The notes under the pieces were generated by a model. That model worked only from the letters and a program-made list of their open reading frames with translations, ran no database searches and was not told the DNA's origin. Made by a program: the position numbers and the translations under genes. 41,369 bases of DNA, taken from assembly GCA_025350705.1 (NCBI GenBank), contig JANXXH010000130.1, positions 1 to 41,369 on the forward strand, given 5' to 3'. Origin of the DNA: Gallionella sp. GTDB lineage: Bacteria > Pseudomonadota > Gammaproteobacteria > Burkholderiales > Gallionellaceae. Shown here piece by piece: positions 1 to 41,369 of the stretch; position 1 is the stretch's first letter; each line of letters starts with the position of its first letter.

Positions 1-45
1 AGAGGTATCGATCTCTGGAAGTTACTCGAACCGGAATATAGGTAA
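1..45 (+). CDS. possible 3' end of an unidentified gene (partial)
   Basis: The first 14 codons in frame 1 read RGIDLWKLLEPEYR and end at a TAA (43-45), just before a hairpin. This could be the C-terminus of a plus-strand gene that starts outside the window and converges on the ATPase gene. The stretch is too short to show homology or coding bias, so it may be chance. Confidence 0.25.
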   Translation, partial: RGIDLWKLLEPEYR

Positions 46-64
46 ACTGATTTCAAATCGGCAC

Positions 65-113
65 CAAAATAAATTGCTTCGCAAGCCGCGCCAATATTTA
101 ATCTTGGCTCGGC
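65..113 (-). terminator. Rho-independent-like terminator downstream of the ExeA-type ATPase gene
   Basis: The arms GCCGCGCCAA (85-94) and TTGGCTCGGC (104-113) pair over ten positions with one mismatch around a nine-base loop. On the minus strand the stem is followed by a T-rich stretch (the A-rich bases around 65-73 on the plus strand). It lies just past the ATPase stop and would also suit a convergent gene. Confidence 0.5.
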
Positions 114-123
114 AATTTGTAAA

Positions 124-1089
124 TTAACCGGACACTACTGATGGTTTATCTTGAATCGATGATTTGTCCTGGGTTTGTTGAAGCGGTGTTTTATCCAACA
201 TCCACCAAGCGGCCAAACCGAATAAGAGCAGTGCGGTAATCGCGCTTACAAGCAGCAACTTATTGTTGAAAAAGATGGGAGCGGTATTGAGTTCGCTATC
301 GTGCATCGCCGCTTGTACGTGGCGCGCCTCGATGTTGTGAGTGTTTTCAACAAAGGCGGCCAACAGGGATTTGTCCGCAAGAATATTTACGCGACGCATC
401 AATCCGCTGGATGTTTTAGCAATAAGTTTCAGGGCGTCCGGTGAGAAGATGTTCGGACCGCGATAGCCTGCCGCTCTCATCCGGAACATCAGGTAGCTTT
501 CCAGTGTGTTGCGCGACAAAGGCTGCATATGGAAGTGATGTGCAATGCGGTCCTTGAGTTGGCGCATGTTCGGTTGATTCAGCTTGGTGTTCAATTCCGG
601 TTGCCCGAACAAGACTATTTGCAGCAGTTTGGCGTTGCCGACTTGCAGGTTGTATAGCAGGCGCAACTCTTCCAGAGTGTCCGGCGGCATGGCGTGGGCC
701 TCGTCCACCAGTACAACGATACGCTTGCCTTCACGCGCTTTCTCCTCGAGCTTGTTCTGGATGCGCTGCATGATGATGCCGACGCGCTCGCCTTCGATGT
801 TCAGCCCGAGGCCGTCGGCGATCGCATACAACATCTCTTCGCGCGACAAGCTGGGGTTGGCCAGATAGATGGTCTCGATGTGCGCAGGCAGTTTTTCCAG
901 CAACACCCGGCACAGCATGGTCTTGCCGCTGCCGACTTCGCCGCTGACCTTGATGATGCCCTCGACTTCGGAGATGGAGTAGATCAGCGCGTCAAGAATC
1001 TCGCCGCGATTTGCGCCGGAAAAAAAGAATACAGTGACCGGCGTGATCCTGAAGGGGGGTTCGTCCAGCCCGAAGTGTTTTAAATACAT
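124..1089 (-). CDS. ExeA/GspA-type AAA+ ATPase with C-terminal membrane anchor
   Basis: The 321-residue protein has an N-terminal MYLKHFGLDEPPF segment typical of ExeA-like ATPases. A Walker A motif GEVGSGKT lies at 50-57 and a Walker B motif VVLVDEAH at about 125-132. An arginine-rich sensor region follows, and one hydrophobic segment at about 277-298 (KLLLVSAITALLLFGLAAWW) precedes a short polar tail. Family members energise assembly of secretion or pilus machinery, and a subfamily sits in exosortase/PEP-CTERM exopolysaccharide loci. The usual periplasmic peptidoglycan-binding domain of ExeA is absent, since only about 23 residues follow the membrane segment. The gene lies 9 bp downstream of a PrsR-like regulator, so the two are probably one operon. 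The start is an ATG, but the ribosome-binding site is weak. The ATPase assignment is firm; the machinery it serves is inferred. Confidence 0.8.
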   Translation of the reverse strand: MYLKHFGLDEPPFRITPVTVFFFSGANRGEILDALIYSISEVEGIIKVSGEVGSGKTMLCRVLLEKLPAHIETIYLANPSLSREEMLYAIADGLGLNIEGERVGIIMQRIQNKLEEKAREGKRIVVLVDEAHAMPPDTLEELRLLYNLQVGNAKLLQIVLFGQPELNTKLNQPNMRQLKDRIAHHFHMQPLSRNTLESYLMFRMRAAGYRGPNIFSPDALKLIAKTSSGLMRRVNILADKSLLAAFVENTHNIEARHVQAAMHDSELNTAPIFFNNKLLLVSAITALLLFGLAAWWMLDKTPLQQTQDKSSIQDKPSVVSG

Positions 1090-1098
1090 AACCGAGTG

Positions 1099-2556
1099 CT
1101 ATGTCTTGAGTTTTTCATGCGTATCCATACGACTGTGCAGTGTGGTGCGGTTGATGCCGAGCAGCTTGGCAGCCTCGCTGATGTTGCCTGCGGCTAGTTC
1201 CAGTGCGGCAGCGATATAGTGCCCTTCCTGGACACGCAGGTGCTGATCCAGACTGAAGTTGCCTTGGAGCAGTTGTTGTTTTATCGACTCCGAAGAAGTC
1301 GCATCTTGCGTAGGTGCGGATATTTCCAGAGGGTCGAATTCGTCTTGAAGTTGTTTCATGCTGACAGTTTGACCTGGATATTTTGTGCATAGCCGAATGA
1401 CGATGTTGCGCAATTCGCGGGTGTTGCCTGGAAAGCTGTATTGCTCCCAGCGTTGCAATGCTTCCGGGTTTAATTCAAAGGGAGTCTGCTTGATTTGCTG
1501 CGCGTAATAGGTGCGGAAATGGTTGAGCAGGACCAGCTTGTCCGGACCCAGTTCACGCAAAGATGGGACAGTGATCGAGAATACATTCAGGCGGTGGTAA
1601 AGGTCGCCGCGAAATGTGCCGGCCCGGGCTGCATCGCGCAGGTTGCGATTGGTCGCGGCGATGATGCGCGCGCTGCTTTTGCGCGTTTTTGTTTCGCCGA
1701 CGCGCTGATACTCGCCGTTTTCCAGCACGCGTAACAGTTTGGTTTGGAGTTCCAGTGGTAGCTCGCCGATCTCGTCAAGAAACAGCGTACCGTCAGATGC
1801 GTCTTCAAAAAAACCGGACTGCGCGCTGGTCGCGCCGGTGAAGGCTCCTTTGCTGTAACCGAACAGGGTGGGCTCGATCAGTGTCGGGGAGATCGCGGCG
1901 CAGTTGAGTACCTTGAATGGTGCATCCGGGCGGCCACCCAGTTTTTGTAACGCAGTGGCAACCAGCTCCTTGCCGCAACCGGATTCACCTTCGATAAGTA
2001 CCGGAAAGGGTATTGCGGCATACATCACGATCTGGCTGCGCAAGGATTGTAGTGCGGAGCTTTGTCCGATGATACCAAGGGATTGTCTGTCCTGATCTTC
2101 AGCGGGGTGCTCGCTGTCCTGAACCTTTAGTGCATCGTCCAGATATTTTTTTATTTTCTCAGGCGCACAGGGTTTGGCGATGAAATCTATCGCACCCAAA
2201 GAGCGTGCATGGCGCGCGTTGCTTTGATCGTCTTGTCCGGACAAGACGAAGATTTTTATTTTCGGCGAATGAGCCAGCAATTCGGCTATCAGGTGAAAAC
2301 CTTCGTCTGGACGGTGCGGGACGGGCGGCAGCCCCAAATCAACCAGCGCCAGTTGCGGGGGGCTGGGCAATCTACGCAGCAAGGCTATCGCTGCGGCGCG
2401 AGATTCGGCCTGATGAATCTCGAAGTCATTGCTGAAAGCGAGCGCCAATCCTTCGCGAATCAGCGGATCGTCATCGACAATCATCAGGCTGGGGAGTGTC
2501 GCTTTAGGTTTAGTGGCGGCGTTCAATTTGAGTTCAGGGCGATAGGCATAGAGCAC
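1099..2556 (-). CDS. prsR: sigma54-dependent response regulator, PrsR-like (PEP-CTERM locus type)
   Basis: This 485-residue NtrC-type regulator has three parts. A receiver domain (about 22-145) carries acidic residues IVDDDP, the phospho-acceptor D73 in LVDLGLPP and K128. A sigma54-activating AAA+ domain (about 160-400) carries Walker A GESGCGKE at 190-197, the sigma54-contact loop GAFTGA at 237-242 and LFLDEIGE. A Fis-type helix-turn-helix (about 445-480) contains NISEAAKLLGINRTTLH. The LGLPP followed by a short loop and DEGF resembles PrsR, the regulator of PEP-CTERM/exosortase gene sets; this subfamily call is from memory. No sensor kinase or PEP-CTERM protein is in the window. The ORF start is a GTG without a clear Shine-Dalgarno, so the N-terminus is uncertain. 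It is divergent from mlaF. Confidence 0.8.
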   Translation of the reverse strand: MLYAYRPELKLNAATKPKATLPSLMIVDDDPLIREGLALAFSNDFEIHQAESRAAAIALLRRLPSPPQLALVDLGLPPVPHRPDEGFHLIAELLAHSPKIKIFVLSGQDDQSNARHARSLGAIDFIAKPCAPEKIKKYLDDALKVQDSEHPAEDQDRQSLGIIGQSSALQSLRSQIVMYAAIPFPVLIEGESGCGKELVATALQKLGGRPDAPFKVLNCAAISPTLIEPTLFGYSKGAFTGATSAQSGFFEDASDGTLFLDEIGELPLELQTKLLRVLENGEYQRVGETKTRKSSARIIAATNRNLRDAARAGTFRGDLYHRLNVFSITVPSLRELGPDKLVLLNHFRTYYAQQIKQTPFELNPEALQRWEQYSFPGNTRELRNIVIRLCTKYPGQTVSMKQLQDEFDPLEISAPTQDATSSESIKQQLLQGNFSLDQHLRVQEGHYIAAALELAAGNISEAAKLLGINRTTLHSRMDTHEKLKT

Positions 2557-2627
2557 GAAGCATAACGGCTGGCGGGCGGAAGCTCAATAGGTAAAAATGC
2601 ACGGATATTCATATTGAGGCCAATTAG

Positions 2628-2657
2628 TTGGGCATTATCGATTCTGTGGTTTAGAAT
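2628..2657 (+). promoter_or_regulatory. candidate sigma70 promoter of the mla operon
   Basis: TTGGGC (2628-2633) and TAGAAT (2652-2657) are 18 bases apart and lie about 30 bases upstream of mlaF in the divergent intergenic region. Consensus match is moderate; position is right for a short leader. Confidence 0.4.
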
Positions 2658-2687
2658 GCGCCGTCTCGGTTTATTGGGTTTTTAATT

Positions 2688-3497
2688 TTGTCTTTGTCTT
2701 CGTCAGCTTTGGTCGAAATTCGCGATCTTAATTTCGCCTACGATAAGCGTCCTGTGCTGGAGGGTATCAATATGACTTTTCCCAAAGGGAAATTAATTGC
2801 CATCATGGGACTGAGCGGCTGCGGCAAGACTACACTGCTGCGCCATATCGGCGGTGCACTGAAACCGGCCAAGGGCTATGTGAAGATGGACGGGCAGGTG
2901 ATCCATGAACTGGATCAGGACGGTTTGTACCGGATGCGCCGCAAGATGGGCATGTTGTTCCAGTTCGGCGCATTGTTTACCGACATGTCTGTTTTTGACA
3001 ACGTGGCATTTCAGATGCGCGAACATACCGATCTGCCTGAAGAGATCATTCACGATCTGGTCTTGATGAAGCTTCATGCAGTGGGGTTGCGTAGCACATT
3101 CAATCTGATGCCTTCCGAATTGTCCGGCGGCATGGCGCGGCGTGTAGCATTGGCGCGCGCCGTGGCGCTCGACCCGATGCTGATCATGTACGACGAGCCG
3201 TTTGCCGGGCTGGATCCGATCTCCCTGACCGTGGTGGGAGATTTGATCCGGCGCTTGAACGATGCGCTGGGCGCGACCTCGATAGTGGTCACCCATGACG
3301 TGCAGGAATCGCTGAAGATCGTGGACTATGTTTATTTCATGGCGAATGGTGTGATCGTGGCGGAAGGAACGCCCGATGAGATACGTGCTTCGGACGAGGA
3401 TTTCGTGCGGCAGTTTGTGCATGGCGAAATCGATGGCCCGGTGCCTTTCCATTACCCCGGCGGTGATTACCGCCAGGATTTGAATTTGCGAGATTGA
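2688..3497 (+). CDS. mlaF: phospholipid ABC transporter ATP-binding protein MlaF
   Basis: The 269-residue nucleotide-binding subunit belongs to the inner-membrane MlaFEDB complex, which moves phospholipids between the inner membrane and the periplasmic carrier MlaC to keep outer-membrane lipid asymmetry. Visible motifs are Walker A GLSGCGKT at 41-48, the ABC signature LSGGMARRVALARA, Walker B LIMYDEPFAGLDP and the switch histidine in VVTHD. Length is normal for the family. The start used is a TTG at 2688; no strong ribosome-binding site is visible, and a second in-frame TTG (about 2709) is possible. A Met at residue 29 would remove the first strand of the fold. It is the first gene of mlaFEDCB and overlaps closely with mlaE. 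Confidence 0.95.
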   Translation: MSLSSSALVEIRDLNFAYDKRPVLEGINMTFPKGKLIAIMGLSGCGKTTLLRHIGGALKPAKGYVKMDGQVIHELDQDGLYRMRRKMGMLFQFGALFTDMSVFDNVAFQMREHTDLPEEIIHDLVLMKLHAVGLRSTFNLMPSELSGGMARRVALARAVALDPMLIMYDEPFAGLDPISLTVVGDLIRRLNDALGATSIVVTHDVQESLKIVDYVYFMANGVIVAEGTPDEIRASDEDFVRQFVHGEIDGPVPFHYPGGDYRQDLNLRD

Positions 3498-3499
3498 TT

Positions 3500-4288
3500 A
3501 TGCCAGCAACCAAAACAATTAAAATTGTCGGACGTCGCACCATCAACGCGGTATGGCGCATCGGCATGGCAGCGAGATTCTTCTTTCTTACGCTGTTGTA
3601 TTCGGGGAGCAGTTTTCGCCGCTTCCACCTGATCATCAAGGAATTGTTTTCTACCGGCGTGATGTCGCTGATCATCATCATCGTTGCAGGGCTGTTCGTC
3701 GGGATGGTGCTGGGCTTGCAGGGTTATGAAACGCTCAAACGCTATGGTTCCGAATCGGCGCTGGGCGTGATGGTGGCTCTGGGGCTGGTGCGCGAATTGG
3801 GGCCGGTGGTAGCAGCGTTGCTGTTTGCCAGCCGCGCCGGTTCGGCGATGACGGCAGAGATCGGGCTGATGAAAGCGACCGAACAGATCTCCGCGATGGA
3901 GATGATGGCGGTGAATCCGATCGCGCGCATCGTTGCGCCGCGCTTCTGGGCCGGCGTGATATCCATGCCGTTGCTGGCCGCCCTGTTCAGCGCGGTGGGT
4001 GTGTTCGGCGGATACTTCGTCGGAGTCGTGCAGATCGGCGTCGATGAAGGTTCGTTCTGGTCGCAAATGCAGGCGGCGGTGGATTTTCGCGAAGATATAT
4101 TGAACGGCGTGATCAAGAGTTTTGTGTTCGGTACGGCGGTAACGGTCATCGCATTGTTCGAAGGTTATGACGCGCCTCCCACTGCTGAGGGCGTGTCGGG
4201 TGCAACCACGCGCACGGTGGTAACATCGTCTTTGGTGATTCTGATGTTGGATTTTGTCTTGACTGCAATCATGTTTAGAGGGAACTGA
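3500..4288 (+). CDS. mlaE: phospholipid ABC transporter permease MlaE
   Basis: This is the membrane permease of the Mla complex (262 residues from the ATG at 3500). It is a MlaE/YrbE-family protein with several long hydrophobic stretches (for example VMSLIIIIVAGLFVGMVLGL and a C-terminal VVTSSLVILMLDFVLTAIMF) and the conserved central part SRAGSAMTAEIGLMKATEQISAMEMM. The ORF track begins at a TTG two codons earlier, which overlaps the mlaF stop. The ATG two bases after that stop is the more natural start. It follows mlaF directly and is followed by mlaD after three bases. Confidence 0.95.
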   Translation: MPATKTIKIVGRRTINAVWRIGMAARFFFLTLLYSGSSFRRFHLIIKELFSTGVMSLIIIIVAGLFVGMVLGLQGYETLKRYGSESALGVMVALGLVRELGPVVAALLFASRAGSAMTAEIGLMKATEQISAMEMMAVNPIARIVAPRFWAGVISMPLLAALFSAVGVFGGYFVGVVQIGVDEGSFWSQMQAAVDFREDILNGVIKSFVFGTAVTVIALFEGYDAPPTAEGVSGATTRTVVTSSLVILMLDFVLTAIMFRGN

Positions 4289-4291
4289 ATT

Positions 4292-4762
4292 ATGGAACGC
4301 ACTACGCTGGATTTTTGGGTGGGTATATTTGTGGTGGCAGGCGTCGCCGCACTGGTGATGCTGGCGATGAAAGTCGGGAATCTGGGCACTTACAACATGT
4401 CAGACACTTATCAAGTGCATGCCTATTTTTCCAATATCGGCGGCTTGAAGCCCAAGGCGTCGATCAAGAGCGCGGGGGTGCTGGTCGGGCGCGTCACCGA
4501 CATTACGCTGGACACAGAACGCTACGAAGCTAATGTGGTGATGAGCCTGGACAAGCGTTATAAGTTTCCCAAGGATACGTTCGCCAATATCCTGACTTCC
4601 GGTTTGCTGGGCGAGCAATATATAGGTTTGATGCCCGGCGGTGACAGCGAGATGGTCAAGAATGGCGATGTCATGAAACATACCCAGTCGGCGATCGTGC
4701 TGGAAGATATGATCAGCAAGTTCATTTATAACAAGGCCGAAGAACCCGCAAAATCTAAATGA
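4292..4762 (+). CDS. mlaD: MCE-domain lipid-binding protein MlaD
   Basis: The 156-residue protein has an N-terminal transmembrane helix (about 7-27, LDFWVGIFVVAGVAALVMLA) and a single MCE domain (about 40-120, with YFSNIGGLKPKASIKSAGVLVG and a tail SGLLGEQYIGLMPGG). MlaD forms a hexameric ring in the periplasm, anchored to MlaFE, that passes phospholipids to and from MlaC. A GAGGGA ribosome-binding site precedes the ATG. The stop overlaps the next start as ATGA, indicating translational coupling with mlaC. Length is slightly shorter than E. coli MlaD but covers the whole MCE fold. Confidence 0.93.
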   Translation: MERTTLDFWVGIFVVAGVAALVMLAMKVGNLGTYNMSDTYQVHAYFSNIGGLKPKASIKSAGVLVGRVTDITLDTERYEANVVMSLDKRYKFPKDTFANILTSGLLGEQYIGLMPGGDSEMVKNGDVMKHTQSAIVLEDMISKFIYNKAEEPAKSK

Positions 4763-5412
4763 GTGATGGCATGATAGCGTTGAAGAAAATTATTGCTGGT
4801 GTGCTGATGTGTTGTGCGGCCGGTGTGGCACACGCCGGGGTGATCGAGCCCGATGCGCTGATCAGAAACACCGTGGATGAAGTCATTGCGATCATCAAGC
4901 AAGACAAAGACATTCAGGCGGGAGACCAGAAAAAAATCCTTGCGCTGGTTGACGCCAAGGTGCTGCCGCATTTTGATTTTACGCGCATGACCCAATTGGC
5001 GGTGGGCAAGTATTGGCGCACTGCGACTCCCGAGCAGAAACAGGCATTGGTTACGGAATTCCGCAATATGCTGGTGCGCACCTATACCAAGGTTTTTACG
5101 GTATACCGCGATCAGACGGTAGAGGTGAAACCGCTCAAGATGGCAGCCGATACGACTGATGAAGCGACCATCAAGACCGTCATCAGCAAGCCGGGATCGC
5201 AGCTGACTCTGGTGGATTATGAAATGAAAAAGGCCGCCGACGGCTGGAAGGTGTTTGACATATCCATAGAAGGAGTCAGCATGGTGATGAGTTATCGCGG
5301 CACGTTTGCGACGCAAATTCAGGAAAACGGGATCGATGGCCTGATCAAAACGCTGGCTGACAAAAACATCAATTCAGCCAATGTTTCGCTACGCAAGGAG
5401 GGCGAGAATTGA
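4759..5412 (+). CDS. mlaC: periplasmic phospholipid carrier MlaC
   Basis: MlaC is the soluble periplasmic shuttle that ferries phospholipids between the outer-membrane MlaA complex and the MlaFEDB importer. The product has a Sec signal peptide ending in an AHA-like site (MCCAAGVAHAGV). The body has family hallmarks such as KILALVDAKVLPHFDFTRMTQ, a YRDQTVEVKPL segment and the C-terminal DGWKVFDISIEGVSMVMSYRGTF. The first ATG overlaps the mlaD stop (ATGA). A second ATG at 4771 would give a tidier signal peptide (MIALKKIIAG), so the exact start is open by four residues. It overlaps mlaB at its 3' end. Confidence 0.94.
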   Translation: MSDGMIALKKIIAGVLMCCAAGVAHAGVIEPDALIRNTVDEVIAIIKQDKDIQAGDQKKILALVDAKVLPHFDFTRMTQLAVGKYWRTATPEQKQALVTEFRNMLVRTYTKVFTVYRDQTVEVKPLKMAADTTDEATIKTVISKPGSQLTLVDYEMKKAADGWKVFDISIEGVSMVMSYRGTFATQIQENGIDGLIKTLADKNINSANVSLRKEGEN

Positions 5413-5684
5413 TCGCCCATGAGATGCTGCTGAGCGGTAGCTTGACCATGGAAACCGTCCCCGTGTTGTATGAAACCGGATTGCGGCGCCTGGCCAGCGA
5501 AGATTTGCGGGTTGATTTCTCCCGGGTTGAAGCAGTCGATTCCGCTGCGGTCAGCATGTTGCTGGGTTGGGCAAGAGCTTCGCAACGCTTTCAGCGAGAG
5601 TTGCATGTGCTCAATCTTCCCGATGATTTGCTCAGCTTGGCGCGCTTGTATGGTGTAGCTGACCTGTTACCCCAACCTGATTGA
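5409..5684 (+). CDS. mlaB: STAS-domain protein MlaB
   Basis: This small cytoplasmic STAS-domain subunit (91 residues) binds MlaF and is needed for assembly and activity of the Mla ATPase. The STAS core is visible as LRVDFSRVEAVDSAAVSMLLGW, with the DSA at the position of the serine region of anti-sigma-factor antagonists. The ORF start is a TTG overlapping the mlaC stop; an ATG at 5424 is the alternative and would still preserve the domain. Sequence identity in this family is low, so the call rests mainly on the STAS signature plus position as the last gene of mlaFEDCB. Confidence 0.88.
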   Translation: MIAHEMLLSGSLTMETVPVLYETGLRRLASEDLRVDFSRVEAVDSAAVSMLLGWARASQRFQRELHVLNLPDDLLSLARLYGVADLLPQPD

Positions 5685-5772
5685 TTCCCGTGTCATGCGG
5701 CATGCTCGATGCCACATATTCTTCTTCAAGCCGCTTTTATCAATTTAACATTTAACAACAACGGATTTAATC

Positions 5773-6004
5773 ATGACCACCCCGGAAATCATTGAACAAC
5801 ATATCTCGCAGGGTATGATCACCACATATCTCAGCGTGGAAGGTGACGGACGGCATTTCGAGGCCGTGGTGGTCAGCGAAGAATTCGCGGGCAAGAGCCG
5901 CGTGCAACGACACCAGCATGTGTTCAAGGTACTGGGAGACCGGATGCGCGACGAGATGATCCATGCGCTGTCCATCAAAACCTACACGCCGCAAGAGTGG
6001 GAAA

Positions 6005-6015
<11 letters not shown>
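5773..6015 (+). CDS. ibaG: BolA-family protein IbaG
   Basis: This BolA/IbaG-family protein has 80 residues. The family partners monothiol glutaredoxins in binding or transferring [2Fe-2S] clusters and is linked to acid or envelope stress. Visible signatures are the HFEAVVVSEEFAGKSRVQRHQHVFKVLG core, with the invariant histidine and the helix following it, and the C-terminal IHALSIKTYTPQEW. The order mlaB-ibaG-murA is the same as in E. coli. The gap to mlaB is 88 bp without a clear terminator, so it may be part of the same transcript. The last codons and stop (AGT CGT TAG) lie within the adjacent TAGTCGTTAG repeat. Confidence 0.92.
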
Positions 6016-7364
<1,349 letters not shown>

Positions 7365-7452
7365 CATTTACGCCACATCAAATCGTAGCGGGATGAAAAT
7401 AAATCACTCTGACCCTTGGTAGTGCTCATCGATTTTTTTGGACAACTTTGTT

Positions 7453-8418
7453 TCACCATTGCACCGAAAGCAACTTTACGTCGACGATGATTTTAAATTT
7501 GTCACTTTCGTGTGCAGAAGAGCTCGTTAGTAATGCGTATTTTCCATTCGGACTGAGCTTGATAGAGATGAACTCTTCATCCTTCCTATGATCACCTGAA
7601 ATAAGCGGCCCCACCTCTCCAACTCCAACAATGTAGGCGTACAGCGCAGACTTATTAGTGCCGTTTTCTTTCCTAATAAAGAGTGCGACTTTTTCGTCTT
7701 GTCTTGGCGACACAGACACGTCTATATGACCTCTAGTCAACTTCACTTGCTTGTGGCTAGCCTTCGATATCCGACTAATTCCATTCAGCGTTAAATCCTC
7801 GTCCGTTAGTCTCGTAAACCAAAGGTAATGCCGTGTTACTGCCGGATATACTCCAGAAGTATACTTCCTTGGCTTGCCACCACTCGGTAGAAATTGAATC
7901 CCATCGCGCTCATCCTCACCAGTATAAAAAAGACCCCGCTCCCACTTATCCCATGCTGGGCTGCCATAAGCTTCAGGCAATGGTTTAAAATCCTCTAAAT
8001 TCTGCTCCTGAAAGCTAGTCTTATTCCAATCTGGTACTGGCAGGCTCTGAATTACAGTTGCTCCTTCACCGAATCCGACAGCCACATATATCTGTGTATC
8101 TGCCCAATCAATTGAATCAACCCCAATATCCGGCTGCGGCTTTAAAAAATATATGCAATTTTCTTTGGTTCTCGTAGAAACACTGTAGATACACAAATGA
8201 ATACGCTGGTCAGACTCGTGATATTCGGCAAGCAGTATCCGAGTGCCATCTGGTGACCAAGCAGAAGCGCTCGTGCCATTAACACCCGGTGCAGCAATTT
8301 TTGTGGTGCCTGTGATTTCTACGGCTTTACAGGTTGTTGTAACGACGCCTACCGTGCCCCCACCAACCAAAGCTAAATACAGTAATGCCCGACTAGGCCA
8401 GTTTATTGTGTGCAACAT
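7453..8418 (-). CDS. secreted or anchored protein of unknown function, beta-propeller-like
   Basis: I do not recognise this family. From the ATG at 8418 the product has about 321 residues: an N-terminal hydrophobic segment (RALLYLALVGGGTVGVVTTT) that looks like a signal peptide or anchor, then a soluble body. The body has repeated motifs of the TolB/WD40-like propeller kind (AWSPDGTRILLA near the start and IKLSPNGKYALLTSS near the end). The ORF track extends to 8502, but those codons run through the inverted repeat. The ATG at 8418 has a strong GGAGG seven bases upstream and is the better start. GC is about 45%, clearly below its neighbours, which suggests recent acquisition. It is the only gene within the 20-bp inverted repeats and is transcribed opposite to murA and hisG. 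Confidence 0.7.
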   Translation of the reverse strand: MLHTINWPSRALLYLALVGGGTVGVVTTTCKAVEITGTTKIAAPGVNGTSASAWSPDGTRILLAEYHESDQRIHLCIYSVSTRTKENCIYFLKPQPDIGVDSIDWADTQIYVAVGFGEGATVIQSLPVPDWNKTSFQEQNLEDFKPLPEAYGSPAWDKWERGLFYTGEDERDGIQFLPSGGKPRKYTSGVYPAVTRHYLWFTRLTDEDLTLNGISRISKASHKQVKLTRGHIDVSVSPRQDEKVALFIRKENGTNKSALYAYIVGVGEVGPLISGDHRKDEEFISIKLSPNGKYALLTSSSAHESDKFKIIVDVKLLSVQW

Positions 8419-8444
8419 AAAGCCTCCGTTTCTGTACTGGCAGC

Positions 8445-8468
8445 TAAAACGCACGGTAAAACGCACGG
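8445..8468. repeat. tandem duplication of a 12-bp unit at the cassette's 5' end
   Basis: TAAAACGCACGG occurs twice back to back (8445-8456 and 8457-8468), directly abutting the right-hand 20-bp inverted repeat, in the leader of the cassette gene. Confidence 0.8.
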
Positions 8469-8568
8469 GGTCAGAGTGATTTATTTTGCGCGCCACCTCC
8501 ACTCATCCCCGTAAATCGGCGACCAGCCGATCTGCCCCAAAACAAATCAGGACAAATCATATCCGAAT

Positions 8569-8598
8569 TTCAACATAAGCCGCATTTAACGATAGAAT
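8569..8598 (+). promoter_or_regulatory. candidate sigma70 promoter of hisG
   Basis: TTCAAC (8569-8574) and TAGAAT (8593-8598) with an 18-base spacer lie about 30 bases before the hisG ATG. It lies outside the inverted-repeat cassette, so hisG would keep its own promoter. Confidence 0.4.
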
Positions 8599-8627
8599 GC
8601 GCATCTTTACATAAGCCGCTGAATCCG

Positions 8628-9269
8628 ATGACTATCACCATCGCCTTGTCCAAAGGCCGCATCTTCGAAGAAACCCTGCCGCTGCTGAATGCGGCTGGCA
8701 TCACTGCGCTGGAAGCCCCAGAGTCGTCGCGCAAGCTGATCCTGACTACCAATCGCGCCGATGTGCGGCTGATCATCGTGCGTGCCAGCGATGTGCCGAC
8801 CTATGTGCAATATGGCGCGGCGGACCTCGGCGTGGCGGGCAAGGATGTGCTGGATGAACACGGCGGCACCGGGCTGTATCAGCCGCTGGATCTGAACATC
8901 GCGCGCTGCCGGATGATGGTCGCGGTGCGTGATGATTTCGATTATGAATCCGCGGTGCGTCAGGGCGCGCGCCTGCGTGTGGCAACCAAATATGTGCAGA
9001 CCGCCAGGGCTCACTTCGCCGCAAAGGGCGTGCATGTGGATTTGATCAAGCTGTATGGCTCGATGGAGCTTGCGCCGCTGGTTGGACTGTCCGATGCGAT
9101 CGTGGATCTGGTGAGCAGCGGCAACACCCTCAAGGCCAACCACCTCAAGGCGGTCGAACACATCGCCGACATTTCATCTCGGCTGGTGGTGAACCAGGCC
9201 GCACTCAAATTAAAACATGATGTGATCCAGCCTATGCTGGATGCGTTTGCCAAAGCGATAAAGAAATAG
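8628..9269 (+). CDS. hisG: ATP phosphoribosyltransferase catalytic subunit, short form HisG
   Basis: HisG condenses ATP and PRPP, the first step of histidine biosynthesis. This is the short form (213 residues), which lacks the C-terminal regulatory ACT-like domain and in known cases works only as a hetero-octamer with HisZ; hisZ is not in this window. Signatures are [18 protein letters not shown] at the N-terminus, the [33 protein letters not shown] block and the PRPP-binding region [20 protein letters not shown]. The ATG at 8628 lacks a strong Shine-Dalgarno. hisD follows after 16 bp, so the two genes are co-transcribed. Confidence 0.95.
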
Positions 9270-9285
9270 AAAAGTGATTTAAAGA

Positions 9286-10581
9286 ATGAACATCAGGAAA
9301 CTATCCTCCCGTTCCGCTGGATTCAATGCCGAGCTGGACAAGCTGCTGGCCTTCGAGGAAACCGCGGATGAAAAACTCGAAGCGACCGTAGCCGGCATCC
9401 TTGCCGACGTGCGCAAGCGTGGTGATGCGGCCGTGCTGGAATACACGCGCAAGTTCGATCGCCTGCCAATAGCCAATGCCGCAGCGATGGAGTTGTCGCG
9501 CGAAGAATTGCGCGTCGCGTTCGAGGGCTTGCCAGCAGATCAGCGCAATGCGCTGGAACAAGCCGCGCAGCGCGTGTCTGATTATCACAAGAAGCAGGTG
9601 CAACCTTCGTGGAGCTATACCGATGCCGATGGCACGCTGCTCGGCCAGCAGGTCACGCCGCTGGATCGCGTCGGCCTGTATGTTCCGGGCGGCAAGGCGG
9701 CTTATCCGTCTTCGGTGTTGATGAATGCGCTGCCGGCCAAGGTGGCCGGTGTCGCCGAACTCATCATGGTGGTGCCGACCCCGGATGGCGTTAAGAATCA
9801 ACTGGTGCTGGCGGCAGCGTATCTGGCGGGCGTGGATCGCGTGTTCACGATAGGCGGAGCGCAAGCGGTGGCGGCGCTGGCTTATGGCACCGCAACGATA
9901 CCGAAGGTGGACAAGATCGTCGGCCCCGGCAACGCCTATGTGGCAGCCGCGAAACGCCGCGTGTTTGGCGTGTGCGGCATCGACATGATCGCCGGGCCAT
10001 CTGAAATTCTGGTGATCTGTGACGGGCAAACCAACCCGGACTGGATCGCGATGGATTTGTTCTCGCAAGCAGAGCATGACGAACTGGCGCAAGCCATCCT
10101 GTTATCGCCAGACGCAAAATTTATCGAAGCCGTTGCGGCCAGCGCCGACAAGCTGCTGGGGCAAATGCCGCGCCGCGACATCATCAAGACCGCGCTGGAG
10201 AATCGTGGCGCGCTGATACACGTCGCCGATCTGGATGAAGCTTGCGTCATCAGCAACCGCATTGCGCCGGAACATCTGGAGTTGTCGGTCGCTGATCCTC
10301 AAGCCTGCTTGCCCAAACTGAAACACGCCGGAGCGATCTTCATGGGACGTTACACATCCGAAGCGCTCGGTGATTATTGCGCGGGGCCGAATCATGTCCT
10401 GCCAACTTCCGGCACCGCGCGCTTCTCCTCACCGTTGGGTGTGTACGACTTCCAGAAGCGCAGCAGCCTGATCCAGGTCTCTGCGCAAGGTGCGCAAAAA
10501 CTGGGCGACATCGCATCTGTATTGGCGTTTGGCGAAGGCCTGCAAGCGCATGCGCAATCGGCTTTGTTCAGGAAGAACTAG
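9286..10581 (+). CDS. hisD: histidinol dehydrogenase HisD
   Basis: HisD (431 residues) is the zinc-dependent, NAD-linked enzyme that oxidises L-histidinol to L-histidine in two steps. Conserved blocks include [62 protein letters not shown], the zinc/base region [13 protein letters not shown] and IAPEHLEL followed by GNHVLPT-like [17 protein letters not shown]. Length is normal and no lesion is seen. It lies directly after hisG. The next expected genes in many betaproteobacterial his clusters (hisC, hisB) are not here; a TPR-methyltransferase takes their place. Confidence 0.96.
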
Positions 10582-10646
10582 ATATCCTGTTGTGCATTCG
10601 GCGCATTTAACCAATCCGGGTAGTCGACGTTCAAAGGGGTAGTAAA

Positions 10647-11963
10647 GTGTCAGGTGACGATTACGAGCAGTGCCAGAAATATTTCAAGAAGGCGCTCAGC
10701 AAGCAGAAAGAAAAGGATTTTGCCGCGGCCGAAAGTTTTTATAAACGCGCGCTCCGCTATGATCCCCTGCATCTTGATGCCAATTATTTGCTGGGCACGC
10801 TCTACGCGGAGCGGGGGGAGTTGGCGCAGGCATTGAAATACTTGCGGCAGGCGGCAGATATCAATCCGCGCTCGCACATGATCCAGAATAATCTCGGCAA
10901 CATTTACCAGATGTCTGGGCAATTCGACAAGGCGATAGCATGTTACCAGCGTGCGCTCGGCTTTGAGCCCAACATGCCCGAGGTGCAAAACAATCTGGGT
11001 AATATCTATAAGAATCAGGATCTGCTGGCCGAGGCTGAGGCATGTTACCGCCGCGCGCTTTTGTTGCGTCCGGATTTCGTCGAGGTCTACTGCAATCTCG
11101 GCAGCGTGCTGCGCCGCCTGAAAAAATTTCAGGAGGCGATTGAAAATTATCGCAAGGCGCTCGATCTGTCGCCTGCTTTCAAGGCGGCATTTGAGGGGTT
11201 GGGCATCTGCTACGCGGAGTTGGGTGAGCGTGATCAGGCGATCGCATGTTTCAACCGCTATCTGGAACTTGATCCGGGTGATAACAGCGAAGCGAAGCTG
11301 CGCTTGGCACAGTTGAATGCGGGTGAGATTCCCAAACGCTATCCGACAGCGGCGATGCTGACCACTTACGAAAAAAAGGCGCAAAACTGGGATACCGATA
11401 TTCAGCGCCCGGGGATGGAGTTCCTTGGCCCGCAGCATGTGCGTGAGATGCTGGAAGAATTGAAATTGCCGCAGGCGCGCAAACTTGATGTTCTGGATAT
11501 CGGCTGTGGCACGGGAATTTGCGGCGAATATTTGCGGGACTATGCCAAACATCTGGAAGGGGTCGATCTTTCTCCGCAAATGCTGGCGCAAGCAAAGAAA
11601 AAAGGCTATTACAATAAACTCGAGTGCGCAGATGCCGTGGGTTATATGCAGGGTTGCAAACGAAAGTTCGATTTGATCGTTGCATCGGGTGTGCTGATTT
11701 TGTTCAGCGATCTGACGCCGGTTTTTCAGGCTGTCGCACGTCTGTTAAAACCCGGCGGTGTTTTCGTCTTTACTTTGTATCGCAGCGAATCCGAAGCGGT
11801 GATGGTGCGTCACAACTTGCACTTTGCCCACAGCGCAGCCTATGTGCAGGAAGCGGCTCAAGCTGCTGATTTACAACTGGCCCTGCTTGAGCAGGAAGTG
11901 CATGAGTATGATCAAGGCGAGCCGCAGGCCGGTTGGGTCGGGGTATTGCGCAAAGCCGACTGA
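10647..11963 (+). CDS. TPR-repeat protein fused to a SAM-dependent methyltransferase
   Basis: The 438-residue protein has two parts. Residues about 1-225 are a run of about six TPR units (for example NNLGNIYQMSGQFDKAIACYQRAL and EACYRRALLLRPDFVEVYCNLG), which serve as protein- or peptide-binding scaffolds. Residues about 245-435 are a class I methyltransferase with the SAM-binding motif LDVLDIGCGTGICGEYL, the acidic VDLSPQML strand and a DLIVASGVLIL motif IV. The start is a GTG at 10647 behind an AAAGGGG ribosome-binding site. The substrate is unknown; the same architecture is found in putative predicted-lipid, protein or sugar methyltransferases. It follows hisD by 65 bp on the same strand and converges on the glycosyltransferase gene, 16 bp apart at their ends. 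Confidence 0.85.
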   Translation: MSGDDYEQCQKYFKKALSKQKEKDFAAAESFYKRALRYDPLHLDANYLLGTLYAERGELAQALKYLRQAADINPRSHMIQNNLGNIYQMSGQFDKAIACYQRALGFEPNMPEVQNNLGNIYKNQDLLAEAEACYRRALLLRPDFVEVYCNLGSVLRRLKKFQEAIENYRKALDLSPAFKAAFEGLGICYAELGERDQAIACFNRYLELDPGDNSEAKLRLAQLNAGEIPKRYPTAAMLTTYEKKAQNWDTDIQRPGMEFLGPQHVREMLEELKLPQARKLDVLDIGCGTGICGEYLRDYAKHLEGVDLSPQMLAQAKKKGYYNKLECADAVGYMQGCKRKFDLIVASGVLILFSDLTPVFQAVARLLKPGGVFVFTLYRSESEAVMVRHNLHFAHSAAYVQEAAQAADLQLALLEQEVHEYDQGEPQAGWVGVLRKAD

Positions 11964-11979
11964 AGCCGGGGTTGCGGCA

Positions 11980-13626
11980 TTACTTGGTGTTCACCTGCCG
12001 GTACAACCGGAAGTGCTCGCCCTTATCCCCTTTGCGGCTTCCCTCCCAGATTTTTTCCCAACGCGTTTCGTCGAGCAGTGGTTTGGATAGTTTGTCGCCC
12101 TGGATCAGGCGCAGATCACAACGATGTTTGTAGTCGTTCTGGGCGATGATATTGCCGAAATAATCCAGCATGGCGCGTTGCCCGTCGCCCAGATTTTCGC
12201 CTGCGACACATTGGTAATGTTTAGGCAGGGCTTGTTTCAGCGCGACGACCATGGAGCGGTAGCTTTTTCCGCTGTCCAGCCAGGGCAGCCACAGCGTCAT
12301 CGCGAGTATCCAGATCAGCGTGACGCCGGATGCCCAATTTAAAGTTGCACGGCGCATCGAACGTCCGACACGCCATACCACTACGACCCACATCACGGTG
12401 GCGATGATCGCGATGACGAATGGTGCAGTGTGCAATTCCGGCTCGAAGCCCGGCTGAAAATCTTTTAGCCAATGTGTGATCTTGGCCTGGTTATCCAAAA
12501 GCAAGCCCCCCCAACCCCACCACATCAAGATAGCGAGTAGCGCGAAAGTCATGATCCCGAACCAGTCCAGCGCGTTGGCGGCACCGCGTTTCAGCATGGA
12601 TAATGAGGCGGTTGCCAACAGCGTGATCGGTAGCAGCATCGGCAACGCGAATACCTCCTCGGTGTTGATCGCCAGGCTGAGGGTGACAAGCATCACTGTG
12701 AAACTGACCAGAGGCAATTGCAAATCGTCGCGCTGCGAAAGGCGTTTTCGCGTCTTCCATACTACCCAGGCGGCCAGCGGCAGGGCAGGCCACGCAAGCC
12801 ATGGCAAGTTCTCCAGATAGTAAAAGAGATTTTTTCCCGGCACGGTTTTCACGTAGCTGATCCAGTAACCGATATTGCGCGTCCATGCCCAGTCTGCGAA
12901 CAGTTGCGGGGAGTGTTGATACAGCAGCAGCGGCCAGACGGTCAGCCAGGGCAGGGCAAACAGGACGGCGGTGGCAATGCTGAGATAATAATAACGCTTG
13001 CGCCAATCTTGAAACAGCAACGGCAAGCTGGCCGCGATCAGCACGAACAGTATCGGCGAGATAAAGCCCTTGGACATGAAGCCGATCCCCATGCCCGTGC
13101 CTATCCATATGCCGGCGCGCAGGAAGCGCTCCTGGCTCAGGGAAAATCCGTACAGCATCATCGCGCAACCGGTCAGCAATGCCAGGTCGGCAATCATTTC
13201 GTGCGCGCGCACCAGTATACCGAGGCAACCGATCAGGATGATCGCCGCAGCCCAGCCGCGATTTTCGCCATACAACTTGCGGCCTGCAAGTCCGATGAAC
13301 AATAGTGTCAGCGCGGAGTAAAAACCACTGGCAAGGCGAGCGCCATCATGCAATGGCAGCCAAGGCGAGAATAGTTTTGCAAATAACGCGGCAGTCCAAT
13401 AGAACAGTGGTGGCTTGCCCATAAAGGGTTCACCGGCCAGCGTGGGTACTAACCAATCGCCATTTTGCAGCATCGAATATATCAGCCCGAAGCTGACCGC
13501 ATCATCCGATTTCCAGGGGTCATGCCCGACCAACCCGGTGCCCAACCAAATCAAGTATAACAGCCCGAGCAGCACTGCCTTGAGGGGAGTGATCGGGTGG
13601 GGATCGGTGGGTTTGATAAAATACAT
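11980..13626 (-). CDS. ArnT/PMT-like membrane glycosyltransferase (GT39/GT83 type)
   Basis: The 548-residue polytopic membrane protein has about ten or more hydrophobic segments. It carries the N-terminal periplasmic-loop signature of the ArnT/PMT_2 family: GHDPWKSDDAVSFG (first acidic site), then NGDWLVPTLAGEPFMGKPPLFYW. Family members use polyprenyl-phosphate sugars to modify lipid A or proteins on the outer face of the inner membrane. The C-terminal third is a periplasmic soluble region with KHYQCVAGENLGDGQRAMLDYF. Substrate and acceptor cannot be read from the sequence; no arn genes are nearby. It starts at ATG 13626 with an AAGGTAAG site and lies downstream of rpmE, separated by that gene's terminator. 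Confidence 0.85.
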   Translation of the reverse strand: MYFIKPTDPHPITPLKAVLLGLLYLIWLGTGLVGHDPWKSDDAVSFGLIYSMLQNGDWLVPTLAGEPFMGKPPLFYWTAALFAKLFSPWLPLHDGARLASGFYSALTLLFIGLAGRKLYGENRGWAAAIILIGCLGILVRAHEMIADLALLTGCAMMLYGFSLSQERFLRAGIWIGTGMGIGFMSKGFISPILFVLIAASLPLLFQDWRKRYYYLSIATAVLFALPWLTVWPLLLYQHSPQLFADWAWTRNIGYWISYVKTVPGKNLFYYLENLPWLAWPALPLAAWVVWKTRKRLSQRDDLQLPLVSFTVMLVTLSLAINTEEVFALPMLLPITLLATASLSMLKRGAANALDWFGIMTFALLAILMWWGWGGLLLDNQAKITHWLKDFQPGFEPELHTAPFVIAIIATVMWVVVVWRVGRSMRRATLNWASGVTLIWILAMTLWLPWLDSGKSYRSMVVALKQALPKHYQCVAGENLGDGQRAMLDYFGNIIAQNDYKHRCDLRLIQGDKLSKPLLDETRWEKIWEGSRKGDKGEHFRLYRQVNTK

Positions 13627-13687
13627 ATATCAGCTTACCTTAAATCCGATGCCAAATCGCCTGGAAAGGAATTGTCGCCGCAAATAA

Positions 13688-13711
13688 AAAAGGCAGCAAA
13701 CGCTGCCTTTT
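13688..13711 (-). terminator. Rho-independent terminator of rpmE
   Basis: AAAAGGCAGC (13688-13697) and GCTGCCTTTT (13702-13711) form a perfect ten-bp stem with a four-base loop. On the minus strand the stem runs on into a T-rich tail. It lies 55 bp after the rpmE stop. Confidence 0.9.
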
Positions 13712-13766
13712 GATGGAACTGCCATTCCGCTTAGCAATCGCTGAACAATTGCCAAATAACCAATTA

Positions 13767-13982
13767 TTACGCCGCAGCCTTGGTGCCATACTTCTGGCGG
13801 AACTTGTCGATACGACCAGCGGTATCAACGATCTTTTGTGTGCCGGTGTAGAACGGGTGGCACTCGGAACAAACTTCAATGTTGAGCGATGGCTTGCCCA
13901 TAACGGACTTGGTCTTGAAACTGTTTCCGCAACTGCATGTCACGGTGATTTCCTGATATGTTGGGTGTATATCTGCTTTCAT
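13767..13982 (-). CDS. rpmE: 50S ribosomal protein L31, zinc-binding form
   Basis: Ribosomal protein L31 of the large-subunit central protuberance has 71 residues from the ATG at 13982. The four zinc-ligand cysteines are present (C16, C18, C38, C41 in TCSCGN and [11 protein letters not shown]), so this is the C+ form rather than the zinc-independent paralogue. The ORF track extends 14 codons upstream to 14024, but the ATG at 13982 is preceded by a GGAAAG ribosome-binding site and matches the family N-terminus MKADIHP. The gene is a single transcription unit with its own promoter and terminator. Confidence 0.97.
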
Positions 13983-14047
13983 TTTCTTTCCTTGCGAGTA
14001 GTTTAGTGCGGCGGGTGTACGCACTCAGGTGTTGCATAAGGGGGCGC

Positions 14048-14076
14048 ATTATCCATTAAAACAGGGGAGTGCGCAA
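14048..14076 (-). promoter_or_regulatory. sigma70 promoter of rpmE
   Basis: On the minus strand TTGCGC (14071-14076) and GATAAT (14048-14053) are separated by exactly 17 bases, about 65 bases upstream of the rpmE ATG. The match and spacing are good. Confidence 0.55.
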
Positions 14077-14192
14077 ATTTTTATATGCTTGCTAACGTTG
14101 TGAAGAATCCTTGCGGTATGGTCGGGTGCTAGTCCTAAAGTCCTGCATCACATACACTCTACATGGTGAATGAATTTCAAGGATCGAAAAAT

Positions 14193-15464
14193 ATGACTAC
14201 ACTGAGTCGCAGTGATTACCAGACGCTGACGCTGGCCGCGTTGGGCGGTGCACTGGAGTTTTACGATTTCATCATCTTTGTGTTCTTCGCGGTGGTGATC
14301 GGGAAGTTGTTCTTTCCGCCCGATATACCTGACTGGCTGCGCCAGTTGCAGACCTACGGAATCTTTGCCGTAGGTTATCTGGCGCGTCCGCTGGGCGGTA
14401 TCGTCATGGCGCATTTCGGCGATCTGCTGGGGCGCAAGCGCATGTTCATGTTGAGCATCTTTTTAATGTCTGTGCCGACGCTGGCCATAGGCTTGCTGCC
14501 AACCTATGCCGTGATCGGCATCTGGGCGCCGATTTTATTGCTCGCCTTGCGCGTGTTGCAGGGCGCGGCGATCGGCGGCGAGGTGCCGGGTGCCTGGGTG
14601 TTCGTCTCCGAGCATGTGCCGCCGCGCCGTGTCGGCTTCGCCTGCGGCACGTTGACCGCAGGACTGACTGGCGGCATCCTGCTCGGTTCGCTGGTGGCGA
14701 CCGCGATCAACAAGTTGTATGCGCCTGCCGAGTTGCTCACCGAAGGTTGGCGCGTGCCGTTTATCATCGGCGGACTTTTCGGCTTGATGTCGGCCTGGTT
14801 GCGCCAGTGGCTGCACGAAACGCCGGTGTTCAAAGAGATGCAGGCACGGCAAACGTTGGCTGACGAGTTGCCGTTGAAGACGGTGATACGCGCACATCGT
14901 CCGGCGGTGATCCTGACGATGCTGATGACCTGGCTTCTGTCCGCCGCGATCGTGGTGATGATATTGATGACCCCGACGCTGGTGCAAAAGCTCTATGCCA
15001 TTCCTGCTGCGGTTGCGTTGCAGGCGAACAGTATCGCGACCTTGTTTCTGAGTCTAGGCTGCGTGGCGTTCGGCGCGCTGGCCGATCGATATGGCGCGGG
15101 ACGAGTGCTGGTGGCCGGTTGTGCGATGCTGGGCATCACATCATGGTTGTTCTACCAGCAGATGGAAGTCGCGCCGCAAAACATCAACGGCCTGTATGCC
15201 CTGTGCGGATTCTTTGTCGGCGTGATCGGCGTGCTACCGAGCGTCGCGGTTAAGTCGTTTCCGCCGGTGGTGAGATTCTCCGGATTATCGTTTTCCTACA
15301 ACGTGGCTTATGCGGTGTTCGGCGGATTGACACCGGTTGCGGTGAGCATGCTGCTGCCGCTCGATCCTTTGGCCCCGGCACATTATGTGGTGGTGTTGAG
15401 TGCGGTGGGAATGATGATAGGGATATATTTGTGGCGGAAAGACCAGGCAGTGAGGCACGGATAA
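14193..15464 (+). CDS. MFS transporter of the metabolite:H+ symporter (MHS/ProP-like) family
   Basis: The protein has about 423 residues and twelve predicted membrane helices. Its MHS signatures are GGALEFYDFIIFVFFAVVIGKLFFP in helix 1 (the acidic FYDF motif), YLARPLGGIVMAHFGDLLGRKR in loop 2-3 and RVLQGAAIGGEVPGAWVFVSEH in helix 4. Family members import small organic acids, betaines or similar solutes with protons. The ORF track begins at 14163. The ATG at 14193 with AAGGA upstream gives the usual N-terminus (MTTLSRSDYQTLTL) and is preferred, although the start at 14163 cannot be excluded. The substrate is unknown. It lies alone between rpmE (divergent) and ispB. Confidence 0.88.
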   Translation: MTTLSRSDYQTLTLAALGGALEFYDFIIFVFFAVVIGKLFFPPDIPDWLRQLQTYGIFAVGYLARPLGGIVMAHFGDLLGRKRMFMLSIFLMSVPTLAIGLLPTYAVIGIWAPILLLALRVLQGAAIGGEVPGAWVFVSEHVPPRRVGFACGTLTAGLTGGILLGSLVATAINKLYAPAELLTEGWRVPFIIGGLFGLMSAWLRQWLHETPVFKEMQARQTLADELPLKTVIRAHRPAVILTMLMTWLLSAAIVVMILMTPTLVQKLYAIPAAVALQANSIATLFLSLGCVAFGALADRYGAGRVLVAGCAMLGITSWLFYQQMEVAPQNINGLYALCGFFVGVIGVLPSVAVKSFPPVVRFSGLSFSYNVAYAVFGGLTPVAVSMLLPLDPLAPAHYVVVLSAVGMMIGIYLWRKDQAVRHG

Positions 15465-15519
15465 AATATTTTATGCGACAATGCGCGCCGCACCGCGAGC
15501 CAACTTTTCAGGATAGAAA

Positions 15520-16488
15520 GTGTTTATAGAGAATCTCAAGCAATTACTCGCCGCAGATATGGCTGCGGTGGATCAAGTGATACGCACACGGCTGCACTCG
15601 GAAGTGTTGCTGGTCAATCAGGTGGGTGAATACATCGTCAACAGCGGCGGCAAGCGCTTGCGCCCGGCTCTGGTGGTGTTGTCTGCCCAAGCATTCGGTT
15701 ATCAGGGCAAGCAGCATCACGATCTGGCTGCTGTCGTGGAATTCATCCATACCGCGACGCTGTTACACGATGATGTGGTGGATGAATCCGAGATGCGCCG
15801 CGGACGGGCTACCGCCAGTGCGCTGTTCGGCAATGCAGCCAGCGTGCTGGTAGGCGATTTTCTGTATTCGCGAGCTTTTCAGATGATGGTCGAAGTAGGC
15901 GAGATGCGCGTGATGGAAATTTTGGCCGATGCGACCAACACCATTGCCGAGGGCGAGGTATTGCAATTGCTCAACTGCCACGATGCCGATGTGGATGTCG
16001 ACAACTATATGCGCGTGATCCATTGCAAGACTGCAAAGCTGTTCGAGGCTGCGATGCGCCTTGGTGCGATCCTGGGCAAAGTCGGTGCTGCGGAAGAACA
16101 GGCTGTGGCCGAATACGGCATGCATCTGGGCACTGCATTCCAGTTGGTGGATGATGTGCTGGATTATTCTGCCGATGAACTGCAAACCGGCAAACATCTG
16201 GGGGACGATCTCGCCGAAGGCAAACCGACGCTACCGTTGATCTATGCGATGCAGCACGGCTCTGGTGAACAGGCTGCCGTGGTGCGCAGCGCGATTGAGC
16301 AGGGTGATGTCGGAAAGTTCGTCGAAGTGTTGCAAATCGTCCGCGCCACCGGCGCACTGGATTTCACCCGCCGGCAAGCGATGCGCGAAGCCGAGGCTGC
16401 GTGTGCCGCCATTGCAGGGTTGGCCGATTCAAAATACAAAAAGTGTCTGCTAGAATTGGCGCACTTTGCCGCGACGCGACAGTTCTAG
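15520..16488 (+). CDS. ispB: octaprenyl-diphosphate synthase IspB
   Basis: This is a trans long-chain polyprenyl diphosphate synthase (322 residues) that extends FPP with isopentenyl-PP to make the side chain of ubiquinone in the cytoplasm. Both aspartate-rich motifs are intact: DDVVD at 84-88 in TATLLHDDVVDESEMRRG and the second in FQLVDDVLDYSADELQTGKHLGDDLAEGKPTLPL. SGGKRLRPALVVLSA is the PP-binding region. The start is a GTG with AGGATAGAAA upstream. The octaprenyl chain length is inferred from the family in related bacteria and is not read from the sequence. A palindromic element and tRNA-Pro follow directly. Confidence 0.95.
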   Translation: MFIENLKQLLAADMAAVDQVIRTRLHSEVLLVNQVGEYIVNSGGKRLRPALVVLSAQAFGYQGKQHHDLAAVVEFIHTATLLHDDVVDESEMRRGRATASALFGNAASVLVGDFLYSRAFQMMVEVGEMRVMEILADATNTIAEGEVLQLLNCHDADVDVDNYMRVIHCKTAKLFEAAMRLGAILGKVGAAEEQAVAEYGMHLGTAFQLVDDVLDYSADELQTGKHLGDDLAEGKPTLPLIYAMQHGSGEQAAVVRSAIEQGDVGKFVEVLQIVRATGALDFTRRQAMREAEAACAAIAGLADSKYKKCLLELAHFAATRQF

Positions 16489-16496
16489 AGTGTTAA

Positions 16497-16703
16497 GTTT
16501 GTTTGAAGCTGCAAAAACCGTAGCGAGCGGTTCGAGAGCAAGGCGCACGGAGCTCTGCATGGCCATTCGACTAAGCTGGCAAAAAACGCCAGTCAAGTCG
16601 CTGGTCAGCGCAACGACCGAGGCATACCTCATTGATAGACGAGGAGTGAGCACCGCGCAACGCAGCTATCGAACCGCGCAGTAGGTTTGTGCAGCATCAA
16701 AAA
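16497..16703. repeat. long imperfect palindromic element between ispB and tRNA-Pro
   Basis: The left 57 bases (16497-16555) and the right 55 bases (16648-16703) are imperfect inverted repeats sharing blocks such as GCTGCA, AAACC, CGGTTCGA and GCGC. The element fills the whole gap: it begins about nine bases after the ispB stop and ends at the first base of the tRNA. No coding function is evident; the small ORF at 16466-16684 is treated as spurious. Confidence 0.65.
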
Positions 16704-16779
<76 letters not shown>

Positions 16780-16796
16780 CTCAAGGTCGATTTTTA

Positions 16797-16937
16797 GGGC
16801 GCTTCTAAAAATTCAAAGTTCTAGGCAAGACAAGGCGAGAGCAAAAAATTGCGACGCGGCATATATTTTATATGTAAGGAGCAATTTTTTGTGAGCAACG
16901 CTGTATTGCGACGAAATTTGGATTTTTAAAAGTGCCC
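16797..16937. repeat. palindromic dispersed repeat, full copy (family A)
   Basis: This is a 141-bp imperfect palindrome centred on CATATATTTTATATG. One arm begins GGGCGCTTCTAAAAATTC and the other, read on the opposite strand, GGGCACTTTTAAAAATCC; both contain an AAAAAATTGC block. The latter arm begins one base after the lutC stop. A related half copy is at 31953-32020. Confidence 0.8.
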
Positions 16938-16938
16938 T

Positions 16939-17583
16939 TCAAAGCGGCGCAAGAATAAGCAACACGCGATAAGGCCCATGCGCGCCCAGCGTGACGGTCT
17001 GCTCGATATCGGCGGTGCGCGAAGGCCCGGAGATAAAATTGACCGCGCGCGGCGGCTGTTTGAATTCCTTGCGCATCAGATCCCAGGCATCTTCCATCGT
17101 GGCGACGATACGGCGCGGATCGAGAACGGACACATGAGTTTCGGGTAACAAACTGGTAGTCGCTGGCGTATCGGCTCCTGACAGCATCATCAAGGTGCCT
17201 GTCTCCGCAATCGCGCAAAATGCACCAGTCACGCCAATCAAGTCATGATTTTTTGCCGGGCGTGATTGCATGTCCAATCCGGCAGCACTCCACGGCAACC
17301 CGGCCAGCGATGGCCAGCATACGCCGCTATTCGGCAACTTTCTTTCGCTCAAATAAATCGCCAGCAGCTTCGGTACTTCCATCTTGTCACTGGTCCCCCG
17401 CACATCGCTGGAGAGTTTGAGCGCGCGCTCCTTGAACTGTGCAAGCAAATTTTCCGGTGCAGACGGCATTGGTCCGCGCGGGTGTTGCGCGAGATGGTTG
17501 TTGATACTTTCTGTGGGCGTACGCAGCGCCGCATTTGATTGCGCGCTGCGTATCTTGCCGAGTATTTTTTCGCGCGCGTTCAT
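16939..17583 (-). CDS. lutC: lactate utilization protein C (LUD domain)
   Basis: LutC (214 residues) is the third component of the LutABC complex that oxidises L-lactate to pyruvate in bacteria lacking or supplementing LldD. It is a LUD/YkgG-domain protein with the conserved IGVTGAFCAIAETGTLMMLSG block (about 113-133), LLPETHVSVLDPRRIVATMEDAW and the C-terminal ISGPSRTADIEQTVTLGAHGPYRVLLILA. The start overlaps the lutB stop by four bases (ATGA), showing translational coupling. The stop is one base from a palindromic repeat. The role within the complex is not catalytic by itself as far as is known. Confidence 0.92.
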   Translation of the reverse strand: MNAREKILGKIRSAQSNAALRTPTESINNHLAQHPRGPMPSAPENLLAQFKERALKLSSDVRGTSDKMEVPKLLAIYLSERKLPNSGVCWPSLAGLPWSAAGLDMQSRPAKNHDLIGVTGAFCAIAETGTLMMLSGADTPATTSLLPETHVSVLDPRRIVATMEDAWDLMRKEFKQPPRAVNFISGPSRTADIEQTVTLGAHGPYRVLLILAPL

Positions 17584-18986
17584 TTGTGCGCCCCACGTTT
17601 ATACAACTCACGGAATGTCATACCTGATGGCGCAGGGAAGTCGCGACCATCCGTCCAGCCGCGTGCGCCCGGCAGCGTGTGCAATAATTTTTCTTTGCCG
17701 CCCATCGCGCGCATCATGCGCACGCCGATTTTAGTTGCAAGAGCATACAAGTTCGGGCGCAGCGCCAGCCATGCCCATGCCTTGAGCATGAAAGTTTCCT
17801 GGCGAGATTTCATGCCGAGCTGCATTTGTTTTTCGCGCAGCTTGCGCAACAGATCGGGCAGTGGAATCTTTACCGGGCACACTACCGCACAGGCACCGCA
17901 CAAGGTCGAAGCATTGGGCAGGTCGGGCGATTTCTCCAGGCCAGACAATAGCGGCGTCAGTATCGAGCCCATCGGGCCGGGATAGACCCAGCCATAAGCA
18001 TGGCCGCCGATATTCTGGTACACCGGGCAATGGTTCATGCACGCGCCGCAGCGTATGCAGCGCAACATCTCCTGCATTTCTCCGCCAATGAGGCTGCTGC
18101 GGCCATTGTCGAGCAGGATGATGTGGAAGTGTTCCGGGCCGTCATGATCTTCTTTATTTTTGTTACCGGTCAGCACCGACACATAGTTGGTGATCGACTG
18201 CCCGGTGGCCGAGCGGGGCAGCAGGCGCAGCAGTGTGGTCACGTCTTCCAGCGTAGGCACCACTTTCTCGATGCCGGTGATCGCGACGTGCACGCGCGGC
18301 AGCGTCGTCACCAGCCGCCCGTTGCCTTCATTGGTGACGATCAGCACCGAGCCAGTTTCGGCCACTAAAAAATTAGCTCCCGAGATGCCCATGTCTGCGT
18401 TCAAAAAGGCGGGGCGCAGGATTTCACGCGCCTCGCGGCACAGTTCGGCGATACCTGTCTTGCGCGGCAACTGATGTTTCTCCGCGAACAGATCGGAAAT
18501 TTCTTCCTTGTTCTTGTGTACCACGGGAGCCACGATGTGCGACGGCGCTTCGTGTGCGAGCTGCAAAATATATTCGCCGAGGTCGGTCTCCATCACTGAA
18601 ACGCCCGCCTGTTCCAGCGCGTCGTTCAGCCCGCACTCTTCGCTGACCATGGACTTGGATTTGGCCGCTGTTTTTACGCCGTGCTGGGCGGCGATCTCGG
18701 CGATGATGCGGTTGACGTCATCGCCTGTCTCAGCCCAATGCACGATCGCACCGCGCGCAGTTGCCTGTTGCTCGAAGTGAAGCAGCCAGTGTTCAAGATC
18801 GTTCAACACTCGGTCGCGTATTGCTGCAGCTGCAGTGCGCGTTTCTTGCAGATCGTGAATCTCGCTGATGACCGCAGAGCGGCCTTCGACAAAACGTGAC
18901 TGCAAACGCGACAGAGCGTCCTGGAGTTTGACGTCGGCCAGTTTGATGGTGACCTGTTTTTTGAATTGGAGGGAAGTGTTTTGCAT
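17580..18986 (-). CDS. lutB: iron-sulfur lactate oxidation protein B
   Basis: LutB (468 residues) combines a LUD domain (about 60-300, with GISGANFLVAETGSVLIVTNEGN) and a C-terminal dicluster ferredoxin-like domain. The cysteine clusters are CIRCGACMNHCP at 310-320, then CGACAVVCP with C363, C366 and C370. Its C-terminal region matches the DUF3390-type tail. In LutABC it passes electrons from lactate oxidation towards the respiratory chain. It sits between lutA (end shared at base 18986) and lutC (4-base overlap). No lactate permease or lld regulator adjoins it. Glycolate or another 2-hydroxy acid is an alternative substrate. Confidence 0.93.
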   Translation of the reverse strand: MQNTSLQFKKQVTIKLADVKLQDALSRLQSRFVEGRSAVISEIHDLQETRTAAAAIRDRVLNDLEHWLLHFEQQATARGAIVHWAETGDDVNRIIAEIAAQHGVKTAAKSKSMVSEECGLNDALEQAGVSVMETDLGEYILQLAHEAPSHIVAPVVHKNKEEISDLFAEKHQLPRKTGIAELCREAREILRPAFLNADMGISGANFLVAETGSVLIVTNEGNGRLVTTLPRVHVAITGIEKVVPTLEDVTTLLRLLPRSATGQSITNYVSVLTGNKNKEDHDGPEHFHIILLDNGRSSLIGGEMQEMLRCIRCGACMNHCPVYQNIGGHAYGWVYPGPMGSILTPLLSGLEKSPDLPNASTLCGACAVVCPVKIPLPDLLRKLREKQMQLGMKSRQETFMLKAWAWLALRPNLYALATKIGVRMMRAMGGKEKLLHTLPGARGWTDGRDFPAPSGMTFRELYKRGAHK

Positions 18987-19726
18987 TACTGCATTTCATC
19001 CGTATCAATGCCGGACAATACCTCGGCCACATGCAGCACACGTGTGGTGTGATCGCCATTGCGGCGCAGACGGCCTTCGATATTCAGCAAACAGCCAAGG
19101 TCGCCGCCGACGATCGCACCGGCATGGGTCGCGGTGATGTGCTGGCATTTGTTGTCCGCCATGCGCGTCGACAGTTCTCCGTACTTGACCGAGAACGTGC
19201 CGCCGAAGCCGCAACAGGTGGTCGATTCCACCATCTCATGCAAATTGACACCTGGCATCTTCGCCAGCAGCGCGCGCGGTTGTTTGTAGACGTCAAGTTC
19301 GCGCAGGCCGGAGCAGGAATCATGATAGGTCAGCGTGCCTTTGAAGTTGCCGGGTACTTTTTCCAGCTTGGCGATCTTGACCAGAAAGTCGGTCAACTCG
19401 TAGGTGCGCTGGCCCAACGCCGTGATCCTTTCCAGCAGTACCGGGTCGTCTTTGAAAAGATCGGGGTAATGCACGCGTATCATCCCGGCGCAGGAGCCGG
19501 AAGGCAGAACCACATAGTCGAACGCTTCGAATTCGGCGAGGAACTTCAGTGCCATCGCCTCGGCGGATTTGCGGTCGCCCGAGTTGTAGCCGGGTTGGCC
19601 GCAACAGGTTTGCAGCTCGGGCACGACTACTTCGCAACCGGCGGCTTCCAGCAACTTGATGGTGGCAAAGCCTATGCGCGGACGCATGGAGTCGACCAGG
19701 CAAGTGACGAACAATCCTACGCGCAT
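18986..19726 (-). CDS. lutA: (Fe-S)-binding lactate oxidation protein A
   Basis: LutA (246 residues) has two cysteine-rich CCG domains: CCGQPGYNSG at 41-50 and CCGFGGTFSVK at 171-181, each preceded by supporting cysteines (for example C139 in HDSCSGLRELDVYKQPRALL). These bind a noncubane or [4Fe-4S] cluster in heterodisulfide-reductase-like and GlpC/GlcF-type proteins. It is the first gene of lutABC, with GGAG upstream of the ATG. Its last base is shared with the first of lutB. Homology also covers the YkgE family, so substrate choice is inferred. Confidence 0.92.
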   Translation of the reverse strand: MRVGLFVTCLVDSMRPRIGFATIKLLEAAGCEVVVPELQTCCGQPGYNSGDRKSAEAMALKFLAEFEAFDYVVLPSGSCAGMIRVHYPDLFKDDPVLLERITALGQRTYELTDFLVKIAKLEKVPGNFKGTLTYHDSCSGLRELDVYKQPRALLAKMPGVNLHEMVESTTCCGFGGTFSVKYGELSTRMADNKCQHITATHAGAIVGGDLGCLLNIEGRLRRNGDHTTRVLHVAEVLSGIDTDEMQ

Positions 19727-20077
19727 TGATTTTCTCCAGAGGTGCTATCGCAATGCTGTGCAATTATACGCTCGCAGAATCGCACATATTTAAGACTCGA
19801 ACTCGACAGACCTGACCAGTTCATCGCATGTATTTAGAAAGCATAGATTTATCGGTAACGGGTCTTCGTGTTCCTGAATTATTAATGATTAAATCCAAAC
19901 TGCGAGAAAGTCGTTTTCCCCAAGTGTAGCCTATGACGTGTGTCTGCACTTTACTTTTTCCAACAGAGGGCGATCAGTTCAGGCGAATAGTTTTGAGCAA
20001 CTTTAAAGGCCGATATTATTTGCGGACAAGTTCTTGATCCGCAGTCTACAAGTTGGTGAGTGAAGACTTGAAGTCTG
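19727..20077. other. intergenic region with putative lut promoter and a small hairpin
   Basis: No gene is seen in these 351 bases. On the minus strand a perfect TATAAT (19763-19768) lies about 37 bases upstream of lutA but has no convincing -35 element, so an activator may be needed. TGCGGA (20019-20024) and TCCGCA (20037-20042) form a 6-bp stem with a 12-base loop downstream of the dimethylformamidase-like gene, without a clear T-run. Confidence 0.5.
19763..19768 (-). promoter_or_regulatory. -10 element of the putative lutABC promoter
   Basis: Perfect TATAAT on the minus strand, about 37 bases before the lutA ATG. No good TTGACA-like hexamer lies 16-18 bases upstream. Confidence 0.4.
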
Positions 20078-21631
20078 TCAGACTGCTGATCGCATCCGTT
20101 CTAACAAGTTTTGAGTGATTCGCTGGCATCGCGCGTCTGGTCCGCGAAGGCCAGGGTAACGAGACTGGCGGACATATCCGGGAGGCTCGACCAAGCCGTC
20201 AGCCCACCAGAAGGTGGAGGCATTGAAAACAAAGTTTCCCTTCGGTCCGGGATAGATCGTCGAGGTGTAGGTACCGCCGTTCGGTCTTCCCAATGGATCA
20301 TGTGTCTGGCCGGTGGCGACAATCTCCAACCCGGGAATTGCCGCAGGATCGCCGTTCCATTCCGGGCCGACCAGGCCGGGTATGCCGTCGCCTTTTTTCA
20401 TGCCGGTGCCTTCGAACAACCAGTGATTTGGTTGCGCGCAAATCCAGTCCGCGCCTCCGGTCACCTCACCGGTGCTGTGCGCACCGACGAGTTCATTGGC
20501 GTAAGGCCGATCATGGGGCATCGATTCAATCACCCCAAATTCGCGCGTCCCCCCCGGCGGGCCGAAGACACCCACACGGCCAAAAGTGCGATTTGGATGA
20601 TTGCCGGAATCAGGCGAAAAGCGAATCCGCCCGAAGCTGGTGTTGGCGGTAAGGAACGCCACGCTAACGCCTGAGGCTATGGCGCTTTTCAAGTGGTTGA
20701 ACATCTCGATGGAGTAATACTCGTCATGGCCGACGGATAGAATTCCGTTCGCGCGCAACAAACCTTTCGGATCGCCGTGGGTATCGAGGCTCGAAATGTA
20801 GGTTACGTCGTAGCCGTGCTGCTCCATCCAGTAGGCCATCGGATACTCCCAGAGAAACCATTCGCCGGAACCAGTCGAAAGCGGTGCGTCAATGGAGCCG
20901 TCCTTTGCAAGGATCAGGAGGCTCTTCCCGTAAGGCCGGTTAAAACTTACGTCCACATTCGGCCCCCAATACCAACTGGATTTTCCGTTGTCATAGAGGG
21001 CGAACCGGCTCGGCCAGCGATTGTAGGCCTGCCAAGTCGTGTCCGCACACTGGAAGATGAAGTCGGCGCGACGATCATCGCGTACGATGAAAATGACGTA
21101 GCTCTGCAAGCCCTCGCGTTCGGCAGTGAGTTTGCCCAAGTACACGCCGCTGAGCCAGTCGTTCGGAATCGTGACTTCTGCGCACGGTTGCCATTGGCAA
21201 TCTCGCACGCGGTTTACGCCGATCGGCGGATATGGTTGAGCAGTTCCCTTGAGCGACCCCAGACTCAAGACATGACGTCCGCCTGTGCCGCCATAGTATC
21301 CCATCCGATAGATATCCAGCGTGAACGCCGAAACTGGATTGGTGCTGACGAAAAAAGAGATTTTTTCGCCGGATCGAACGCTCGTTCGAGAACAATACCC
21401 CTCGATCCACGGACTAAGAATTTGTTTCGCCGGATCGACGCGCGTGTTGGTCAACATCCAGTCGCGGGTGCCGGGCTTTTCGTTCTCACGGCGGACCGAA
21501 GCGCTTTCGCCAAAAATTGATTTATTCATGGCGCCGCAACTGGAAAGCAGAGGCATTGCGCCAAGGCTGGCCGCGCCCTTGAGAAAATCGCGGCGGCTGA
21601 TGGTCGATGAGTTCACTTTCTTCACGAGCAA
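20078..21631 (-). CDS. Tat-exported protein related to N,N-dimethylformamidase large subunit
   Basis: The 517-residue product starts with a twin-arginine signal (SRRDFLKGAASLGAMPLLSSCG). The RR is at 13-14 and a lipobox-like LSSC ends at C32, so it is predicted to be exported folded and possibly lipidated. The body matches the family of the DMF amidohydrolase beta subunit C-terminal domain: SFNRPYGKSLL, WEYPMAYWMEQHGYDVTYISSLD, the GILSVGHDEYYS motif, and FNASTFWWADGL near the end. In DMFase the mononuclear iron is held by two tyrosines and a glutamate; the HDE in VGHDEYY may be that region (from memory). The ORF starts at a TTG; a GTG two codons later is equally possible, and no strong ribosome-binding site is visible. 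The substrate is unknown and no small subunit gene adjoins it. It may be a cell-surface protein rather than an amidase. Confidence 0.75.
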   Translation of the reverse strand: MLVKKVNSSTISRRDFLKGAASLGAMPLLSSCGAMNKSIFGESASVRRENEKPGTRDWMLTNTRVDPAKQILSPWIEGYCSRTSVRSGEKISFFVSTNPVSAFTLDIYRMGYYGGTGGRHVLSLGSLKGTAQPYPPIGVNRVRDCQWQPCAEVTIPNDWLSGVYLGKLTAEREGLQSYVIFIVRDDRRADFIFQCADTTWQAYNRWPSRFALYDNGKSSWYWGPNVDVSFNRPYGKSLLILAKDGSIDAPLSTGSGEWFLWEYPMAYWMEQHGYDVTYISSLDTHGDPKGLLRANGILSVGHDEYYSIEMFNHLKSAIASGVSVAFLTANTSFGRIRFSPDSGNHPNRTFGRVGVFGPPGGTREFGVIESMPHDRPYANELVGAHSTGEVTGGADWICAQPNHWLFEGTGMKKGDGIPGLVGPEWNGDPAAIPGLEIVATGQTHDPLGRPNGGTYTSTIYPGPKGNFVFNASTFWWADGLVEPPGYVRQSRYPGLRGPDARCQRITQNLLERMRSAV

Positions 21632-21881
21632 AATAATTACCTGTTGTCGCCCGACCTCTTCAATGTCATGTTCACCATGAACTAATTCACAGTCAGTTTG
21701 ACCTCCAGTCGATCCAGGCTTTGCCCCTAAACAAAAATCGTCGGGGAAGATGCACGAATATTACCTCTTTTCATAATTAATTACATAGACGATTCAGGGA
21801 TGGAGTGCGAATTTGATTAATGCATTTCAGCCGGGCGGGGTGCGGTGGCATCCATGCCTTTTTGAATAGCCAGTTGAAGAT

Positions 21882-22301
21882 TTAACGGCTCAATTGTTCA
21901 AGAAACACACTGATGCCAGCGCGAGCGATCTGAGCATCCTCCGGAGACTTGACGCCGGATACACCCACGGCACCCACGCATTCTCCGTCGACCAATATTT
22001 GTTCGCCACCTTCTATCATGGTGAGTCCGCCCGGGACGGAGAGGAAAGCGTTGCGACCACCAGCCACTACTTCTTCATAGACCTTGGTAGACCTGCGACC
22101 CATCGCCGAGGTATGCGCCTTGCCCGTGGCGATCTGCATGCTGGTCAATGGCGCACCATCGAGGCGTTGCAGCCACATTAAGTGGCCGCCGTCGTCGGCG
22201 ATCGCAATGGTCACCGCCCAGTTCTGGCGCAGTGCTTCGCTTTCGCAGCCTGCTGCAATGATCTTCACATCGGCCAGCGTTAAACATTTTTTATTTTTCA
22301 T
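21882..22301 (-). CDS. GlcG/HbpS-family protein (DUF336)
   Basis: This small protein of 139 residues belongs to the HbpS/GlcG/PduO-C family. Visible blocks are IAIADDGGHLMWLQRLDGA, MQIATGKAHTSAMGRRST, the glycine-rich GLTMIEGGEQILVDGECVGAVGVSG and the final EDAQIARAGISVFL. Family members bind heme or cobalamin, and the glcG gene accompanies glycolate oxidation genes in E. coli. The exact function is not known. The ORF track begins at 22412; the ATG at 22301 with AAGGAAGG upstream gives the conserved N-terminus. It is 44 bp downstream of the IclR-type regulator on the same strand, so it is probably co-transcribed with it. Confidence 0.85.
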   Translation of the reverse strand: MKNKKCLTLADVKIIAAGCESEALRQNWAVTIAIADDGGHLMWLQRLDGAPLTSMQIATGKAHTSAMGRRSTKVYEEVVAGGRNAFLSVPGGLTMIEGGEQILVDGECVGAVGVSGVKSPEDAQIARAGISVFLEQLSR

Positions 22302-22345
22302 GTGAGCCTTCCTTTGCGTTGATTTAAAAACTGGAGCGATGAATT

Positions 22346-23119
22346 TCAGGTGGCGTGATAACCGAGCTGTTTCGAAATCTGCATGCCGGTTTGCATGACT
22401 TGCTCTATCCATTCATCGCGGCGCCGTTCTATCGGTGCCGACACTGACAAGCCGCCAATCACATGGCCGCTGGCCTCGTGTATCAGCGTACCTATGCATC
22501 CTACACCCAGTTCCGCTTCTTCATTATCCAGGGCATAGCCGTGTTTTATGGCGGCGCTACATTCTTTCAGAAGGGCCGTTATCTTGGTGTGAGTGTTGAC
22601 CGTATACGCGGGTAGTTTGCTGCGCTTGGCATAGCTGCGGCACGCGGCTTCGCCTTGTTCGCCCAGCATCAGCTTGCCGACTGCGGTCACATGCAAAGGC
22701 GCGCGGCTACCGATCACCTGCTCCACCCGGATCATGCGCTTGGCAAGCGTGCGCTCGATATAGACGACCTCATCGCCTTCGCGCACGGTCAGGTTGACCG
22801 TTTCTCCCAATTGGTCGCGCAGTTTTTCCATCAGCGGCAATGCAACTTTTCTGATGTCCACGCTGGCGTGGACCCGGCTACCCAGCTGCATGAGCTTGAC
22901 GCCCAGTTGGTAGTTGCCCCGGCTGGTACGCTCCACGAAACCTTGTTCGGCGAGCGATGCGAGTATGCGGAACGCGGTGGAAGGATGCAATCCCGTTTCC
23001 GCCGAGAGTATCTTCAGGCTCACCGGGTCTTCGTGAGCAGCAATGGCGTCCAGCAGCCTGGCCAACCGTTCGATCACTTGTATGGAATTCGAGCCTTCCT
23101 GTATTTTGTGTTTTGGCAT
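22346..23119 (-). CDS. IclR-family transcriptional regulator
   Basis: The protein has about 257 residues from the preferred ATG at 23119 (the track begins at 23128, three codons earlier). An N-terminal winged helix (about 12-75, with LKILSAETGLHPSTAFRILASLAEQGFVERTSRGNYQLG) precedes a GAF-like effector domain. The effector domain holds the family features PLHVTAVGKLMLG and a C-terminal cysteine region LGVGCIGTLIHEASGHVIGGLSVSAP. IclR proteins usually sense small carbon compounds and control adjacent catabolic genes. The divergent orientation to the TPP-enzyme gene, plus inverted and direct repeats in the gap, suggests it controls both that gene and itself. Confidence 0.9.
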   Translation of the reverse strand: MPKHKIQEGSNSIQVIERLARLLDAIAAHEDPVSLKILSAETGLHPSTAFRILASLAEQGFVERTSRGNYQLGVKLMQLGSRVHASVDIRKVALPLMEKLRDQLGETVNLTVREGDEVVYIERTLAKRMIRVEQVIGSRAPLHVTAVGKLMLGEQGEAACRSYAKRSKLPAYTVNTHTKITALLKECSAAIKHGYALDNEEAELGVGCIGTLIHEASGHVIGGLSVSAPIERRRDEWIEQVMQTGMQISKQLGYHAT

Positions 23120-23155
23120 ATTTCGCATTATGAAAACGATTGTGTATTGCGAAAT
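23120..23155. promoter_or_regulatory. inverted repeat at the IclR regulator start, candidate operator
   Basis: ATTTCGCA (23120-23127) and TGCGAAAT (23148-23155) are perfect 8-bp arms with a 20-base spacer, placed at the start of the iclR-type gene. This fits an autoregulatory operator; function is inferred. Confidence 0.35.
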
Positions 23156-23237
23156 TATATAACAAGCCGTATTCTGTTATCAAATATTTCTTTAGTCTTT
23201 TTTGGCAATGCTTTTTAGCAACCAATTTCCCAAAGCG

Positions 23238-23261
23238 AATGAATTTCCGATAATGAATTTC
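23238..23261. promoter_or_regulatory. direct repeats upstream of the TPP-enzyme gene, candidate regulator site
   Basis: AATGAATTTC occurs twice (23238-23247 and 23252-23261) with a 4-base spacer, about 28 bases before the start of the TPP-enzyme gene. Confidence 0.35.
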
Positions 23262-23288
23262 ACAGGATGAACAAAAGGAGCAAGGATC

Positions 23289-25511
23289 ATGAAGACGAAC
23301 GTAGCGGCAGCGCCGCAATTTTGTGCAGGCATTCAACATTTCGGTCTGGCTTGGGAAGGATATTCCCAATATGCCCAATCGGCTGTTATCAAGGAAGGCA
23401 AGTCTGCGATCAGCGATCCGCGCGCGCCTGATGCGGTGTACCAGACACTGTTGATGGCCGATGCGCTGCGCTATCTGACGCTGCAAACCTGCGGCTCAAA
23501 GGGCTCGGGTCATCCCGGCGGCTTCGCCAGCAGCGCCGAGGCCTACGCCTCGCTGGTGATGCTGGGCCATACCAATATCGTGACCGAGGTGGGCCACCAT
23601 GCGCCCGGTTTCTACAGCGCGATGTTTCTTGATACTTCGCTGGAAGAGATGGGCATCAAGACGGTGACCGACTTGATGACGCGCTTCCGCGAGAAGCATG
23701 GTCTGCTCGGCCACTTGTCCGGTGCGATCCCCGGCCTGCTGGCACCCGCCGGTCCGCTGGGCCAGGGCCAGCACTTCGCGATGGCCGGTGCGTTACTGCA
23801 TCCGGGCAAACTGTTCCCGGTCACTATCGGTGACGGCGGCATGGGCGAGCCTTATGTGTTGAATTCGATGATGCACTTCAATACCGCGTATCCCAAAGTT
23901 ACAAATTTCCTGCCGACCTTGATCTGGAACGGTTACAGCCAGGAGCACCATTCGATGGTGTCGCGCTTTAGCAACGCGGAAATGATCGCGTACTGGAAAG
24001 GTCATGGATTTAAAGAGGTGATCCTGGTCGATGCCAAGGAGTTTGACGATACCAACCAGAGCAGCGCCTATGCCGACAGCTCTTACTTCTCGCACAAGCA
24101 GCGCCTGGCTTTTGCCGCCGCTGTCTTGGCCGGTGTGGACAAGGCTGCCAAGTCTGCTTTGGGCGGCACCTTGACCGCATTCATAATCAAGCAGATGAAG
24201 GGCACCGGTGTGCATACGGTGGGTGCGAAGTCGCACAATTTGTATCCGGCCGACAGTCTGGACAAGCCGCACATGATTGAAGGTTTGCAGCGCCGTGCGC
24301 TGAATCCTGAAGCGTGGTCTATCGTACGCGACAATTTTGTGCGTGCAGGTGGCGGCCCTGCGGCCAGGACAGTAGTTACCGAACACGTGCTGGATATAGC
24401 ACCGTTGGGCAAGATGCCGCTGCACGAATTCGCCAAGGGTGAAAAGGCCGTGCCGTCAACCGCAATGGGTGCACTAGCTGCGTATGTGGGCACCAAAGAC
24501 AAGCGTTTCGTCGTATCTAATGCGGATGGCAACGAAGCATCGGCGATGAAGAACATCAACGACGCACTGAAGATACGCCATCCGACTGTCGATCCGCTGT
24601 ACAACCAGGAACCGGAAGGGCAGGTGTATGAGCCGCTGAATGAGGACGCGTGCGCCGGTCTGGCTTCTGCGCTGGCGCTATTCGGTTCGCGCGCGTTGTG
24701 GCTGTCTTATGAGAGCTTCGCGATCAATGGCTGGCCCATCGTGCAGACCGTGGCACAGGCGATGGCCGAGTTGCGCCGCAAGACGCCTTCCATCGTCACG
24801 ATGTTCACTGCGGGTGCGCTGGAGCAGGGGCGCAACGGCTGGACGCATCAGCGACCGGAGATCGAGAATTACTTCGCTGCCCAGATGCGCAACGGCAACA
24901 CTTACCCGTTGTTCCCATGCGATGCGAATGCGATCCAGGCAGCTTATGAATATGCCACCAACAGCTTCAACAAGTGCATGGTGATCATCGCGTCAAAAAG
25001 TCCGTTGCCGGTTTACATGAGCGTTGATGAAGCCAGGCACGCAGTGGAAGAGGGTGCGGCAACTATTCACGAGAGCCCCAACTTTGCAAACATGGGTGGC
25101 AGCAAAGGCACCGTGGTGTTCGCGGTTACCGGCGACATGATCTTCCTGCCGGTATTCGAGGCCAGAGACAAGCTGGAAGCGGAGGGTTACAAGGTGCGTA
25201 TCGTTGCGATCGTGAATCCGCGCCGCCTGTATCGTCCTACCGACATATCGTGGGACACCGTGTCGGAGCCGGACAACAAGTTCATGGATGACGCCCATTT
25301 CAACGCTCTGTTCGACGGCGATGTATTGCTGGGCGTTAGCGGTGGTCCAAGTGCAGTGCTGGAGCCCGCACTGCTGCGCACTCGTGCAACCAAGCGCGAT
25401 ACCTTTGCCTGGAAGCGCGGCGAGACGACCGCAAGCCCGGCCGAGATCATGGAGTTCAATGGCCTGACCGCAGATGCGATGGTCAAACGTGTCAAGGTGC
25501 TGAAAGGCTGA
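23289..25511 (+). CDS. thiamine-diphosphate enzyme of phosphoketolase/transketolase type
   Basis: The 740-residue TPP-dependent enzyme contains the pyrophosphate and pyrimidine domains and a C-terminal transketolase-like domain in one chain. GSKGSGHPGGFASSAEAYASL (69-89) resembles the transketolase N-terminus. GDG (181-183) with N214 in LIWNGY is the TPP-Mg motif. LNEDACAGLASALALFG with E452, followed by SYESF (473-477), lines up with the phosphoketolase LSEHxCEGWLEGYLLTG...SYEAF stretch, and NGWTHQRPEIE with its NGFSHQDPG. It therefore looks like a divergent phosphoketolase relative, shorter than the usual ~800 residues. The donor substrate is unknown. A strong AAGGAG precedes the ATG. It is divergent from an IclR regulator and is followed by its own terminator, then an acid-sugar kinase. 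Confidence 0.8.
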   Translation: MKTNVAAAPQFCAGIQHFGLAWEGYSQYAQSAVIKEGKSAISDPRAPDAVYQTLLMADALRYLTLQTCGSKGSGHPGGFASSAEAYASLVMLGHTNIVTEVGHHAPGFYSAMFLDTSLEEMGIKTVTDLMTRFREKHGLLGHLSGAIPGLLAPAGPLGQGQHFAMAGALLHPGKLFPVTIGDGGMGEPYVLNSMMHFNTAYPKVTNFLPTLIWNGYSQEHHSMVSRFSNAEMIAYWKGHGFKEVILVDAKEFDDTNQSSAYADSSYFSHKQRLAFAAAVLAGVDKAAKSALGGTLTAFIIKQMKGTGVHTVGAKSHNLYPADSLDKPHMIEGLQRRALNPEAWSIVRDNFVRAGGGPAARTVVTEHVLDIAPLGKMPLHEFAKGEKAVPSTAMGALAAYVGTKDKRFVVSNADGNEASAMKNINDALKIRHPTVDPLYNQEPEGQVYEPLNEDACAGLASALALFGSRALWLSYESFAINGWPIVQTVAQAMAELRRKTPSIVTMFTAGALEQGRNGWTHQRPEIENYFAAQMRNGNTYPLFPCDANAIQAAYEYATNSFNKCMVIIASKSPLPVYMSVDEARHAVEEGAATIHESPNFANMGGSKGTVVFAVTGDMIFLPVFEARDKLEAEGYKVRIVAIVNPRRLYRPTDISWDTVSEPDNKFMDDAHFNALFDGDVLLGVSGGPSAVLEPALLRTRATKRDTFAWKRGETTASPAEIMEFNGLTADAMVKRVKVLKG

Positions 25512-25522
25512 ACACTCCCCTT

Positions 25523-25551
25523 TGCCAAGATGAAAATCTTGGCATTTTTTT
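25523..25551 (+). terminator. Rho-independent terminator after the TPP-enzyme gene
   Basis: TGCCAAGAT (25523-25531) and ATCTTGGCA (25536-25544) form a perfect 9-bp stem with a GAAA tetraloop, followed by seven T. It lies only 26 bp before the next gene on the same strand. Confidence 0.95.
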
Positions 25552-25577
25552 GAAGTGAATGCTGCTTGAAATAAAAT

Positions 25578-26912
25578 ATGTCAGAAACCAAAATCATCGT
25601 TCTGGATGATGACCCTACCGGCTCGCAAACGGTGCATAGCTGTTTGCTGTTGACGCGTTGGGACACGGAGACTTTGCGTGAGGCGATAATCGACGCTTCG
25701 CCGTTGTTTTTTGTGTTGACCAATACCCGTGGCATGGCGGCCAAGCCAGCGGCGGATATTACCCGCGAGGTGTGCACGAACCTGAAGCTGGCGTTGGCAG
25801 AGTTAACGAAAAGCGGACTCAACGTCAATCCCATTCTGGTCAGCCGTTCGGACTCGACCTTGCGCGGTCACTACCCGGTGGAGACCGATGTGATCGCGGA
25901 GGAACTGGGTCCGTTCGATGCGCACTTCCTGGTGCCGGCATTTTTCGAGGGTGGCCGCCTTACGCGCGACAGCATTCACTATCTGCTGGTGAGTGGCAAG
26001 GAAACGCCGGTGCATGAAACCGAGTTCGCGCGTGACTCGGTGTTTGGCTATCGATACAGCTATCTGCCGGATTATGTCGAGGAGAAAACGGCCGGGCGCA
26101 TCAAGGCGGCCCAGGTCGAGCGTTTCCTTTTGCGCGATGTGCGCGGCGACAGCATGCCGCGCCTGATGCTGCTGCATGACAATGTGTGCTGTGTGGTGGA
26201 TGCCGAGAATCAGAGCGATTTAAATCATTTTGCCGAACAGTTACGTGTGGCAGCCAGCAATGGCAAGCGCTTCCTTTTCCGCAGTGCAGCGAGTCTGCTC
26301 ACCGCGCTGGCACGCCTGCCGGGCCAGCCCGTGGCTGCACAGGACATGGCGAAATATGTGCGCGGTGGGCGACCGGGGGCGGTCATCGTTGGTTCTCATG
26401 TCAAGAAGACCACTTTGCAACTTGAACGACTGCTCAAGATGCCAAGTGTTGCATCTATCGAAGTGAATGTGGAACAATTGCCCGCAAATCATGAAGTGCT
26501 GCTGGCAGACATCGTCCGCAAGTGCGAGCAGAGTCATGCTGCGGGTAAGACGCCCGTGGTTTTTACTAGTCGCTTGGAAAAAGTATTTTCTGACCAGGCA
26601 ACGCGGCTGGCGTTTGGTGATATGGTTTCTGCCTTCCTGATGGAGCTGGTGCGTAACCTGCCCAAGACCTTGGGTTTTCTGATCAGCAAAGGCGGCATCA
26701 CGTCCAATGACGTATTAAGTTCAGGTTTGGCATTGCGCACTTCGCGTGTAGTTGGTCAGATTTTGCCGGGATGTTCGGTGGTATGCTGTCCGTCTGATCA
26801 TCCGCGTTATCCGGATTTGCCGGTGGTTATTTTTCCCGGCAATGTCGGTGATGATCAAGCATTGGCAATGGCATATGGCCGACTGGCGGGTATTGAACTG
26901 GTTGCATTGTAA
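25578..26912 (+). CDS. four-carbon acid-sugar kinase family protein (DUF1537)
   Basis: The 444-residue protein has both domains of the OtnK/DtnK/LtnK family. The N-terminal substrate domain opens with IIVLDDDPTGSQTV and includes RSDSTLRGHYPVE. The C-terminal nucleotide domain contains GFLISKGGITSNDVLSSGL and PVVIFPGNVGDDQALA. Known members phosphorylate four-carbon acid sugars such as 3-oxo-tetronates or erythronate derivatives with ATP. The usual partner genes (a dehydrogenase and an OtnC- or PdxA2-type decarboxylase) are absent here; its neighbour is instead a TPP enzyme. The ATG lacks an obvious ribosome-binding site. A strong terminator just upstream means lower expression than the TPP enzyme or a separate start. 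The substrate is not predictable. Confidence 0.9.
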   Translation: MSETKIIVLDDDPTGSQTVHSCLLLTRWDTETLREAIIDASPLFFVLTNTRGMAAKPAADITREVCTNLKLALAELTKSGLNVNPILVSRSDSTLRGHYPVETDVIAEELGPFDAHFLVPAFFEGGRLTRDSIHYLLVSGKETPVHETEFARDSVFGYRYSYLPDYVEEKTAGRIKAAQVERFLLRDVRGDSMPRLMLLHDNVCCVVDAENQSDLNHFAEQLRVAASNGKRFLFRSAASLLTALARLPGQPVAAQDMAKYVRGGRPGAVIVGSHVKKTTLQLERLLKMPSVASIEVNVEQLPANHEVLLADIVRKCEQSHAAGKTPVVFTSRLEKVFSDQATRLAFGDMVSAFLMELVRNLPKTLGFLISKGGITSNDVLSSGLALRTSRVVGQILPGCSVVCCPSDHPRYPDLPVVIFPGNVGDDQALAMAYGRLAGIELVAL

Positions 26913-27092
26913 TTGCTGGACTTAACCTGAGAGAGAGCGAATGTTGTAAAGTCAGACAAGTGGCGTTTATTATTGAAAGTATTTTTGCGGTAAGTGTTAC
27001 AAGTCTGTATGAATAAGCTGTTGTTGTGTGTAGTCGGCAGGTGTTATTGGTTCCTGAATATTGTTTGATTTACCTTAACCGAGGAGTGAAAT

Positions 27093-28256
27093 ATGAACAT
27101 TAAAATTAAAACTGTAATCACCGCTTTTGCACTGGCCGCATCCTTTTCCGCTTTTGCTGCCGATCCGATCAGGATCGGCGTTTCCGGCCCATACACTGGC
27201 GGTTCCAGCCCGATGGGCGGTTCCATGCGTGACGGTGTAAGGCTTGCAACTGCCGAGATCAATGCCAAGGGCGGCGTGCTTGGCCGCCCGATCGAGCTGG
27301 TCGAACGTGACGACGAAGCCAAGAATGAGCGTGGTGTGCAAGTGTCCCAGGAGCTGATCAACAAGGAAAAAGTTGTCGCTACCGTCGGCTACATCAATAC
27401 CGGTGTTTCCTTGGCATCGCAACGCTTCTATCAGGAAGCCAAGATTCCGGTACTTAACAACGTAGCGACGGGTTCTATCGTTACCAAGCAATTCCTGCCG
27501 CCGGAGTTTGCTGACAACTACATATTCCGCAGTTCCGCCAACGACACTATCCAGTCTGCAATGATCGTCAAGGAAGCCATCGACAATCGCAAGTTCACCA
27601 AGGTGGCGATCCTGGCTGATTCCACCAACTACGGTCAGCTGGGACGTGAGGATCTGGAAAAGGCGCTGGCGGCCAAGAACATCAAGCCAGTTGCGGTGGA
27701 AAAGTTCAACGTTAAAGATACCGACATGACCGCACAGTTGCTCAAGGCCAAGGAAGCCGGCGCACAGGCTATCCTGACCTATGCGATTGGACCTGAGTTG
27801 GCGCAGATCGCTAATGGCATGGAGAAGCTGGGCTGGAAAGTTCCAATGATGGGAAGCTGGACCTTGTCCATGGGTAACTTTATCGACAACGCCGGCAAGA
27901 ATGGCGAAGGTGCGCGTATGCCGCAAACTTTCATCCAGGAGCCAAACACACCAAAGCGTAAGGCATTCATCGAAGCGTACTTGAAAGCCTACAATCCGCC
28001 GAACGGCCGTATACCTTCACCCGTTTCCGCAGCACAGGGTTACGATTCCATGTATATCCTCGCAGCTGCGATCAAACAGGCTGGGAATACCGATGGCGTG
28101 AAGATTCGCGAAGCGCTGGAAAATCTGAAAGAAAAGATCGAAGGCGTAGTGACTACTTATGATCATCCCTATACTCATGACAACCATGAAGCGATCACCA
28201 TGGATATGGTGGTGATGGGCGAAGTCAAGGATGGTCATGTGGTGCGTGCCAAATAA
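27093..28256 (+). CDS. Liv-type ABC transporter substrate-binding protein
   Basis: The 387-residue periplasmic binding protein belongs to the branched-chain amino-acid/amide (Peripla_BP_6) family. A Sec signal peptide (about 1-22, ending AFAADP) precedes the mature domain with IRIGVSGPYTGGSSPMGGSMRDGVRLATAEINAKGGVLGR. The hinge and second lobe include VAILADSTNYGQLGREDLEKAL and AAQGYDSMYILAAAIKQAG. A GAGGAG ribosome-binding site lies before the ATG. It begins a five-domain import system encoded to 31952. Liv-type systems also carry urea, amides and aromatic or hydroxy acids, so the ligand is open. Confidence 0.92.
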   Translation: MNIKIKTVITAFALAASFSAFAADPIRIGVSGPYTGGSSPMGGSMRDGVRLATAEINAKGGVLGRPIELVERDDEAKNERGVQVSQELINKEKVVATVGYINTGVSLASQRFYQEAKIPVLNNVATGSIVTKQFLPPEFADNYIFRSSANDTIQSAMIVKEAIDNRKFTKVAILADSTNYGQLGREDLEKALAAKNIKPVAVEKFNVKDTDMTAQLLKAKEAGAQAILTYAIGPELAQIANGMEKLGWKVPMMGSWTLSMGNFIDNAGKNGEGARMPQTFIQEPNTPKRKAFIEAYLKAYNPPNGRIPSPVSAAQGYDSMYILAAAIKQAGNTDGVKIREALENLKEKIEGVVTTYDHPYTHDNHEAITMDMVVMGEVKDGHVVRAK

Positions 28257-28357
28257 TTCGACAATAGTATTGAAGTGCGTGAAATAGCAACGGATAAAGC
28301 CAGGAAGTAATCGGCAGTTGCTGCAATAATTTTGTGTGGCATTTTTGGTAATCAGCT

Positions 28358-28385
28358 TTTGGGCCGGGGTAGTCCCCGGCCCAAA
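28358..28385 (+). other. very stable hairpin between the binding-protein and permease genes
   Basis: TTTGGGCCGGGG and CCCCGGCCCAAA form a perfect 12-bp, GC-rich stem with a TAGT loop. There is no T-run downstream, so it is more likely an mRNA-stabilising or partial-termination element than a complete terminator. Confidence 0.85.
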
Positions 28386-28407
28386 TAGCACACGACGGAG
28401 CATTTTC

Positions 28408-29280
28408 ATGGAAATCCTTGCACAACTCATAGTGAGCGGCATCGCGCTCGGCATGATTTACGGTTTGATCGCGTTTGGCTATCAACTTACCTTTGCCACA
28501 TCGAGCACACTGAACTTCGGTCAGGGCGAAGCGCTGATGTTGGGCGCGCTGGTTGGACTCACGCTGGTCGGTCACATTAACTACTGGCTGATGATCCCTC
28601 TGGTTATGGTGTTTGGCGCATTGCAAGGTGTATTTGTAGAACGCGTTGGAGTGCTGCCCACGTTAAAGACAAAATCCGAATTCGGCTGGATCATGACCAC
28701 CATTTCGCTGGCCATCATTTTCAAGAACGTCGCCGAAAATATCTGGGGGCACGACGACCTCACGTTTCCTTCGCCGCTGCCTACGGCGCCCCTGCAGTTC
28801 TTCGGTATCAGAGTGCTGCCGATGGAAATACTGGTCGTGGTGGGTGCGTTGGCGATCATGCTGGCAGTGGAAATATTCAACCGCAAATCCATCTACGGCA
28901 AGGCCGTGGTGGCAACCTCCAATGACCGCGATGCTGCCGGATTGATGGGCATCAATACCGGCGTGGTGATCACCTTTTCTTACGCGTTGAGTTCGATGAC
29001 CGCAGCTTTTGCGGGCGTGCTGGTCGCTCCGCTGACGCTTACCGGCGCGACGATGGGCGCGGTGCTGGGCCTGAAAGCTTTTGCGGTTGCCATCATCGGC
29101 GGCCTCAACAGCGGCATGGGTGTCATCGTTGGCGGACTGATCCTGGGCATCGCCGAGACCACCACCGGTTATTACATTTCCACAGGTTACAAGGACGTGC
29201 CAGGGTTGTTATTGTTACTGCTGGTTCTGGCGATCAAGCCGGCGGGCATGTTTGGCAAGTCTGTCATCAAGAAAGTATGA
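28408..29280 (+). CDS. livH: Liv-type ABC transporter permease LivH
   Basis: The membrane permease has 290 residues from the ATG at 28408 (GGAG upstream; the track's 28336 start runs through the hairpin). About eight hydrophobic helices are visible. Family motifs are IYGLIAFGYQLTFATSSTLNFGQGEALMLGA near the N-terminus, the cytoplasmic EAA-like region STSNDRDAAGLMGIN-type ATSNDRDAAGLMGINTGVVITFSYALS, and LGLKAFAVAIIGGLNSGMGVIVGGLILG near the C-terminus. It pairs with LivM in the inner membrane. The next gene starts one base after its stop, showing tight coupling. Confidence 0.93.
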   Translation: MEILAQLIVSGIALGMIYGLIAFGYQLTFATSSTLNFGQGEALMLGALVGLTLVGHINYWLMIPLVMVFGALQGVFVERVGVLPTLKTKSEFGWIMTTISLAIIFKNVAENIWGHDDLTFPSPLPTAPLQFFGIRVLPMEILVVVGALAIMLAVEIFNRKSIYGKAVVATSNDRDAAGLMGINTGVVITFSYALSSMTAAFAGVLVAPLTLTGATMGAVLGLKAFAVAIIGGLNSGMGVIVGGLILGIAETTTGYYISTGYKDVPGLLLLLLVLAIKPAGMFGKSVIKKV

Positions 29281-29281
29281 G

Positions 29282-31219
29282 ATGAGTGTAACCAAGAAAA
29301 TTTCCATCGTTCTGGCCATAACATTGGCGGCGTTGCTGCCCTCGCTCTGGCCGAATCCCTACTATATTCATCTGATGGTGGTGATCGGTATCTACGCGAT
29401 ACTGCTGCTCGGTCTCGATATCGTGGTGGGTTATGTGGGTGAAGTCTCGCTAGGTCACGCTGCACTGTTCGGGATCGGTGCCTATACCGCCGGCGTACTC
29501 AATTTTCAGCTGGGTGTTCCATTTTTGCTTGCGGTACCGGCGAGCGTCGTCGTCACCGCTTTATTCGGCGCCATACTCGCATTGCCGGCGTTGCGTGTGA
29601 GCGGCCCTTATCTGGCGATGGTGACATTGGCTTTCGGCACCATCATCCAGATTTTGATCAATGAAATGACTTTCCTGACCAACGGGCCGATGGGACTCTC
29701 GATACGCAAACCGGTATTTTTCGGCCACCACATCACCGGCACCGACTATTACTACATCGTGCTGATAGCCTTGGTGGCGGCTCTCTTTGTCGTGCAGCGC
29801 ATACTCAAATCTCACCTCGGGCGCGCGTTCGAAGCCTTGCACGACAGCCCGATCGCATCGGACTGCATGGGGGTGAGCGTGTATGGCTACAAGGTCTACG
29901 CCTTTGTTCTCAGCGCGGGCATCGCGGGTTTGGCCGGCAGCCTGTTTACCTATTCCGAGGAATACATCTCGCCCAATACCTACAACTTCGAGTTGACCAT
30001 CCTGTTCTTGCTGGCGGTCATCATGGGGGGACGCAAAACACGCAGCGGCCCGATCCTGGGGGCGATCATCGTCGTGATGCTGCCGAATGTGCTTTCCGAT
30101 ATCGAACTGTTCCGCAAGATCTCGATCGGCATCGCTGTAATCACGGTAGTGTACTCGGCTTATGCAGTGGCAGTCGGCATGCGCACGCTGAAACAAGTAA
30201 CGCTACCGTTGCTGGTTACCATCGTCCTGGCAGTGTCAGGCTACTTCATGGAAAACATCACCGATCACCGCCTGACGATATTCGGCGTGATGATCCTGTT
30301 CGTAGTGTATTACCTGCCGAATGGCATCATGGGCTTCCTGCGCAGTATCGTACACAGAGTCCGTCCGCAGTGGATACATCGTCATGAAGAGATATTGGAT
30401 CACGGCGACAAGCACCATATATGGTCGGTGCCGGATCATCCGGTTACCGCCAGAGGACATTTGCTGGAAGCGCGCAACATCGTGATGCAATTCGGCGGAT
30501 TGAAGGCCTTGAACGAAGTCAATCTTGACATCGCCAAAGGCTCGGTACATGGCCTGATCGGGCCGAACGGTTCAGGCAAGAGCACCATCATGAACGTGCT
30601 CACCGGCATCTACAAACCGACCGCAGGCGAGATCGAATTCAACGGCAAACTCATCACCGGCGCAACACCCTCATCCATCGCCGGAGAGGGCATCGCACGC
30701 ACGTTCCAGAATGTGCAGTTGTTCGGCGAGATGACCGCGATCGAAAACGTGCTGGTCGGCCTGCACCACACTTATCGCCATAGCTTGCTTGATGTCGTGT
30801 TTCATACGCCTCGCTGCCGCAAAGAAAAGCTTGCGGCAAGAGTGCGCGCCGCCAGCTTGCTGAAGTTCGTCGGCCTTGCCGACCTCGCCAATGAAGAAGC
30901 ACGCAATCTGCCATACGGCAAACAGCGCCTGCTGGAAATTGCCCGTGCGCTGGCGCTGAACCCCAGCTTGTTGCTGCTCGATGAACCGGCTGCCGGCCTG
31001 ACCGCGCCGGACATCAAGGAGTTGATCGTGATGATCAACAAGATACGCGGCCACGGCATCACCGTGATACTCATCGAACATCACATGGACGTGGTGATGA
31101 GCATCTGCGACAAAGTCACGGTGCTGGACTTCGGCCAGAAGATCGCGGAAGGCACCCCGGCCATCGTCCAGTCCGACGAGAAAGTGATCGAGGCGTATCT
31201 GGGCGGCAGCGCCGCATAG
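29282..31219 (+). CDS. LivM-LivG fusion: ABC permease fused to ATP-binding protein
   Basis: A single chain of 645 residues (ATG at 29282) carries two normally separate subunits. Residues about 1-350 are a LivM-type permease with PSLWPNPYYIHLMVVIGIYAILLLGLD, VGYVGEVSLGHAALFGIGAYTAG and the loop GRAFEALHDSPIASDCMGV. After a linker (about 350-395) comes a LivG-type ATPase with Walker A GPNGSGKS near 426-433, GIARTFQNVQLFGEMT as Q-loop, LPYGKQRLLEIARAL as signature region, LLLLDEPAAGLT as Walker B and the H-loop ILIEHHMD. Such fusions are known in this family but are less common than separate genes. It starts one base after the livH stop and is followed by livF after 10 bp. Confidence 0.92.
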   Translation: MSVTKKISIVLAITLAALLPSLWPNPYYIHLMVVIGIYAILLLGLDIVVGYVGEVSLGHAALFGIGAYTAGVLNFQLGVPFLLAVPASVVVTALFGAILALPALRVSGPYLAMVTLAFGTIIQILINEMTFLTNGPMGLSIRKPVFFGHHITGTDYYYIVLIALVAALFVVQRILKSHLGRAFEALHDSPIASDCMGVSVYGYKVYAFVLSAGIAGLAGSLFTYSEEYISPNTYNFELTILFLLAVIMGGRKTRSGPILGAIIVVMLPNVLSDIELFRKISIGIAVITVVYSAYAVAVGMRTLKQVTLPLLVTIVLAVSGYFMENITDHRLTIFGVMILFVVYYLPNGIMGFLRSIVHRVRPQWIHRHEEILDHGDKHHIWSVPDHPVTARGHLLEARNIVMQFGGLKALNEVNLDIAKGSVHGLIGPNGSGKSTIMNVLTGIYKPTAGEIEFNGKLITGATPSSIAGEGIARTFQNVQLFGEMTAIENVLVGLHHTYRHSLLDVVFHTPRCRKEKLAARVRAASLLKFVGLADLANEEARNLPYGKQRLLEIARALALNPSLLLLDEPAAGLTAPDIKELIVMINKIRGHGITVILIEHHMDVVMSICDKVTVLDFGQKIAEGTPAIVQSDEKVIEAYLGGSAA

Positions 31220-31229
31220 GGAGACAGTG

Positions 31230-31952
31230 ATGCTACAAATTCAGAATCTGCATGCTGCCTACGGGAAAGTCGAAGTCCTGCATGGCATCTCGGTTAACGT
31301 GCCGCAAGGCAAGGTCGTCACGCTGATCGGCTCCAACGGTGCAGGCAAGACCACGACGATGCGCGCGGTCTCCGGCATGATCAAACCGGTTAGCGGCAGC
31401 ATCACGCTGAACGGCAAGGACATCACCGGCATGTCGTCGAACAGGATCGCGCGCACCGGCGTCGCGCATTCACCGGAGGGACGGCGCGTGTTCGCTTCAT
31501 TGCCGGTCAGAGATAATTTGTTATTGGGAGCCTTTCCGCGCCTGACCTATGGCAGGCCGCGCGGCGACGTGCAGGGCGATCTTGCGCGCGTGTTCGAGCT
31601 GTTTCCGCGGCTCAAGGAGCGCGAGAACCAGCTGGCCGGCACATTGTCCGGCGGCGAGCAGCAGATGCTGGCGATGGGCCGCGCGCTGATGCTCAACCCC
31701 GATGTATTGCTGCTCGACGAGCCTTCGATGGGCCTGGCTCCGTTGCTGGTGAAAGAAGTGTTCCGCATCATCCGCGAATTGAAGTCGCGCGGCATCACGA
31801 TGCTGCTGGTCGAACAGTTCGCTGCCGCCGCGCTGGATGTCGCCGACTACGGTTATGTGCTGGAGAATGGCCGCATCTCGGTGCACGGCCCGGCGGAACA
31901 GTTGCGCAACGACCCAGCGGTGAAGGCGGCGTATCTGGGCGCCGCGCATTAA
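31230..31952 (+). CDS. livF: Liv-type ABC transporter ATP-binding protein LivF
   Basis: The second ATPase of the importer has 240 residues from the ATG at 31230; the track starts one codon earlier at a GTG. Motifs are Walker A GSNGAGKT, Q-loop VAHSPEGRRVFASLPV, signature LSGGEQQMLAMGRAL, Walker B VLLLDEPSMGLAP and the H-loop-equivalent LLVEQF. It energises the LivH/LivM pore with the LivG domain of the preceding gene. GGGAGACA upstream serves as the ribosome-binding site. The stop codon is followed without a gap by a half copy of the palindromic repeat, so the operon ends here. Confidence 0.94.
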   Translation: MLQIQNLHAAYGKVEVLHGISVNVPQGKVVTLIGSNGAGKTTTMRAVSGMIKPVSGSITLNGKDITGMSSNRIARTGVAHSPEGRRVFASLPVRDNLLLGAFPRLTYGRPRGDVQGDLARVFELFPRLKERENQLAGTLSGGEQQMLAMGRALMLNPDVLLLDEPSMGLAPLLVKEVFRIIRELKSRGITMLLVEQFAAAALDVADYGYVLENGRISVHGPAEQLRNDPAVKAAYLGAAH

Positions 31953-32020
31953 GGGTATCTCTAAAAATCCAAACTCCGTCGCAATGCGGTGTTGCTCAAG
32001 TTGTTTGTCGCTTACATATT
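31953..32020. repeat. half copy of the palindromic dispersed repeat (family A)
   Basis: GGGTATCTCTAAAAATCCAA through GTCGCTTACATATT aligns along its whole 68 bases with one arm of the 16797-16937 element read on its minus strand (GGGCACTTTTAAAAATCCAA ... GCTCCTTACATATA). It stops at the centre of the palindrome. It begins directly after the livF stop, in the same orientation relative to that gene as the full copy to lutC. Confidence 0.75.
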
Positions 32021-32034
32021 GGGCGGGTTAAATA

Positions 32035-32664
32035 ATGAAAACAAAATTTGGCCTTAACCCTAAAGAATATAAATCCGCCCGAAAAGCATTGGGCTCGCTA
32101 TTTGCGAAAGAAGAACTCAGTGAGCAAAAAATTAGCGAACTGGAGGATATTTATAAGCGTTGTGAAATGGCATGGAAAAAGAACTTAGTACGTCTCCGTG
32201 GCAAGAAAATTCGCTACCTTTTGATTGCAGAGGCTGTACCTTGCACGGGTAAATATTTCTATAAAGACTTGCATGGACAATGGTCACGAAGAGTTCTAAA
32301 TGCCTTCCACATTCCAAATACAGAATCAGTCGAATCACGATTTAAACTTTTGGCTGAAAAAGGCTTTCTTCTTGTAGATACCATCCCCTTTGCAATGAAA
32401 TATACAAATAGAAGAAGTCCTGAATACTTTGAGCTTGTTAAGGCTTGCAAGAGTTATTTAGATAAAAAACTTTCGGACAAGCGCCTTTCGTGGTCACCTA
32501 AGATTCGAGTTGCAATAGCATTTAAATTGCATGGAATGAGTTTAATTGAGGCATATCCTAAAAGACATAAAATTCCTAAGATTAAGCTTTCAGAAAAATT
32601 GATTGCGACAGATGGTAGTAATTACACAAGCCCCTCCCGTCTCAGGGAAATATATGGGATATGA
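32035..32664 (+). CDS. AT-rich orphan gene, unknown function
   Basis: I do not recognise this 209-residue protein with certainty. It is basic and soluble, with no signal peptide or membrane segment. A central KIRYLLIAEAVPCTG followed by KYFYKDLHGQWSRRV and later GFLLVDTIPFAMKY faintly recalls the uracil-DNA-glycosylase superfamily fold (strand with an active-site loop and a paired aromatic), but no diagnostic motif is clear. GC is about 40% against about 58-60% for both neighbours, so it is very likely acquired. It starts 15 bp after a truncated palindromic repeat and separates livF from the MFS operon. The ATG has no good ribosome-binding site. Confidence 0.65.
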   Translation: MKTKFGLNPKEYKSARKALGSLFAKEELSEQKISELEDIYKRCEMAWKKNLVRLRGKKIRYLLIAEAVPCTGKYFYKDLHGQWSRRVLNAFHIPNTESVESRFKLLAEKGFLLVDTIPFAMKYTNRRSPEYFELVKACKSYLDKKLSDKRLSWSPKIRVAIAFKLHGMSLIEAYPKRHKIPKIKLSEKLIATDGSNYTSPSRLREIYGI

Positions 32665-32734
32665 GAAGATAAGACAGCTAGTAGGATTTCATAGAAAATC
32701 GAAACCAAATTCAGAATTTCGGGATGGCAGGCTG

Positions 32735-32816
32735 GACACGGCGATACGAAGTATATGGGGCGGGTAGTCCTGCTGCTCCGCGCCCCCGCACTGGAGGACT
32801 GCGCCCCCACCGTGTC
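32735..32816. repeat. nested inverted repeats upstream of the MFS gene
   Basis: Three pairs are nested in order: GACACGG (32735-32741) with CCGTGTC (32810-32816), GGGGCG (32757-32762) with CGCCCC (32802-32807), and AGTCCT (32766-32771) with AGGACT (32795-32800). The 211-base gap 32665-32875 shows no gene. A structured leader RNA or the scar of a repeat element are both possible. Confidence 0.6.
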
Positions 32817-32875
32817 GCGCGGGTACCGCAAGGAGCCGCGCATAACCAGCGACTTGCCCGAAAGATGAATTTTTA

Positions 32876-34186
32876 ATGACCACAAACATCCATCGCCGCA
32901 TGCGTCGTCTCCGCTGGACCAGTTACACGCTGGTGGTGACGGGTTACATGCTGGCATTTTTTCACCGCATGGCACCGGCAGCGATTGCAACCGATTTACA
33001 ACAGTCCTTCCTCGCCAGCGGCGCTGCACTTGGCGCATTGGCGGCGGCTTATTTTTACACTTACACGGTGATGCAGATACCGGTCGGTGTGATGGCCGAT
33101 ACGCTGGGGATACGCAAGATCGTCGCGATCGGCGCAGCACTCGCGGGTGTGGGCTCGCTGTTGTTCGGCATGGCTGATACGCTGGCTGTTGCGACAGTTG
33201 GACGGATACTGATCGGTCTGGGCGTTTCCTCGATGTTCATCTCGCTGATGAAACTGAATTCAGTGTGGTTCCATGACCGGCATTTCGGCACCGTCGGCGG
33301 CATGTCCATCCTGCTCGGCAACCTGGGCTCGGTGCTCGCCGCCACACCGCTGGTGTGGGCGGTATCACAAACTTCCTGGCGTAATGTGTTCGTCGCGGTC
33401 GGAATATTCTCGATAGTGTTGGCCGTGCTGGCGTGGTTGCTGGTGCGCAGCCATCCCGGTGAAGCGGGTTTGCCGTCGATGCGCGAACTGGACGGCAACC
33501 CAGCGCATCCGCCGCATCAAGGTCACTGGTTCGACGGCCTGCGGGAGGTGATGAAGAACCGCGCCAGCTGGCCGGGCTTCCTGCCCAATCTGGGCATCGG
33601 CGGCAGCCTGTTTGCTTTTGCGGGCCTGTGGGGTGTGCCCTATCTGCGCGACGTCTACGGCATGGAACGCAATGTCGCCGCCAATCACACGATGCTGCTG
33701 CTGTTCTCGTTCGCGGTCGGTGCGATGTTGTGCGGCACACTTTCCGACCGGATCGGCAAGCGTGTGCCGGTGATCGTCGGCGGCATCGTTGTGTACGTAT
33801 TATGCTGGTTGCCTATCGTGTTCGCATGGCATCTGTCAGCTGCGCTCAGCTATTCGTTGTTTGCGTTGATGGGTGTGGGAGCGTCGGGATTCACGCTGAC
33901 CTGGGCTAGCGTCAAGGAAGTGAATCCCCCTTCGCTGTCCGGCATGGCGACCAGTGTCGTCAATACCGGTTCCTTTCTCGGCGCGGCGGTATTGCAGCCG
34001 CTGGTGGGATGGTCCATGGATCAGGGCTGGGATGGCAAGCTGCTGGCGGGTGCGCGGGTCTATTCGGAGCAGAATTATCAGACCGGCCTGGGCATCATGC
34101 TGGGCTTTGCCGTCGCTGGTTTGTTTGGAGCAATGTTCATCCGCGAGACCAACTGCCGCTACATCAATCTTTCCTCGTCGAAATAA
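32876..34186 (+). CDS. MFS transporter
   Basis: This major facilitator protein has 436 residues and about twelve helices. Typical MFS loop and helix features are VGVMADTLGIRKIVAIGA (motif A between helices 2 and 3), GRILIGLGVSSMFISLMKLNSVWF and LSDRIGKRVPVIVGG (motif A repeat between helices 8 and 9). The N-terminal RMRRLRWTSYTLVVTGYMLAFFHRMAP with HRMAP resembles anion- or nitrate/oxalate-type MFS members rather than sugar porters, but this is weak. It is the first gene of an operon with a tautomerase (13 bp gap), mmsA and a garR-like gene, so it probably imports a related organic acid. Confidence 0.88.
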   Translation: MTTNIHRRMRRLRWTSYTLVVTGYMLAFFHRMAPAAIATDLQQSFLASGAALGALAAAYFYTYTVMQIPVGVMADTLGIRKIVAIGAALAGVGSLLFGMADTLAVATVGRILIGLGVSSMFISLMKLNSVWFHDRHFGTVGGMSILLGNLGSVLAATPLVWAVSQTSWRNVFVAVGIFSIVLAVLAWLLVRSHPGEAGLPSMRELDGNPAHPPHQGHWFDGLREVMKNRASWPGFLPNLGIGGSLFAFAGLWGVPYLRDVYGMERNVAANHTMLLLFSFAVGAMLCGTLSDRIGKRVPVIVGGIVVYVLCWLPIVFAWHLSAALSYSLFALMGVGASGFTLTWASVKEVNPPSLSGMATSVVNTGSFLGAAVLQPLVGWSMDQGWDGKLLAGARVYSEQNYQTGLGIMLGFAVAGLFGAMFIRETNCRYINLSSSK

Positions 34187-34199
34187 TTACGGAGGCGAT

Positions 34200-34601
34200 A
34201 TGCCATATTTGAACGTCAAGATTTGCGCACCACAATCTGTTGAAACGACAAACAAGGTAGCGGCTTTCCTGACCGAGCTGACTGCCGATGTATTGCACAA
34301 GAAAAAAGAACTTACTTCGGTTGCAATTGAATACATGCCAGTTTATCAGTGGTTCATTGGAGGTACATCTATTTCATCGCAAGATGCAAAAACTTTTTAC
34401 CTCGACATTAAAGTGACAGAAGGAACAAACACGAAAAACGAAAAAGCCGACTATATAAATAAAGCTTTTGCTGAATTTGAGGCGACATTGGGTCGCCTCG
34501 ATCCGGCGAGCTGTATAGTCATACATGAGGTTCGTGCTGACTCATGGGGGTATGCAGGTGAGTCACAAGAATTCCGTTATATCAAAGGTAAATCTTTATA
34601 A
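34200..34601 (+). CDS. tautomerase-superfamily protein with two 4-OT-like units
   Basis: The product has 133 residues from the ATG at 34200, behind a strong GGAGG; the track's longer ORF overlaps the MFS gene out of frame. After Met removal Pro-1 would be N-terminal (MPYLNVKI), the catalytic residue of the 4-oxalocrotonate tautomerase superfamily. Two beta-alpha-beta units are seen: residues 2-60 with LTELTADVLHKKKELTSVAIEYMP, and residues about 70-125 with FYLDIKVTEGTNTKNEKADYINKAFAEFE and ASCIVIHEVRADSWGY. The superfamily includes keto-enol tautomerases, dehalogenases and malonate-semialdehyde decarboxylase, all of similar length when two units are fused. The position before mmsA makes a role on a semialdehyde or enol acid attractive but unproven. 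Confidence 0.85.
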   Translation: MPYLNVKICAPQSVETTNKVAAFLTELTADVLHKKKELTSVAIEYMPVYQWFIGGTSISSQDAKTFYLDIKVTEGTNTKNEKADYINKAFAEFEATLGRLDPASCIVIHEVRADSWGYAGESQEFRYIKGKSL

Positions 34602-34650
34602 GTAGCGCACGGTTCCTGACAGAATGGATTTGGTGCAATAGGAGAACAAT

Positions 34651-36153
34651 ATGACAAAACCAATTTTACAATTATGGATCAACGGCCAGCGCACTGCGAG
34701 CCGCAGCAAACGCTTTGCCGATGTGTCCAACCCGGCGAAAGGTGAGACAATCCGCCAGGTTCCGCTGGCCAGCCGCGAGGATGTGGAAGCAGCAATTGCT
34801 ATGGCCAAGGCTGCATTCCCGGCCTGGCGCGATACCACGCCGTTGCGCCGCAGCCGCATCCTGAACAAATTCCGCGAACTGCTTGAAACGCATCGCGCCG
34901 AACTCGCTCAGCTCGCCAGTGAAGAACACGGCAAGACTTTGGAAGACGCCACAGGTTCGGTGCAGCGCGGCATCGAGGTGGTGGAGTTCGCTATCGGCGC
35001 GCCGCATCTGCTCAAGGGCGAGCATGCCGAGAATGTGGGACGCGGCGTCGATTGTCATTCCATGCTGCAGCCGATAGGCGTATGCGCGGGCATCACGCCA
35101 TTCAACTTTCCGGCAATGGTGCCGATGTGGATGTTCCCGATCGCGATCGCCTGCGGCAACACCTTCATCCTCAAGCCTTCCGAAAAAGTACCTTCGTGCA
35201 GTTTGCGCATGGCCGAGTTATTCAAGGAGGCGGGTCTGCCCGACGGCGTGTTCAATGTCGTGCCCGGCGACAAGGAAGCAGTCGATACGTTGTTGATGCA
35301 TCCCGATGTGCGTTCCATTTCTTTCGTCGGTTCGACACCGATCGCGAAATATATCTACGAGACCGCAGCGCATCACGGCAAGCGCGTGCAGGCGCTGGGC
35401 GGCGCGAAGAACCATGCCGTCGTATTGCCGGATGCAGAGCTGGATTTTACCGCCGACGCGATCATGGGCGCAGCCTACGGCTCCGCGGGCGAGCGCTGCA
35501 TGGCGATCTCCACCGTGGTCGCGGTCGGCGATGTCGCCGACAAGCTGGTGACTAAATTGAAGTCCAGAGCCGAGAAACTGGTGGTCGGCCCCGGCAACAA
35601 AAAAGGTGTCGATATGGGTCCGGTGATCTCGGCACAACATCGCGACAAGATCGTCGGCTACATAGACAGCGGAGTGCAGCAAGGCGCCAAACTTGTCACC
35701 GACGGGCGCGGCATCAAGGTGCCGGGTCACGACAAAGGATTCTTCGTCGGCCCGACATTGTTCGATAACGTCAGCACAGAGATGACCATTTACCGCGAAG
35801 AAATCTTCGGCCCGGTGCTGATCGTGTTGCGTGTTGCCAGTCTCGATGAGGCGATCAACATCGTCAACGCAAATCAATATGCCAACGGTACCGCGATCTT
35901 CACTGCCTCCGGTGCGGCGGCAAGGCGCTTCCAGAACGAGATCGAGGTCGGCATGGTCGGCATCAATGTGCCTATTCCGGTGCCGATGGCGTTCTTCTCG
36001 TTCGGCGGCTGGAAATCCTCGCTGTTCGGCGACCTGCACATGCACGGCATGGAAGGGGTATATTTCTACACTCGCACTAAAGCAGTTACCACGCGCTGGC
36101 CGGAAGTGGAGGAGCGCAGTGGTTCCACGCTGACGATGCCGACATTGGGTTAA
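34651..36153 (+). CDS. mmsA: CoA-acylating (methyl)malonate-semialdehyde dehydrogenase
   Basis: This 500-residue aldehyde dehydrogenase belongs to the MmsA/IolA subfamily, which converts methylmalonate or malonate semialdehyde, NAD and CoA to propionyl- or acetyl-CoA plus CO2. Signatures are QLWINGQRTASRSKRFADVSNPAKGE at the N-terminus, ITPFNFPAMVPMWMFPIAIACGNTFILKPSEKVP, the glycine-rich ISFVGSTPIAKYIYETAAHHGKRVQALGGAKNHAVV, and the catalytic C283 in YGSAGERCMA. The glutamate base used by ordinary aldehyde dehydrogenases is replaced by the LGGAKNH pattern typical of this subfamily. AGGAG precedes the ATG. It is in one operon with a tautomerase and a hydroxyacid dehydrogenase. Confidence 0.94.
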   Translation: MTKPILQLWINGQRTASRSKRFADVSNPAKGETIRQVPLASREDVEAAIAMAKAAFPAWRDTTPLRRSRILNKFRELLETHRAELAQLASEEHGKTLEDATGSVQRGIEVVEFAIGAPHLLKGEHAENVGRGVDCHSMLQPIGVCAGITPFNFPAMVPMWMFPIAIACGNTFILKPSEKVPSCSLRMAELFKEAGLPDGVFNVVPGDKEAVDTLLMHPDVRSISFVGSTPIAKYIYETAAHHGKRVQALGGAKNHAVVLPDAELDFTADAIMGAAYGSAGERCMAISTVVAVGDVADKLVTKLKSRAEKLVVGPGNKKGVDMGPVISAQHRDKIVGYIDSGVQQGAKLVTDGRGIKVPGHDKGFFVGPTLFDNVSTEMTIYREEIFGPVLIVLRVASLDEAINIVNANQYANGTAIFTASGAAARRFQNEIEVGMVGINVPIPVPMAFFSFGGWKSSLFGDLHMHGMEGVYFYTRTKAVTTRWPEVEERSGSTLTMPTLG

Positions 36154-36164
36154 GGAGAATTGAT

Positions 36165-37064
36165 ATGACGATTAATATTGGATTCATCGGCCCCGGCATC
36201 ATGGGTCGCCCCATGGCTCTCAATCTGATGAAGGGCGGGCACAAGCTATGGGCCTATGCACGACGTCCGGAAACATTGCATCCGCTGACGGAGGCGGGCG
36301 CCATCGCGTGTGCTACGGCCGCTGAAGTCGCCAAACATGCCGACGTGATCTTCACGATGGTGTCCGACACGCCGGATGTGGAAAGTGTGATTTTTGGTGA
36401 GCATGGCGTTGCCCCAGGTATCATCAAAGCTGCACGCAGTGGCAGTGTGATCGTCGACATGAGCACGATCTCGCCGACTGCGACGAAAGTTTTTGCCGAG
36501 CGTTTGGCGAAGCAGGGCGTCGACATGCTGGACGCGCCGGTCTCCGGCGGCGAGACCGGCGCGATCAACGCCACTCTGTCCATCATGGTCGGCGGAAAAA
36601 CCAAAGTGTTCGAGCGCATCAAACCGCTGTTCGAGTACATGGGCAAGAACATCGTTCACATCGGCGACCACGGCGCGGGGCAAGTGGCAAAAGCATGCAA
36701 CCAGATCGTCGTGGCGGTGACCATCGAAGCGGTGGCCGAGGCGCTGACCTTTGCGCGCAAGAATGGCGCCGATCCGGCCAAAGTGCGTGAGGCGCTGATG
36801 GGCGGATTCGCCGGCAGCAAAATCATGGAAGTGCATGGCAAGCGCATGTTGGGCAACGATTTCAAACCCGGCTTCAAGGTCGGCCTGCACCAGAAGGATA
36901 TGCGCATCGTGATGGAAACCGCGCACCAGTTGGGTGTGGCGCTGCCCGCAACGGCATTGGTCACCCAGCATCTCAACGCACTGATGGGCACTGGCGACAC
37001 TGATCTGGATTCGGCGGCGGTGGTCAAGGTGATTCAACGCATGTCGGGGATGGGTGGCGATTAG
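36165..37064 (+). CDS. garR: 2-hydroxy-3-oxopropionate reductase / 3-hydroxyisobutyrate dehydrogenase family
   Basis: The 299-residue beta-hydroxyacid dehydrogenase has an N-terminal Rossmann fold (IGFIGPGIMGRPMALNLMKGGH, 5-26). The substrate-binding signature DAPVSGGETGAINATLSIMVGG lies at 123-144 and the catalytic lysine K176 in GQVAKACNQIVVAVTIEA. The NATLSIMVGG and NQIVVAVTIEAVAEAL stretches fit tartronate-semialdehyde reductase (GarR/GlxR) slightly better than MmsB. Such enzymes reduce tartronate semialdehyde to glycerate or oxidise 3-hydroxyisobutyrate. AAGGAG lies before the ATG, 11 bp after mmsA. An mmsA-mmsB reading (valine degradation) is the alternative. Confidence 0.88.
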   Translation: MTINIGFIGPGIMGRPMALNLMKGGHKLWAYARRPETLHPLTEAGAIACATAAEVAKHADVIFTMVSDTPDVESVIFGEHGVAPGIIKAARSGSVIVDMSTISPTATKVFAERLAKQGVDMLDAPVSGGETGAINATLSIMVGGKTKVFERIKPLFEYMGKNIVHIGDHGAGQVAKACNQIVVAVTIEAVAEALTFARKNGADPAKVREALMGGFAGSKIMEVHGKRMLGNDFKPGFKVGLHQKDMRIVMETAHQLGVALPATALVTQHLNALMGTGDTDLDSAAVVKVIQRMSGMGGD

Positions 37065-37423
37065 AATATATTCAACAGAGGAAATGAGTCCGCAGATTTC
37101 GCAGATTCACACAGGTTCTTCTACATAACTCTAGATCGATACAGCGATGCAGAGATTGAACAACAGAGACAGAAAACGACTTGAATACCAGATATCCAAT
37201 CAGGTATTCTTCAAGCTAGGCATTTTACTTTAAACTTGAACTCTCTTTCGTATTCAGGCGAATTCACTTAAGACTATTACAAAGATACTTTGTCGTTGAC
37301 TATTGGACTGCACGGGGAAGTTGTCGACAGTTCGGTAGTAGTGGGCGTAACCTGAGCTAAGGGTCGGGGCAATGCAGACTAAATCTGTGGCAGTCGTTGA
37401 TTGTTAAATTGAAGGGAGAAGTG
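37065..37423. other. gene-free region with repeat fragment and hairpin
   Basis: No gene is visible in these 359 bases. A TCCGCAGATTTCGCAGATTC fragment with an internal CGCAGATT direct repeat lies at 37088-37107. GAATACC (37183-37189) and GGTATTC (37203-37209) form a hairpin extended by CTT/AAG with a three-base bulge; it may end the mmsA-garR transcript but lacks a T-run. Confidence 0.5.
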
Positions 37424-37966
37424 ATGAAAAGAATCATTGTCGCTGTATCGGTACTTGTCCTTAGCGCATGTTCGTACATGCCACAACGTTACAGCGTTTC
37501 TCAGGAAAATACCGAGGCGTTAAAAAAAAGCGGGGGCAGCAATATTAACGTAGGCCCGTTTACGAAAACTGCCGAGTTTGACAATAGTTGCCGCGTTGTT
37601 GCTGGGGTAGTCGAGAAGCCTGACAGTACGGGTTTTGAGGGCTATATTCAAAAGGCGCTCGTCGAGGAACTGAAACAGGCGGATATGTTTGATGATAAAG
37701 CACCGAAAATTACACTCACAGGAGTCGTTGAAAAACTTTCACTTTCCACGTTGCGCACCATCTATCTTAGCAATTGGGACATCGGGGTGCGCCTCAATTC
37801 ATCGAATGGAAAATCGGTTTATATTACCCAACATTATGAATTCAACGCTGGCCCAAATAAATTAGCTGACTGCCAAATAATCGCAGACCAATACATGGTG
37901 GCAGTCCAAAAAACTCTCGGAAAATTAATCAACGCTCCGGAATTCCAGTCCCTTGTAACTCCATAA
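37424..37966 (+). CDS. small predicted lipoprotein of unknown function
   Basis: The protein has 180 residues from the ATG at 37424, which has GGGAGAAG upstream; the track's 37397 start adds nine residues before the signal. A lipoprotein signal peptide ends in LSAC (MKRIIVAVSVLVLSAC), so C16 should be lipidated. The mature part starts YMPQRYSVSQENTEALKKS and contains VEELKQADMFDDKAPKITLTGVVEKLS. The conserved-looking VALVEELK-type helix and GVVEKLSLS strand resemble small DUF4136/LptE-sized lipoproteins, but I cannot assign a family. Flanked by a gene-free region and a convergent glycosyltransferase gene. GC is lower than its neighbours (about 45%). Confidence 0.75.
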   Translation: MKRIIVAVSVLVLSACSYMPQRYSVSQENTEALKKSGGSNINVGPFTKTAEFDNSCRVVAGVVEKPDSTGFEGYIQKALVEELKQADMFDDKAPKITLTGVVEKLSLSTLRTIYLSNWDIGVRLNSSNGKSVYITQHYEFNAGPNKLADCQIIADQYMVAVQKTLGKLINAPEFQSLVTP

Positions 37967-37983
37967 AATAAGTTAAGCTGCAT

Positions 37984-39444
37984 CTAGGTGGTGTTTTTGT
38001 GCTCTTCAACCCAAGTTTCCAGTGCTCGGGTTAACTCGCCGATGGTCGCCGACCAGCCGCCTGACTTTGTTTGCCGGAAGAGTCTCATCACACCGGGATA
38101 CCAAGGCGAGTCCGTTCGTTCGTGAAGCCAACGCCAGTCAACGCCGATAGCAGGCAACAACATCCAGCAAGGCTTGTTTAATGCCCCTGCCAAGTGGGCA
38201 ATGGCTGTATCGATGCAGATCACCAAGTCTAGCTGTGTCACGATGGATGCGGTATCGGCAAAGTCCAGGATGTCTGACCCAAGATGGAGTATCGGCTGAC
38301 CAGCCGGTGGCGTTGCGGCCTCTTCCTCGCCCGGCCCCTTCTGCAGGCTGATGAAAGTCACACCCGGCACTGACCATAGGGGTGCCAGTGTGGAAAGATC
38401 TGGCAGGGAACGGTGGGGATTGGGGGTCATATTTCCCTTCCAGACCAACCCCACCTTCAGTCCACTCGTGGGCAATCGATTGCGCCACAGATTCAACTTT
38501 TCCGGCGGAGCGCTCAGATAAGGCAGCTTGGCTGGAATGGTCTCGAGTGTGGTGGAAAAGTGCTGGGGCAAGCTCATCGGAAAAGTCCAGTAGTCGTGAA
38601 ATGGCAAAGATGCTGCTTCCGAGATGGGAATCATCACATCCACGCCCTCGACCTGTTCCAGTAATGCTCTAAGTGGCGGCTTGCAGACTAAAGTGAGGCA
38701 GGTGACTTTCAGAGCCTTGAGCATGGGAAAATATCGTGCAAATTGAATTTCGTCGCCAAATCCCTGCTCGGGCCAGACTACGATGGACTTGCCAGCCAGC
38801 GGTTCACCTTGCCACTTGGGAAAAGGGAGATTGGGTGGAATGGATTGCCGTGCCGTATAACTTTGATCGTAGCGAGCTTCGTACTTGGGCCATGCTTCAA
38901 GGTATCGGCCTTGGGAGAGAAGTAGCGAGCCCTGATTTAATTTTACCTCGACCATATCCGGATCGATCTCCAGCGCTTTTTGGAAGCTCTCCACCGCGCC
39001 ATCGAGTTGACCGAGCTCTTTGAGAGCAACCCCCAGAGCGCAATGCACCTCGGCATATTCGGGTTGGATTTCCAGAGCCCGGCGGTAGCTTGCCACCGCC
39101 TCATCGAGTTGGTCATTGCCCATCAGAGCATTCCCGATGTTGTAATAAGCCCCGGCATAATCCGGTTTGAATTTGATTGCAGTCCTGAAAGCATCCAGCG
39201 CACCCGGCAAGTCACCCTTCAACAACAAGACATTGCCCAGATTGAGGTGGGCACGCGCCGGATTCGGCGCCAGACGGATGGCCTCCAGATAGCGCTGCAT
39301 CGCCTCGTCGAGCTTGCCCTCCGCTTCAAGAGCATGGCCCTCTTCGATCAAACGAGTCGCATCCTGTTCGGAGGTTTCTGTCCTGACCCCGGTGCCGTTT
39401 GCAACAGTTTGCCCGGCAGAGCGGAGCCGATCAAATATTCCCAT
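37984..39444 (-). CDS. TPR-repeat protein with GT9-like glycosyltransferase domain
   Basis: The 486-residue protein has about five TPR units in residues about 28-190 (for example ARAHLNLGNVLLLKGDLPGALDAFRTAIKFKPD and AEVHCALGVALKELGQLD). The C-terminal half (about 215-480) resembles a glycosyltransferase family 9/heptosyltransferase-like fold: GKSIVVWPEQGFGDEIQFARYFP, LKVGLVWKGN and the nucleotide-sugar region LVICIDTAIAHLAGALNKPCWMLLP, then DWRWLHERTDSPWYPGVMRLFRQ. The N-terminus MGIFDRLRSAGQTVANG lacks a signal, so it is cytoplasmic. Acceptors in this group are often proteins (for example adhesins or flagellins) but are not known here. It is 30 bp downstream of the GT41-type gene, with which it shares a near-identical TPR segment. 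Confidence 0.85.
   Translation of the reverse strand: MGIFDRLRSAGQTVANGTGVRTETSEQDATRLIEEGHALEAEGKLDEAMQRYLEAIRLAPNPARAHLNLGNVLLLKGDLPGALDAFRTAIKFKPDYAGAYYNIGNALMGNDQLDEAVASYRRALEIQPEYAEVHCALGVALKELGQLDGAVESFQKALEIDPDMVEVKLNQGSLLLSQGRYLEAWPKYEARYDQSYTARQSIPPNLPFPKWQGEPLAGKSIVVWPEQGFGDEIQFARYFPMLKALKVTCLTLVCKPPLRALLEQVEGVDVMIPISEAASLPFHDYWTFPMSLPQHFSTTLETIPAKLPYLSAPPEKLNLWRNRLPTSGLKVGLVWKGNMTPNPHRSLPDLSTLAPLWSVPGVTFISLQKGPGEEEAATPPAGQPILHLGSDILDFADTASIVTQLDLVICIDTAIAHLAGALNKPCWMLLPAIGVDWRWLHERTDSPWYPGVMRLFRQTKSGGWSATIGELTRALETWVEEHKNTT
38956..39080. repeat. near-identical TPR-coding DNA segment, copy 1
   Basis: This 125-bp stretch matches 41245-41369 with about nine differences by eye (roughly 93% identity), in the same orientation and 2289 bp apart. 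Both encode AEVHCALGVALKELGQLD and neighbouring residues without amino-acid change in the core. Confidence 0.85.
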
Positions 39445-39474
39445 CTGGTAACCTTTCCGCGGAGGATCGTTGAG

Positions 39475-41369
39475 TCATGCCGGTTTTCCTTGTTGAACCT
39501 GGTAATGTTGCCACATTCCCCACAGCGCCTCCTCGAAATTCCGGGCAAAGCGCGGTGCGTCGAACAATGGCGATGCCAGCACCTGCTGGCGCAATCCGGC
39601 ACGCAGGGCTGCCAAGCGATCCAGATTTTCCGTGCGAGCCACGGCTTTGGCCACATAGTCGTCCTCGTTAGCAGCAATCCAGTCGGGCAATCCGGCATTG
39701 TGGGCGATGCTTCCCGCAGTGCGTGTAAGGAATCGGTCGCCAAGCATACTCAACACAGGCACTCCCATCCACAAGGCTTCGACACTGGTCGTGACCCCGG
39801 GATAGGGGAAGGTGTCCAAAGCGATATCTACTTTGTTGTATGCAGCCAAATGATTATCGCGGGAGGCTAGTGTCCCGCCCAGTAACAGCTTGTCGGGTGC
39901 AATGCCACAGACAGCAAAACGCTGGCGGGTCTGCTCGCAGGCAAGCGGATCATTCAATTGTTTCGTCTTGAGAAGCAGCCGTGAGTTGGGCACCGATTTG
40001 AGTATGCGCGCCCACACAGCCACCACGGCATCGTTCATCTTGGTCAGGTTGTTGAAGCTTCCGAAGGTCACATATCCCGTTGAAAGGGCAGGAAGCGGAG
40101 CGACATTCACGGGTGAGGCCGGAATGGTAAGGCACAAGCAGCTTTCAGGCATCCGCCACACAGCTTCCGAAAAGTGGTTTTCGTATTCGGTGGGAATGGC
40201 ATGAGGGTCACCGAGCACATAATCCATTTCCGCTACCCCGGTCGTGGACGGCAAACCCAGCCACGAAACTTGTACCGGAGCAGGTTTCCAGGCGAACATC
40301 GGCAGGCGGTTGTATCTGCTATGGACAGAGACATCTAACAAAATATGCACGCCATCGGCGTGGATCAAATGGGCAGCAACAGCATCGCTTTTGCCAAACA
40401 AGGATTGCCATGCGGAAAAATATGGGTGGATGCGTGCGGAGAGCTCATCTTCTTTGTGGTGTGTCGGGTAAGCGATCAACTCGACACGAGCAGGGTTGAT
40501 GTGAGCTAACAGACCCTCCAGAAAATATCCCACTGGATGTTCATACAGGTCGCCCGACACCAATCCGACACGCAGGCGTTCAGGTCGAACGTCGCACTGC
40601 CAAGTGGAAAAACGTGTACCCGCTTTTTCTGTAACCATCCGGCCATACTGGCGTGCCTGTTCGAGATAATACGAAGGCGTATGGTTGGCGTAGTAGTTCA
40701 AGACAAACAACAGATTGCTACGTGCTTCATGATAATCAGGTTTGATTTCCAATGCCTGCTGGTAACACACCACCGCGCTTTCAAATTGTCCGAGGGTATG
40801 CAGCACCCCGCCCAGATTACTATGAGCCTCGGTAAAATCAGGTTTGATCTCCAGCGCGCGCCGATAACATGCTATTGCCTCTTCAAGTTGCCCGAGTTCT
40901 TGCAGGGTATTGCCCAGATTGTTATGCGCTTCGGCAAAATCGGGGTTAAGTTTCAGGGCGCGGTGACAACTTGCTGCCGCATCTTTGAACTGGCCTAGGT
41001 TGTGTAACGCAAGTCCCATGCCACAATGCGCTCCGGAAAAGTCGGGTTTGAGGTCCAGAGCACGTTGATAACATGCGACAGCAGCATTGAGTTGTCCAAC
41101 AGCTTGCAGTACACCGCCTAGATTGCTATGAGCTTCAGCGTAATCGGGTTTGATTGTCAGAGCACGCCGGTAACATACCACCGCACTTTCAAACTGCAAT
41201 AGGCTATGCATGGTATTGCCCAGATTGACATGGGCCTCGGTTAAATCCGGATCGATCTCCAGCGCTTTCTGGAAACTCTCCACTGCGCCATCGAGTTGAC
41301 CGAGCTCTTTCAGAGCCACCCCCAGAGCGCAATGCACCTCGGCATAATCGGGCTGGATCTCCAGAGCCT
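39475..41369 (-). CDS. TPR-repeat O-GlcNAc-transferase-like glycosyltransferase (GT41), 5' end outside the window
   Basis: At least 630 residues are visible. The track's start at 41337 is an internal GTG in an AEVHCALG repeat, and the frame stays open to the window edge, so the gene is cut. The N-terminal part is at least seven TPR units with a 34-residue period (for example HSNLGGVLQAVGQLNAAVACYQRALDLKPD). The C-terminal domain is the SPINDLY/OGT catalytic region: RLRVGLVSGDLYEHPVGYFLEGLLAH, APVQVSWLGLPSTTGVAEMDYVLGD, FGSFNNLTKMNDAVVAVWARIL and the donor-binding DTFPYPGVTTSVEALWMGVPVLSM, followed by RTAGSIAHNAGL. It should transfer sugar from a UDP- or GDP-sugar to serine/threonine, or act on arginine-free acceptors; the target is unknown. 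Confidence 0.9.
   Translation of the reverse strand, partial: ALEIQPDYAEVHCALGVALKELGQLDGAVESFQKALEIDPDLTEAHVNLGNTMHSLLQFESAVVCYRRALTIKPDYAEAHSNLGGVLQAVGQLNAAVACYQRALDLKPDFSGAHCGMGLALHNLGQFKDAAASCHRALKLNPDFAEAHNNLGNTLQELGQLEEAIACYRRALEIKPDFTEAHSNLGGVLHTLGQFESAVVCYQQALEIKPDYHEARSNLLFVLNYYANHTPSYYLEQARQYGRMVTEKAGTRFSTWQCDVRPERLRVGLVSGDLYEHPVGYFLEGLLAHINPARVELIAYPTHHKEDELSARIHPYFSAWQSLFGKSDAVAAHLIHADGVHILLDVSVHSRYNRLPMFAWKPAPVQVSWLGLPSTTGVAEMDYVLGDPHAIPTEYENHFSEAVWRMPESCLCLTIPASPVNVAPLPALSTGYVTFGSFNNLTKMNDAVVAVWARILKSVPNSRLLLKTKQLNDPLACEQTRQRFAVCGIAPDKLLLGGTLASRDNHLAAYNKVDIALDTFPYPGVTTSVEALWMGVPVLSMLGDRFLTRTAGSIAHNAGLPDWIAANEDDYVAKAVARTENLDRLAALRAGLRQQVLASPLFDAPRFARNFEEALWGMWQHYQVQQGKPA
41245..41369. 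repeat. near-identical TPR-coding DNA segment, copy 2 (runs to window edge)
   Basis: Second copy of the segment at 38956-39080. The match continues to the last base of the window, so its full length is not known. Confidence 0.85.

Follow-up and report, generated by a model that had tools for sequence, protein, structure and literature searches.

The window, which is the whole stretch of 41,369 nucleotides analysed here, corresponds to an entire contig (C151, positions 1-41369) of a Gallionella MAG of 2.69 Mb, which comprises 161 contigs and is about 87% complete. Two genes encoding TPR glycosyltransferases lie head to tail on the minus strand at its right end. The first, a TPR + GT9-like gene at 37984-39444, is a complete open reading frame of 486 amino acids that matches TPR families and PF01075, and its catalytic domain spans 37987-38862. 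The second, a TPR + GT41 (SPINDLY/OGT-like) gene at 39475-41367, is an open-ended reading frame with 630 amino acids visible, because the contig ends inside it and its 5' end is lost. Given that the orthologue in another genome of the genus (G085) has 752 amino acids, the gene is predicted to be missing its first ~122 codons, and this missing end was not found elsewhere in the same bin. Immediately 5' of the ATG of the GT9-like gene is a ribosome-binding stretch, GAAAGGTT..AG (39445-39457, minus strand), and comparison of upstream sequences found the same arrangement, GAAAGGTT..AGATG, in most of the genes that carry the N-terminal head described below. The pair is adjoined by a small lipoprotein-like gene on the plus strand (37397-37966) that has no Pfam match. 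By tblastn this gene also adjoins the head-bearing GT41 gene of G085, at 80% identity, which supports the binning of the window contig with the genus.

The two catalytic tails belong to different glycosyltransferase families. The tail of the 39475-41367 gene has a clear GT41 domain (39478-40650, minus strand; PF13844, 170.2 bits against a cut-off of 25) and, like other GT41 enzymes, may transfer a nucleotide sugar to Ser/Thr or Asn of a protein; TPR families lie N-terminal to the domain over residues 1-218 of the visible protein. We call the other protein GT9-like because its PF01075 (Glyco_transf_9) score, 20.1 bits for the full protein and 21.0 bits for the catalytic part, is below the curated Pfam cut-off of 22. 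All 16 of its homologues match PF01075 at E-values up to 0.01, the best being 1.5e-6. Sequence searches of the PDB with the catalytic domain gave no match from the single sequence and weak WaaC matches from a profile, whereas a fold search with Foldseek resolved the domain: its top matches were 3tov (GT9 family), 1psw (heptosyltransferase II), WaaC and TibC, with TM-scores from 0.66 down to about 0.44. The conserved GT9 motifs, a GD near the start and a DT...H near the sugar-nucleotide site, are also present, with D231, D412 and H417 invariant in the 16 homologues; we take these three to be the equivalents of WaaC residues. The sequence-only reading of this DNA had described the catalytic domains as unrelated, a fair statement at the level of sequence, where profile comparison detected no kinship (5.6% probability). 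Both tails have a GT-B fold.

Despite these unrelated tails, the two genes share a segment of nearly identical DNA. Positions 38956-39079 in the GT9-like gene and 41245-41368 in the GT41 gene (both minus strand, offset 2289) differ at 8 of 124 bases (BLASTN E = 5e-48), in good agreement with the roughly nine of 125 first reported, and the slightly longer block at 38955-39080 differs from its counterpart at 10 of 126. All eight differences fall at third codon positions in both reading frames and change one amino acid, E to D. Identity falls at once on the 3' coding side, reading 90, 93, 97, 93, 63, 23 and 23% in 30-nt bins from GT9 codon 123 onward, while the 5' side is hidden in the GT41 copy by the contig end, which leaves 124 nt of this head visible. 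We compared the pair with about 1.95 million in-frame 123-nt comparisons among the TPR stretches of ten TPR genes of the same genome. The sole comparison above its 93.5% identity involved two contig ends with an exact 141-nt assembly overlap, and the best internal TPR match reached 74.8% within the GT41 gene and 49.6% within the GT9 gene. Chance or ordinary TPR-to-TPR likeness is rejected by this control (93.5% versus less than 75% within genes), and the outcome that the sequence-only reading had named as refuting, a similarity no greater than that of TPRs within a gene, did not occur.

Such a result at a contig end could in principle reflect a misassembly in which the end was joined to sequence from the GT9 head. 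The similarity does reach the contig end, and other GT41 contigs of the bin end in exact 141-nt overlaps. However, eight differences that all sit at third codon positions are not what a misjoin would give, and an independent assembly, that of Ca. Gallionella acididurans (LSLI01000003.1), shows the sharing inside one contig, as G085 shows it on two. We therefore regard an assembly artefact as highly improbable.

The Ca. G. acididurans contig also indicates how far the sharing extends. It encodes the nearest relative of the GT9-like protein (catalytic domain 74% identical) at a locus with the order GT41a-GT41b-GT9, where GT41a is the type to which the window GT41 tail belongs. Its GT41a and GT9 genes align over 528 nt, gap-free at 93.6%, in a block that starts 12 nt 5' of the ATG and ends at codon 172 (93% identity over the first 516 nt of the genes), and GT41b carries the same block at ~89%. 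The head of GT41a there runs from the start codon, and the heads of this genome align codon by codon with the window GT9 gene. From these alignments, the near-identical segment is the end of a larger N-terminal head that the genes have in common, which consists of a short leader and TPRs and measures about 163-172 codons. In the window this head covers codons 1-163 of the GT9-like gene (38956-39444, minus strand), as delimited by an alignment of 13 heads and by a structure model, and 41245-41368 is the visible 3' end of the GT41 head. What had been proposed as an exchanged TPR module is thus the tail of this head and not an isolated internal cassette. In the structure model, residues 1-21 are predicted to be disordered (pLDDT <50) and are followed by TPR helices, with pLDDT >90 from residue 31 on and a mean of 90.4. 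Mean column identity among the 13 heads is 80%, and conservation between genomes is strong in the middle part.

Complete heads number 13 copies in 7 of the 76 genomes of the genus, and in an eighth head-bearing genome, G081 (LL2.bin39), the GT9 contig begins inside the head. Elsewhere in the family (158 genomes, 15 genera) we found none, apart from a single partial match that was weak. Behind the head, the tails are GT9-like, GT41a, GT41b, a divergent GT41, a divergent GT41 with a methyltransferase, and GT41a with an FkbM methyltransferase. Adjacent TPR glycosyltransferase genes are common in Magnetococcales, other Burkholderiales and Gallionella-type loci. A search of these for head-type sharing between neighbouring genes, defined as a repeat of at least 80 nt at 82% identity or more, found none apart from one 96-nt match in G005.

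We next consider how head and tail have evolved. The head DNA clusters by genome and the catalytic domains cluster by enzyme type. In the head DNA tree the window pair is joined with support of 100/98, the Ca. G. acididurans trio falls together in 100% of bootstrap trees, and two of the three G085 heads are joined (100/98), as are the pairs of G013 (92/93) and G022 (85/92). A clade uniting the three GT9 heads is rejected under the model used (p-AU 5e-40). In the protein tree of catalytic domains, by contrast, GT41a of seven genomes forms one orthologous clade (100/100). Likewise, 25 informative sites in the window segment group by genome and 0 by enzyme family. Silent divergence between heads of the same genome is low, with a dS of 0.29 for the window pair (41 codons, dN 0.011), 0.15-0.34 in Ca. 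G. acididurans and 0.40 for the closest G085 pair, compared with about 1.0 between orthologues. Orthologous heads and tails have a dS of about 0.7-1.2 in the comparisons of the window and Ca. G. acididurans, and of about 0.8 or more when Ca. G. acididurans, G085 and the window species are taken together. This difference (0.29 versus ~1.0) is not explained by purifying selection acting on the protein alone.

The low divergence is confined to a tract. Between Ca. G. acididurans GT41a and GT41b, dS is 0.22 for the heads and 0.93 for the catalytic parts, and the three heads of this genome form a mosaic in which GT41a matches GT9 in the 5' part and GT41b in the 3' part (permutation p = 0.0002). The 3' breakpoint of the sharing also differs by species, lying at codon 163 in the window and codon 172 in Ca. 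G. acididurans. Paralogues within a genome that are closer than orthologues along a limited tract (in trees, dS and site counts), together with mosaic tracts whose breakpoints differ, are the marks of gene conversion. We thus find, by comparison of sequences, that the heads of a genome are kept alike by repeated intragenomic recombination of this kind, a case of concerted evolution, while the tails diverge separately as orthologous types. Unequal exchange between the tandem genes possibly contributes. The process is patchy rather than uniform: the weaker pairs (G013, G022 and the fused-methyltransferase copy of G085) have a dS of 0.64-0.89, little or no closer than orthologues, and are older or less active. 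The recombination suggested by the sequence-only reading is accordingly borne out, but "recent" applies in a relative sense, in that a dS of ~0.3 places the exchange after the split from Ca. G. acididurans and does not make it a strain-level event.

The likeness of the heads is not by itself proof of selection for function, as similar paralogues convert anyway. The main rival to a functional reading is accordingly neutral homogenisation, in which genes with similar TPR starts convert through closeness and likeness and nothing more. Gene conversion is common among bacterial paralogues and requires only homology (PMC5485169). In the window genome, exact sharing of 141 nt is also found at a catalytic C-terminus (C22/C101) and is therefore not peculiar to TPRs, and the stretch over which GT41b and GT9 of Ca. 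G. acididurans are homologous takes in the spacer and the end of the preceding gene as well. On the other hand, the two close G085 heads lie on separate contigs (C35 and C39) amid other neighbouring genes, so that tandem closeness is seemingly not needed. The strong conservation of the middle of the head across genomes, and the single protein difference kept by the window pair at its level of silent divergence, also argue against a purely neutral course, which we consider possible but doubtful.

The head-bearing genes share a neighbourhood. As far as the contigs reach, those of Ca. G. acididurans, LL2, G085, G070 and G022 have queC/queE to one side of them and a divergent 114-aa gene followed by the sucC-sucD pair to the other. 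Genomes differ in how many transferases, and which ones, occupy this queC/sucCD site, the sets being GT41a alone, GT41b-GT41a, GT9-GT41b-GT41a, and GT41a fused to an FkbM methyltransferase. All 7 genomes that have complete copies carry the head on GT41a (the window genome shows just the end of this copy), whereas on GT9 it is confined to Ca. G. acididurans, LL2 and the window species. Outside these three, the closest GT9 tail is that of G096, which is 71% identical over 289 aa and lies behind a different TPR head. In the window genome, GT41 and sulfotransferase genes have this second head too, and at the threshold used it was found in 44 of the 76 genomes of the genus. It is likely that GT9 acquired its present head from GT41a once, before these species diverged, and that the copies have since remained alike through conversion.

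The arrangement in G096 bears on the earlier suggestion that a recent swap of TPRs retuned the acceptor recognition of one enzyme. A GT9 tail behind a different head in this outgroup does point to at least one past head replacement. However, the replacement most simply predates the split of the window species from Ca. G. acididurans, since both have the same GT9 head, and the later exchanges kept the heads alike instead of diversifying them. As the effect on the sequence is homogenisation, retuning seems improbable, and the same docking head on different enzymes is the more likely reading.

What might a uniform head be for? In enzymes of this kind the TPR head serves to bind the acceptor protein or to mediate assembly, and on this basis the common TPR head would be a docking part carried on different catalytic tails, allowing the GT9-like and GT41 enzymes to dock on the same partner, be it the same acceptor or each other. 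Different transferases could then add sugars to one target. In FlmG of Caulobacter, the TPR part is sufficient for binding to the acceptor flagellins and is needed for glycosylation, and the catalytic part fails without the TPRs (PMC7591256). By analogy, a shared target of the GT9-like and GT41 enzymes, as the sequence-only reading had proposed, is plausible. Taken as a whole, a head homogenised by conversion that provides common docking on the same partner is, in our view, the probable explanation.

Alternatively, the head could be an assembly interface that forms mixed GT9-like/GT41 dimers or a complex, instead of binding a single acceptor. The structures nearest to our full-length model by Foldseek are SPINDLY and OGT, which are known to assemble by way of their TPRs. 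An operon-like tandem of two genes with the same head would also permit mixed assembly. Yet G070 and G090 each have a single head-bearing gene, which makes mixed assembly through the head impossible there, and we consider this alternative unlikely.

Returning to common docking on an acceptor, we saw no flagellin, pilin or adhesin gene of the kind suggested as a nearby target next to the pair, either in the window or at the locus of Ca. G. acididurans. Flagellin_N was not detected in 6 of the 8 head-bearing genomes (G000, G013, G022, G070, G081 and G090), among them two with 99% completeness, and flagellin as a general target is therefore not supported. In Ca. G. acididurans, a different TPR-GT9 protein that lacks the head adjoins flagellin.

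More tentatively, the site from queC to sucCD may constitute a glycosylation locus with a constant head and variable tails, in which a varying set of transferases is placed behind one TPR docking head and conversion prevents that head from diverging among the genes of a species, which would allow new modifying enzymes to be added to the same protein target. We offer this as a conjecture that could well be wrong. For the question of how TPR glycosyltransferases select their protein targets, a set of enzymes with a constant head and unrelated catalytic domains is a natural experiment that separates docking from catalysis; if the head is what docks, the GT9-like and GT41 enzymes are predicted to share a partner. 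There are also two cautions of a practical kind. Trees built from the TPR part of such enzymes track the genome and not the enzyme, and such TPR repeats can break assemblies.

Finally, we compared the Gallionella genes with known systems. FlmG of Caulobacter crescentus, a TPR + GT-B flagellin O-glycosyltransferase (PMC7591256), likewise combines N-terminal TPRs with a C-terminal GT-B-type glycosyltransferase. FlmG, however, is one enzyme with one tail and flagellin as its acceptor, whereas the Gallionella head is found on several enzyme families, and most of its carriers have no detectable flagellin. The window GT41 protein resembles the known GT41 enzymes (OGT, SPINDLY, bacterial SPINDLY-like and HMW1C-like) in having a GT41 domain behind TPRs, and differs from them in sharing its head with a GT9-like gene. 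Similarly, the GT9-like domain has the catalytic fold and the conserved GD and DT...H of the GT9 heptosyltransferases (WaaC, WaaF/heptosyltransferase II and TibC), but the protein has a TPR head and scores just under the Pfam cut-off. Our search of the open literature, which leaves most subscription journals outside, turned up no description of this locus or of conversion between the heads of TPR glycosyltransferases. Bacterial paralogues are known to undergo gene conversion within a single domain, as in domain 3 of RF1/RF2 (PMC4530459), and conversion is also known from tufA/tufB (PMC5485169). As in the Gallionella heads, conversion in RF1/RF2 acts between paralogues, where the converted domain has a common function and the domains that give specificity remain distinct. 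Unlike RF1/RF2 and tuf, the tails behind the Gallionella head belong to different glycosyltransferase families between which no sequence relation was found. Domain-limited conversion and TPR glycosyltransferases with a docking head are thus already known; what appears to be new, as judged from the open literature searched, is a single head kept uniform across glycosyltransferase families.

The divergent gene found directly upstream of the first head-bearing glycosyltransferase gene in six genomes encodes a protein of 107-114 aa that has no Pfam match (copies at loci L123, 3380-3721; L120, 7882-8223; L114, 13389-13709; and L117, 7883-8214). The reading frame of the copy in the relative G085 appears to be broken. 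Beside the window pair lies a lipoprotein-like gene (37397-37966; ACSYMPQRYSVS...), likewise lacking a Pfam match, whose counterpart next to the transferase locus in G085 shares 80% identity.

The window also encodes a further TPR protein, with a methyltransferase domain (10647-11963). Its TPRs share less than 67% DNA identity with every other TPR gene tested and are unrelated to the head.

A second type of N-terminal head (LIALYNAGR...LQMQGKDALPAL) is common to several kinds of protein, namely GT41, sulfotransferase and TPR-only proteins and, in the outgroup G096, GT9-like proteins as well (copies at L018, 1964-4180; L017, 1-1824; L021, 4953-6842; L020, 6964-8196; and L116, 8026-10158). Some copies are preceded by a SEC-C zinc motif. 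Within the genus, matches occur in 44 of 76 genomes at the threshold applied.

Within the window's own bin, three GT41 contigs (C22, C101 and C84) share, in two pairs, ends that are exactly identical over 141 bases, a length that is probably the assembler's k-mer: L017 (C22) matches L018 (C101) at 1-141 of both, and L017 3796-3936 matches L019 (C84) 1-141. One pair lies within the GT41 C-terminus and the other within the TPRs, and the genes differ immediately outside the identity. Other GT41 genes of this genome thus likewise have identical segments in common.

Type IV pilin-like genes (MKNIQKGFTLIE; L122, 6786-7442; L121, 11754-12365) lie directly upstream of a head-bearing GT41 gene in G013 and roughly 2 kb from one in G090. 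For flagellin glycosylation, a better candidate is a headless 1971-aa frame of Ca. G. acididurans with TPRs and two GT9-like domains (L125, G061 C2 6206-12118), which adjoins a flagellin gene (C2:14295).
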